The translations under genes were made by a program, and so were the position numbers. Below, in pieces: positions 1-39,667 of a stretch of DNA of 39,667 bases (position 1 is the stretch's first letter; every line of letters begins with the position of its first letter). The notes below the pieces were generated by a model. That model worked only from the letters and a program-made list of their open reading frames with translations, was not told where the DNA came from and did not search any database. The stretch is from an uncultured Oscillospiraceae bacterium (GTDB lineage: Bacteria; Bacillota; Clostridia; Oscillospirales; Oscillospiraceae): NCBI GenBank assembly GCA_944386985.1, contig CALXDD010000028.1:1-39667 (forward strand). The letters run 5' to 3'.

Positions 1-358
1 AGTACTTCCGGGCCAGCTTGATCATGCCCTCGTTGGCCTCGGCGCCGGAGTTGCCGAAGAACACGCCGGCCATGCCGGAGGCGGGCACCAGCTTGGAGGC
101 CAGCACCGCATAGGGCTCGGTATAGAAGAGGTTGGAGATGTGGCCCAGCTTCATGGCCTGGTCGTAGATGGCCTTGGCCCACTTCTCATTGGCATAGCCC
201 AGAGAGCACACACCGATGCCGGAGGTGAAATCCACATACTCCTTTCCCTCGGTGTCCCACAGCATAGCGCCCTTGCCGTGGTCGATGGCCACAGGGTTGC
301 GGGCATAGGTCTGGAGGACATACTGCTCGTCCAGAGCCTTGATCTCAGCAAAATTCAT
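1..358 (-). CDS. argD: Acetylornithine aminotransferase, N-terminal part (cut by window edge)
   Basis: PLP-dependent class III aminotransferase that turns N-acetylglutamate 5-semialdehyde plus glutamate into N-acetylornithine in the cytosol. Only the first ~119 residues are present; the gene runs off the left edge, so the catalytic lysine is not visible. Visible family motifs are DTEGKEYVDFTSGIGV near residue 35-50 and GNSGAEANEGMIKLAR near 100-117, the phosphate/PLP-binding GxxGAEAxE block. The ATG at 358 follows AAAGGAG with 7 nt spacing. It lies 34 nt after argB and is the last visible gene of the argGHCJBD operon. Context separates it from GabT or other class III enzymes. Confidence 0.93.
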   Translation of the reverse strand, partial: MNFAEIKALDEQYVLQTYARNPVAIDHGKGAMLWDTEGKEYVDFTSGIGVCSLGYANEKWAKAIYDQAMKLGHISNLFYTEPYAVLASKLVPASGMAGVFFGNSGAEANEGMIKLARKY

Positions 359-392
359 AGGTTTGCTCCTTTCCAGTGTTGACAGTTGGTTC

Positions 393-1256
393 CTACCAGA
401 TCATGGTGCCGATGCCCGCGTGGGACAACACTTCGATCAGGATGGAGTGAGGAATGCGTCCGTCCAGGATATGGGTGCGGTGAACGCCGTTGCGGACGGC
501 CTCCACACAGCAATCGATCTTGGGGATCATGCCTCCGGCGATAACGCCCTCCTTCACCAGAGGAGGCACATCGGAGGGGTGAATCCTGGAGATGAGGGTG
601 GACTCGTCATTGCGGTCACGGAGAAGGCCCCGGATATCCGTCAGCAAAATCAGCTTCTCCGCCCCAATGGCAATGGCGATCTTGGCGGCGGCGGTATCGG
701 CATTGATGTTGTAGCTGGTCTCCTCGTCCACTCCCTGGGCCACGGTGGAGATCACGGGGATAAACCCGTCGGCGATGGCGTCCTGAATAGGCTTGGGGTC
801 CACAGAGACGATATCGCCCACAAGGCCGTAGTCCACGCCGTTCTCCTTCCGGCGGACGGCCTTCAGCATACCGCCGTCCAGACCGCACAGGCCAATGGCG
901 TTGCCGCCGGAGCGGTTGAGGGTAGAGACCAGATTTTTGTTGACCTTGCCGCAGAGGACCATCTGAACGATCTCCATGGTCTCCTCATCGGTGTAGCGCA
1001 GGCCGTTGACAAACCTGCTCTCCTTGCCGGTTTTCTTGAGCATCTCATTGATCTCCGGCCCGCCGCCGTGGACCACCACCACATTGATGCCGACCAGCTT
1101 CAAAAGAATAATGTCGTTGATGACAGCCTTGCGCAGCTCATCGGAGATCATAGCGTTGCCGCCGTATTTGACCACCACGGTCTTCTTATTGTATTCCTGA
1201 ATATAGGGCAGGGCCTCCACCAGTACCTGCGCCCGATCCGAATGGGAAAGCTCCAC
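393..1256 (-). CDS. argB: Acetylglutamate kinase
   Basis: Phosphorylates N-acetylglutamate to N-acetylglutamyl-5-phosphate, the usual control step of arginine synthesis. Motifs seen are VVKYGGNAM near residue 30 and VVVHGGGPEI near 60, both nucleotide/substrate-binding loops of the amino acid kinase fold, and GGMIPKI near 245. An N-terminal helix before the first strand (DRAQVLVEALPYIQEY) resembles the extra helix of arginine-inhibited enzymes, so feedback inhibition is plausible (inference). Two in-frame GTG codons exist: 1262, directly abutting the GAGGTGA ribosome site, and 1256, which has proper 7-nt spacing. I chose 1256 (287 aa). The gene follows argJ after a gap filled by a structured repeat. 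Confidence 0.95.
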   Translation of the reverse strand: MELSHSDRAQVLVEALPYIQEYNKKTVVVKYGGNAMISDELRKAVINDIILLKLVGINVVVVHGGGPEINEMLKKTGKESRFVNGLRYTDEETMEIVQMVLCGKVNKNLVSTLNRSGGNAIGLCGLDGGMLKAVRRKENGVDYGLVGDIVSVDPKPIQDAIADGFIPVISTVAQGVDEETSYNINADTAAAKIAIAIGAEKLILLTDIRGLLRDRNDESTLISRIHPSDVPPLVKEGVIAGGMIPKIDCCVEAVRNGVHRTHILDGRIPHSILIEVLSHAGIGTMIW

Positions 1257-1351
1257 AGTCACTCACCTCGTTTTATCAATGAAAAGCCCCGCCAGGGACC
1301 AGTGGGCCGCAGCAGACTTTCCAAGTCCGGCAGGCAGCCCCACCACCTTCA

Positions 1352-1527
1352 GGGGGCCAGGGGGCCGCAGCCCCCGGTTCTTTCGCCTAAGCGAAAGAAA
1401 AAATTTCAATCATTTTTGTCAGGACATGCGCCTGACAAAAATACATTGACCCGCGCGCCTTGGGCGCGCACACCAGTCCGCAGACTGGTGGTGGGGGATC
1501 CTCAAGGGGGAGCCTGCTCCCCCTTGA
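1352..1527 (-). repeat. Structured intercistronic repeat, copy 1 (argJ-argB gap)
   Basis: A ~176-bp element starting 1 nt after the argJ stop. Read on the minus (transcribed) strand it holds six consecutive hairpins: 1502-1527 (11-bp arms TCAAGGGGGAG/CTCCCCCTTGA), 1471-1490 (CACCAGTC arms), 1453-1469 (GCGCGCC arms), 1412-1442 (12-bp arms ATTTTTGTCAGG/CCTGACAAAAAT), 1380-1397 (CTTTCGC arms) and 1357-1377 (GGGGGC arms). A second copy lies at 5261-5438 with the same hairpin order and loops but several changed stem pairs. No protein-coding potential was recognised. Confidence 0.9.
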
Positions 1528-1528
1528 C

Positions 1529-2755
1529 TTACGTCCGGTAATCCCCGTTGATCTTGATATAGTCATAGGTGATGTCACAGCCCCAGCAGGTGCAGACGCC
1601 GTCACCCTCGGCCATCTGGATATTGATCTCCACCTCGCTCTCGGTGAGGATCTTCTTGGCAAGGTCTTCGTCGAAGGGAAGCCCCCTCCCCTGCTTGCAC
1701 ACGGCGATGTCGCCTGCGGCGGATGCAAAATGAACGTCCACCTTCTCCGGGTCAAACTGCTCCCCGGAATAGCCCATGGCGCACAGCACCCGGCCCCAGT
1801 TGGCGTCGCAGCCGAAGATGGCCGCCTTGGTGAGAGTGGAGGAGATCACGCTCTTGGCAATCACCTCCGCCTGACTCTCGTCCTTAGCGCCGGACACAGT
1901 GCAGGTGATGAGGTGCTTGGCGCCCTCGCCGTCCTTTGCCATAGCTCGGGCCAGCTCCACGCAGAGGGCCTTCAGGGCCTCCAGGAAGGCGTAGTAGTCG
2001 TCGCTCTTCTCTGTGATCTCGGCATTACCCGCAAGACCGTTAGCCAGCACCAGGCAGGTGTCGTTGGTGGAGGTATCGCCGTCCACGCTGATGCGGTTGA
2101 AGCTGACCTTGGCGGTCTCCAGCAGAGCCTCCCGGATCATGGCGGGGGAGATGGCGCAGTCGGTGGTGAGGAAGCAGAGCATGGTGCCCATGTTGGGGTG
2201 GATCATGCCGCTGCCCTTGGCGATACCGCCCATGCGGACGGTCTTGCCGCCCACGGTGGTCTCCACGGCCACCTCCTTCTTCACAGTGTCGGTGGTCATG
2301 ATGGCGTGGGCCGCTGCGTCGCTGGCAGCCTCGCTGGCCTCCAGGAGACTGTAAAGTTTAGGCATGCCCTCCTCAATGACGTTCACCTTCAGGGTCTGGC
2401 CGATAACGCCGGTGGAAGCCACCAGCACATCCTCCTGACTGCAGCCAATGGCCTTGGCAGCGGCGGCGCACATTTTCTCGGCATTCTCCTCGCCCTGGGG
2501 GGCGCAGGCGTTGGCGTTGCCGCTGTTGCACACCACCGCCCGGGCCTTTCCGTCGGCCAGGTGGGCCTTGGTGACATGGATGGGAGCGGCCTTCACCACG
2601 TTGGTGGTGAACACGGCGGCGGCGGAGCAGTCCACATCGGAGACGATGAGGGCCACGTCCTTCTTATTGACATTGTGGGTCTTCACGCCCACATGGAGCC
2701 CGGCAGCCCGGAACCCCTTGGCGGCGCACACACCGCCGGCGATCTTCTTCAACAT
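1529..2755 (-). CDS. argJ: Bifunctional ornithine acetyltransferase / N-acetylglutamate synthase
   Basis: ArgJ transfers the acetyl group of N-acetylornithine to glutamate, giving ornithine and recycling N-acetylglutamate; bifunctional forms also use acetyl-CoA. 408 aa, normal for the family. The self-cleavage region is visible as KGSGMIHPNMGTMLCFLTTD near residue 180-200; the Thr of GTML is the expected autoprocessing nucleophile. The residue before it is Gly rather than the more common Ala, which should not prevent cleavage but is worth noting. The ATG at 2755 follows AAAGGAG with 5 nt spacing and gives the start MLKKIAGGV; the longer in-frame start at 2773 has no such site. It sits 63 nt after argC. 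No argA-like gene is visible, consistent with a cyclic pathway. Confidence 0.95.
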   Translation of the reverse strand: MLKKIAGGVCAAKGFRAAGLHVGVKTHNVNKKDVALIVSDVDCSAAAVFTTNVVKAAPIHVTKAHLADGKARAVVCNSGNANACAPQGEENAEKMCAAAAKAIGCSQEDVLVASTGVIGQTLKVNVIEEGMPKLYSLLEASEAASDAAAHAIMTTDTVKKEVAVETTVGGKTVRMGGIAKGSGMIHPNMGTMLCFLTTDCAISPAMIREALLETAKVSFNRISVDGDTSTNDTCLVLANGLAGNAEITEKSDDYYAFLEALKALCVELARAMAKDGEGAKHLITCTVSGAKDESQAEVIAKSVISSTLTKAAIFGCDANWGRVLCAMGYSGEQFDPEKVDVHFASAAGDIAVCKQGRGLPFDEDLAKKILTESEVEINIQMAEGDGVCTCWGCDITYDYIKINGDYRT

Positions 2756-2818
2756 ATTGACTCCTTTATCCAAGAGGAGGACTCCGGTCTCCTCTCCCCT
2801 ATCTTTTCGCTCCTCACT

Positions 2819-3751
2819 TCAGAGAAGTCCCGCAGTCTCCTCAAAGCCCAGCATCAGATTCATGTTCTGCACCGCCGCGCCGGAAGCCCCTTTGCCCAGG
2901 TTGTCAAAGAGGGACGTCACCGTCAGCTGGCTGTCGTTGCCCGCCACGGTGAGGACCAGGTCGTTGTCCCCGGCCTTGGCGCCGCCGTAGAGCTTGCCGT
3001 CGGCTCCCTCAGGGGCCACACGGACCAGTTTCTGCCCGGCGTAATAGTCGGAAAGGGCCTTCCACACATCGTGGAGGGAGCTGACGCCCCGCAGCTGGGA
3101 CAGATGGAGGGGCACGGTGGTGGCCATGCCCTTATAGTAGTCGTCCACAATGGGACTGAATACCGGGGGACAGCTGAGACCGCAGCGAATCTGCATCTCC
3201 GGCAGGTGCTTGTGGCCCTGGGTGATGGCGTAGATGGCGGGCGTGCTCAGCAGCTCCTCCCGCCCCTCCGCCTCATACTGGGCGATCATCTTCTTCCCGC
3301 CGCCGGAATAGCCGGTGAGGGAAAAGCAGCTCAGCGGGGTGTCGGCAGGCAGAATGCCCATGGTCACCAGGGGATAGACGATGCTGATAAATCCGGTGGC
3401 ATGGCAGCCGGGATTGGACACCCGCTTGCTCTCCACAATCATCTTCCGGTGCAGCTGAGACAGCTCCGGAAAGCCGTAGGCCCAGCCGGGCTTCACCCGG
3501 TGGGCGGTGGAGGCGTCGATAATGCGGGTGTTGGGGTTCTCCACCAAGGTCACCGCCTCAATGGCAGCGGCGTCGGGGAGGCAGAGAAACACCAAGTCCG
3601 CCTGGTTCATGAGCTTCCGCCGCTCCTCAATGTCCTTCCGCTTCTCCTCGTCAATGAGCAGCAGCTCAATGTCCTGCCGCGGCGCCAGCCGGTCATAGAT
3701 CTGGAGACCGGTGGTCCCCTCTTTTCCGTCGATGTAGACAACAGGCTTCAT
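2819..3751 (-). CDS. argC: N-acetyl-gamma-glutamyl-phosphate reductase (short, type 2 form)
   Basis: NADPH-dependent reductase making N-acetylglutamate 5-semialdehyde from the ArgB product. At 310 aa it matches the shorter type 2 ArgC subgroup, as does the N-terminus VYIDGKEGTTGLQIYDRL, where the nucleotide-binding loop is GKEGTTG. The catalytic cysteine is in VSNPGCHATGF near residue 115. C-terminal substrate-binding features include GHKHLPEMQ near 200. Its ATG overlaps the argH stop in an ATGA arrangement, so translation is probably coupled to argH. The substrate order argH-argC-argJ-argB-argD supports the call. Confidence 0.95.
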   Translation of the reverse strand: MKPVVYIDGKEGTTGLQIYDRLAPRQDIELLLIDEEKRKDIEERRKLMNQADLVFLCLPDAAAIEAVTLVENPNTRIIDASTAHRVKPGWAYGFPELSQLHRKMIVESKRVSNPGCHATGFISIVYPLVTMGILPADTPLSCFSLTGYSGGGKKMIAQYEAEGREELLSTPAIYAITQGHKHLPEMQIRCGLSCPPVFSPIVDDYYKGMATTVPLHLSQLRGVSSLHDVWKALSDYYAGQKLVRVAPEGADGKLYGGAKAGDNDLVLTVAGNDSQLTVTSLFDNLGKGASGAAVQNMNLMLGFEETAGLL

Positions 3752-5130
3752 GTTTGGTGCTCCTTCACAAAGGCCTCCAGCTCGTCGATCTGGCGGCTGG
3801 TCTCGCTGACGGCGGGGCCGCCGTAGCTCTTGCGCTGGCCCATGCAGGTCTCCAGGCGCAGCGCCTCATAGACATCCTCCTCAAAGAGGGGGGAAATCTT
3901 CTGCAGTTCCTCCATGCTCAGCTCCTCCAGAAGCTTCTGGTGGGTGGTGCAGTAGTAGACCAGACTGCCCACAGCGGTGTAGGCGTCCCGGAAGGGCATT
4001 CCCTTCTTGGTCAGGTAGTCGGCGCAGTCGGTGGCGTTGATGAACCCACCACCGGCGGCACGGCGCATATTGTCCGGCAGCACCCGCATGGTCCGCAGCA
4101 TCCCGGCGAACACGGGCAGGCACATCTTCACAGTGTCCACCGCGTCAAACACCGGCTCCTTGTCCTCCTGCATATCCTTGTTGTAGGCAAGGGGCAGGCC
4201 CTTCATGGTGGTGAGGAGGCTCATCAGGTCGCCGTACACCCGGCCGGTCTTGCCCCGGACCAGCTCCGCCACGTCGGGGTTCTTCTTCTGAGGCATGATG
4301 GAGGAGCCGGTGGAGTAGGCGTCGTCCAGCTCAATGAACTTAAACTCCCAGCTGCACCAGAGGATGACCTCCTCAGAGAAACGGGAGAGGTGCATCATCA
4401 GGGTGGCCAGGGCGCTCATAAGTTCAATGGCGTAATCCCGGTCGCTGACGCCGTCCAGGCTGTTGGTCATGGGCTGGGTAAAGCCCAGAGCCTTGGCAGT
4501 CATAAAGCGGTCAATGGGATAGGTGGTGCCCGCCAGAGCGCCGGAGCCTAAGGGACACTCGTTCATCCGCCGCTCACAGTCCTCCAGTCTCGTCACATCC
4601 CGGCAGAGCATGGCCCCATAAGCCAAAAGATGCTGGGCAAAAGAGATGGGCTGTGCCCGCTGGAGATGGGTATAGCCGGGCATGACGGTGTTCTGGTGCT
4701 GCTTTGCCTGCTCCAAAATGGCCTTCTGGAGATCCAGGATTTCCGTCTTGATGGCGGCGATCTCATGGCGGAGATAGAGCCGCAGGTCCACCGCCACCTG
4801 ATCATTCCGGCTGCGGGCGGTGTGAAGGCGTTTGCCCGCGTCCCCGATCTTGGCGGTGAGGAGGGTCTCCACATTCATGTGGATATCCTCGTTGTCACTG
4901 GTGAGCTCCGCCTTGCCGGACTCAATATCCTGCAGAACCTCCTGTAGCCCAGCGGTGATGGCATCGGCATCGGCCTGAGAAATAATGCCGCACTGGGCCA
5001 GCATGGCGGCATGGGCCAGGGAACCCATAATATCCTCCTTATACATCCGGCCGTCAAACTGGATGGAGGAATTGAAATCATTCACTAAGGTATCGGTCTC
5101 CTTCTGGAACCGTCCCCCCCAAAGTTTCAT
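3748..5130 (-). CDS. argH: Argininosuccinate lyase
   Basis: Splits argininosuccinate into arginine and fumarate; cytosolic homotetramer of the fumarase/aspartase superfamily. 460 aa, typical length. The superfamily signature GSSIMPQKKNPD is present near residue 278-289, including the catalytic serine loop; HTARSRNDQVAVD near 105-117 and the THLQRAQP segment near 155-162 are also visible. I start at the ATG at 5130 (MKLWGGRFQ, the normal ArgH start), preceded by AGGAG with suitable spacing; an upstream in-frame extension to 5199 is not supported. It shares 4 bases with argC. The 318-bp gap upstream to argG contains a structured repeat and a GC-rich hairpin, with no clear promoter. Confidence 0.96.
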   Translation of the reverse strand: MKLWGGRFQKETDTLVNDFNSSIQFDGRMYKEDIMGSLAHAAMLAQCGIISQADADAITAGLQEVLQDIESGKAELTSDNEDIHMNVETLLTAKIGDAGKRLHTARSRNDQVAVDLRLYLRHEIAAIKTEILDLQKAILEQAKQHQNTVMPGYTHLQRAQPISFAQHLLAYGAMLCRDVTRLEDCERRMNECPLGSGALAGTTYPIDRFMTAKALGFTQPMTNSLDGVSDRDYAIELMSALATLMMHLSRFSEEVILWCSWEFKFIELDDAYSTGSSIMPQKKNPDVAELVRGKTGRVYGDLMSLLTTMKGLPLAYNKDMQEDKEPVFDAVDTVKMCLPVFAGMLRTMRVLPDNMRRAAGGGFINATDCADYLTKKGMPFRDAYTAVGSLVYYCTTHQKLLEELSMEELQKISPLFEEDVYEALRLETCMGQRKSYGGPAVSETSRQIDELEAFVKEHQT

Positions 5131-5184
5131 AGCAATTTCTCTCCTGAAGAAGTGATGATCTGCCCAACAGGCAGAAACAGCGGA

Positions 5185-5212
5185 AAGCGGCGGGAGCAAA
5201 CTCCCGCCGCTT
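5185..5212 (-). promoter_or_regulatory. GC-rich hairpin in the argH leader
   Basis: Perfect 12-bp inverted repeat (AAGCGGCGGGAG / CTCCCGCCGCTT, 4-nt loop CAAA) 55 nt before the argH ATG. On the minus strand it is followed by only TTTCC, so it is a weak terminator at best; it could be an attenuator or an mRNA end-stabilising stem. No T-box consensus was seen near it. Confidence 0.6.
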
Positions 5213-5260
5213 ATGCCGGTGATACAGCGGACCGGACCCTGCGGGTCCTATCTAAGCCCC

Positions 5261-5438
5261 GGGGGGCCAGGGGGCCGCAGCCCCCGGTTCTTTCGCCAAA
5301 GCGAAAGAAGAAAATCGAATCATTTTTCCAAGGACATGCGCCTTGGAAAAATCCCTTGACCCCAGCCGCCCTGGGCGGCGTCGCCAGTCCGCAGACTGGC
5401 GGTGGGGGATTCTCAAGGGGGAGCCTGCTCCCCCTTGA
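5261..5438 (-). repeat. Structured intercistronic repeat, copy 2 (argG-argH gap)
   Basis: Second copy of the element at 1352-1527, about 178 bp, starting 9 nt after the argG stop in the same orientation. The hairpin order is the same. The terminal hairpins (5413-5438 and the GGGGGC stem) and all loops are nearly identical, but three inner stems carry paired substitutions: CGCCAGTC/GACTGGCG instead of CACCAGTC/GACTGGTG, GCCGCC/GGCGGC instead of GCGCGCC/GGCGCGC, and ATTTTTCCAAGG/CCTTGGAAAAAT instead of ATTTTTGTCAGG/CCTGACAAAAAT, while the loop between the last pair stays the same. Confidence 0.9.
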
Positions 5439-5447
5439 CGTCGTCTC

Positions 5448-6668
5448 TTAGAGCTTCCCCTCGTCCCGCAGAGCGAGGATGGTGTCGGGCAGGCCCCACA
5501 GGTTGATGAAGCCGGTAGCGTCGGCCTGGTTGTAGTCGCTCTCCTGGAAGGTGACGATGTTCTCAGAGTACAGGGTATCGGGAGAGGTGACGCCGGCGGT
5601 GATGATGTTGCCCTTGTAGAGCTTCAGCTTCACCTGGCCGGTGACGTGCTTCTGGGTCTCCACGGCGAAAGCCTGGAGGGCCTCCCGCAGGGGGGTGAAC
5701 CACTTGCCGTTATAAACCAGATCAGCAAAGTCCACAGACAGCTTCTTCTTCATGTGGGCGGTGTCCTTGTCGATGGTGATCATCTCCAGGACCTCGTGGG
5801 CCCGGTACAGAATGGAGCCGCCCGGAGTCTCGTAGACGCCTCTGTCCTTCATGCCGGTCATCCGGTTCTCCACGATGTCCAGCAGGCCCACGCCGTTCTT
5901 GCCGCCGATCTCGTTGAGCTTTGCGATCATGGTGCTGGCCTTCATCTTCTCGCCGTTGAGAGCCACAGGCCAGCCCTTCTCAAAGTCGATGGTCACATAG
6001 GTGGGCTCGTCGGGCGCCATGGCGGGGGAAACGCCCATCTCCAGGAAGCCCGGCTTGTCATACTGAGGCTCGCTGGCAGGGTCCTCCAGGTCGAGGCCCT
6101 CGTGGCTCAGGTGCCACAGGTTCTTATCCTTGGAATAGCTGGTCTCTCGGCTGATCTTCAAAGGCACATTGTGGGCCTCGGCGTAGTCGATCTCCTCGTT
6201 CCGGCTCTTGATGTCCCACTCTCTCCAGGGAGCGATGATGGTCATCTCGGGAGCGAAGCGCTTGATGGCCAGCTCAAACCGGATCTGGTCGTTGCCCTTG
6301 CCGGTGCAGCCATGGGCAATGGCGTCGGCGCCCTCCTTCTTGGCGATCTCCACCAGGCCCTTGGCAATAATGGGCCGGGCAAAGGCGGTGCCCAGGAGGT
6401 AGTCCTCATACTTGGCCCCCATCATCATGGAGGGGATGATCACGTCATCCACCATCTCATCCACCAGATCCATGACGTACAGCTTGGAGGCGCCGGTCTT
6501 GATGGCCTTCTCCTCCAGGCCCTCCAGCTCATCGTTCTGGCCCACGTTGCCGGCCACGGCGATGATCTCGGGGTTGTTGTAGTTCTCCTTCAGCCAGGGA
6601 ATGATAATGGACGTATCCAGACCGCCGGAATAGGCCAGGACGATCTTCTTCACATCTTTCTTGCTCAT
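5448..6668 (-). CDS. argG: Argininosuccinate synthase
   Basis: ATP-dependent ligase joining citrulline and aspartate to argininosuccinate. 406 aa, the usual length for bacterial ArgG type 1. The ATP pyrophosphatase loop [10 protein letters not shown] lies at residues 11-20; [14 protein letters not shown] near 118-131 is the conserved citrulline/aspartate/ATP block; [19 protein letters not shown] near 173-191 is a further family signature. The ATG at 6668 follows GGAGG with 8 nt spacing. It is the first gene of the arg operon, read from a promoter at 6711-6739. Neither carbamoyltransferase argF nor carAB is in the window. Confidence 0.97.
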
Positions 6669-6710
6669 ATTACTATCCTCCGTTGGAAGTATTTTCTTGT
6701 GTGTGTATAT

Positions 6711-6739
6711 ATATTACATCTTCTTGCATGATTTCTCAA
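6711..6739 (-). promoter_or_regulatory. arg operon promoter with overlapping palindrome (possible ARG box)
   Basis: On the minus strand: -35 TTGAGA (6734-6739), 17-bp spacer, -10 TAATAT (6711-6716), ending about 43 nt before the argG ATG. A short palindrome, TGCAT..ATGCA, spans 6724-6742 over the -35 and spacer. ArgR/AhrC-type repressors bind 18-bp imperfect palindromes at such positions, so this is a candidate operator (inference); the match to the ARG-box consensus is loose. Confidence 0.6.
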
Positions 6740-6901
6740 TGCACATTTTAGCAGAATCCCCTGTTGTTTCCTCCGTCTCTATTTGTCTATATTCCACAAT
6801 CTTCCGACAAATCCCCTGTGCAAGTCCAAAAGAGGGACCAAATTTTCTCTATTGCTCTGAAAAGGTGCTCTTTTCGATTTATACGCATTATGCGATAAAA
6901 T

Positions 6902-6935
6902 ATGCACCCCATCTCCAAAGGAAGACAGGGTGCAT
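6902..6935 (-). terminator. Terminator of the gal operon
   Basis: Inverted repeat ATGCACCC / GGGTGCAT (8 bp, 18-nt loop) starting 12 nt after the galE stop, followed on the minus strand by ATTTTATC. The T-tract is short, so strength is uncertain. The rest of the 6740-6900 stretch holds nothing I recognise. Confidence 0.65.
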
Positions 6936-6946
6936 GAGGGATTTTC

Positions 6947-7933
6947 TTATTTGCCGTAGCCGTCGGGATGGCTGCTGTGCCAGGTCCAGGCGTCGGAGAT
7001 GATCTGCTCCAGACCCCGCTCCGGCTTCCAGCCCAGCACCTCCTGGGCCTTCTTGTTGGAGGCAATGAGGACGGAGGGATCACCGGCCCGGCGGGGCTCC
7101 ACAGTGGCGGGGATGGGCTTTCCGGTGACCTTCCGGGCGGTGTCAATAATCTCCTTGACAGAGTAGCCGGTGCCGTTGCCCAGGTTGAAGGAGCCACTCT
7201 CGCCGCCCTTGTCTAAATACTCCAGAGCCAGCAGATGAGCGCTGGCCAGATCCCGGACATGGATGTAGTCCCGGACGCAGGTGCCGTCGGGGGTGGGGTA
7301 GTCGTCGCCGAAGATACCCACATGGTCCCGCTTGCCAAGGGCCGCCTGGAGGACGATGGGAATGAGGTGGCTCTCCGGGTTGTGGTCCTCGCCGATGCCC
7401 ACATCAGTGTTGGCGCCGGCGGCGTTGAAGTACCGCAGGGCGGCGTACTTGATGCCGTAGGCCCTGTCGCACCACTTCAGCATCCCCTCGATGGCCAGCT
7501 TGGTGGCGCCGTAGGGGTTGGTGGGCTCGGTGCGGTCGGTCTCCTCAATGGGCTGCTTCTCCGGCTCGCCGTAGGCGGCGGCGGTGGAGGAGAAGACGAT
7601 CTTCTTCACGCCGTGGTTTTTCATGGCCGTCAGCATAGACTGGGAGCCGGCCACGTTGTTGCCGTAATACTTCAGAGGGTTGGTGACGCTCTCACCCACC
7701 AGGGAGTAGGCGGCAAAGTTGATGACGCCGTCGATGGGGAATTCACTGAACACCTGGTCCAGGAAGTTGCCGTCCCGCAGGTCGCCCACCCGCAGCTTGG
7801 CCCCCTTTACCGCCTGCCAGTGGCCGGTGCACAGGTTATCCACCACCACTACGTCATAGCCCTTCTCCACCAGCAGGGCCACCATGTGGCTGCCGATGTA
7901 GCCGGCGCCGCCGGCAACAAGAATCGTTTTCAT
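6947..7933 (-). CDS. galE: UDP-glucose 4-epimerase
   Basis: Interconverts UDP-galactose and UDP-glucose with tightly bound NAD, last step of the Leloir pathway. Extended SDR protein, 328 aa. The Rossmann loop GGAGYIGSH is at residues 8-16. The catalytic SSTAAAYG segment near 122-129 and the YxxxK pair in NPYGATK near 146-152 are intact. [12 protein letters not shown] near 225 is typical of GalE. The ATG at 7933 has GGAGGG 8 nt upstream. It is the third gene of galK-galT-galE, 54 nt after galT. It could also supply UDP-galactose for cell-surface glycans. Confidence 0.96.
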
Positions 7934-7987
7934 CTCGGATGCCCTCCATACTATACAAGATTATATAAAAAATGTAATGACGCTTCT

Positions 7988-9475
7988 TCAGCGGACACTG
8001 TCCACAAACCGCTGGAAGGCTTCACGGCCCTCGGCGGTACACTTGTAGACGCCGGCGTCCTCCAGCACCCTGGAGAAGACCTTGCCGATCTCCTGGTGCA
8101 GAATCTCCTCCGCGTTTTCGGCGGTGAAGGTGTAGCGCTTCTTCAGTTCCTCAGCCCAGTCGGCGTGCTTTGCAAGGTCCTCAAAGCCACCAACGTCGCC
8201 GCCGGAAACCAGGACCTCCGCCAGATGGGCCATCTCCCCCTTCAGTCGGGCGGGGAGCACCGCAAGGCCCATAACCTCGATCAGGCCGATGTTCTCCTTT
8301 TTGATGTGGTGGAGCTCCGGGTGGGGATGGTAGACGCCCATAGGGAACTCCTCCGTGGTGATGTTGTTGCGGAGCACCAGATCCAGCTCAAACTTCTCCT
8401 CCCGCGTCCGGGCGATGGGGGTGATGGTGTTGTGGGGCTCCCCATTTGTCTCGGCGAAGATGAAGGCGGCCTCGTCGGTGTAGCCTCTCCAGGCGGCAAG
8501 AATCTTCCCACCCAGCTCCACCAGCCGGTTGTCGTCGGCGCAGCGCAGCCGGAGCACCGACATGGGCCACTTGACGATCCCCGCCTCCACATCCTCAAAG
8601 CCGGGGAAGGAAACGCTCTTCTCCACCGGAGCCTTCTCCATGGCGAAGGTGTAGTGTCCGCCCTGGAAGTGGTCGTGGCTGAGGATCGAACCGCCCACAA
8701 TGGGCAGGTCCGCGTTGGAGCCCACGAAGTAGTGGGGGAACTGCTTGACGAAGTCTAAGAGCTTGCGGAAAGTGGCCTGCTCGATCTTCATGGGGGTGTG
8801 GAGGCTGTTGAAGACGATGCAGTGCTCGTTGTAGTAGACATAGGGGCTGTACTGGAGGAACCAGTCCTTGTTGTCGATGGTAACGGGGATGACGCGGTGG
8901 TTCTCCCGGGCGGGGTGGTTCATCCGGCCCGCATAGCCCTCGTTCTCCCTACAGAGCAGGCATTTGGGGTAACCGCTCTGGGGGGCCGCCTTGGCGGCGG
9001 CAATGGCCTTGGGGTCCTTCTCCGGCTTGGAGAGGTTGATGGTGATGTCCAGATCCCCGTATTCCGTGGCAGTGATCCACTTCTGGTCCTTTACAATGCG
9101 GTAGCGGCGGATGTAGTCCGTGTCCTGGCTCAGCTTATAGTACCAGTCGGTGGCCGCCTTGGGGCTCTCGCCGTACTTCTCCCAAAAGGTTTTCCGGACC
9201 TGGGAGGGCCGGGGCGTCAGAGCCCCCATAAGCTTGGTGTCGAAAAGGTCCCGGCTGGTGGAGTCGTCGGAGATGACGCCCCGGGCGGCAGCGTCGTCCA
9301 AAAGGCCCTTCAAGATCTCCTCCAGGGACATCTGGGGCACCGTCTCAGGGACGGTAAAATCGTCCTTTTTCATGACCTCCAGCAGGGCGTTCACCGCCCA
9401 CACCCGGTCGCACTCCTCAATGAGCCCGGTGGAAACCGCGTACTCCACCAGGGCGGCAATATAGGTATCCGTCAT
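7988..9475 (-). CDS. galT: UDP-glucose--hexose-1-phosphate uridylyltransferase, class II
   Basis: Transfers UMP from UDP-glucose to galactose-1-phosphate, giving UDP-galactose and glucose-1-phosphate. At 495 aa it belongs to the longer Firmicutes class II GalT, distinct from the ~350-aa E. coli type. The catalytic HxHxQ motif is seen as GGSILSHDHFQGG, mid-protein; GYPKCLLCRENEGYAGR near residue 160 is a class II feature. The ATG at 9475 follows GAGGTG with 6 nt spacing, just after the galK stop at 9486-9488, so the ribosome site lies in the 10-nt junction. An in-frame TTG at 9493 would overlap galK and is less likely. Confidence 0.95.
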   Translation of the reverse strand: MTDTYIAALVEYAVSTGLIEECDRVWAVNALLEVMKKDDFTVPETVPQMSLEEILKGLLDDAAARGVISDDSTSRDLFDTKLMGALTPRPSQVRKTFWEKYGESPKAATDWYYKLSQDTDYIRRYRIVKDQKWITATEYGDLDITINLSKPEKDPKAIAAAKAAPQSGYPKCLLCRENEGYAGRMNHPARENHRVIPVTIDNKDWFLQYSPYVYYNEHCIVFNSLHTPMKIEQATFRKLLDFVKQFPHYFVGSNADLPIVGGSILSHDHFQGGHYTFAMEKAPVEKSVSFPGFEDVEAGIVKWPMSVLRLRCADDNRLVELGGKILAAWRGYTDEAAFIFAETNGEPHNTITPIARTREEKFELDLVLRNNITTEEFPMGVYHPHPELHHIKKENIGLIEVMGLAVLPARLKGEMAHLAEVLVSGGDVGGFEDLAKHADWAEELKKRYTFTAENAEEILHQEIGKVFSRVLEDAGVYKCTAEGREAFQRFVDSVR

Positions 9476-9485
9476 TTCACACACC

Positions 9486-10760
9486 TCACACAAGACGTTT
9501 TCCGCCCACCGGACGGATGGTCAGCACATGGCAGCTGCCGTCTCCCAGCACCCGCTCCATTTCCTTCTTGAAGGTATCCAGCAGATCCATAGGCACAAAT
9601 GCCTGGATGGTGCCGGCAAAGCCGCCGCCGTGGACCCGACAGGCTCCCCGGCCGCCCAGCAGCTTCTCACAGAGGGCCAGAGCCATGGCCACCTCCTGGT
9701 GGTGGGTGTACCCGGCGGGCACCACGTTCTGGAGAAAGCGCCAGCTGGAGAGACCGGACTCCTTCACCAGCGCAAGGAATGCCTCAAAGTCGCCCCGGCG
9801 CAAGGCGGCCACCTGCTCGGTAACCCGGCGGTTGTCCTCATAAACATGAATAGCCCGGAGCACCGCCCGGTCCCCCGCTTTCCGCCGGAGGAAGGGCAAA
9901 GCGGCATAAAACTCCTCTTCGCTCACCTCCCGCAGGACACTCCTGTCAAAGTAGGCGCAGATCTCCTTCAGCTCCCGGGTGACGGCGGCATACTCGTCGG
10001 TGAGATCCGCGTGGTCGGCGCCGCTGTCCACGATGCACAGGGCATGGCCGGTGGCGGCGAAGTCGAAGTCTACCCGCTCCACCACGGGGCTGGTGTTGTC
10101 GGCAAAGTCAATGGTGACCATGCTTCCCACAGAGGAGGCCATTTGGTCTAAAAGGCCGCTGGGCTTGCCGAAGTACACATTCTCCGCGTACTGGCCGATC
10201 TGGGCCAGGCGGACGGCGTCGCATTTGCTTTCATAGAAGAGGTCGTTGATGATGTTGGCCACCAGCACCTCGAAGGCGGCGGAGGAGCTGAGGCCGCTGC
10301 CCTTGAGGACGTTGGAGGTGGTGTAGGCGTTGAAGCCCTCGATCTTGCAGCCCCGCTGGGCAAACCAGGCGGCAATGCCCCGGATGATGGCGGCGGAGGT
10401 GTTCTTCTCCTCCTCGTGGATCTCCAAATCACTCAGGTCCACCACGTCCATGGGGAAGCCCTCACTCTGGATGCGGATGCAGTTGTCCCCGCTGGGGGCC
10501 ACGGCGGCAATGACGTCCAGATTCACGCTTCCCGCCAGCACCTTGCCGTGCTGGTGGTCGGTGTGGTTGCCGCCGATCTCCGTGCGGCCGGGGGCGGAGA
10601 AGACGGCGGCCTTCTCCACGCTGCCGAAGGTCTCCTCCAGCCGGCGCAGCAGAGAGCGGTAGCGCAATACCTGCTCCGGCGCCGCGGCGGCGCCGTACAA
10701 ACCGGTCAGCTCCGCCTCCAACTTGTCAAAATCATTCGCCACAGAAAAAGAATAGCTCAT
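9486..10760 (-). CDS. galK: Galactokinase
   Basis: ATP-dependent kinase forming galactose-1-phosphate; GHMP superfamily, 424 aa. The N-terminal galactokinase signature appears as APGRTEIGGNHTDHQHGK near residue 55-72, slightly divergent from the textbook GEHTDY form. The GHMP ATP-binding loop is LKGSGLSSSAAFE near 150, and the C-terminal GGGFAGTIQAFVP near 385 is the third GHMP motif. I start at the ATG at 10760 (MSYSFSVAND), preceded by AGGAG 9 nt away; the frame stays open to a TTG at 10793 that lacks a site. It is the first gene of the gal operon, behind an AraC-family regulator gene. Confidence 0.95.
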   Translation of the reverse strand: MSYSFSVANDFDKLEAELTGLYGAAAAPEQVLRYRSLLRRLEETFGSVEKAAVFSAPGRTEIGGNHTDHQHGKVLAGSVNLDVIAAVAPSGDNCIRIQSEGFPMDVVDLSDLEIHEEEKNTSAAIIRGIAAWFAQRGCKIEGFNAYTTSNVLKGSGLSSSAAFEVLVANIINDLFYESKCDAVRLAQIGQYAENVYFGKPSGLLDQMASSVGSMVTIDFADNTSPVVERVDFDFAATGHALCIVDSGADHADLTDEYAAVTRELKEICAYFDRSVLREVSEEEFYAALPFLRRKAGDRAVLRAIHVYEDNRRVTEQVAALRRGDFEAFLALVKESGLSSWRFLQNVVPAGYTHHQEVAMALALCEKLLGGRGACRVHGGGFAGTIQAFVPMDLLDTFKKEMERVLGDGSCHVLTIRPVGGKRLV

Positions 10761-10807
10761 ACCGTTTTTCTCCTGTTCTCTCCCGATCTTCAAGGATTTC
10801 TTTCTTC

Positions 10808-10862
10808 ATTATAAAAGTCTCTATTCTATAAGAACATGGACTTTCTCTTCATAAAGATGGAC
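10808..10862 (-). promoter_or_regulatory. gal operon promoter with paired AraC-type half-sites
   Basis: Minus strand -10 TATAAT at 10808-10813, with no good -35 at the proper distance, as expected for an activator-dependent promoter. The same hexamer ATGGAC (plus strand) occurs at 10836-10841, at the -35 position, and again at 10857-10862, exactly 21 bp (two helical turns) away. AraC-family activators typically bind such direct repeats. The gene just upstream encodes an AraC-type protein (inference that it binds here). Confidence 0.6.
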
Positions 10863-10902
10863 CTTTGTACAGTCCGCTGCCACAAGGCGCATCTCTACGC
10901 AA

Positions 10903-10936
10903 AAATTCCTGCTGTATCGCGATACAGCAGGAATTT
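10903..10936 (-). terminator. Perfect 34-bp palindrome, probable terminator of the araC-type gene
   Basis: Arms of 17 bp (AAATTCCTGCTGTATCG and its exact complement) with no central spacer, 45 bp after the regulator stop. On the minus strand the right arm runs into TTTTTGCG, giving a terminator-like U-tract. A two-fold operator is an alternative reading because the site is also upstream of the galK promoter. Confidence 0.65.
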
Positions 10937-10981
10937 ACGGAAAGCGGGCACAGTCGTTCCCGCGCTATTCTGCAATAGGAG

Positions 10982-11848
10982 TTACGTCTCCTGATTCTCC
11001 ACTTTCTCCTCCGCACGCTCCTGCTGGCGCGCCGCGGCGTACCGCCTGGGAGAGACGCCCCGGATCTCCTTGAAGACCCGGGAGAAGTAGAAGGGATCGT
11101 CAAAGCCCACGGAATTGGACACCTCCTGGACCGAGTGATCTGTGGTGGACAGCAGAATGCAGGCCCGGTCAATGCGGTACTCCAGCAAAAAGCGCTTGGG
11201 GGACATCTGATAGCGCTTGATGAATTTCCGGTAGAGGCTGCTGTGGCTGACTGAAAAATGGTCGGCCAGCTGCTCCACGGTCACAGGCTCTGCAAAGTGG
11301 TTGACAATGTAATTGGCAGCGGCTTCGGCACAATCCAAAGAATCCCGGCGGGGCGCCCGGCCGCTCTGGGCCCGCTCCACCAGATGGGACAGCAGCGCAT
11401 ACAGCCTGCCGGTCATGGCCAGATTTTCCCATGCGGAGGTACCATAGGCCCGATAGATCTCATCCAGCAGCCCGGCGATGGCCTCACTGCCGCTGCCGCC
11501 GGGCAGCACCGGATTTTCCCGGGAGAAATCCGTCAACTCCACATACCGCTCGGCGTCCATGCCGTTAAAGCCCACCCATATGTACTCCCAGGGCTCCGCC
11601 GCGTCGGCGTAGTAGTGGATCGTGGTGTCCGGGTAGACAAGGAAGCTGTCCCCCGCATGGATATCATACTTCCGGCTGTCAATGATGCAGGTACCCTGTC
11701 CGGACAAAATGTGGTGGAGCAGGAAGTGGTCCCGGACGCCGGGGCCCCAGCCGTAGCCCGCGCCGCATTGCTGCCGTCCGGTGTTCTGAACGAAAAGTGA
11801 GGCGGTCCGTCGTTCTAATTTTCGGGAGTATTTGTATGGACCTTCCAT
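10982..11848 (-). CDS. AraC-family transcriptional regulator, probable gal operon activator
   Basis: 288-aa regulator with an N-terminal cupin sensor (residues ~25-120; HIL..GQGTCIIDSRKYDIHAGD and FLVYPDTTIHYYAD are typical of AraC_binding) and a C-terminal pair of helix-turn-helix motifs (~185-280; EQLADHFSVSHSSLYRKF and VSNSVGFDDPFYFSRVFKEIRG). The second helix-turn-helix carries the family GF.D.YFSR.FK consensus. The chosen ATG at 11848 follows GGAAAGG, with a rather long 11-nt spacing; the frame extends further upstream without support. It is transcribed towards galKTE from its own promoter. Direct repeats at the galK promoter suggest it activates that operon in response to galactose or a galactoside; the ligand is inferred only from context. 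Confidence 0.88.
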   Translation of the reverse strand: MEGPYKYSRKLERRTASLFVQNTGRQQCGAGYGWGPGVRDHFLLHHILSGQGTCIIDSRKYDIHAGDSFLVYPDTTIHYYADAAEPWEYIWVGFNGMDAERYVELTDFSRENPVLPGGSGSEAIAGLLDEIYRAYGTSAWENLAMTGRLYALLSHLVERAQSGRAPRRDSLDCAEAAANYIVNHFAEPVTVEQLADHFSVSHSSLYRKFIKRYQMSPKRFLLEYRIDRACILLSTTDHSVQEVSNSVGFDDPFYFSRVFKEIRGVSPRRYAAARQQERAEEKVENQET

Positions 11849-11930
11849 GGGATCACCGACCTTTCCTCTTGTGCTGTCGATTTGCCGTCCCGCCTGCTGC
11901 AGGACGAACCGCGCCCCTCCTTTTGTCAGT

Positions 11931-11959
11931 ATTATACCACACGACTCCTCTAAGGACAA
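11931..11959 (-). promoter_or_regulatory. Promoter of the AraC-family regulator gene
   Basis: Minus strand -35 TTGTCC (11954-11959), 17-bp spacer, perfect -10 TATAAT (11931-11936), about 83 nt before the ATG. Confidence 0.7.
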
Positions 11960-12101
11960 GAATTATCATGCAATTTTACCATTTCACTTTGACAATTTTC
12001 CACAGGTCTCCGCCAAATATTCAGTGCGGTACGCTCCGCCAAGACGAATTTCCGTCCATCTCATTTTCCGGAAAGCCGTCCTGTTTCATGGTCTTTTCAG
12101 C

Positions 12102-12137
12102 AAAAAACAGGCAGACCAAACGATCTGCCTGTTTTTT
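12102..12137 (-). terminator. Terminator of the aminotransferase gene
   Basis: Perfect 14-bp stem AAAAAACAGGCAGA / TCTGCCTGTTTTTT with an 8-nt loop, 7 bp after the stop codon. It ends in six T residues on either strand, so it can work in both directions. The stretch 11960-12100 holds no other feature I could support. Confidence 0.9.
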
Positions 12138-12144
12138 GATTTGT

Positions 12145-13338
12145 TTACTTTCCAGCATTGTATGCCTGGATACCGAGGGCCAGAAGGTCGCATGCCCGGG
12201 CCAGATCCTCTTCCTTCAGCACATAGGCGATGCGGATCTCGTCCACACCCTTGCCCGGCGTGCCGTAGAAGGACTCGCCGGGAGCAAACATGACGGTCTC
12301 GCCCTTGTCATCAAAGTCTGTCAGCAGCCACTGCTGGAAGGCGTCGGCGCTGTCCACGGGGAGCTTCGCCATCAGGTAGAAGGCGCCCTCCGGACACTTG
12401 CACACCACGCCGGGGATCTCCTTGAGCTTGCGCACCACCGTATCCCTGCGGCGCTTGTACTCCTCCCGCACGGCGGCAAAGTAGTCGTCAGATACGGTGT
12501 ACAGCGCGGTGGCGGCCACCTGGTCCAGAGTAGCCACGGACAGTCGAGCCTGGCAATACTTCATGGCGTGGGCCATCAGCTCCTCGTTCCGGGAGATGAG
12601 CACACCGATACGGGCGCCGCAGGCGGAGAAGCGCTTGGATACGGAGTCAATGAGGATGACGTTCTCCGCCGCATCGGTAAACCGCCCCAGAGAAGCCAGC
12701 TCCTCGCCGCCGTAAACAAACTCCCGGTAGACCTCGTCGCCGATAATGAACAGGTCGTGGCTCTTGGCCACATCCACCAGCATCTCCATCTCCTCCGGAG
12801 CCAGCACCACGCCGGTGGGATTGCCGGGGTTGGTGACCATGATGGCACGGGTATGCTCATTGATGAGCGCCTCCACCCGGGCGCGGTCGGCATAGAAATA
12901 GCCCTCCTCCGGGGTAGTGGTCAACGACCGGATGGACGCGCCGGTGGTACAGACAAAGGTGTTGTAGTTGGGATAGAAGGGTTCAGGAATGATAATCTCA
13001 TCCCCGTCGTCCAAAATGCAGTTGAGCACAATCTGCAGCGCCTCGCTGCCGCCGGTGGTCACCAGGATCTCGCTCTCGTCAAAATGGATGTTCAGCTTCT
13101 CATAGTAGCCCTTCACCGCGTCGATCAGCTCGGGGATACCGGGAGAGGGGGCGTATTCCAGAACAGGCTGGCTGAAATTCCGCACCGCCTCAAAGGCAGC
13201 CTGGGGCGTCTCGATATCCGGCTGCCCGATGTTCAGGTGATAGATCTTCTTTCCTGCTGCCTTGGCGGCCACAGCGTAGGGGTGAAACTTACGCATAGGG
13301 GAGAGTCCGCACTTTTTGACCTTTTCCGAGAATTTCAT
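12145..13338 (-). CDS. Pyridoxal phosphate-dependent aminotransferase, class I/II
   Basis: 397-aa fold-type I aminotransferase. The PLP-lysine motif is SVSKRFSACGARIG near residue 235-248, with the arginine that contacts PLP phosphate downstream in the same motif. Substrate-side landmarks are LNIGQPDIETP near 33 and TNPGNPTGVV near 167. The family includes aspartate, alanine and aromatic aminotransferases and the motifs do not separate them, so I give no symbol. The ATG at 13338 (MKFSEKVKKCG) follows AAAAGGAG with 7 nt spacing. It stands alone between its own promoter and terminator, so the neighbourhood adds no substrate hint. Confidence 0.9.
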   Translation of the reverse strand: MKFSEKVKKCGLSPMRKFHPYAVAAKAAGKKIYHLNIGQPDIETPQAAFEAVRNFSQPVLEYAPSPGIPELIDAVKGYYEKLNIHFDESEILVTTGGSEALQIVLNCILDDGDEIIIPEPFYPNYNTFVCTTGASIRSLTTTPEEGYFYADRARVEALINEHTRAIMVTNPGNPTGVVLAPEEMEMLVDVAKSHDLFIIGDEVYREFVYGGEELASLGRFTDAAENVILIDSVSKRFSACGARIGVLISRNEELMAHAMKYCQARLSVATLDQVAATALYTVSDDYFAAVREEYKRRRDTVVRKLKEIPGVVCKCPEGAFYLMAKLPVDSADAFQQWLLTDFDDKGETVMFAPGESFYGTPGKGVDEIRIAYVLKEEDLARACDLLALGIQAYNAGK

Positions 13339-13398
13339 AATATCTCTCCTTTTTTCAGAATAGCCCCTCTGCCTGGATTCCGAGGGATTTGTTATTTT

Positions 13399-13427
13399 AT
13401 TATATCGTATCCCGGTCCCCCCCGCAA
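13399..13427 (-). promoter_or_regulatory. Promoter of the aminotransferase gene
   Basis: Minus strand -35 TTGCGG (13422-13427), 17-bp spacer, perfect -10 TATAAT (13399-13404), about 60 nt before the ATG. Confidence 0.65.
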
Positions 13428-13470
13428 CCACTAATTCCCCATCCTCTCCTATTTTTTCCAACGCCAAAAA

Positions 13471-13496
13471 AAGGGAAACCCCGCAGGGTTTCCCTT
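13471..13496 (-). terminator. Terminator of the sigma/anti-sigma operon
   Basis: Perfect 11-bp stem AAGGGAAACCC / GGGTTTCCCTT, loop of 4, followed on the minus strand by five further T residues. It lies 33 bp after the anti-sigma stop. Confidence 0.9.
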
Positions 13497-13529
13497 CCTT
13501 TTATTGCATCCCCGGAACCGGCTGGGGGA

Positions 13530-15008
13530 TCAATCTCTCTCCTGGTTGTAGCGGAGCACGCTGCCATTGGCCGCGTCGATCTCATAGTCATACTCCACGC
13601 CGCCGCTTTTGAACTCCACCTCATAGTAGGGAGTCCGCTTATCCAGCTCCTCGCTGACATCCAGGTCCCACACATCTGAGGCGCTCAGCCCGGCGTGGGC
13701 CAGGGCGGCGTCCCGGGCCTGGGCAGCGGTGATCATGCTGTCAATGCTCACCGCGTGGGTCTTGCTCTCCCGCTCCAGCACTCTCCCGTCCGTGCCGGAG
13801 ATCTTGTAGTCGTACTCGGTGCTGCCGCTCCAGAACTCGATCTCATACTCCCAGCGGCCGTCGTCCCAGTCCCGCTCCACCTTCACGTTGGTGGCGCTGG
13901 ATGCGCTGATCCCGGCATCGGCGTAGGCGATGCTCTTGGCCTTTTCCTCCCCGATATCGCCGGAGGAGGTACCGGTGTTCGTGCCGGTATTGGTGCCGGT
14001 ACTGGTATTGGTGCCTGTTCCGGTGTTGGCGCCGGTGCTGGTGCTGGTGTTGGTGCCGGTGCTGCCGTTGGGCTTATTGCCCCAGAGGATCTCACCGGTG
14101 TAGGCGTCCACGGCGCACTCATACTCGCCGCTTGTCATCTCGACCTCCACCTCGTAGCAGGGCTGCCACTCGTCCAGCTCCGCATCCACCTCAATCTTCC
14201 GGGCATCCGCCTGGGAAATCCCCATATAGGAGAGGGCTGCCGCAGCGGCGGCGTCCCGGCCCACCGGCAGCGCCGGGGCTCCCGCCTCCGCCAGCTGGCT
14301 CAGCTCCTCCACAGAGAGAACGGACAAATCCTCAAAGGTCAGGGCGCTGTTGAGCCCCATAATCGACTGAATGAGGGATGCCTTGCCCACCGAGATGTTG
14401 TTCGCCTGGGCAAAGGTATCCAGCTGGGTATCCTGGGTCAAAGTCTGGCTCAGCACCGACGCCCCGGACTGGGCATTCTGCAGAGCGGTGCCCACCTCTG
14501 TGGTAAGGCTCTGCTCCAGCCGGGTGGCCCGGGCCTGGTCCTGGTCCTCCACAGAGATCAGGATGGCCGAGGAGATGCTGTCCAGATAGCCGTGGCGCAG
14601 AAGGCTGCCCACAATGGCGTTCACCGCCACATTCAGGTCCGTCCCCTCCAGAGGAAGATCCGTCAAAATCTCCTCCGCCTCCGCGTTCAGCGGCGTAGCG
14701 GAGAGGACTTCTTCCTTTTTGTTGACCTGCAGCTCGATGCTGGGGTTCACATCCAGGGAAATAACGGAAGCCACCGCATTGGCCTGCATGTTCAGCACGC
14801 CCGCGGCGCCGCCGCCCACCAGCAGCAGAGCCAGGCAGGCCGCCACCGCCATTCGGGCGAAGCGTCTCTTGTTCTTTTTTGTGTTCTCCGTCATGGGGAT
14901 CACAGTTCCTTTCCGTTCCTCACAGCGGGAGAGGATGCTCTGCAGCTGATCGGGGACAGCGTGATCCACAGCCGTACAAAGTCGGCGCTCCAGTTCCTGA
15001 TCGGTCAC
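13530..15008 (-). CDS. RsgI-like membrane anti-sigma factor with three PepSY repeats
   Basis: 492 aa. Cytosolic N-terminus (1-50), one transmembrane helix at ~52-72, then an extracytoplasmic part. Residues ~81-200 begin with ISLDVNPSIELQVNKKEEVLSATPLNAEAEEIL, the hallmark of the RsgI central region. PepSY-type repeats follow at ~251-309, ~355-411 and ~427-488, each ending in an E-Y-x-Y/C-x-(V/I)-(D/S)-A/G-x-(T/N)-G pattern. A low-complexity Thr/Gly/Asn/Ser linker at 313-350 separates the first two. Its GTG start overlaps the sigma-factor stop by 4 bases (GTGA), so the two are translationally coupled; the likely role is to hold the ECF sigma factor at the membrane until an outside signal arrives. 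Which ligand the PepSY repeats sense is unknown. It could also be called an RsgI/PepSY hypothetical protein. Confidence 0.85.
   Translation of the reverse strand: MTDQELERRLCTAVDHAVPDQLQSILSRCEERKGTVIPMTENTKKNKRRFARMAVAACLALLLVGGGAAGVLNMQANAVASVISLDVNPSIELQVNKKEEVLSATPLNAEAEEILTDLPLEGTDLNVAVNAIVGSLLRHGYLDSISSAILISVEDQDQARATRLEQSLTTEVGTALQNAQSGASVLSQTLTQDTQLDTFAQANNISVGKASLIQSIMGLNSALTFEDLSVLSVEELSQLAEAGAPALPVGRDAAAAAALSYMGISQADARKIEVDAELDEWQPCYEVEVEMTSGEYECAVDAYTGEILWGNKPNGSTGTNTSTSTGANTGTGTNTSTGTNTGTNTGTSSGDIGEEKAKSIAYADAGISASSATNVKVERDWDDGRWEYEIEFWSGSTEYDYKISGTDGRVLERESKTHAVSIDSMITAAQARDAALAHAGLSASDVWDLDVSEELDKRTPYYEVEFKSGGVEYDYEIDAANGSVLRYNQERD
13959..14072 (-). repeat. Low-complexity repeat encoding a Thr/Gly/Asn linker
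   Basis: Irregular tandem GGTACC/GGCACC-type hexamers inside the anti-sigma gene encode repeated TGTNTST/TGTNTGT units (residues 313-350). Such tracts are prone to slippage, so length may vary between strains. Confidence 0.75.
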
Positions 15009-15580
15009 AGCGGCTCATCTCCTTCCAGTAAGTCTCTCAGCTTTTTCAGCGCCCGGTGGTACTTGGACAGCACGGTGGCCAGGGGCATCTCCAGAATCTG
15101 GGCGATCTCCCGGTGCTTCAGTCCGGACACGGCGTGGAGCAAAACCACCCGCCGCTCCTGGTCCGTAAGGCCATAGAGGGCGGCCGTCAGCACCTGCCGG
15201 TCCTCCGCCGTCACGTCGGAACTCTCCACCGCCAGCATGTTCCAGTCCTCCTGGGACATATCCACCACCTTGTCCCGGCTACGAATGCGCATAAGGGACA
15301 GATTTCGGGTGATGGTCAGGAGCCATGCCATGGGCTTTCCCTGGGGACGGTAGGTCCCCGCACTGTCCCAGACCTTCAAATAAGTATCCTGGGTCACATC
15401 CTCCGCATCGTGTCCGCTGCGAAGGTAGGACAGCGCCAATCCATAGACTGCCGTCCTGGTTCTGGCGTAGAACCCGGACAGCGCTTCCCGGTCCCCGGCG
15501 GCCACGCCAAGGAGAAGTTGCTCCAGTTCCTCCGGAACAGGGGCGCTGTTCGCCGGCATCATGCCAAGCATCATCCACAT
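15005..15580 (-). CDS. ECF-type RNA polymerase sigma factor
   Basis: 191-aa sigma-70 family protein of the extracytoplasmic-function size. Region 2 is visible at ~25-90 (FYARTRTAVYGLALSYLRS followed by DAEDVTQDTYLKVW, the core-binding and -10 recognition helices) and region 4 at ~130-185 (LTDQERRVVLLHAVSGLKHREIAQILEMPLATVLSKYHRALKKL, a helix-turn-helix for the -35). The ATG at 15580 has AGGAG 9 nt upstream. It is followed by, and overlaps, the RsgI-like anti-sigma gene. No sure autoregulatory promoter was seen in the 80 bp upstream. The regulon cannot be read from this window. Confidence 0.93.
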   Translation of the reverse strand: MWMMLGMMPANSAPVPEELEQLLLGVAAGDREALSGFYARTRTAVYGLALSYLRSGHDAEDVTQDTYLKVWDSAGTYRPQGKPMAWLLTITRNLSLMRIRSRDKVVDMSQEDWNMLAVESSDVTAEDRQVLTAALYGLTDQERRVVLLHAVSGLKHREIAQILEMPLATVLSKYHRALKKLRDLLEGDEPL

Positions 15581-15660
15581 GGCTTTTCTCTCCTGTCACT
15601 TACATAATGCAGATCCATGCCGTTTTATTGCACGGAAAGGAAAAACTTTTAGAAAAATTT

Positions 15661-16209
15661 TTACCGGACCGCCCGGTACTCCCGGTAGACCTCCCCGCTG
15701 AGATCCTTCCACTGGAAAAGGCCGTTTTCCAGGGTCATATAGCTGTGGCGGCTGCCTTCCTTGGGAATGGAAACGGAGCCGGGGTTCATGTAAATATAGT
15801 CCTCGTGGACATTGCACACGGGCACATGGGTGTGACCGTGGAGCAGCACGGTTCCCTTGGCCATAGGGGGCAGATGCTCCTCATTCCACAGATGGCCGTG
15901 GGTGACGTAAAGGGACACGCCGTCGGCCTCCACCAGGGCGTAGTCCGCCAGCACCGGGAACTCCAGCACCATCTGGTCCACCTCGCAGTCGCAGTTTCCC
16001 CGGACGGCGGCGACGCGGTCCTTGAGGCTGTTGAGCATGGCGTAGGTCCTGGGGCAGTCATACTCCTCCGGCAGGGCGTTGCGGGGACCGTGGTAGAGCA
16101 GATCCCCCAGCAGCAAAATCTTATCCGGCTTCTCCCGCTCCACAGCCGCCATCAGCTGCGCACAGTAATGGGCAGAACCATGGATATCGGAAGCGATCAG
16201 CAGTTTCAT
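15661..16209 (-). CDS. yfcE: Metallophosphoesterase, YfcE/MJ0936 family
   Basis: 182-aa phosphodiesterase of the calcineurin-like fold. The metal ligands are all present in order: SDIHG (Asp8, His10), GDLLYHGPRN near 37, GNCDCEVD near 71, THGHLWNEE near 104 and LHGHTHVP near 123. YfcE-type enzymes hydrolyse model phosphodiesters; the cellular substrate is not established. The ATG at 16209 follows GGAG in CAAAGGAGAACTGAC (plus-strand complement). It is divergent from the HAD phosphatase gene with back-to-back promoters in a 122-bp gap. Downstream is only an AT-rich stretch with a weak hairpin. Confidence 0.9.
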   Translation of the reverse strand: MKLLIASDIHGSAHYCAQLMAAVEREKPDKILLLGDLLYHGPRNALPEEYDCPRTYAMLNSLKDRVAAVRGNCDCEVDQMVLEFPVLADYALVEADGVSLYVTHGHLWNEEHLPPMAKGTVLLHGHTHVPVCNVHEDYIYMNPGSVSIPKEGSRHSYMTLENGLFQWKDLSGEVYREYRAVR

Positions 16210-16250
16210 AGTCAGTTCTCCTTTGCGGCAAACAATTCATTCCAGCCTTC

Positions 16251-16278
16251 AGTATACCAGCTTTTAGGGAAAATTCAA
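16251..16278 (-). promoter_or_regulatory. Promoter of the yfcE-type gene
   Basis: Minus strand -35 TTGAAT (16273-16278), 16-bp spacer, -10 TATACT (16251-16256), about 42 nt before the ATG. It nearly abuts the opposite-facing promoter. Confidence 0.6.
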
Positions 16279-16281
16279 CTA

Positions 16282-16310
16282 TTGCCTTTTTCCCCTCTTC
16301 CCACTATACT
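16282..16310 (+). promoter_or_regulatory. Promoter of the HAD phosphatase gene
   Basis: Plus strand -35 TTGCCT (16282-16287), 17-bp spacer, -10 TATACT (16305-16310), leaving a leader of only ~15 nt before the ATG at 16332. Confidence 0.65.
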
Positions 16311-16331
16311 GTTGGCCGTGAGGTGAAGGGC

Positions 16332-16985
16332 ATGGAATATCACACGATTTTATTTGATTTGGACGGCACCCTGCTGAACACTTTAGAGGATCTCCGGGGC
16401 GCCGTGAACCATCAGCTGTCTGTCAGCGGCCTCCCCCAGCGCTCCCTGGCGGAGGTACGGCAGTTTGTGGGCAACGGCCTGCGCAACCTGATGCGCCTGA
16501 GCCTGCCGGAGGGCTGTAGCGATGAGGAGATCGACCGCCACACCGCCGCCATGCGCTCCTGGTACAATACCCACGACCGGGTGTGCACCCGGCCCTACGA
16601 CGGCATCCTCCCCCTGCTGCGCCAGCTGCGGGAGGCAGGCTGCGCTGTGGCCGTGGTGTCCAACAAGGTGGATGAGGCGGTAAAGGACCTCTGCGCCCAC
16701 TACTTCGGGGACCTGGTGGCCATTGCCGTGGGCGAAACGGAGGGGCTTCGCCGCAAGCCCTGGCCGGACACGGTGGAACTGGCTCTCCGCCAGCTGGGAG
16801 CCGGGAAGGAGGGCGCCGTGTACATCGGGGATTCGGAGGTGGACCTCGCCACCGCCCGGAACGCGGGACTCCCCTGCATCTCCGTCACCTGGGGCTTCCG
16901 CACCAGGAAGGAGCTGGAGGAGGCGGGGGCTGTCACCTTCGCCGACAGCCCGGAGGAGCTGTGGAAGCTGCTGCAGAAAAGTTAG
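16332..16985 (+). CDS. HAD-family hydrolase, phosphoglycolate phosphatase-like
   Basis: 217-aa haloacid dehalogenase superfamily phosphatase. Motif I FDLDGTLLNT has the nucleophile Asp9 and acid Asp11; motif II is the serine in VVSNK near 110; motif III lysine lies around RRKPWPDT near 140; motif IV GDSEVDLATARNAG near 165 carries the metal-binding acids. An alpha-helical cap sits between motifs I and II (subclass I). The gph/pgp group is the best fit, but pyrophosphatase PpaX-like activity is possible. The ATG at 16332 follows GAGGTG with 6 nt spacing; the in-frame GTG at 16323 lies within that site. It is one of the few plus-strand genes and ends at a two-way terminator. Confidence 0.88.
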   Translation: MEYHTILFDLDGTLLNTLEDLRGAVNHQLSVSGLPQRSLAEVRQFVGNGLRNLMRLSLPEGCSDEEIDRHTAAMRSWYNTHDRVCTRPYDGILPLLRQLREAGCAVAVVSNKVDEAVKDLCAHYFGDLVAIAVGETEGLRRKPWPDTVELALRQLGAGKEGAVYIGDSEVDLATARNAGLPCISVTWGFRTRKELEEAGAVTFADSPEELWKLLQKS

Positions 16986-16987
16986 CG

Positions 16988-17022
16988 AAAACCGCCGCAG
17001 AGTACGACTCTGCGGCGGTTTT
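16988..17022. terminator. Bidirectional terminator between HAD gene and selD
   Basis: Perfect 15-bp stem AAAACCGCCGCAGAG / CTCTGCGGCGGTTTT, 5-nt loop TACGA, between two converging genes (stops at 16985 and 17040). T-tracts exist on both strands. Confidence 0.93.
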
Positions 17023-17039
17023 TGGCTCTTACTTCCATT

Positions 17040-18080
17040 TCAGCGGAGGAGAATCCGCTTGCCTCCCCCATAGGCCTCCATAACGCCGATGCGCTGGGCG
17101 GAGGGCACCGCCCCCTTCAGCTCCCCGAAGAGCGATTCCGCGTCGTCGGGGTGGACGCTGATCAGCAGTCCCCCGGCGGTCTGGGGGTCAAAGAGCAGGT
17201 CCTGCCGCTCCAGGGGGACCTCCCCCACGTCCACCCATTCCTGCGCAAAGGTTCGGTTGCGGTACATCCCCTCCGGCAGTACCCCCATCTTCGCCAGCTC
17301 CACCGCCTCGTCTATGAGGTCAATCTCTTTTACCGACAGCACCGCCCGGGTATCGCTGCCCTGGGCCATCTCCAAAAGGTGGCCCATCAGGCCAAAGCCG
17401 GTGACGTCGGTGCAGGCGTGGACCCGGTAGCGGACCATGCAGTCCCGCGCGGCCTTGTTGAGGGTGGTCATAAGACCGTAGGCCCGGTCCATGACCGACT
17501 GCTCCACCAGCTCCGCCTTGTGGGCGGTGGTGAGGACGCCGATGCCGATGGGTTTGGTCAGGAAAAGCACATCCCCGGGCTGCGCGCCGCTGTTAGTGAG
17601 GACCTTGTCCGGGTGGACAAAGCCGGTGACGCTGAGGCCGTACTTGGGCTCAGCGTCAAAGATGCTGTGACCGCCGGTAATGAGGCAGCCCGCCTCATAG
17701 ACCTTGTCGTAGCCGCCCCGGAGGATCTGGTGGACCGCTTCAGAGGGCATGCTCTCCGGCACGCACATGAGATTCAGGGCCAGCTTAGGCTCGCCGCCCA
17801 TAGCGTAGACGTCGCTGAGGGCGTTGGTGGCGGCGATCTGGCCGAAGAGATAGGGGTCGTCGGCGATGGGCGGGAAGAAGTCCACCGTCTGCACCAGGGC
17901 CAGATCGTCACTGACCTTATAGACGCTGGCGTCGTCGCTCTTGTCAAAGCCCACCAGCAGATTGGGGTCCTCATGGACCCGGATGCCCTCTAAGAGCTTT
18001 GCCAGGGTCCCGGCCCCCACCTTGGCCCCGCAGCCGGCGCACTTGGCCAGCTTGGTCAGTTTCACTTCAGTCTCATCCAT
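17040..18080 (-). CDS. selD: Selenide, water dikinase (selenophosphate synthetase)
   Basis: Makes selenophosphate from selenide and ATP, the selenium donor for selenocysteine and for the selenium cofactor of molybdenum hydroxylases. 346 aa. The active-site loop near the N-terminus is CAGCGAKVG, with Cys17 at the catalytic position and Lys20; the enzyme is the Cys form, so no in-frame UGA is needed. VDFFPPIADDPYLFGQIAATNALSD near 70-95 and the glycine-rich GGHSIFDAEPKYGL near 140 are typical. The ATG at 18080 follows AAAGGAG with 7 nt spacing and shares one base with the stop of the gene before it (TGATG). It is the last gene of the yqeC-yqeB-unknown-selD operon. Confidence 0.95.
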   Translation of the reverse strand: MDETEVKLTKLAKCAGCGAKVGAGTLAKLLEGIRVHEDPNLLVGFDKSDDASVYKVSDDLALVQTVDFFPPIADDPYLFGQIAATNALSDVYAMGGEPKLALNLMCVPESMPSEAVHQILRGGYDKVYEAGCLITGGHSIFDAEPKYGLSVTGFVHPDKVLTNSGAQPGDVLFLTKPIGIGVLTTAHKAELVEQSVMDRAYGLMTTLNKAARDCMVRYRVHACTDVTGFGLMGHLLEMAQGSDTRAVLSVKEIDLIDEAVELAKMGVLPEGMYRNRTFAQEWVDVGEVPLERQDLLFDPQTAGGLLISVHPDDAESLFGELKGAVPSAQRIGVMEAYGGGKRILLR

Positions 18081-18739
18081 CACAGTTCTCCTTTCCAACA
18101 GCGAAGGCACACCGTCTCCACCTCCTCCCGGCAGAAGGGCCGGTCCGGACGGTGGTAATACAGGCTGTGCCACACATGGTACAACAAATTCCGCCGGGTG
18201 TGCTCACTCATCTTGCCGTAGCCCCTGGCGGCCACAAATTCCTTTACCACCGCCTCCATCGCCAGAAAGCGGCGATTGCTCTCCTCCGCGTCCTCCGTCC
18301 AACAGTCCAGACGATAGAGGGGCTGAAGGATCTCCGGCTCTGGGGCCGAGACGGTGATGGAGGTGCTGTCCTCCGACAAAATTTCCAGGAAGGCCAGGGG
18401 GTGTTGAGGCAGGAGATGCTCCCGGAGACAGACGCTGCGGCCGTCCTCCTCCCAAAAATCCGGCAGGGGGTGGGCAAAGATCTCCTCCTTGGAATACCGG
18501 CTGGGAATGGCGGAGAAGAGGCCCCACACAAACTGCATATCCCGGGCCTCTACGTCATGGAGAAAGACCTGGTTGGAGAGGAGCAGCGTCTCCTGTCCCC
18601 ACTTCTCCGCCCCCTCCCAGCCGCAGGTGGCATAGCACTCAAGACCGGTAATGAGCCATTGGCAATCCCAGGAGGCGGCGTTCAGCAGGTGAAGGATCTC
18701 CCGGAGATACCCATTTCGCTCGATCAGGATTCCCGCCAC
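18080..18739 (-). CDS. Unknown protein in the selenium operon
   Basis: 219-aa soluble, tryptophan- and cysteine-rich protein that I do not recognise. No signal peptide or membrane segment is seen. Features visible are an N-terminal WDCQWLITGLECYATCGWEG segment near residue 24-43, a middle acidic stretch, and a C-terminal basic helix followed by a cysteine pair (FCREEVETVCLRCWKGEL) that could bind metal or be a redox site. It starts with GTG at 18739, 4 nt after yqeB, with GAGAGG upstream, and its stop overlaps the selD ATG. This tight packing suggests a role with SelD or YqeB/YqeC, but that is inference from position only. Confidence 0.75.
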   Translation of the reverse strand: MAGILIERNGYLREILHLLNAASWDCQWLITGLECYATCGWEGAEKWGQETLLLSNQVFLHDVEARDMQFVWGLFSAIPSRYSKEEIFAHPLPDFWEEDGRSVCLREHLLPQHPLAFLEILSEDSTSITVSAPEPEILQPLYRLDCWTEDAEESNRRFLAMEAVVKEFVAARGYGKMSEHTRRNLLYHVWHSLYYHRPDRPFCREEVETVCLRCWKGEL

Positions 18740-18743
18740 GGCC

Positions 18744-19544
18744 TCACCGCCTCTCCCGCAGCGCGCCGGTGAGATGGAGGATGGCCTCCAGCACCCCGCC
18801 GCCTACCGCCAGGGCCTTGTCGCTGGCGGTGTAGCAGTGGAACTTCTCGCACCGTGGGTCCACATCCCCGGACTTCATCCCCTTGCGCACCGGGGTGCCG
18901 TCGGGGAGGATACCACGGAGAACCCCGTCGATCTGGCAGACCATGGGCAGCTCCCCCACATAGCCCGCCGCGTCCCCCGCCTTTACCTGGGCGCCGATGT
19001 CCAGCACCTGGCGGAAAATCCCGTCCGCCGGGGCCCGGAGCACCCGCTCCCCGGCAAAGCCTCCGATGAGGCCGGGAATATTGGTGTTGGGCAGGGCGGA
19101 GCCGGTGTAGCAGACCCGGCCCAGGGTGTGGCCCCGCATGGTCTCCACCACAGCGTGACAGTCCTCCCCGGCGGTGAAACCGGGACCAACCGCCGCCACC
19201 ACCGGCGCGTCAGTGATCTTTGTACCCAGGTTCCGCTTGGCCAAAATGGCGTCCACCAGGGCGTCGGGCCGAAGCGCCGCCTTACAGGCAGCCTCCGGGT
19301 CCACCAGCACCGGTACAATCCCCTCCTCCAAAAGGCGGAGGGCCTCCCCGCTGTCCGATGCCCGGCGGGCGGTCACGTCCTCCACCGTTGTCTCCCCCCG
19401 GCGGACGGCGTCAGAAAAGGCCACAGTCCGCCGGATCGCGGTGGGGGCCTCAATTTCACACATGACGCACCGAAGTCCGCTGCGCCACAGCCGAAGGGCG
19501 ATACCGGTGGCGATATCACCGGCGCCCCGAATCAAAACCAGCAT
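18744..19544 (-). CDS. yqeB: Selenium-dependent molybdenum hydroxylase accessory protein YqeB (EF2563 family)
   Basis: 266 aa. The family is found with selenium-dependent molybdenum hydroxylases (xanthine dehydrogenase type) in species that have selD and is thought to help install the labile selenium cofactor; its biochemical step is not established. Sequence landmarks are LIRGAGDIATGIALRLWRSG at the N-terminus, a nucleotide-binding-like glycine loop, TKITDAPVVAAVGPGFTAGEDC near 125-146 and GRVCYTGSALPNTN near 160. The ATG at 19544 follows AAAGGAG with 9 nt spacing and lies inside the end of yqeC (29-bp overlap). No molybdenum hydroxylase gene is in the window, so the client enzyme must lie elsewhere. 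Confidence 0.88.
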   Translation of the reverse strand: MLVLIRGAGDIATGIALRLWRSGLRCVMCEIEAPTAIRRTVAFSDAVRRGETTVEDVTARRASDSGEALRLLEEGIVPVLVDPEAACKAALRPDALVDAILAKRNLGTKITDAPVVAAVGPGFTAGEDCHAVVETMRGHTLGRVCYTGSALPNTNIPGLIGGFAGERVLRAPADGIFRQVLDIGAQVKAGDAAGYVGELPMVCQIDGVLRGILPDGTPVRKGMKSGDVDPRCEKFHCYTASDKALAVGGGVLEAILHLTGALRERR

Positions 19545-20196
19545 GGTTCCACTCTCCTTTATTGAGGGCGGCCACCACCGTCTTCTCCCTTAGCAGCGCC
19601 GCCAGTTCCCGGGCCGCCGCCTCTGCCGCGTCGGCCTGATTGATGAGGACCAGATCCCCCAGCCCCTCCGCCTCCATCACCCGGGCCGCCCGCTCCGGCG
19701 TGGCCAGATCCTCCGGAGCGCACCCCGCCAGAGAACAGAAAATCTCCGGCCGGTGGACCGCCTTCCGGACGGGCCGGTACAGTCCCGCAGCCCCCGCCAC
19801 CAGAATGGTCCGCCCTGTGCCCGGCGGGATCACCGGCTCGTAGGGGGCGTGGGCCTTCAGCGGGAGCCGCCGGGAGCCGTCCGCCTCCACCAGGAGGTAC
19901 CGGCACATCCCCCGGTATGCCTCCAAGGGTTCCCGGGGCGGTCCCAGCTTCCCCTCTGCCGCCCAAACGCCCACGCACACCGGCCCGCCCCGGCAAAGGG
20001 CCTGCTCTGCGGCGGCTGGGCTGTCTGCCAGGGGCATCCCCGCCGGAGGAAAAATATGAGTGGTGGTGGCGCAGAGCACCTGCTCCCCTGCCTCCGCCAG
20101 CTCCCGGGCCAAAAGAGAGAGGAGGGTGGATTTGCCGCCGCTGCCGATAAGGGCGGTGATCCCCGGCGAAATGTCCAGCAGGCGAAAGAGCTCCAT
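19516..20196 (-). CDS. yqeC: Selenium cofactor biosynthesis protein YqeC
   Basis: 226 aa, putative accessory NTPase of selenium-dependent hydroxylases. A P-loop is visible at residues 18-24 (GSGGKST), followed by TTTHIFPP near 55, a conserved family motif, and LLVEADGSRRLPLKAHAPYEPVIP near 115-138. NQADAAEA near 200 resembles a guanine-recognition NxxD-type loop, but this is tentative. The start is the ATG at 20196 with AAGGAGG close upstream; the frame extends to 20388 without support. First gene of the operon, with a promoter 30 nt upstream. Together with yqeB and selD this marks selenium use outside selenocysteine. Confidence 0.87.
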   Translation of the reverse strand: MELFRLLDISPGITALIGSGGKSTLLSLLARELAEAGEQVLCATTTHIFPPAGMPLADSPAAAEQALCRGGPVCVGVWAAEGKLGPPREPLEAYRGMCRYLLVEADGSRRLPLKAHAPYEPVIPPGTGRTILVAGAAGLYRPVRKAVHRPEIFCSLAGCAPEDLATPERAARVMEAEGLGDLVLINQADAAEAAARELAALLREKTVVAALNKGEWNHAGFDSGRR

Positions 20197-20225
20197 GGTC
20201 CTCCTCCTTTCGTAGTAGTACGGAT

Positions 20226-20254
20226 AGTATAACGCCTCCCTGGGAAAAAAGCAA
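20226..20254 (-). promoter_or_regulatory. Promoter of the yqeC-yqeB-selD operon
   Basis: Minus strand -35 TTGCTT (20249-20254), 17-bp spacer, -10 TATACT (20226-20231), about 30 nt before the yqeC ATG. Confidence 0.55.
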
Positions 20255-20265
20255 GGCGAAGCCCC

Positions 20266-20297
20266 GGCGCTGCTGCACCTCCCCGTGCAGCAGCGCC
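20266..20297. repeat. Perfect GC-rich inverted repeat upstream of the yqeC promoter
   Basis: 13-bp arms GGCGCTGCTGCAC / GTGCAGCAGCGCC with a 6-nt loop, 12 bp upstream of the -35. It has no T-tract on the minus strand, so it is not a clear terminator; a protein-binding palindrome or backup terminator stem is possible. Confidence 0.6.
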
Positions 20298-20396
20298 TCT
20301 CAAATGGCCGACGCATCGGGCCGCCTCTCCCCCGGTGGGGCAGTGGCGGAGGCAGCGAAGGTCTGAAAGTCCCTCCAAAGCATCTCAATATAACAC

Positions 20397-20428
20397 AAAA
20401 AGGAGGAGACGGCTGCCTCCTCCTTTTT
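20397..20428 (-). terminator. Terminator of the AcnX-enoate reductase operon
   Basis: Perfect 12-bp stem AAAAAGGAGGAG / CTCCTCCTTTTT, 8-nt loop, 48 bp after the reductase stop. T-tracts exist on both strands. Confidence 0.88.
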
Positions 20429-20475
20429 GGTCTGTCCGGCGGCTCTTGAAACGTTTTTTACAAAAGCACTCCGTT

Positions 20476-22533
20476 TTACAGCTTCATGCACACATCCCAG
20501 GCCCGCCAGATGACGGTGCGGAGGTTGCCCACGCCGTTGGCGTCACCCACCAGATGGACGTGGCGGGAGGCCTCCGCAATGGGGTGGGGGTTGTAGCCCG
20601 CGGAAACAATGACATTGTCGCAGCCCACATCGATGGTCTTCCCGTCCTTGGTGCAGAGGGTCACCCCATCAGGGCGGATGGCCTGGACGGTGGTGTTGAG
20701 ATATACCGGCGTGTCGTGGTAGGCAAAGGTCTCCCGGAGGAAGGAGGAATTAGCAAGGCACACGCCCCGCACGGCGATGAGATCCTCCCGCATCTCCACG
20801 ATGGTGGGCTTCTTGCCCTTCAAAATGAGGTCATAGGCGATCTCACAGCCGCTGAGGCCGCCGCCGATAATCACCACCCGCTCCCCGGTCTCCCGGCCGT
20901 AGAGGTACTCTGTGGCCTCCATGGCGTACTCCATGCCGGGGATGGGCAGCTTCTTGGGGGTGGCGCCGGTGGCGATAATCACCTCATCGGCGTCCAGGGA
21001 GTTCACATCCACCACCTCCGTGTTGAGGTGGACAGGAATCCTTCTCCGCTCCAGCTCCCGGCGGTACCATTCGATCAGCGCCCGGTCCTTCTCCTTGAAG
21101 GAGGGGGCGGCAGCGGCCACAAACACACCGCCCAGGCGGTCGGACTTCTCATAGAGGTCCACCTGGTGACCCCGGGCCGTCAGCACCAGGGCGCACTCCA
21201 TGCCGCCGATGCCGCCGCCCACGATGGCGATGTTTTTGGGCGCCGCGGCCTTCCGGATGCGGTACTTCTTGGTCTGCATGGTCCGGGGGTTCAGGGCGCA
21301 GCGGGCCATGTGAATGGCGTCCATGAGGTCCTGATCGTTGGCGGAGCCCTCATAGCGCGCCATAGTGAAGCAGGCGTTGTGGCAGCAGATGCAGGGCTTG
21401 ATCTCCTCTTCCCGCTCCTCCTTCAGCTTGGTGACCCAGGCGGAGTCGGTAAGGAACTGCCGGGCCACGCCCATGGCGTCGATCTTCCCCTCCCGGATGG
21501 CCTCGGCGCCGTCCTTGGGCTCCATGCGCCCGGCGCAGACCACAGGGATGTCCACAAACTTCTTGATGTGGCTCACGTCCTCCAGGTTGCAGTTCTGTGG
21601 CATATAGGCCGGGGGATGGGCCCAGTACCAGGCGTCATAGGTGCCGTTGTCGCAGTTGAGCATGTCGTAGCCCGCATCCTGAAGGAACTTGGCGGCAATC
21701 TCCGACTCCGCCATGTCCCGGCCCACCTCGGTGTAGTTGTCCCCCTCCTCGGGGAGCGCGCCCTGGCGGAAGCCCTTGGTCTTGGAGATAACGGAGTAGC
21801 GCAGGGACACCGGGTAGTCCTGGCCGCACTCCCGCTTGATGGCCTTCACAATGTCGGCGGCAAAGCGGTAGCGGTTCTCCAGGCTCCCGCCGTACTGGTC
21901 CGTGCGGCGGTTGGTGTACTTGGTGGCAAACTGATCCAGGGTATAGCCCTCGTGGACGGCGTGAACCTCGATGCCGTCCACCCCGGCGTCCATGCACAGC
22001 TTGGCGGTCCGGGCGAAGGCCTCCACAATCTCGTCGATCTCCTTCACCGTGAGGGGCCGGGAATAGACTCCGTCAGCCCAGCGGTTGGGGGTGGCGGAGG
22101 CGCTGGCGGTGATATAGTCCATGTTGAAGATGGGCTTGCCCAGGGTCCCCAGGGCCTTGTTGCTCATCATCTTCACCATCAGGTCGTTCACCGCCATGGC
22201 CCGGCCCATACCGGCGGTAATCTGCACAAAGAGCTTGGCCCCGGTCTTGTGGAATTCCTCCATAAAGGTCTTCAGCTCCCGGAACTTCCCCGGGTTCTGA
22301 TACAGCCACCGGCCGCCCATGGTATCCCGGATGGGGGCGATGCCCGGGAGGATCAGGCCCACGTCGTGCCGGGCCCGCTCCAGGAGGAACTTGGCCGCCT
22401 CCTTGTCAAAGTGGTTGGGCTCCATCCACCCAAAGATGGAGGTACCGCCCATGGAGGTCATGACAATGCGGTTTTTGATCTCCACCTTGCCGATCTTCCA
22501 GGGGGTAAACAGGGGCTCGTACGCTTGCTTCAT
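20476..22533 (-). CDS. NADH:flavin oxidoreductase, 2-enoate reductase / dienoyl-CoA reductase family
   Basis: 685-aa FMN/Fe-S/FAD enzyme. Residues ~1-360 form the old-yellow-enzyme barrel (LFTPWKIGKVEIKNRIVMTSMG at the start; HAVHEGYTLDQF near 200 at the active site; TDQYGGSLENRYRF near 220). A cysteine cluster CICCHNAC (near 365) plus RCALNP (near 395) fits the single [4Fe-4S] site of this family. The C-terminal half has two dinucleotide folds (IAIVGGGIGGMECALVL near 415 and VVIIGGGLSGCEIAY near 535) for FAD and NAD(P)H. Relatives reduce C=C bonds of 2-enoates, cinnamate (FldZ), bile acids (BaiCD/BaiH) or dienoyl-CoA. The ATG at 22533, with AAGGAAAGGAG upstream, is 1 nt after the AcnX small-subunit stop, so the substrate is probably the alkene formed by AcnX (inference). 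Confidence 0.9.
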   Translation of the reverse strand: MKQAYEPLFTPWKIGKVEIKNRIVMTSMGGTSIFGWMEPNHFDKEAAKFLLERARHDVGLILPGIAPIRDTMGGRWLYQNPGKFRELKTFMEEFHKTGAKLFVQITAGMGRAMAVNDLMVKMMSNKALGTLGKPIFNMDYITASASATPNRWADGVYSRPLTVKEIDEIVEAFARTAKLCMDAGVDGIEVHAVHEGYTLDQFATKYTNRRTDQYGGSLENRYRFAADIVKAIKRECGQDYPVSLRYSVISKTKGFRQGALPEEGDNYTEVGRDMAESEIAAKFLQDAGYDMLNCDNGTYDAWYWAHPPAYMPQNCNLEDVSHIKKFVDIPVVCAGRMEPKDGAEAIREGKIDAMGVARQFLTDSAWVTKLKEEREEEIKPCICCHNACFTMARYEGSANDQDLMDAIHMARCALNPRTMQTKKYRIRKAAAPKNIAIVGGGIGGMECALVLTARGHQVDLYEKSDRLGGVFVAAAAPSFKEKDRALIEWYRRELERRRIPVHLNTEVVDVNSLDADEVIIATGATPKKLPIPGMEYAMEATEYLYGRETGERVVIIGGGLSGCEIAYDLILKGKKPTIVEMREDLIAVRGVCLANSSFLRETFAYHDTPVYLNTTVQAIRPDGVTLCTKDGKTIDVGCDNVIVSAGYNPHPIAEASRHVHLVGDANGVGNLRTVIWRAWDVCMKL

Positions 22534-22534
22534 C

Positions 22535-22993
22535 TCAAGACTCCTTTCCTTCTTCTACCGTCACCGCCCCGTCCCGGGACACGGTGATGGTCATTCCATC
22601 CTTTACATAGCGGAGAAACTCCTCCCCCAGGCTGTCCACCACCGGCATGCTCGCCTCCGTCCAGTTGGCGGCTAAGATGGCGCCGGAAGCCGCCAGGGAA
22701 TCGATGGGCTTGGAGAACAGCATGCAGGCAGGCTGCTTGCCGAGGGCGCATGCGGTATACAGCACCATGCCGCCGGTGGTGGAGCCGATGGTCTCCGGCA
22801 GGCACAGGGCCTTGCCCAGCATGGGTTTTTTATAGAGGTCGGGGTTGTTCTGGTCCCCGCATTTCACTTCCTTGTCCCCGAACATCAGGGCCATCTGGTA
22901 GCTGGCCAGGGTGTTGAAGCCCCCATGGGACACCAGAGCCGGGGCCGTGGTCTCGCCGGGGGTCACCACTCTGCCCTGAAAGGTTCTTCCCAT
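22535..22993 (-). CDS. Aconitase X swivel domain protein (small subunit, DUF126)
   Basis: 152-aa swivelling domain of a split aconitase X. It begins GRTFQGRVVTPGETTAPALVSHGGFN, the usual DUF126 start in which the V(V/I)xGxxxGxAL(V) block leads to the substrate serine. The PETIGSTTGGMVLY segment near 66-79 corresponds to the family GSxSGS loop, here with threonines and a terminal Gly. It acts together with the large subunit encoded immediately upstream. The ATG at 22993 follows the large-subunit stop with one base between, and its own stop is one base before the enoate reductase ATG, so the three genes form one coupled unit. A stand-alone role is unlikely. Confidence 0.85.
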   Translation of the reverse strand: MGRTFQGRVVTPGETTAPALVSHGGFNTLASYQMALMFGDKEVKCGDQNNPDLYKKPMLGKALCLPETIGSTTGGMVLYTACALGKQPACMLFSKPIDSLAASGAILAANWTEASMPVVDSLGEEFLRYVKDGMTITVSRDGAVTVEEGKES

Positions 22994-22994
22994 C

Positions 22995-24266
22995 TCACTT
23001 TCCCTCCTTGGTGATCTTGGCCAGGATCTCCTCGTCGGAGTAGTACCGGGCGCTGGTATAGGTCCGCAGCTTGTTGGATGAGGTGATGACCGGCATCTTC
23101 TTGGACAGAGGATTGTTCATGTACATCAGCGGGCAGATCGTACTGAGAATCACTCCTGTGTCCTTGAGGCGCAGGGCGTAGTCCGTCTTCCGGAATTCCT
23201 TCTCCACAGCGGGTGCAGTGGTAAACACCGTGGGGATAAGGACCTTCTTGTTCCCGGAGGCCCGCAGTCCCTCCTCCACCTTCACCGTCCAGTCCTTCAG
23301 CTGGCTGAGGGTCATGTGGGGGCAGCCCATAAAGCAGAGCTTGGGCTTGGCATCCTTGTCCTTCCAGATGCAGGGGTAGCTCTCCTTCACCCGCCGGAGC
23401 TCCTCATCGTCCACCACATACACCGGGGCGTTCTCCCGAATGAGGCTCTCCCCCTGGTCCGCCGCCTCCGGCGTAAGGCCGTGGATGTGGTAGAGGCCCA
23501 CAGAGCCGTTGGAGGCGCAGGCGGCGCCGAAGTCCTTGAGATAGGCGCATGCCTCCTCGGTAAGTTCTTGGCCCAGCCACTTCTCAAGGCCCCGAACATA
23601 GGGCACCTTCTCCAGCACCTTCATGCCCACGGCGGAGCCCAAAAGCTGGGCGTCCGGCAGCTTGGAGGTGCGGACCTCCACGATCCAGTCCGCCCGCCGC
23701 CCGTCGTCGGTGAGAAGACCGAACTCCGGCACAAAGCCGGCGATGGAGCCCATAAGCTCAATGATGCCGGAGTTCCGGTTGCACCGGGCCCCCAGGACGC
23801 TGTTGGCGTAGACCACCGCCGAGGACTCCGCCCAGGAGAGGATCTCCCCCCGCCCCGGCACGTTCCCCACCTGAGGCAGGTAGCAGGCGCAGCTGTAGGC
23901 GTCCTCCCCCATAAGGCCCAGCTTCCGCAGCTGGTCCTCATAGCGCTCCTGCTGGCTGTACATGAATTTGAACACCACATCCTGCAGGAAGGAGGAGGGG
24001 ATGTTCTTGTCCAGTGGCCGGGGGTCCGCCGAGAAGGGCTGCCGGCTGACGGCATTGGCGCCGAGCAGCTGGTCGTAGAGCTGGTACACCGGCTTCATCA
24101 CGCCGATACCGAAGCTGATGACCGTGTGGCCGTACTGACTGGTAATAGGGACCATCCGCTCCGCGCCGAAGGCCTCGCCGTACATCACCAGGGTCTTGAC
24201 CACCTTGGCCATGGTCTCCCCCTGCCACCCATTTAGCAGCGCCTGCTGCTCCTTGGTCAATCTCAT
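22995..24266 (-). CDS. Aconitase X catalytic domain protein (large subunit, DUF521)
   Basis: 423-aa catalytic part of aconitase X, an Fe-S hydro-lyase family. Known members are cis-3-hydroxy-L-proline dehydratase (bacteria) and mevalonate 5-phosphate dehydratase (archaea). Candidate Fe-S cysteines lie in GARCNRNSG near residue 152, FMGCPHMT near 315 and STICPLMYMNNP near 383, in the order expected. The N-terminus (MRLTKEQQALLNGWQGETMAKVVKTL) is typical. The ATG at 24266 has AAAGGAG 9 nt upstream. First gene of a three-gene operon with the swivel subunit and an enoate reductase. No proline racemase or pyrroline-carboxylate reductase gene is near, so the substrate is open. Confidence 0.87.
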   Translation of the reverse strand: MRLTKEQQALLNGWQGETMAKVVKTLVMYGEAFGAERMVPITSQYGHTVISFGIGVMKPVYQLYDQLLGANAVSRQPFSADPRPLDKNIPSSFLQDVVFKFMYSQQERYEDQLRKLGLMGEDAYSCACYLPQVGNVPGRGEILSWAESSAVVYANSVLGARCNRNSGIIELMGSIAGFVPEFGLLTDDGRRADWIVEVRTSKLPDAQLLGSAVGMKVLEKVPYVRGLEKWLGQELTEEACAYLKDFGAACASNGSVGLYHIHGLTPEAADQGESLIRENAPVYVVDDEELRRVKESYPCIWKDKDAKPKLCFMGCPHMTLSQLKDWTVKVEEGLRASGNKKVLIPTVFTTAPAVEKEFRKTDYALRLKDTGVILSTICPLMYMNNPLSKKMPVITSSNKLRTYTSARYYSDEEILAKITKEGK

Positions 24267-24321
24267 AGGCGTTCTCTCCTTTTTTCACGAACGCCGCGGC
24301 GCGGCGCTTCTCATATTTGGT

Positions 24322-24327
24322 ATTATA
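24322..24327 (-). promoter_or_regulatory. Possible -10 element for the AcnX operon
   Basis: Minus strand TATAAT ~55 nt before the ATG in an AT-rich stretch. No convincing -35 is visible at 16-18 bp, so this is weak or activator-dependent. Confidence 0.4.
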
Positions 24328-24396
24328 CTACAGAATATACTGACAGAGGAAGAGGAAAGGCAGAAATTCTCCTCTTCTTTTCTCCCAAGCACAGCA

Positions 24397-24441
24397 AAAG
24401 CGCCCCGGGCGGGACAAAGGCTGTCCGCCCGCAGGCGCTTT
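24397..24441 (-). terminator. Terminator of lrgAB
   Basis: Two-part stem: AAAGCGCC / GGCGCTTT outside and GGGCGGGACA / TGTCCGCCC inside (one bulged base), 12 bp after the lrgB stop. It is followed on the minus strand by TTTTGC. Confidence 0.75.
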
Positions 24442-24452
24442 CAAAGGGCTGC

Positions 24453-25133
24453 TTATAAAAGGAACATGGAGACCACCACGGTGATCAGGCCGCACACCCC
24501 GATGGCAAGGCCGCTCATGGCCCCCTCGGTCTCCCCCAGCTCCAAAGCCTTGGAGGTACCCATGGCGTGGGAGCAGGCACCGATGGAGAGGCCCGCCGCC
24601 ACAGGGTCCTTCACCCGGAAGAGGCGGATGAGGAAGGGCGCCACGATGCTGCCGAAGATACCGGTGAAGATCACCGCCACCACGGTGATGGAGGAGATGC
24701 CGCCGTGGGCCTCCGCCACGCTGACGGCAATGGGGGTGGTGACGGACTTGGGCAGCAGAGAGGCGGTCATGGCGTCGCTTAAGCCGAAGAGGCGGCAGAG
24801 AAGCCACACGCTGCCCATGGAGGTAAGGGAGCCCACGGTGCAGCCCACCAGGATGGGCAGCCAGTTTTCCTTCAGGAGCTTCACCTTGCTGTAGATGGCC
24901 ACCGCCAGGCAAGCCGTGGCGGGGGAGAGAAAGAGGTTGATGAGGGCTCCGCCCTCGTTATAATTTTCATAGGGGATTTTGAAAACCACCAGCACGGCGA
25001 TCACCAGCAAAATTCCCACCAAGAGGGGGTTGCAGATCACCAGTCCTGTTTTCTTCTGCAGCCGGGTGCCCGCCCAGAAGGCCAGCACGCTGAGGGCCAC
25101 GCCGAAGAAGGGGGATGTCGTCCACTCAATCAT
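24453..25133 (-). CDS. lrgB: LrgB/CidB family membrane protein
   Basis: 226-aa integral membrane protein with about six to seven hydrophobic segments. Family motifs are GGALINLFLSPATACLAVAIY near residue 65-85 and SLLPKSVTTPIAVSVAE near 125-141, and the C-terminal SHAMGTSKALELGETEGAMSGLAIG near 188-212 is diagnostic of LrgB/CidB. The family pairs with LrgA; proposed roles are control of murein hydrolase export or, for B. subtilis PftAB, pyruvate uptake. The start overlaps the lrgA stop by 8 bases. Which role applies here cannot be told from sequence. Confidence 0.92.
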   Translation of the reverse strand: MIEWTTSPFFGVALSVLAFWAGTRLQKKTGLVICNPLLVGILLVIAVLVVFKIPYENYNEGGALINLFLSPATACLAVAIYSKVKLLKENWLPILVGCTVGSLTSMGSVWLLCRLFGLSDAMTASLLPKSVTTPIAVSVAEAHGGISSITVVAVIFTGIFGSIVAPFLIRLFRVKDPVAAGLSIGACSHAMGTSKALELGETEGAMSGLAIGVCGLITVVVSMFLL

Positions 25134-25491
25134 GACCCTTCCCCCTTCCCATAAGCCGCAAAGTCAGCTTGATGCTGAGGGCAGTGGCTCCGAAGACCAG
25201 CACCGTGGTCACAAGACAGATCACCACCAGGGCCACCGCCGCGCTGCGCAGCTCCTCCAGATAGTTGAGGATGCTGACGCCGGCGGGCAGGAAAAAGAAG
25301 GCCATGTTGGCCAGGAGAAAATCCGACTTCGCCTGAATATGCTCCACCCGGAGCACCCTCACCGCCAGCAGCAGGAACAGCAGCACCATGCCGATAACGC
25401 TGGCGGGAAAAGCAAAGGGGAGGAGCGACTCCAGAACCTGGCTGACCCAGCACACCCCGAAGATGACTCCCACCTGACAAAGGATCTTCAT
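25126..25491 (-). CDS. lrgA: LrgA/CidA family holin-like protein
   Basis: 121-aa membrane protein with four hydrophobic segments (~4-20, 25-45, 62-80, 88-110). Family features are FPASVIGMVLLFLLL near 28-42 and ANMAFFFLPAGVSILNY near 61-77, the typical LrgA loop with the PAGV motif. I start at the ATG at 25491 (MKILCQVGV), although the nearest GAGG is 13 nt away; the frame runs open to 25566. It is read from a strong promoter at 25617-25645 and forms an operon with lrgB. No LytSR-type two-component genes are nearby. Confidence 0.88.
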   Translation of the reverse strand: MKILCQVGVIFGVCWVSQVLESLLPFAFPASVIGMVLLFLLLAVRVLRVEHIQAKSDFLLANMAFFFLPAGVSILNYLEELRSAAVALVVICLVTTVLVFGATALSIKLTLRLMGRGKGHD

Positions 25492-25616
25492 AACCGATGA
25501 AACGCCTCGCTTCTTACCGGCGCGGCCCTCGCCGCGCCTTGGGATAGTTCCCTCCAGCCACGTCAAACATCTCCGCTCCGGGCGGGGATATTTTTCATGC
25601 CAAAAGAACTTTCCAC

Positions 25617-25645
25617 ATTTTAGACTTGCCGCTCCTCCTTGTCAA
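25617..25645 (-). promoter_or_regulatory. lrgAB promoter
   Basis: Minus strand consensus -35 TTGACA (25640-25645), 17-bp spacer, -10 TAAAAT (25617-25622), giving a leader of ~118 nt. The leader contains a small hairpin GGCGCGGC/GCCGCGCC at 25519-25538. Confidence 0.75.
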
Positions 25646-25722
25646 TCGTCCTTTTCCCCAATTTTTCCCAGGCGGCCGCCCCGTTTTCTCCCACCTCGAG
25701 ACCGAATTCCCACCCCGCGGGA

Positions 25723-25751
25723 TAGACGCGGGACCGGATTTTCCCTATAAT
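25723..25751 (+). promoter_or_regulatory. Promoter of the membrane XRE regulator
   Basis: Plus strand -35 TAGACG (25723-25728), 17-bp spacer, perfect -10 TATAAT (25746-25751), ~40 nt before the ATG. The remainder of the 25492-25797 gap is the lrgAB control region. Confidence 0.65.
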
Positions 25752-25797
25752 GAAGTGGAAAGGAAGAGGCGTTTTACAAAAATAAGGAGGACGTTAT

Positions 25798-26550
25798 ATG
25801 GCAGAACTGGAATTCAGCCGCCGTCTGCGGCAGTACCGGAGGGACAAGAAGCTGACCCAGCAGGAGCTGGCGGATCAGCTGGGGGTTTCCAACAAATCCG
25901 TCTCCCGCTGGGAGAGCGGCAGCTATCCGGACGTGGCCCTGCTGGGCCCCCTGGCGGCGGCCCTGGGGGTGACGGTGGATGATCTTTTAGGCACCCGGGG
26001 ACCGGTGCGGACCCTCACCAAGGCCGACTGGCAGAGCGTCCTCTCCTTTGCCTTTGCCCTGGGGGGCGGTATTTTGTTCTTCGCCCTCACCACCTTTACT
26101 CCCATTCTGATCGCCTATTTCCTCTATATTGCGGCCATGGCCTACGGCGTCTATCTCCAGCGCCACTACGCCTACCGCAGCCGATGGTTCCACCTGTCTA
26201 ACATGGTGATGAATTTTTTCGTGAACTTCCGGATCGCATCCCTCTTTCAAGGGCTTCTGACTGCCTGGCGATACCATATCCAAGTGCAGTCCCTACAGCA
26301 GGACCCCAGTGTGCTGGAAACTTTGATTTTCTCCACCTCTTCACAGAATCTGCCCAAGCAAATGATTGCCGCAGTCGTTCTCACCGCCATCACCGCAGCC
26401 GTGATCTACCTGAGCGGCCGCCATATCACTCTGCCAAAGGTGTATGACCCCTCAGAGACGGAGACAGCCGGAGATACAGACAGCGGAGAAACGCCTCCGC
26501 CATCCCCGCCGAAGGATGACTCTGAACCAAAAAGCGACGGAACGAAATGA
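25798..26550 (+). CDS. Membrane-anchored XRE-family transcriptional regulator
   Basis: 250 aa. An N-terminal helix-turn-helix of the Cro/CI type (residues ~6-60: LRQYRRDKKLTQQELADQLGVSNKSVSRWESGSYPD, then LAAALGVTVDDLL) is followed by hydrophobic segments at ~80-97, ~99-120 and ~197-215 and an acidic, proline-rich C-terminal tail (SGETPPPSPPKDDSE). This DNA-binding-plus-membrane layout is common in Firmicutes, where the membrane part is thought to sense or relay a signal. The ATG follows AAGGAGG with 7 nt spacing. The target is unknown; the small membrane protein gene downstream has its own promoter. Confidence 0.85.
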   Translation: MAELEFSRRLRQYRRDKKLTQQELADQLGVSNKSVSRWESGSYPDVALLGPLAAALGVTVDDLLGTRGPVRTLTKADWQSVLSFAFALGGGILFFALTTFTPILIAYFLYIAAMAYGVYLQRHYAYRSRWFHLSNMVMNFFVNFRIASLFQGLLTAWRYHIQVQSLQQDPSVLETLIFSTSSQNLPKQMIAAVVLTAITAAVIYLSGRHITLPKVYDPSETETAGDTDSGETPPPSPPKDDSEPKSDGTK

Positions 26551-26594
26551 CTTTGGGTAACAGGGCGGTTACCGTTTCCTTTAGGGATCTTAAC

Positions 26595-26623
26595 TTGACA
26601 ATTTTCTTTCCTCTTGTTATAGT
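26595..26623 (+). promoter_or_regulatory. Strong promoter of the small membrane protein gene
   Basis: Plus strand -35 TTGACA (26595-26600), 17-bp spacer, -10 TATAGT (26618-26623). The ~105-nt leader contains an AT-rich stem-loop at about 26652-26682 (ATATTTTTCTTC paired with GAAGGAAAATAT, one mismatch). Confidence 0.75.
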
Positions 26624-26734
26624 AATCCTGCAGATTAGAGGAATCTGGTGATATTTTTCTTCCAGAAAGAAGGAAAATATTGTCTTATGATTACGAAAGC
26701 CGACGTCCCGGCACAAGAAGAAAGGATCTACTTT

Positions 26735-27016
26735 ATGAAAATTGCCCTGATTATTCTCGCCGTCATGGTGATCGCGCCGCTGCACATGCGCCTGAGCTGC
26801 CCCCGCCGGTTCGAGCGCTGGTATCTGGGCTGTGTGATCCCGGTTCTTTTTGCTCTGAGCACCCTGGCGGTCTTCCGTCTGCGCAGTCTCCCCCTCTCCT
26901 TCGGCACCCTCCGCCTGCCGCTGATCGCCATGGTGATTTTGCTGCTGCTGTGGGGAAAGGGCTTTTCCATCAACCGCAAAAACAAGCGGGCCCGGATGCA
27001 CAGCGGGGAGTTTTAA
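26735..27016 (+). CDS. Small membrane protein of unknown function
   Basis: 93-aa protein with three predicted membrane segments (~2-16, ~31-48, ~62-73) and a strongly basic C-terminal tail (NRKNKRARMHSGEF), consistent with a cytosolic C-terminus. I do not recognise a family. The ATG at 26735 follows AAAGGA with 8 nt spacing; the open frame extends upstream to 26648, but that part overlaps the leader stem-loop. It has its own promoter and terminator, so it is a single-gene unit. Confidence 0.65.
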   Translation: MKIALIILAVMVIAPLHMRLSCPRRFERWYLGCVIPVLFALSTLAVFRLRSLPLSFGTLRLPLIAMVILLLLWGKGFSINRKNKRARMHSGEF

Positions 27017-27066
27017 GCCGCCCTGCGCCCCATTTCCCCCGCGACTTTCAGAGACAAAACAATTTG

Positions 27067-27098
27067 AACAGGCGTGATGCAAGTACATCACGCCTGTT
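27067..27098 (+). terminator. Terminator of the small membrane protein gene
   Basis: Perfect 13-bp stem AACAGGCGTGATG / CATCACGCCTGTT, 6-nt loop, followed by TCTTTT. Confidence 0.88.
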
Positions 27099-27168
27099 TC
27101 TTTTGCCCGGAGGAGCGCTGTCCAACCGGGCGGCGCAGCCCCTCGTACCGGCCCCGGAAATAAGAAAA

Positions 27169-27206
27169 TCCCACTTTTGACGCCGGTACGGCAATCAAAA
27201 GTGGGA
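27169..27206 (-). terminator. Terminator of the peptide transporter operon
   Basis: 12-bp stem TCCCACTTTTGA / TCAAAAGTGGGA with a 14-nt loop, followed on the minus strand by TTTTCTTATTT, 6 bp after the last ATPase stop. Confidence 0.85.
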
Positions 27207-27212
27207 ATTTTT

Positions 27213-28160
27213 TCAGAAATGGCACGCCACAAAATGTCCGGGTTCTACCTCCCGCAGTTCCGGGCACTCCTTCCGGCACCGGTCCTGTACATACGGGCAG
27301 CGGCCAGCGAAGCGGCATCCGTCCGGAGGATTCACAGGGCTGGGAACATCCCCTTTCAGGATAACCCTCTGCCGGTTTACATGGATACTGGGAATCGGGA
27401 TTGCGGACAGCAGCGCCTTGGTGTAGGGATGCTGGGGCTTCTGGAAAATGGTATTGCGGTCACTCAGCTCCACGATCTTCCCTAAATACATCACAGCAAT
27501 CCGGTTGCTGATGTGCTTTACCACGCTCAAATCGTGAGAAATGAACAGGTAGGTCAGATCCAGCTGCTGCTGCAGGCGTTTGAGGAGATTGATCACCTGC
27601 GCCTGAATGCAGACGTCCAGGGCGGAGACCGGCTCATCCAAAACCAGAAATCCGGGCTTTACGGACAGCGCCCGGGCAATGCCCACCCGCTGCCGCCGTC
27701 CGCCGTCCAACTCGTGGGGATAGGAATTGACCAGACGCCGGGAAAGCCCCACTGTGTCCATCAGTTCCTCCACCCGCTCCTGCACCCGCTTGCTGTCGCG
27801 GGCATATTCGCTGATATTCATCAGCGGCTCGGCAATCAGATCAAAAATCGACAGCCGGGGGTTGAGGGAGGAGTAGGGGTCCTGGAATACCATCTGCATA
27901 TTCTGGCGGAATGCCTTCAGCTGGCGCTTATCCAGCTTCCGGATATCCTGTCCGTCAAACAAAATCTCTCCCACATCCGCCTCAATCAGCCGGATCAGGG
28001 TCCGCCCGGTGGTGGATTTTCCGCAGCCGGATTCCCCCACCAGTCCCAGCGTCTCCCCCTTGTCGATGTGGAAATTCACATCATCCACAGCATGGAGCAG
28101 CCCTGCTTTTACTTTAAAATATTTCTTGAGGCCCTTCACCTCAATCAATTTCTCAGACAT
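27213..28160 (-). CDS. oppF: Oligopeptide/dipeptide ABC transporter ATP-binding protein, OppF/DppF type
   Basis: 315-aa ATPase powering peptide import. Walker A is GESGCGKST at residues 42-50, Q-loop FQDPYSSLNP near 96, Walker B FLVLDEPVSALD near 175, H-loop SHDLS near 210. The signature motif reads ELDGGRRQRVGIARAL rather than the textbook LSGGQ; this variant is seen in some clostridial relatives and all other motifs are intact. The C-terminal oligo/dipeptide extension has cysteines in CRFAGRCPYVQDRCRKECP, a candidate Fe-S site. The ATG at 28160 has AAGGAGG upstream and overlaps the oppD stop by 8 bases. Last gene of the operon. Confidence 0.92.
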   Translation of the reverse strand: MSEKLIEVKGLKKYFKVKAGLLHAVDDVNFHIDKGETLGLVGESGCGKSTTGRTLIRLIEADVGEILFDGQDIRKLDKRQLKAFRQNMQMVFQDPYSSLNPRLSIFDLIAEPLMNISEYARDSKRVQERVEELMDTVGLSRRLVNSYPHELDGGRRQRVGIARALSVKPGFLVLDEPVSALDVCIQAQVINLLKRLQQQLDLTYLFISHDLSVVKHISNRIAVMYLGKIVELSDRNTIFQKPQHPYTKALLSAIPIPSIHVNRQRVILKGDVPSPVNPPDGCRFAGRCPYVQDRCRKECPELREVEPGHFVACHF

Positions 28161-29148
28161 CTTCGCCGCCCTCCTTGTCCTGCTGTTCAAAAAGGAAGCA
28201 CCGTACATAGTGGCCTTCTTCCACATAGGTGGCGCCCGGCTTCCTCTCCCGGCACACTTCCATGCATTTCGGGCATCTCGGGCTAAAGGGACATCCCTGG
28301 ATCACTTCCGTGGGCTCCGGCGGCAGGCCGTCGATCTCCTCCAGCCACTCCTCATCCACATCCAGCTTGGGAATGGAGTTGAAAAGCCCCAGCGTATACG
28401 GATGGCACGGCTTTGTGTACAGCTGCTCCTTTGAGGCGTACTCCACAACGCCGCCGGCATACATGATCGCCACCGTGTCACAGATCTCCGCCACAATCCC
28501 CAGGTCATGGGTGATGAGGATCATGGATGTGTCCAGTCTGTCCTTCAGCTCCCGCATCAGATCCATCACCTGGGCCTGGATCGTCACATCCAGCGCGGTG
28601 GTAGGCTCGTCCGCAATGATCAGCTTCGGGTTGCAGGCCAGCGCAATGGCGATCACCACACGCTGCTTCATGCCGCCGGAGAACTGGTGGGGATAATCAC
28701 TGGCACGCTCCCGCTTGATTCCCACAGTCTCCAACAGCTTGTGGGCCTCCTCCTTGGCCGCATGCTTGTTCAGCGGCTTGTGCAGGCGCAGCATTTCCAC
28801 AATCTGGTCATCCACGCGCATCGACGGATTGAGGGACGTCATCGGGTCCTGGAAAATCATGGAGATATCCTGTCCGCGGATAGCGCGCATCTGGCGCTGG
28901 TTTTTCTTCAGCAGGTCTTCGCCGTTGAAGAGGATCTCTCCCCCCACGATCTTCCCCGGAGGGGAGGGGATCAGGCGCATAATCGACATGGCCGTTGTGG
29001 TTTTGCCCGCGCCGGTTTCTCCTACAAACCCCAGCGTCTCCTTGTTGTGGACAACCAGATTGAGATCATTTACAGCATAGACCACGCCGTCCTCTACCTT
29101 ATAGACAACATTGAGGCCCTTGATCTCCAGTAAATTCTTTTCTCCCAT
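28153..29148 (-). CDS. oppD: Oligopeptide/dipeptide ABC transporter ATP-binding protein, OppD/DppD type
   Basis: 331-aa partner ATPase. Walker A GETGAGKTT at residues 43-51, Q-loop FQDPMTSLNP near 101, signature FSGGMKQRV near 155, Walker B LIIADEPTTALD near 177, H-loop THDLG near 211. The C-terminal extension carries CPFSPRCPKCMEVC, matching the cysteine cluster known in this subfamily. The ATG at 29148 follows AAGGAG with 8 nt spacing; an in-frame GTG at 29157 sits inside that site and is unlikely. It lies 12 bp after the DppC-type permease. Confidence 0.93.
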   Translation of the reverse strand: MGEKNLLEIKGLNVVYKVEDGVVYAVNDLNLVVHNKETLGFVGETGAGKTTTAMSIMRLIPSPPGKIVGGEILFNGEDLLKKNQRQMRAIRGQDISMIFQDPMTSLNPSMRVDDQIVEMLRLHKPLNKHAAKEEAHKLLETVGIKRERASDYPHQFSGGMKQRVVIAIALACNPKLIIADEPTTALDVTIQAQVMDLMRELKDRLDTSMILITHDLGIVAEICDTVAIMYAGGVVEYASKEQLYTKPCHPYTLGLFNSIPKLDVDEEWLEEIDGLPPEPTEVIQGCPFSPRCPKCMEVCRERKPGATYVEEGHYVRCFLFEQQDKEGGEDV

Positions 29149-29160
29149 GGTGTCCACTCC

Positions 29161-30030
29161 TTATCGCTTCAGTTTCGGGTCCAGCGCGTCCCGCAGGCCG
29201 TCCCCCAGCAGGTTCAGCGCCAGAACCGTAATCACAATGGCCAGGCCGGGGTAAACCGCTAAATGGGGGTAGGTGAGGATATAGTTGCGCGCGCCGGAGA
29301 GCATGGCGCCCCACTCCGGAGAGGGCGGCGTAATTCCCAGGCCGATAAAGCTCAGCGCAGCACAGCTGAGAATCGCGTTGGCAATTCCAAGCGTCACCTG
29401 GACAATGACCGGCGCCAGACAGTTTGGAAGAATGTGCTTGGCAATGATCTTCGCGTCTCCTGTGCCGGAGGCCCGGGCCGCCTCAATATACTCCTCGCTT
29501 CGGATCGTCATCACCGACGCGCGTACAATCCGCGCATAGCTGGGGATCGACGAGATTCCCACGGCGATCATCAGGTTGATCAGCCCGTTTCCCAGCGAGG
29601 CGATAATGGCGATCGCCAGCAGCACCTGCGGAATGGCCAGCAGAATATCCATACACCGCATAATGATGTCGTCCAGCACGCCGCCGTAAAACCCGGCCAC
29701 GGCTCCCAGAATTCCGCCCACCACCAGAGCGATGCCCACGGAAATAAAGCCCACCACCAGGGAGAGGCGGCTTCCGTAGATGACGCGTGAGAAAATATCA
29801 CGGCCATACTCATCCGTACCGAAGATGTGCTCCGCGCTCGGCAGGGCCCGCATGTTCATAAGATCCTGCTGATCATAGGGATACGGGGCGATAAAATCAG
29901 CAAAAATCGCCACCAGAATGAGCAGGATCAGGATCACAAGCCCAACCATTGCCATACGGTTTTTTCTCAGCGACCGCATCACCGAGGAGAACTGGCCGCT
30001 TTTTCTTTTTGTTTTGGTTGCTTGTTCCAT
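29161..30030 (-). CDS. dppC: Peptide ABC transporter permease, DppC type
   Basis: 289-aa inner-membrane permease with an N-terminal basic segment, a first transmembrane helix at ~25-45, and the OppC N-terminal region ending in HIFGTDEYGRDIFSRVIYGSR near 68-88, typical for DppC/OppC. The EAA-type loop that contacts the ATPase is EYIEAARASGTGDAKIIAKHILPN near 180-203. Six helices are likely. The ATG at 30030 is preceded by GGAGG in the 14-nt junction with the DppB-type gene. The substrate is set mainly by the binding protein. Confidence 0.92.
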   Translation of the reverse strand: MEQATKTKRKSGQFSSVMRSLRKNRMAMVGLVILILLILVAIFADFIAPYPYDQQDLMNMRALPSAEHIFGTDEYGRDIFSRVIYGSRLSLVVGFISVGIALVVGGILGAVAGFYGGVLDDIIMRCMDILLAIPQVLLAIAIIASLGNGLINLMIAVGISSIPSYARIVRASVMTIRSEEYIEAARASGTGDAKIIAKHILPNCLAPVIVQVTLGIANAILSCAALSFIGLGITPPSPEWGAMLSGARNYILTYPHLAVYPGLAIVITVLALNLLGDGLRDALDPKLKR

Positions 30031-30044
30031 ATTCAGCCGCCTCC

Positions 30045-30968
30045 TTATGACCGTGCAATTTTGGGGTCGGCCACTGCGTACAGCAGATCCACCACCAAAT
30101 TGACCAGACTGAAGCAGGCTGCCACCAGCAGCACGCCTCCCTGTACCACCGGGTAATCGCGCTCTGTAATCGCGTCAATAATCAGCCGGCCCAGGCCCGG
30201 TATGGAAAAGACCATCTCCGTCAGCATAGCGCCGCCCAGCAGCTGGCCAAACTGCAGGCCAACCACAGTAATGATGGGGATCAGCGCATTGCGGAAGACA
30301 TGGCGCATAATGACCACAAACTCCCGCTGGCCCTTGGCCCTGGCAGTCTTGACGTAATCCTGGCGGATGACCTCCAGCATGCTGGACCGCGTCATACGCG
30401 CAATCATGGCCGTAGACTGCAGGCCCAGCGCAATCGCAGGCATGATCATCTGCTGCCATGTCCCATAGCCGGAGGGCGGCAGCAGCCCCAGCTTGACCGA
30501 GAAGAGAACAATCATCATAATCCCGAGCCAGAAGATGGGGATGGATGTCCCCAGCAGGGCAAACACCATGACCAGGTTGTCAATCACCGAGTTCTGCTTG
30601 ACCGCCGAGATAATTCCCAGCGACACGCCTACCACGACGGCAATCACAATGGCCGACGCCGCCAGCTTGACCGTATTGGGAAATGCCGCCAGCAGCTGAT
30701 CCAGCACCGGTCCCCGGGTTGAGTAGGAGATCCCCAGATCCTGGTGCACCACAATGTCTTTGATATAATTAAAATACCGAACGAAGAACGGATCATTCAG
30801 TCCAAGTTGTTCCCGCAGTGCTTCGCAGGCTTCCTCCGTGGCCGCTTCACCCAGCATAATCTTCGCCGGGTCACCGGGAGAAATGTACAGCAGCGTAAAT
30901 ACAATAAACGACACGCCCAGCAGTACCAAGATCAAAAAGAGGAGCCGCTTCCCAATATACTTTAACAT
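30045..30968 (-). CDS. dppB: Peptide ABC transporter permease, DppB type
   Basis: 307-aa permease. The N-terminus MLKYIGKRLLFLILVLLGVSFIVFTLLYISPGDPA is the classic DppB/OppB start, with the GDPA motif after the first helix. The EAA loop is YVKTARAKGQREFVVIMRHVFRNALIP near 200-226. The start is the ATG at 30968 with AAGGAGG 4 nt upstream. It is separated from the binding-protein gene by 200 bp containing two strong hairpins, which may lower permease expression relative to the binding protein. Confidence 0.92.
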   Translation of the reverse strand: MLKYIGKRLLFLILVLLGVSFIVFTLLYISPGDPAKIMLGEAATEEACEALREQLGLNDPFFVRYFNYIKDIVVHQDLGISYSTRGPVLDQLLAAFPNTVKLAASAIVIAVVVGVSLGIISAVKQNSVIDNLVMVFALLGTSIPIFWLGIMMIVLFSVKLGLLPPSGYGTWQQMIMPAIALGLQSTAMIARMTRSSMLEVIRQDYVKTARAKGQREFVVIMRHVFRNALIPIITVVGLQFGQLLGGAMLTEMVFSIPGLGRLIIDAITERDYPVVQGGVLLVAACFSLVNLVVDLLYAVADPKIARS

Positions 30969-31041
30969 ATTGCCTCCTTGTGTGCCCGTGTCAGCAGACA
31001 AAGGGTTTCAAATCAAACCGCGCGTATGATAATAAAAACGA

Positions 31042-31092
31042 GGATATGTCCGAATTCCGTGCCTCCGCAGGCTTCGCCTTCCGGACATATCC
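31042..31092 (-). terminator. Long hairpin with T-tract between binding-protein and permease genes
   Basis: Perfect 11-bp stem GGATATGTCCG / CGGACATATCC around a 29-nt loop that holds its own small stem (GCCT/AGGC). On the minus strand it is followed by TCGTTTTTATTAT, so partial termination is likely. The distal genes must still be read, so it is probably leaky. Confidence 0.6.
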
Positions 31093-31121
31093 CAATTCTG
31101 TTTCCTATCCTTGCCAGTCAT

Positions 31122-31152
31122 CCCGGCAGGCCTGATCAACAGGCCCGCCGGG
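31122..31152 (-). other. GC-rich stem directly after the binding-protein gene
   Basis: 13-bp stem CCCGGCAGGCCTG / CAGGCCCGCCGGG with one A-C mismatch and a 5-nt loop, 16 bp after the stop at 31169. It has no T-tract on the minus strand; it looks like an mRNA 3'-end protector of the kind found after abundant binding-protein messages (inference). Confidence 0.55.
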
Positions 31153-31168
31153 AGCTGATCCACATTTT

Positions 31169-32728
31169 TTACTCGAAATAAACCTCGTGGACAAAGTGAT
31201 TCTGGGCAGCTGTCGGCGTGAAGCCCATCACATTGCTGCGCAGACCCACCACCTGCAGCGTATTGGCGTAGGGCAGCATGGGTGCCTCGTCGTAAACGAT
31301 CTGCTGGATCTCCTCAATAATCTCCTGGCGCTCCGGACCATCCATAATCGACCGGCTCTCATCCAGAAGGGTGCTCAGCTCGTCATTTGCATAGAAGCAG
31401 TAGTTGCTGGTAGGAATCTGATCCTTGTGGAGGGGACCATAGATGTTCATATCCGGGTCAGGGAAACCGATGGCGCCGAAACCGGCGATGAAGAAATCGG
31501 TATTTCCGGAGGCCAGATCACTGTTCCAGGTAGCCAGCTCCACCGCATCGATCTGCAGGTCAATTCCCACTTCCTTCAGCATGCTCTGCATGATCGTGGC
31601 GCAGTCCACACGGTGCTGGGCATTCCAGGTGGTCAGCTTGAAGGTGGTGCCCTCCTCGATCCCCAGCTCGTCCAGAATCTCCCGGGCGGCCTCCGGATCG
31701 TAGCGGGACGGCAGCTGATCGGAGATGGAGTAGATCATGCCGGGCGTTACGGGGGAGCGGGTCACAACGGCGCTCTCGCCATAAACGGCGGTGACCATGG
31801 AGTCAAAGTCAATGGCCATGGCAATGGCCTCACGGAACCGGGGATCATTGAAGGGCTCCTTGGAGCAGTTCATGCCCAGGTACTCGTAGGTGGTGGAATT
31901 CCGGCTGGCGATCTTGGTGTTCTCGTTGCTCTCCAGCCGGGCGATATCCGTGGCGGGGATCTCATAGGCGATATCCACCGTACCGCTCTCCAGCTCGATC
32001 ACGCGGGAGTTTGCCTCCACGATGGTACGGATCACCAGGTTCTCATAAGCGGGCTTCTCCCCCCAGTAGTCGTCGTTGCGGACATAGGTGGTCCGGTCAT
32101 TCTGGGTCCAACTGACAAACTTGAAGGGGCCGGTACCGCAGGGATTATTGATGGCGTTCTGCTCATCCTCGGTAAACTCCTTCTCGCTGACCACGCAGGC
32201 GCCCATAAAGGTCATGTAGGTCAGGAAGGGGGCAAAGGGAGTCTTGGTCCGGATGATCACAGTGTAATCATCCACCACCTCGCAGGCGGGACCGTCCACA
32301 ATATACATCACATGGGAAATGTTGGTCCCCTTGTCGCCGGTGGCGCGCTGAATGCTGAACAGCACATCGGAGGCGGTCATTTCCTCACCGTTGTGGAATT
32401 TGACGCCCTTGCGCAGGTTGAACTGCCAGCTCAGATCATCCAGCTGCTCCCAGCTCTCCGCCAGCAGGCCCTCGAGCTCGCCCTCGTCATTGTAGCGCAC
32501 CAGGGTCTCGTACACCGGGTTCAGCGCGTTAATGGCCTGGGCCAGGTTGGCCTGATGGGGGTCCAGGGTGTTGGGATCTGCGGAAACCGCCACCGTCAGC
32601 GTATCCTTGGCGGCGCCGGAATCGTTGCTGCCCGTTCCCCCGTTGCTCTGCGTGTTGCTGCCGCAGGCGGTAAGAAGGAACATCATTGCTAACATAAAGG
32701 ACATGAGTTCTATCAGTTTCTTTTTCAT
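31169..32728 (-). CDS. Peptide-binding lipoprotein of the ABC transporter (SBP family 5)
   Basis: 519-aa extracytoplasmic solute-binding lipoprotein. The signal peptide MKKKLIELMSFMLAMMFLLTAC ends in a lipobox LTAC with the modified cysteine at residue 22, followed by a Gly/Ser/Asn-rich tether. The family 5 signature is present around residue 90-110 (FNLRKGVKFHNGEEMTASDV). The C-terminal half has DEAPMLPYANTLQVVGLR typical for DppA/OppA. I start at the ATG at 32728 with GGGAGG 4 nt upstream. The gene lies in an operon with a deacylase and an aminotransferase, so the ligand may be an acylated or modified amino acid or short peptide rather than general oligopeptides (inference). Confidence 0.92.
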   Translation of the reverse strand: MKKKLIELMSFMLAMMFLLTACGSNTQSNGGTGSNDSGAAKDTLTVAVSADPNTLDPHQANLAQAINALNPVYETLVRYNDEGELEGLLAESWEQLDDLSWQFNLRKGVKFHNGEEMTASDVLFSIQRATGDKGTNISHVMYIVDGPACEVVDDYTVIIRTKTPFAPFLTYMTFMGACVVSEKEFTEDEQNAINNPCGTGPFKFVSWTQNDRTTYVRNDDYWGEKPAYENLVIRTIVEANSRVIELESGTVDIAYEIPATDIARLESNENTKIASRNSTTYEYLGMNCSKEPFNDPRFREAIAMAIDFDSMVTAVYGESAVVTRSPVTPGMIYSISDQLPSRYDPEAAREILDELGIEEGTTFKLTTWNAQHRVDCATIMQSMLKEVGIDLQIDAVELATWNSDLASGNTDFFIAGFGAIGFPDPDMNIYGPLHKDQIPTSNYCFYANDELSTLLDESRSIMDGPERQEIIEEIQQIVYDEAPMLPYANTLQVVGLRSNVMGFTPTAAQNHFVHEVYFE

Positions 32729-32777
32729 ACTACCTCCCAAAAATGCATTTATTCGAAACCAGGAGATTCCCGGATCG

Positions 32778-34082
32778 TCACTTCCTGCTCTGCGCCACCT
32801 TTTCCAGAGCACGGTCCGCGGCGGCAATAATCCGGTCAATCACCTGCTCGTCATGGCTGACAGAGATGGCGTGGTGGGCAAGAGGCTTGGGAATCACCAT
32901 GATCCCCTGCTCCAGCATGGCGTTGGCAAAAATGGCGTAATTTTCCACGTTGCTGCCTGCCGCGTCGCGGTAGTTCTCCACATGGTCCGTAAAATACCAC
33001 TGGAGATGTCCGCCCCGGCCGTTCATGACCGCGGGAATTCCCAGCGCCTTGGCAGTAGCCTCAAAGTGCTCCTTCATCCGCTGGATATTCTTCTCCATTC
33101 CCTCCCGGGCGCTGCCGTCCTCCATCAGCGTCAAAGCCGCCAGCGCCGCGGCCACGGAGTAAATGTGGCCGTTGAATGTACCGACAAAGCTGGCGGTCCC
33201 CTTGGACGCCACCGTCTCCATCACATCGCTCTTGCCTGCCACCGCAGCCATAATGTGGCCGTTGGCAATGGCCTTGCCGAAAATAGAGAGATCCGGCGTC
33301 ACATTGAACCACTTCTGGCAGCTGCCCTCCGGCACACGGAAGCCCGTCAGCAGCTCGTCAAAGACCAGCAGGATACCCAGCTCGTCGCACAGCTCCCGCA
33401 GGCCCTGCAAATAGCCGGGCTTGGGCTCCACAAAGCCGATATCGATCAGCACCGGCTCCAGGATCAGGGCCGCCAGGCGGTCCTTATTGGCGGTCAGGAT
33501 CTTCCGGGTGACCTCCAGGTTGTTGAAGGGGACAATCACAGTGTTTGCCACGATCCGGGGATCCAGCCCTCCGGCGCCGGGCACCGGTACGGGGTTCTCC
33601 ACATCGCCCACGTCCTTCAGACTGGGGAAGGTACTGATATTGACCTCGTCCGACCAGCCGTCATAGGCGCCTTCCACCAGGGCAAAGTCATTCTTGCCGG
33701 TATAGGCTCTGGCCATCTGCATCACATGGGTGATCGCCTCTGTTCCGGTATTGGTAAACCGGACCCGCTCAGCGGGAATAATCCGCAAAAACGCCTCGGC
33801 GGCCTCCACCGCCAGCTCCGTCTCCCAGCCGGTGGTCAGTCCCTCGCACCGTGTCAGGTTCTCCTGATAACGGGTGGTGAAGGGAGCGTAGCCGTGGCCG
33901 AAGAAGATGGCGCCGTTGCCCATGATCATGTCGATGTAGCGGTTGCCGTCCACGTCCGTGATATAAGCGCCCTCGCCCTTCTTGATATAATAGGGATAGG
34001 GGCTGCGCGCTCTGGAGTTGGAATGCACGCCGCCGGGGACGGTCTTGATTGCTCTCTGGTACAACTGTTCAGACTTTGTCAT
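32778..34082 (-). CDS. Class III aminotransferase, glutamate-1-semialdehyde aminomutase-like
   Basis: 434-aa PLP enzyme. It opens like HemL (SEQLYQRAIKTVPGGVHSNSRA) and has FTNTGTEAITHVMQMARAYTG near 108-128 and the PLP-lysine in SIFGKAIANGHIMAAV near 260-275, intact. HemL itself would be expected with tetrapyrrole genes; here the neighbours are a deacylase and peptide transporter genes. Beta-amino-acid aminotransferases share the same fold and similar N-terminus, so a catabolic transaminase or aminomutase acting on the imported compound is more likely (inference). The start chosen is the ATG at 34082, 8 nt after AGAGG; the ATG at 34088 is too close to that site. Confidence 0.85.
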   Translation of the reverse strand: MTKSEQLYQRAIKTVPGGVHSNSRARSPYPYYIKKGEGAYITDVDGNRYIDMIMGNGAIFFGHGYAPFTTRYQENLTRCEGLTTGWETELAVEAAEAFLRIIPAERVRFTNTGTEAITHVMQMARAYTGKNDFALVEGAYDGWSDEVNISTFPSLKDVGDVENPVPVPGAGGLDPRIVANTVIVPFNNLEVTRKILTANKDRLAALILEPVLIDIGFVEPKPGYLQGLRELCDELGILLVFDELLTGFRVPEGSCQKWFNVTPDLSIFGKAIANGHIMAAVAGKSDVMETVASKGTASFVGTFNGHIYSVAAALAALTLMEDGSAREGMEKNIQRMKEHFEATAKALGIPAVMNGRGGHLQWYFTDHVENYRDAAGSNVENYAIFANAMLEQGIMVIPKPLAHHAISVSHDEQVIDRIIAAADRALEKVAQSRK

Positions 34083-34123
34083 TTCCATATCCTCTTTTCT
34101 TGTAATATCCCGTTACGGTGCCT

Positions 34124-35047
34124 TTACCGAATCTCCGAATCCAGATCCCCGATCATGAATGTAAAATCGCCCGGGATAATGCGGTTGATGTTCCCGCGCA
34201 TCAGGATCATCAGGTTTTTCTCATAGGGCGCGCGGATTTCCTCCAGCAGCTCCAGCGTCATGGGGTTATAAACGCGGCCCAGCACCACCTTGCCCTCCAC
34301 GATGGTGTTCATCGCATCATAGGTCAGCGCCGGAACAAACAGGCCGCCGTGGTGGGGGTTCACATGCTCAATGTGGGAGATCATGATCTGGTCGTCCCGC
34401 TTCTCGGCCTCGCCGTCGATGGCCTTCTTCAGCTTCAGCATATTGAGAACGGCCTTGACGCCCTTCTCCACATAGTACGGCTCATTGGGGCCGCCGCCGC
34501 ACTCAATGGTCACCGTGGAGATATTTTTGGGGTTGGTGTAGGTGGCGCTGGTCCCCTCGTAGTCCACCACCGGACGGTAGAGGATCTTCGCCAGGGACGC
34601 ACGGGACAGCTCCTCATCGTTGAGCACATACGCATAGTCCACCACCGGGTCCTGGCCGCCGGAGTGTACATCAATATACGTGTTCAGGTCAAACAGGAAC
34701 TTGTCGGCGATAACCCGGGCCTGGATCTGCGTGATCGTGCCGTCATAGCTTCCCGGGAAAATCCGGTTCATGTTGGTGGAGTCCACCGGCGTATTGCGGT
34801 TGGCATCTTCAAAGGCCAGAGGGCTGGCCACGGACATGATCTTGACCTTGCCGTGGACCTCCATTCCCTTCAATGCCTCCACCACGCGGCGGGCAATCTC
34901 CACACCGATGGTCTCATCTCCGTGGATGCTCGCTGTGATTCCTACAACCGGGCCTTCGCCGCCGGAAAACTCATGGACAGGAAGCTTCAGCTCCAAGCCA
35001 TTTGTCATGTAGCATACAGGAATCTCATAATACCGATAACTGCTCAT
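34124..35047 (-). CDS. Succinylglutamate desuccinylase/aspartoacylase family deacylase
   Basis: 307-aa zinc-dependent amidohydrolase of the AstE/AspA (M14-like) fold. Zinc ligands are visible as His and Glu in ASIHGDETIG near residue 39-48 and His in IDVHSGG near 125; the catalytic glutamate is in VTIECGGG near 180. Members remove acyl groups from N-acyl amino acids or open related amides. No arginine-succinyltransferase pathway genes are near, so it is not AstE in function. The ATG at 35047 has AAGGAG upstream. It lies between the regulator (87 bp) and the aminotransferase (41 bp) and probably processes the imported substrate. Confidence 0.86.
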   Translation of the reverse strand: MSSYRYYEIPVCYMTNGLELKLPVHEFSGGEGPVVGITASIHGDETIGVEIARRVVEALKGMEVHGKVKIMSVASPLAFEDANRNTPVDSTNMNRIFPGSYDGTITQIQARVIADKFLFDLNTYIDVHSGGQDPVVDYAYVLNDEELSRASLAKILYRPVVDYEGTSATYTNPKNISTVTIECGGGPNEPYYVEKGVKAVLNMLKLKKAIDGEAEKRDDQIMISHIEHVNPHHGGLFVPALTYDAMNTIVEGKVVLGRVYNPMTLELLEEIRAPYEKNLMILMRGNINRIIPGDFTFMIGDLDSEIR

Positions 35048-35133
35048 ACTTCACTTCTCCTTATCTACCGTAATATTTCAAATGGATGTTTTCCGGCAGG
35101 CTGTTCCCAGCAGTCTTTAAGCATCCGCCTGAA

Positions 35134-35679
35134 TTAAAAAATAGCCGGTGTCGTCACACAAAGCATCTTCAGCTCGCAGGACTGACGGTTGATGGTCTGG
35201 TGAGGCAGGGTGGACGGGAAATGGATCACTTCCCCCTCCTCCACTTCAAATTCCTTCCCATCAATGATAAATGTTGCCGTTCCGCTCATGATGTAATAGA
35301 ACTCTTCCCCATTGTGGACCATCACCTCCTGCTCGCAGTAGTGAGGCTCCATCGTCAGCAGGAGTCCCTCCAGCTTCCGGTTATCAAACTTGCTGCTCAG
35401 CGGAACATACCGCACATAGGAGCGTTCCAGATCCAAAATGATCTCGTTGTCCTTCCGGTTGACAAAACTGGCCTGCTCTCCGATGTCCAGCAGACTCCCA
35501 ATCGGAATTCCAAGCGCATCGGCAATCTTTTTCAGCGATGTCAGCGTCATTGAGCAGACGCCGCGCTCAACCTGTGAGAGGAAACTGATCGACAGCTGCG
35601 TTTTTTCACTGAGTTCTTTCAGCGTGATCCCCAGCGATTTTCGCGTCTCCCGGATTTTTCGGCTGATTTCCTGCTCCAT
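35134..35679 (-). CDS. XRE-family regulator with C-terminal cupin domain
   Basis: 181 aa. Helix-turn-helix at residues ~8-62 (RKIRETRKSLGITLKELSEKTQLSISFLSQVERG, then SLKKIADALGIPIGSLL) and a cupin at ~105-175 (YCEQEVMVHNGEEFYYIMSGTATFIIDG, then EEGEVIHFPSTLPHQTIN). This architecture is typical of small local regulators that sense an amino acid or polyamine-like ligand through the cupin. It is the first gene of the operon with the deacylase, aminotransferase and transporter, behind a consensus promoter and tandem direct repeats, so autoregulation is likely (inference). GGAGG lies upstream of the ATG. Confidence 0.9.
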   Translation of the reverse strand: MEQEISRKIRETRKSLGITLKELSEKTQLSISFLSQVERGVCSMTLTSLKKIADALGIPIGSLLDIGEQASFVNRKDNEIILDLERSYVRYVPLSSKFDNRKLEGLLLTMEPHYCEQEVMVHNGEEFYYIMSGTATFIIDGKEFEVEEGEVIHFPSTLPHQTINRQSCELKMLCVTTPAIF

Positions 35680-35726
35680 ACCGCTTCCTCCCCTTCCTGC
35701 ACCATTGGTGTCAAGAAGTTTCAGTT

Positions 35727-35769
35727 TCAGTTATTTTTAAGTTAATTGTCAGTTATTTTAAACTTATTG
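35727..35769. promoter_or_regulatory. Tandem direct repeats, candidate operator of the XRE-cupin regulator
   Basis: Two adjacent near-identical units of 22 and 21 bp, both starting TCAGTTATTTT (35727 and 35749) and ending in ATTG, located between the transcription start and the ATG. A third partial TCAGTT lies at 35721. The position fits roadblock-type repression. Confidence 0.6.
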
Positions 35770-35789
35770 TAAAATTGAAGTATGACTGT

Positions 35790-35818
35790 ATTTTAATTCT
35801 ATGAAATATATTTGTCAA
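35790..35818 (-). promoter_or_regulatory. Promoter of the regulator-deacylase-aminotransferase-transporter operon
   Basis: Minus strand consensus -35 TTGACA (35813-35818), 17-bp spacer, -10 TAAAAT (35790-35795), giving a ~104-nt leader that includes the direct repeats at 35727-35769. Confidence 0.75.
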
Positions 35819-35880
35819 TCCTTTTATTGAGTAAAGTGCGGATCTTACCGGATGTCCACCTCTATGCATCTTTTTTCGCT

Positions 35881-36954
35881 TTATTTGTCCACCACAAGCA
35901 GATCCTTTGTAAAATGATTCAGCACTTCCACGGAATTTTCCGTCACCACTACGAGATCTTCAATACGGACGCCCCACTTCCCCGGGAGATAGATCCCCGG
36001 CTCCACAGAGAAGCACATTCCCGGCGCAATCAGGATCTGACTTGTGGAGCTGCAGTCCGGAAGCTCGTGGAGCGCCAGGCCGATTCCATGTCCGGTCCGG
36101 TGAGTAAAGTAGTCGCCATACCCTGCGTCACTGATTACCTTCCGGGCTGCGGCGTCCACCTCGCACAGCGGCCGTCCCACCTGGATCGCCGCGATCCCCG
36201 CTGCATTTGCCGCAGCGACAATGTCATATACTTTGCGCTGCTCATCGCTGACCTGGCGGAAAAAGATTGTGCGGGTCATGTCGCACCAATAGTGCTTGAC
36301 GGGCGCAAAAATATCAAAAATCGCAGGCTCCCCCGCCTGAATCCGGGCAGCGCCGCTTGTATGATGGGGCTTGCTGCAGTTCTCTCCATAGCAGATAATG
36401 TGTTCATAGGCCACATCCGCGCCCCGGCGCAGATGGGCTTCTCCCACCAATCCTACCATCTGCCGCTCGCTCAGCCCATCGCCCAGATGCCGGATCATCT
36501 CCTCCATCGTCGCATCATTCAGTGCGGACGCCTGCCGCATAAGGGCGATCTCCTCGTCATCCTTATACGTTCTGGCCCGATCCACCGGCTCGGAGCCTAA
36601 CCGCAGTTCCAGTCCCGGGCACCGGTCCAGCAGAGGCAGCATAAACTTTGCCCGAAGATATTTATCCACTCCAAGCACGCCGCTGTGGATCACCGATGCC
36701 ACCATTCCCATCACATCATCCACATCATCATAGAGATGGATTGTCAGCCCTTCCTGGGCCTGCTGGGGAAACATATGGTTATTGAACAGATGGGCCTGCC
36801 CCTCTGTATTGATATATAACGCGAGGAGGCGTTCTCCGGGGTCATACCCGATTTCGGTCAGATAATAGATGGAATCCGGGTCGCTGATGATGATCTGGCT
36901 GAGATTTGCGTCCTCCATGTTGGCAATCACTCGTTTTAGACGCTCCTGTTTCAT
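35881..36954 (-). CDS. M24 family metallopeptidase (Xaa-Pro aminopeptidase-like)
   Basis: 357-aa pita-bread peptidase with an N-terminal creatinase-like domain (~1-130) and a C-terminal catalytic domain. All five metal ligands are visible: Asp and Asp in FDIFAPVKHYWCDMTRT near 225-240, His in THRTGHGIGLALHE near 298-311, Glu in MCFSVEPGIYLPG near 327-339 and Glu in VRIEDLVVV near 343-351. The family includes PepP/PepQ, which release residues next to proline. The ATG at 36954 follows AAAGGAG with 9 nt spacing. It lies just upstream of the peptide-uptake operon and may digest imported peptides; it has its own promoter. The open frame continues to 37257 without a site. Confidence 0.92.
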   Translation of the reverse strand: MKQERLKRVIANMEDANLSQIIISDPDSIYYLTEIGYDPGERLLALYINTEGQAHLFNNHMFPQQAQEGLTIHLYDDVDDVMGMVASVIHSGVLGVDKYLRAKFMLPLLDRCPGLELRLGSEPVDRARTYKDDEEIALMRQASALNDATMEEMIRHLGDGLSERQMVGLVGEAHLRRGADVAYEHIICYGENCSKPHHTSGAARIQAGEPAIFDIFAPVKHYWCDMTRTIFFRQVSDEQRKVYDIVAAANAAGIAAIQVGRPLCEVDAAARKVISDAGYGDYFTHRTGHGIGLALHELPDCSSTSQILIAPGMCFSVEPGIYLPGKWGVRIEDLVVVTENSVEVLNHFTKDLLVVDK

Positions 36955-37057
36955 TGTAACCGTCTCCTTTCGTTTATACCGAAAATCATGCCGCTTGCTT
37001 GCACATCCCGCGGAGCAGCTTTTCTTCTCCACGGCGTCGCTCTGCGGACAGTAAATT

Positions 37058-37087
37058 AGTGTAGCACAGTTGTTTTGTATTTTCCAA
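37058..37087 (-). promoter_or_regulatory. Promoter of the M24 peptidase gene
   Basis: Minus strand -35 TTGGAA (37082-37087), 18-bp spacer, -10 TACACT (37058-37063), ~104 nt before the ATG. Confidence 0.5.
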
Positions 37088-37184
37088 TTTTTTTCGATCC
37101 TATCGTTTTCAGGCGCCGCGGCAAAGGAACGCAGTTTATATTTCGCACAAGCGGCTGCCAACCTCAAACGGTCCTTCCGGGCCG

Positions 37185-37548
37185 CGCCGCCAGTGCGGCG
37201 TAAATTCAAAGCGCAGCGGGAAATTGCACAGGGGGCGGCTTTGCCGTCCCCGCGCATTTGAATTTCCGAAGGGCGGAGGCGACCTTAGCCGCCTGGAACC
37301 AGAAAGAAAGACACGCTTTTCAGCGTGTCTTTCTTTCTGTCTTGTCCGAACACTTTAGATACTTGACAAGATCGGGGCCCCACACAGTGGGGCGGCGCTT
37401 TTGCGCCGTACGAGCGTTTTGCCGCAGGCAAAACCTCGGCGGAGGCGGAATTCACTTCCGCCGAGCATTTTAAATTTCCCCAGGTATCCAAAAAAGAAGC
37501 ACCTGCTTTGCAGGTGCTTCTTTTTTGTCTTGTCTGCAAGGTATAGAT
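37185..37548. repeat. Hairpin-dense block of two diverged tandem units (188-bp period)
   Basis: Gene-free stretch between the M24 and PIN genes (36955-37582). Unit 1 (~37185-37360): stem 37185-37200 (CGCCGC arms), outer stem AAATTCAAAGCGC (37202-37214) with 37252-37265, inner stem 37231-37251, and a perfect 17-bp hairpin 37301-37338. Unit 2 (~37377-37548): stems 37377-37393, 37394-37407, 37416-37434, 37435-37465, and a perfect 16-bp hairpin 37490-37526. Both units carry GCATTT-AATTTCC, a CC(T/A)GG..CC box, the long hairpin, then TGTCTTGTC and TAGAT at identical spacing (37338/37356 and 37526/37544, offset 188 exactly). The stems differ in sequence but keep pairing. No coding potential recognised. 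Confidence 0.8.
37490..37526 (-). terminator. Terminator of the ATPase-PIN operon
   Basis: Perfect 16-bp stem AAAAAAGAAGCACCTG / CAGGTGCTTCTTTTTT, 5-nt loop, 56 bp after the PIN gene stop, ending in six T residues on either strand. It is also the last hairpin of repeat unit 2. Confidence 0.85.
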
Positions 37549-37582
37549 GCCGCTACTCTTATTGACTATGTATGATCAAAGT

Positions 37583-38065
37583 CTATTTATTTTTCCTCCG
37601 GGCCAATCCGCCTGTGTGAGAATACCCCTGAAGATGGCCGTCAAATGCCCAAATTCGCATTTCGCCAATGGGCTGTCGGTTCTTCCAATAATCATTAAAC
37701 TGTTCAATAATGCTGATGTCACCAAAACCTGTCTGGTCCTGAGCCCGAACAGGAAATTGGTTCATAATAGTCTCTAATGTGTCTAGAGAAATACCAGGAA
37801 CTGTATTCCAGTTATCCTCTGAGTTCACCGCTTTTTGAACAAGCGTCGAAAACTGAACTGCAATTTGATAGCGCATAGTCCCATCAGAAATATGCGCTAT
37901 GTGATTTCCGGTTTCAACCAAAACAGCAACAGGCAAAACGAATACATCTCCCTTGGCAGCAAGAGCTTCGTATTCTGTTTGTGCCTGTGCATGACGCTCA
38001 TTCATCTTTGGTATATTCAAAAGTTCAACTAAGACGGAGGTATCAATAAAGTGTACATTACTCAT
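37583..38065 (-). CDS. PIN-domain nuclease-like protein
   Basis: 160 aa. The four acidic residues of a PIN active site are in place: Asp8 in FIDTSVLVELL, Glu51 in LVETGNHI, Asp116 in TGFGDISII and Asp142 in WAFDGHLQGY. PIN proteins are metal-dependent ribonucleases, often toxins or effectors. The chain lacks an N-terminal DNA-binding antitoxin partner of VapB type nearby. Its ATG overlaps the 3' end of the AAA ATPase gene by 8 bases and uses a GGAGG inside it, so the two are coupled. This argues for a two-component system where the ATPase controls the nuclease. The gene is clearly more AT-rich than the neighbouring operons. Confidence 0.82.
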   Translation of the reverse strand: MSNVHFIDTSVLVELLNIPKMNERHAQAQTEYEALAAKGDVFVLPVAVLVETGNHIAHISDGTMRYQIAVQFSTLVQKAVNSEDNWNTVPGISLDTLETIMNQFPVRAQDQTGFGDISIIEQFNDYWKNRQPIGEMRIWAFDGHLQGYSHTGGLARRKNK

Positions 38066-39359
38066 GTTTGCCAGCCTCCGTTATATGGGAACCAAAGTCA
38101 AAAGGCTTGATCGGCTTCGTATTTTTAATTGCATCAATTAGCTTCTCGGACTCCATTGCATCTCCAATTCCACCGGAAGCTAACAAGCCCGCTTGATTGG
38201 GAATATCAACATAAGAAATTATTTTACTGGACTGCGATTGAGTATCTCTGTATACAACGGAAACCCCAAGAATTTCATTTTTATCCAAACCATTTAGAAT
38301 TGTCACATTATGCGTTGTCACAATAAGATCAATTTTTCGCTTTGTCGCAATCCCACAAATAGCTTGCATAAGTTTGATAACACGACTTGGATGAATACCA
38401 TTATCCACTTCTTCTATTGCGATCAAACTGTTCTCAGGCTCACTCATGACAGCAGCCAGAACCGCAATACACCTTAGCGTGCCGTCAGATAGGCGTGCAG
38501 AATCAATATTCTCTGTAGTTTTACCATTTTGTTCCTTCTGTACAAGAATAACATCATTGATTTGTGTCTTAACGAAACCGATATCCTTAATTTCGTTTTC
38601 AGGCAAATCTTTTACAACATCACAGAATGTATCCCATTCTTCAGAGTTCTTCTCCTTAAGGGAATATAGAACAGCTGATAAATTGCTACAATTACGACGC
38701 AATGTGCTATCACCTACTCGGCTATAACCTCGCATCATAGCAGGGATAGGATCAAGAATGAACATCTGTGTAAGACTGTTTTGCACCTTCTGAATTTTTT
38801 GAAGAGTGCTCTCGTAACATTCGATATCAGAAGGCAACCGACTTTGCATTTGAGAAAGAACTGACATGCTACGTATTACACGACACTCGGGATTCTTTCC
38901 TCTTTTTCCGTTTGTATATTCAACTACAATGTCCCCACTATCCGCATTTGAGGCAGCAGCTTTAAAAATCACAGATCCGTTGATTGCGTCTGTTTGAGCA
39001 TTTTTAACTAGATAAAGAGATTCTTCCTCAACTGTAATCCGGTTTGTGGTACCGATACGAATCCGATAGAGCAAGTCATATTTATCATCCCAATCTATTG
39101 TACATCCAAGTAGAAACGAGCTTGCGCCAAATCTACAGCACCCCTTTGCTCCGCCGCGGATGATTCCCTCGCTGTTCTTAGTTCCATCAAAAATCATGCT
39201 CAAATCTCGGCCAGTCGCTACTTCGGAAAGAATCTGTATTCCTTCAATTGCATTACTCTTCCCAGATGCATTCGACCCAATGAGAGTAGTAATTTGTTCA
39301 AGCCATAAAACAGCACGTTCATAGCCTTTGAATTTTTCAAAAATAAACGATTTAATCAT
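38058..39359 (-). CDS. AAA family (ABC/SMC-type) ATPase, OLD/RecF-like, coupled to PIN protein
   Basis: 433 aa. Walker A GSNASGKS at residues 28-35 after a FEKFKGYE start typical of AAA_15/AAA_21 proteins; ABC-like signature LSDGTLRC at 290-297; Walker B SLIAIEEVDNG at 311-321; H-loop His350 in VTTHNVTILNGL. The central part (~95-260) is an insert with helical stretches that may dimerise. No C-terminal TOPRIM domain, as in OLD or GajA, is recognised: the chain ends ~70 residues after the H-loop. The ATG at 39359 follows GGGGGG; promoter at 39428-39456. Such ATPases commonly pair with a nuclease effector in phage defence (PARIS, Gabija, Rlo types); here the partner is a PIN protein. AT-rich: 19 G/C in the 60 bases 38281-38340. 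Confidence 0.85.
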   Translation of the reverse strand: MIKSFIFEKFKGYERAVLWLEQITTLIGSNASGKSNAIEGIQILSEVATGRDLSMIFDGTKNSEGIIRGGAKGCCRFGASSFLLGCTIDWDDKYDLLYRIRIGTTNRITVEEESLYLVKNAQTDAINGSVIFKAAASNADSGDIVVEYTNGKRGKNPECRVIRSMSVLSQMQSRLPSDIECYESTLQKIQKVQNSLTQMFILDPIPAMMRGYSRVGDSTLRRNCSNLSAVLYSLKEKNSEEWDTFCDVVKDLPENEIKDIGFVKTQINDVILVQKEQNGKTTENIDSARLSDGTLRCIAVLAAVMSEPENSLIAIEEVDNGIHPSRVIKLMQAICGIATKRKIDLIVTTHNVTILNGLDKNEILGVSVVYRDTQSQSSKIISYVDIPNQAGLLASGGIGDAMESEKLIDAIKNTKPIKPFDFGSHITEAGKHE

Positions 39360-39427
39360 TGCTTGCCCCCCATTCAAAAAGCGTATGCTGCTATATAAGC
39401 AATAGATATCTTTTCCACTTTTTGTGT

Positions 39428-39456
39428 ATTATATCATACAGATACTAAGCAGGCAA
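39428..39456 (-). promoter_or_regulatory. Promoter of the ATPase-PIN operon
   Basis: Minus strand -35 TTGCCT (39451-39456), 17-bp spacer, perfect -10 TATAAT (39428-39433), ~69 nt before the ATG. Confidence 0.65.
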
Positions 39457-39514
39457 TCGAAAACCGCATTCACAGCAGAGTGCAAATTTTCGGCAACAAA
39501 CATTCAGCGCTTCT

Positions 39515-39667
39515 TCAACGGTTTACTTTATCGAACAACTCCCTGCTTATAATTGCCGGATGGTGATCCTGGTATAGAAAACGCTCACGTTCTCCCACAT
39601 TCTTAACTTGTTTCCCAGAGAACAGATCTTTCACAAAGGTTTTCTGCAGCAGAACATCTCCTGTGTA
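39515..39667 (-). pseudogene. Truncated large serine recombinase (3' fragment)
   Basis: Open frame entering from the right edge, 50 codons then TGA at 39515-39517. It reads YTGDVLLQKTFVKDLF, then a KQVKNVGERERFLYQDHH segment and PAIISRELFDKVNR. This matches the middle 'recombinase' domain of large serine integrases/resolvases (G-N/D-V-x-LQKT and HxPII/AIIxxExFDxV). Functional family members continue for ~150 or more residues with a zinc ribbon and coiled coil, so the protein here ends too early; I infer a decayed integrase. It lies directly upstream of the ATPase-PIN pair. Confidence 0.72.

Follow-up and report, generated by a model that had tools for sequence, protein, structure and literature searches.

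The window, the whole 39,667-nucleotide stretch analysed here from contig CALXDD010000028.1 of an uncultured Oscillospiraceae bacterium, carries an arg operon whose genes argG, argH, argC, argJ, argB and part of argD all lie on the minus strand. A repeat of about 177 nt with six hairpins occupies two of the operon gaps, copy 1 in argJ|argB and copy 2 in argG|argH (Table 1). The copies have the same orientation and align as two direct-repeat blocks, 1352-1452 with 5262-5362 (87%) and 1456-1528 with 5367-5439 (89%). Five hairpins per copy were detected as inverted repeats, and the sixth, h7, is present in the folds. An earlier note on this DNA had located both copies correctly to 1 nt and had placed them 1-9 nt after stop codons, which agrees with the start of h1, in the transcript sense, 1 nt past the argJ stop and 9 nt past the argG stop. 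The three stems that it quoted as differing by paired substitutions are all present in the sequence.

Table 1 Repeat copies, hairpins and host genes in the arg operon.
Feature	Position	Strand	Remarks and basis
Element copy 1	1352..1528	-	argJ|argB gap; direct-repeat comparison and fold
Copy 1, h1	1502..1527	-	1 nt past argJ stop; inverted repeat
Copy 1, h3	1471..1490	-	CACCAGTC/GACTGGTG; inverted repeat and covariation
Copy 1, h4	1453..1469	-	GCGCGCC/GGCGCGC; inverted repeat and covariation
Copy 1, h5	1412..1442	-	Family core, conserved GGCRCATGTCC; inverted repeat, covariation, family searches
Copy 1, h6	1378..1399	-	Inverted repeat
Copy 1, h7	1356..1377	-	CCGGGGGCTGCGGCCCCCTGG; approximate bounds; fold
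Element copy 2	5262..5439	-	argG|argH gap; direct-repeat comparison and fold
Copy 2, h1	5413..5438	-	9 nt past argG stop; inverted repeat
Copy 2, h3	5382..5401	-	Inverted repeat and covariation
Copy 2, h4	5365..5379	-	Inverted repeat and covariation
Copy 2, h5	5322..5352	-	Inverted repeat and covariation
Copy 2, h6	5288..5309	-	Inverted repeat
Copy 2, h7	5266..5287	-	Approximate bounds; fold
argG	5448..6668	-	Host gene of copy 2; NCBIfam NF001770
argJ	1529..2773	-	Host gene of copy 1; NCBIfam TIGR00120

The folding energy of both copies is better than that of all 200 dinucleotide shuffles (z of -7.95 and -5.89). A covariation count on 34 related copies that passed script filters gave 98 cells changed on both sides, compared with a shuffle mean of 36.5 (n = 500), a figure that the kinship of the copies keeps from being a probability, and with no more than 19 in any of six slid controls. 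In the same set, 95.4% of stem cells are paired. Rfam contains no match to the element at the gathering score. The best sub-threshold match, SprD, reached 34.9 bits where the cut-off is 100 (E 8.7e-6 for 311 bases) and was taken as hairpins fitting by chance.

The stem variants come as discrete alleles, found repeatedly at several sites within one genome, and the same gap is occupied by different subfamilies in different species. Replacement of one copy by another, within and between subfamilies, can therefore explain much of the apparent compensation in the stems. Tandem units of the element are cut at one point in h5. Within elements that have clean duplications, the sense strand has 22 A.C mismatches against only 3 G.U wobbles, an A.C on this strand being a G.T on the other; the duplicated terminators that adjoin the elements show the opposite bias (4 AC vs 19 GT). 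Stems h1-h4 of the window genus have 9 AC and 0 GT, and the AC excess is absent from the G030-type subfamily (15 AC vs 13 GT) and from the part downstream of h5 (5 AC vs 10 GT). Paired changes had been read as the trace of selection on RNA or cruciform structure. The paired stem changes are real, but selection on a sense-strand regulatory RNA does not follow from them, given allele exchange and wobbles that point to the other strand.

The structure belongs to a family with further copies in the genome and in related genomes: the h5-core pattern was found in 55 of 400 genomes of the family Oscillospiraceae, in dispersed copies numbering 0 to 75 per genome. Based on genes called by a codon-model ORF caller, 74 of the 85 copies in co-directional gaps have the sense orientation, and a divergent gap holds 1 of 118 copies. 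No match was obtained in the phages and plasmids searched; in IMG/VR one pattern gave 0 matches and a broader pattern 2 contigs. In the window genus all 28 copies examined lie in co-directional operon gaps rather than at plain terminators, directly behind the stop codons of argG, argJ, groES, grpE, pheS and others. Such placement is not predicted for a terminator-seeking element. By our reading, most readable species of this genus carry a copy in the groES, grpE, pheS and argJ gaps, and decayed remnants are present in the argG gap of G003 and in the argJ gap of G002 and G003. Presence is patchy, the rplI|dnaB gap lacking the element in several species. The subfamily in the grpE gap of G003 differs from that in other species, and in the argG gap G002 and G009 carry another subfamily than G000, G004, G006 and G008. 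The window-genus copies retain the order h1-h2/h4-h5-h6, some with CTCTGCGAGGC after h6.

The best-preserved relatives are found in genome G112, lack a transposase gene and have terminal inverted repeats CAGNNTGTCRAA. Their sequences show that these members span CAGCGTGTCGAA to TTTTTTGACAGTCTG and enclose several internal hairpins together with the constant h5 core GGCRCATGTCC. The end consensus is CAGC(G/C)TGTCGAA on the left (42 copies) and CAG(A/T)CTGTCAAA on the right (34 copies), and preserved elements mostly measure 199-265 nt between flanking repeats. They occupy a terminator-like site behind a gene, composed of an A-tract, a hairpin and a T-tract; in the best-preserved members the hairpin stands on both sides of the element, whereas the A-tract lies mostly to its left and the T-tract exclusively to its right. 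In G112 a flanking direct duplication of the terminator-like hairpin (score at least 16) accompanies 23 of 28 copies, compared with 0 of 756 mismatched pairings. At a score of at least 14, a hairpin-shaped flanking direct repeat accompanies 47 of 225 distinct copies, a few of these being other repeat types (e.g. L056, L155, L263), against 3 of 1,118 shuffled pairings; the remaining 178 copies have none. The repeat boundary falls within 1 nt of the hairpin end at the start in 32 and at the end in 36 of 55 rows. Among 45 clean cases, at least four T in the following 9 nt are seen behind 30 right and 0 left hairpin copies, and at least four A in front of 21 left and 2 right copies. At acpP|rnc, where the genes were verified in G112, all nine congeners have an empty site with a single hairpin. 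None of 27 window-genus copies passed the repeat test at score 14; the two copies in the window show no family end motifs and no direct repeat at their flanks, and none of their stems is immediately followed by a U-tract.

One complete IS1182-family insertion sequence with both flanks (L433, in G164; 1,496 bp; NF033551 at 385 bits, cut-off 270) has the same ends as the elements and a 31-bp hairpin on both sides. In G164 and G328, CAGNNTGTCRAA also terminates IS1182-family copies, the form in G006 being CAGTCTGTCGARAAA, and it is found on one-sided remnants in G253 and G112. In a deleted copy in G006 the hairpins on the two sides differ. An IS1182 transposase above the cut-off is present in 4 of 37 genomes (G164, G328, G392 and G190), each of which has 0 or 1 copies of the exact pattern, and partial matches, some broken at contig ends, occur in the element-bearing genomes G006, G030, G112, G153, G253, G256 and G380. 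The searched element-rich genomes, whose assemblies are incomplete, yielded no IS1182 transposase above the cut-off, that is, no intact partner. G112 has near-perfect hairpin duplications, yet only a 60-aa transposase remnant; its stray right-end motifs led to no autonomous element, and among the loci collected by then no pair of facing ends was spaced 600-3,500 nt apart and bordered by shared flanks. Two other partners were considered and rejected: general DDE_Tnp_1 proteins (PF01609) matched in 3 of 10 element-bearing genomes, none with these ends, and for the IS1634 transposase 2 of the 30 searched genomes had a match.

The preserved copies thus combine the features of a MITE, namely terminal repeats shared with an autonomous insertion sequence, absence of a transposase gene and a target duplication, and a transposase with the same ends and target is represented by L433. 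The repeats in the window are probably degenerate copies of this gene-less Oscillospiraceae family, for which an IS1182 transposase acting in trans is the presumed mover. Their descent from it is suggested by the core that they share with it and by the common arrangement of parts, orientation and placement. The transposase would join the two element ends to opposite strands, one at each foot of a hairpin; gap repair would then duplicate the hairpin and restore hairpin and T-tract at the far end, which should make insertion mild. The window copies thus resemble settled mobile DNA more than they do a regulatory RNA built for the purpose. By default they are regarded as tolerated passengers of the arg transcript, and a regulatory role may have arisen later at some operon gaps.

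The earlier note suggested a cis-regulatory RNA, in which the folded sense transcript could act on the distal genes through termination, processing or stability. Sense orientation immediately after stops, the exclusively co-directional gaps of the window genus, the four gaps filled in most of its readable species and the covariation of the stems agree with such a function, but the wobbles indicate the other strand (G030 type excepted), a U-tract does not follow the stem directly in the window copies, presence is patchy, and the relatives have transposon ends and target duplications. The note itself had named a match to a transposable element end as a finding that would change the interpretation; its reading is not the best one and is unlikely. 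A tentative extension of the MITE explanation, on balance doubtful, is that copies of whichever subfamily were kept at chosen operon gaps as a useful intercistronic hairpin block, for instance for 3'-end protection of the upstream cistron. The stems remain paired and the grpE and argG gaps hold different subfamilies by species, as would be expected from retention, but insertion hot spots account for the same pattern, and the decayed remnants count against it.

Two further readings are highly improbable. A REP/BIME-like repeat with a Y1 (RAYT) transposase as its mover would share the form of a short palindromic intergenic mosaic, but PF01797 is equally frequent in element-bearing and in pattern-free genomes (5 of 12 in each set), which gives no Y1 association, and we know of no REPs with hairpin target duplications. 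In attC recombination sites it is the folded bottom strand that is recognised. The location after stops, the orientation, the wobble bias toward the bottom strand and the single severing point in h5 would suit an attC-like site, but hairpin duplications and terminal repeats are a signature of transposition, and this identity is scarcely credible.

Returning to the MITE family, a broader and speculative scenario, itself rather improbable, is that a hairpin-duplicating transposase system seeded terminators across Oscillospiraceae and that in one lineage the relics came to serve as standard elements between the cistrons of core operons (groES|groEL, grpE|dnaK, pheS|pheT, argJ|argB), with any subfamily retained and the structured strand antisense. 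The family illustrates how a mobile element can enter the ends of genes and have a terminator restored behind it. It also warns that paired substitutions between repeat copies need not reflect RNA selection, as exchange of hairpin alleles produces an identical pattern. Comparing wobbles by strand, with adjacent terminators as a built-in control, is a test reusable elsewhere.

Among known systems, REP/BIME repeats are palindromic intergenic mosaics that also occur inside operons; the Oscillospiraceae element differs in being longer and in having terminal repeats, a target duplication and no RAYT link. Group IIC introns insert at terminator hairpins in sense orientation, as does the element, but are retroelements with a ribozyme core and a reverse transcriptase and are not known to produce a target duplication. 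In open-access PMC, the matches listed include no description of the element or of a terminator-duplicating MITE, and those listed for the core sequence all concern unrelated subjects. None of the Oscillospiraceae clade terms tried occurs in two REP surveys (PMC12306157, PMC3733652). IS1634 and IS1549 generate long, variable direct repeats of 8-514 bp, for which no model existed at that date according to the relevant excerpt (PMC2266710); the long repeats are alike, but that description makes no link to a hairpin. Some IS1182 members target palindromes, as here (Siguier et al., cited without detailed data in the excerpt of PMC5678879), whereas ISCaa15 is tabulated with 4-bp direct repeats (PMC3196728, table entry), unlike the hairpin duplication. 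The closest systems are IS1272 and TnSha1 of staphylococci, also of the IS1182 family, which target hairpins without sequence specificity, often transcription terminators, and delete or replace them, leaving no target duplication (PMC4923244, PMC5678879). Hairpin duplication is drawn there as pathway b, as a model only (PMC5678879). The Oscillospiraceae family would be a natural, well-replicated case of this stem-loop-duplicating transposition, an IS1182-type outcome modelled but reported absent for IS1272. The presumed IS1182-family transposase and the hairpin target are common to both; the hairpin is deleted or replaced in staphylococci and duplicated here, where the mover is a gene-less element of about 200-265 nt.

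Direct-repeat comparison recovered both repeats that an earlier note had described, at their positions, and folding bore out its view that they are structured, each copy folding far better than shuffled sequence (z -7.95 and -5.89). The search for further copies that the note proposed yielded 13 element places and six short echo matches of the element palindromes in the own genome, and matches in 15 of 99 relatives, the 15 comprising all 11 genomes of the window's genus (own genome included) and four others. The pattern of the family's core hairpin h5, TTTTNNNAGGCRCATGTCCYNNNAAAA, occurs in at least 118 stretches of public genomes; all 80 listed titles belong to Oscillospiraceae, Ruminococcaceae or other Clostridia/Eubacteriales. 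Among Oscillospiraceae, matches came from 55 of 400 genomes and from 27 of 106 genera, and the reversed control pattern gave none among the genomes listed there. Genome G030 holds 75 element copies versus 0 to 13 in eight listed congeners. Two IMG/VR contigs (L166, L167) also contain the h5 core.

Element copies and associated features in the window
Feature	Position	Strand	Description
Element copy 1	1352..1528	-	argJ/argB gap
Element copy 2	5262..5439	-	argG/argH gap
Terminator-like hairpin	5185-5212		ahead of argH; AAGCGGCGGGAG/CTCCCGCCGCTT; G002, G003 and G005 have a similar GC-rich hairpin in this gap
Hairpin order			stop codon - h1 - h3 - h4 - h5 - h6 - h7, transcript strand (folds and inverted repeats)
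Operon order			argG - element - argH - argC - argJ - element - argB - argD

A codon-model gene caller placed 146 distinct copies, none of them within a gene. With 28 at locus edges, 118 were evaluated: 106 follow the stop codon of a same-strand gene (next gene co-directional in 74, convergent in 32), another 11 sit antisense within co-directional gaps, and one lies in a divergent gap. Background gaps of 100-600 nt, read both ways, were 223 same-same, 223 opposite-opposite, 146 divergent and 84 convergent. All 28 evaluable copies of the window-genus subtype occupy co-directional gaps. Read by eye across species whose gaps were readable, an element or remnant is present in the argJ (7/7), groES (8/8), pheS (8/9), grpE (7/9), argG (7/11) and rplI (3/11) gaps, the groES/groEL, grpE/dnaK, pheS/pheT and rplI/dnaB pairs each being confirmed at one locus; in the argG and grpE gaps the subfamily differs between species. 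Either hot spots or retention would keep such gaps filled.

In the best-preserved relatives (G112), the same gene-specific hairpin stands on either side of most element copies, and a repeat scoring at least 16 was found in 23 of 28 copies versus 0 of 756 off-diagonal pairings. A hairpin-shaped direct repeat scoring at least 14 was seen in 47 of the 225 distinct copies whose flanks were long enough, versus 3 of 1,118 shuffled pairings; these 47, which include a few other repeat kinds (L056, L155, L263), comprise 20 G112 loci, five from G360, five from G138 and the rest from other records. The repeat limits fall at or near the hairpin feet (within 1 nt for the start in 32 and for the end in 36 of 55 rows), and the duplication measures 17-41 bp in 51 of the 55. 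Of 45 cases, the T-tract is kept at the right in 30 versus none at the left, and the A-tract at the left in 21 versus 2 at the right. The flanking repeats have the look of target-site duplications in which the hairpin determines the length. At acpP/rnc (gene identity checked in G112), the element is missing from all nine congeners examined, each of which shows one hairpin followed by a T-rich tail; single hairpins likewise follow orthologues of the L281 gene in G246 and G361, of the L291 gene in G441 and of the L278 gene in G328. Because both window copies lack the end motifs and the flanking duplication, we only infer their descent from the MITE family.

The consensus ends are CAGC(G/C)TGTCGAA at the left (42 copies) and CAG(A/T)CTGTCAAA at the right (34 copies), and IS1182-family copies fit as the enzyme source. 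The complete 1,496-bp IS at L433 (G164) has ends CAGTTTGTCAAAAAA and is flanked by ACAGGTCCGGCATTTCAAATGCCGGACCTGT on either side, with T's on the right; its protein matches NF033551 (385 bits), PF13751 and PF05598. Such ends also occur in a G328 copy with a hairpin at the left, its right flank lost at the contig end, and in a deleted 586-bp copy from the window's genus (G006) with differing hairpins on its two sides; one-sided copies in G253 and G112 adjoin hairpins. An IS1182-family transposase exceeded the cut-off in only 4 of 37 genomes, none element-rich; genomes bearing the element yielded no more than partial matches. As partners, Y1 transposases, IS1634 and DDE_Tnp_1 proteins (the last searched for in ten genomes with the element) did not fit. 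Near position 4000 of L370 (G112 C1:65714), where the element is absent, a right-end-like motif just precedes a gene-end hairpin, possibly a scar or a chance match.

Tandem units were seen six times in the window's genus (L005/L013, L008/L010, L021, L024, L038, L073), the first unit ending right after the h5 motif GGCRCATGT(T/C)C and adjoining h1 of the next; a terminal-repeat model leaves this recurrent breakpoint unexplained. A sister subfamily in G246 (L338, L346, L348, L354, L356, L358, L366) differs in the h5 loop (CGACGTACAYGCCG), and some of its copies have their own hairpin duplications. In G030 (L174-L203, L234-L273), the 30 loci read have outer stems that are hypervariable yet well paired, enclosing a GAATTCTGCGGAATTC core that is largely constant; modules are mixed between copies, and another repeat, GACGGTTCTTT.., often comes next.

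The paired stem changes reported earlier stand as strong covariation in three helices across 34 related copies; sense RNA as their source does not fare as well, A.C mismatches exceeding G.T. Inside the elements, distinct hairpins of 45 clean copies hold 22 A.C, 3 G.T and 5 other internal mismatches (15, 3 and 5 without h5), versus 4 A.C and 19 G.T in the neighbouring duplicated terminators (Fisher p 1.3e-6, uncorrected for shared descent). Stems h1-h4 in the window's genus gave 9 A.C and no G.T; the G030 type (15 and 13), stems downstream of h5 (5 and 10) and random control pieces (66 and 64) are unbiased. Since a sense A.C is G.T on the other strand, in two of three subfamilies it seems to be the antisense strand that tolerates wobble, and this speaks against a sense RNA having produced the covariation.

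Hairpins, often terminators, are targeted by IS1272/TnSha1, which in the excerpts available of PMC4923244 and PMC5678879 delete the target hairpin without duplication, whereas the family here has the hairpin on both sides. For IS1634/IS1549, the excerpt of PMC2266710 gives long repeats of variable length and contains no model. As far as these excerpts go, the hairpin-targeting kind is therefore known from IS1272/TnSha1, and what is new is a variant that duplicates the hairpin.
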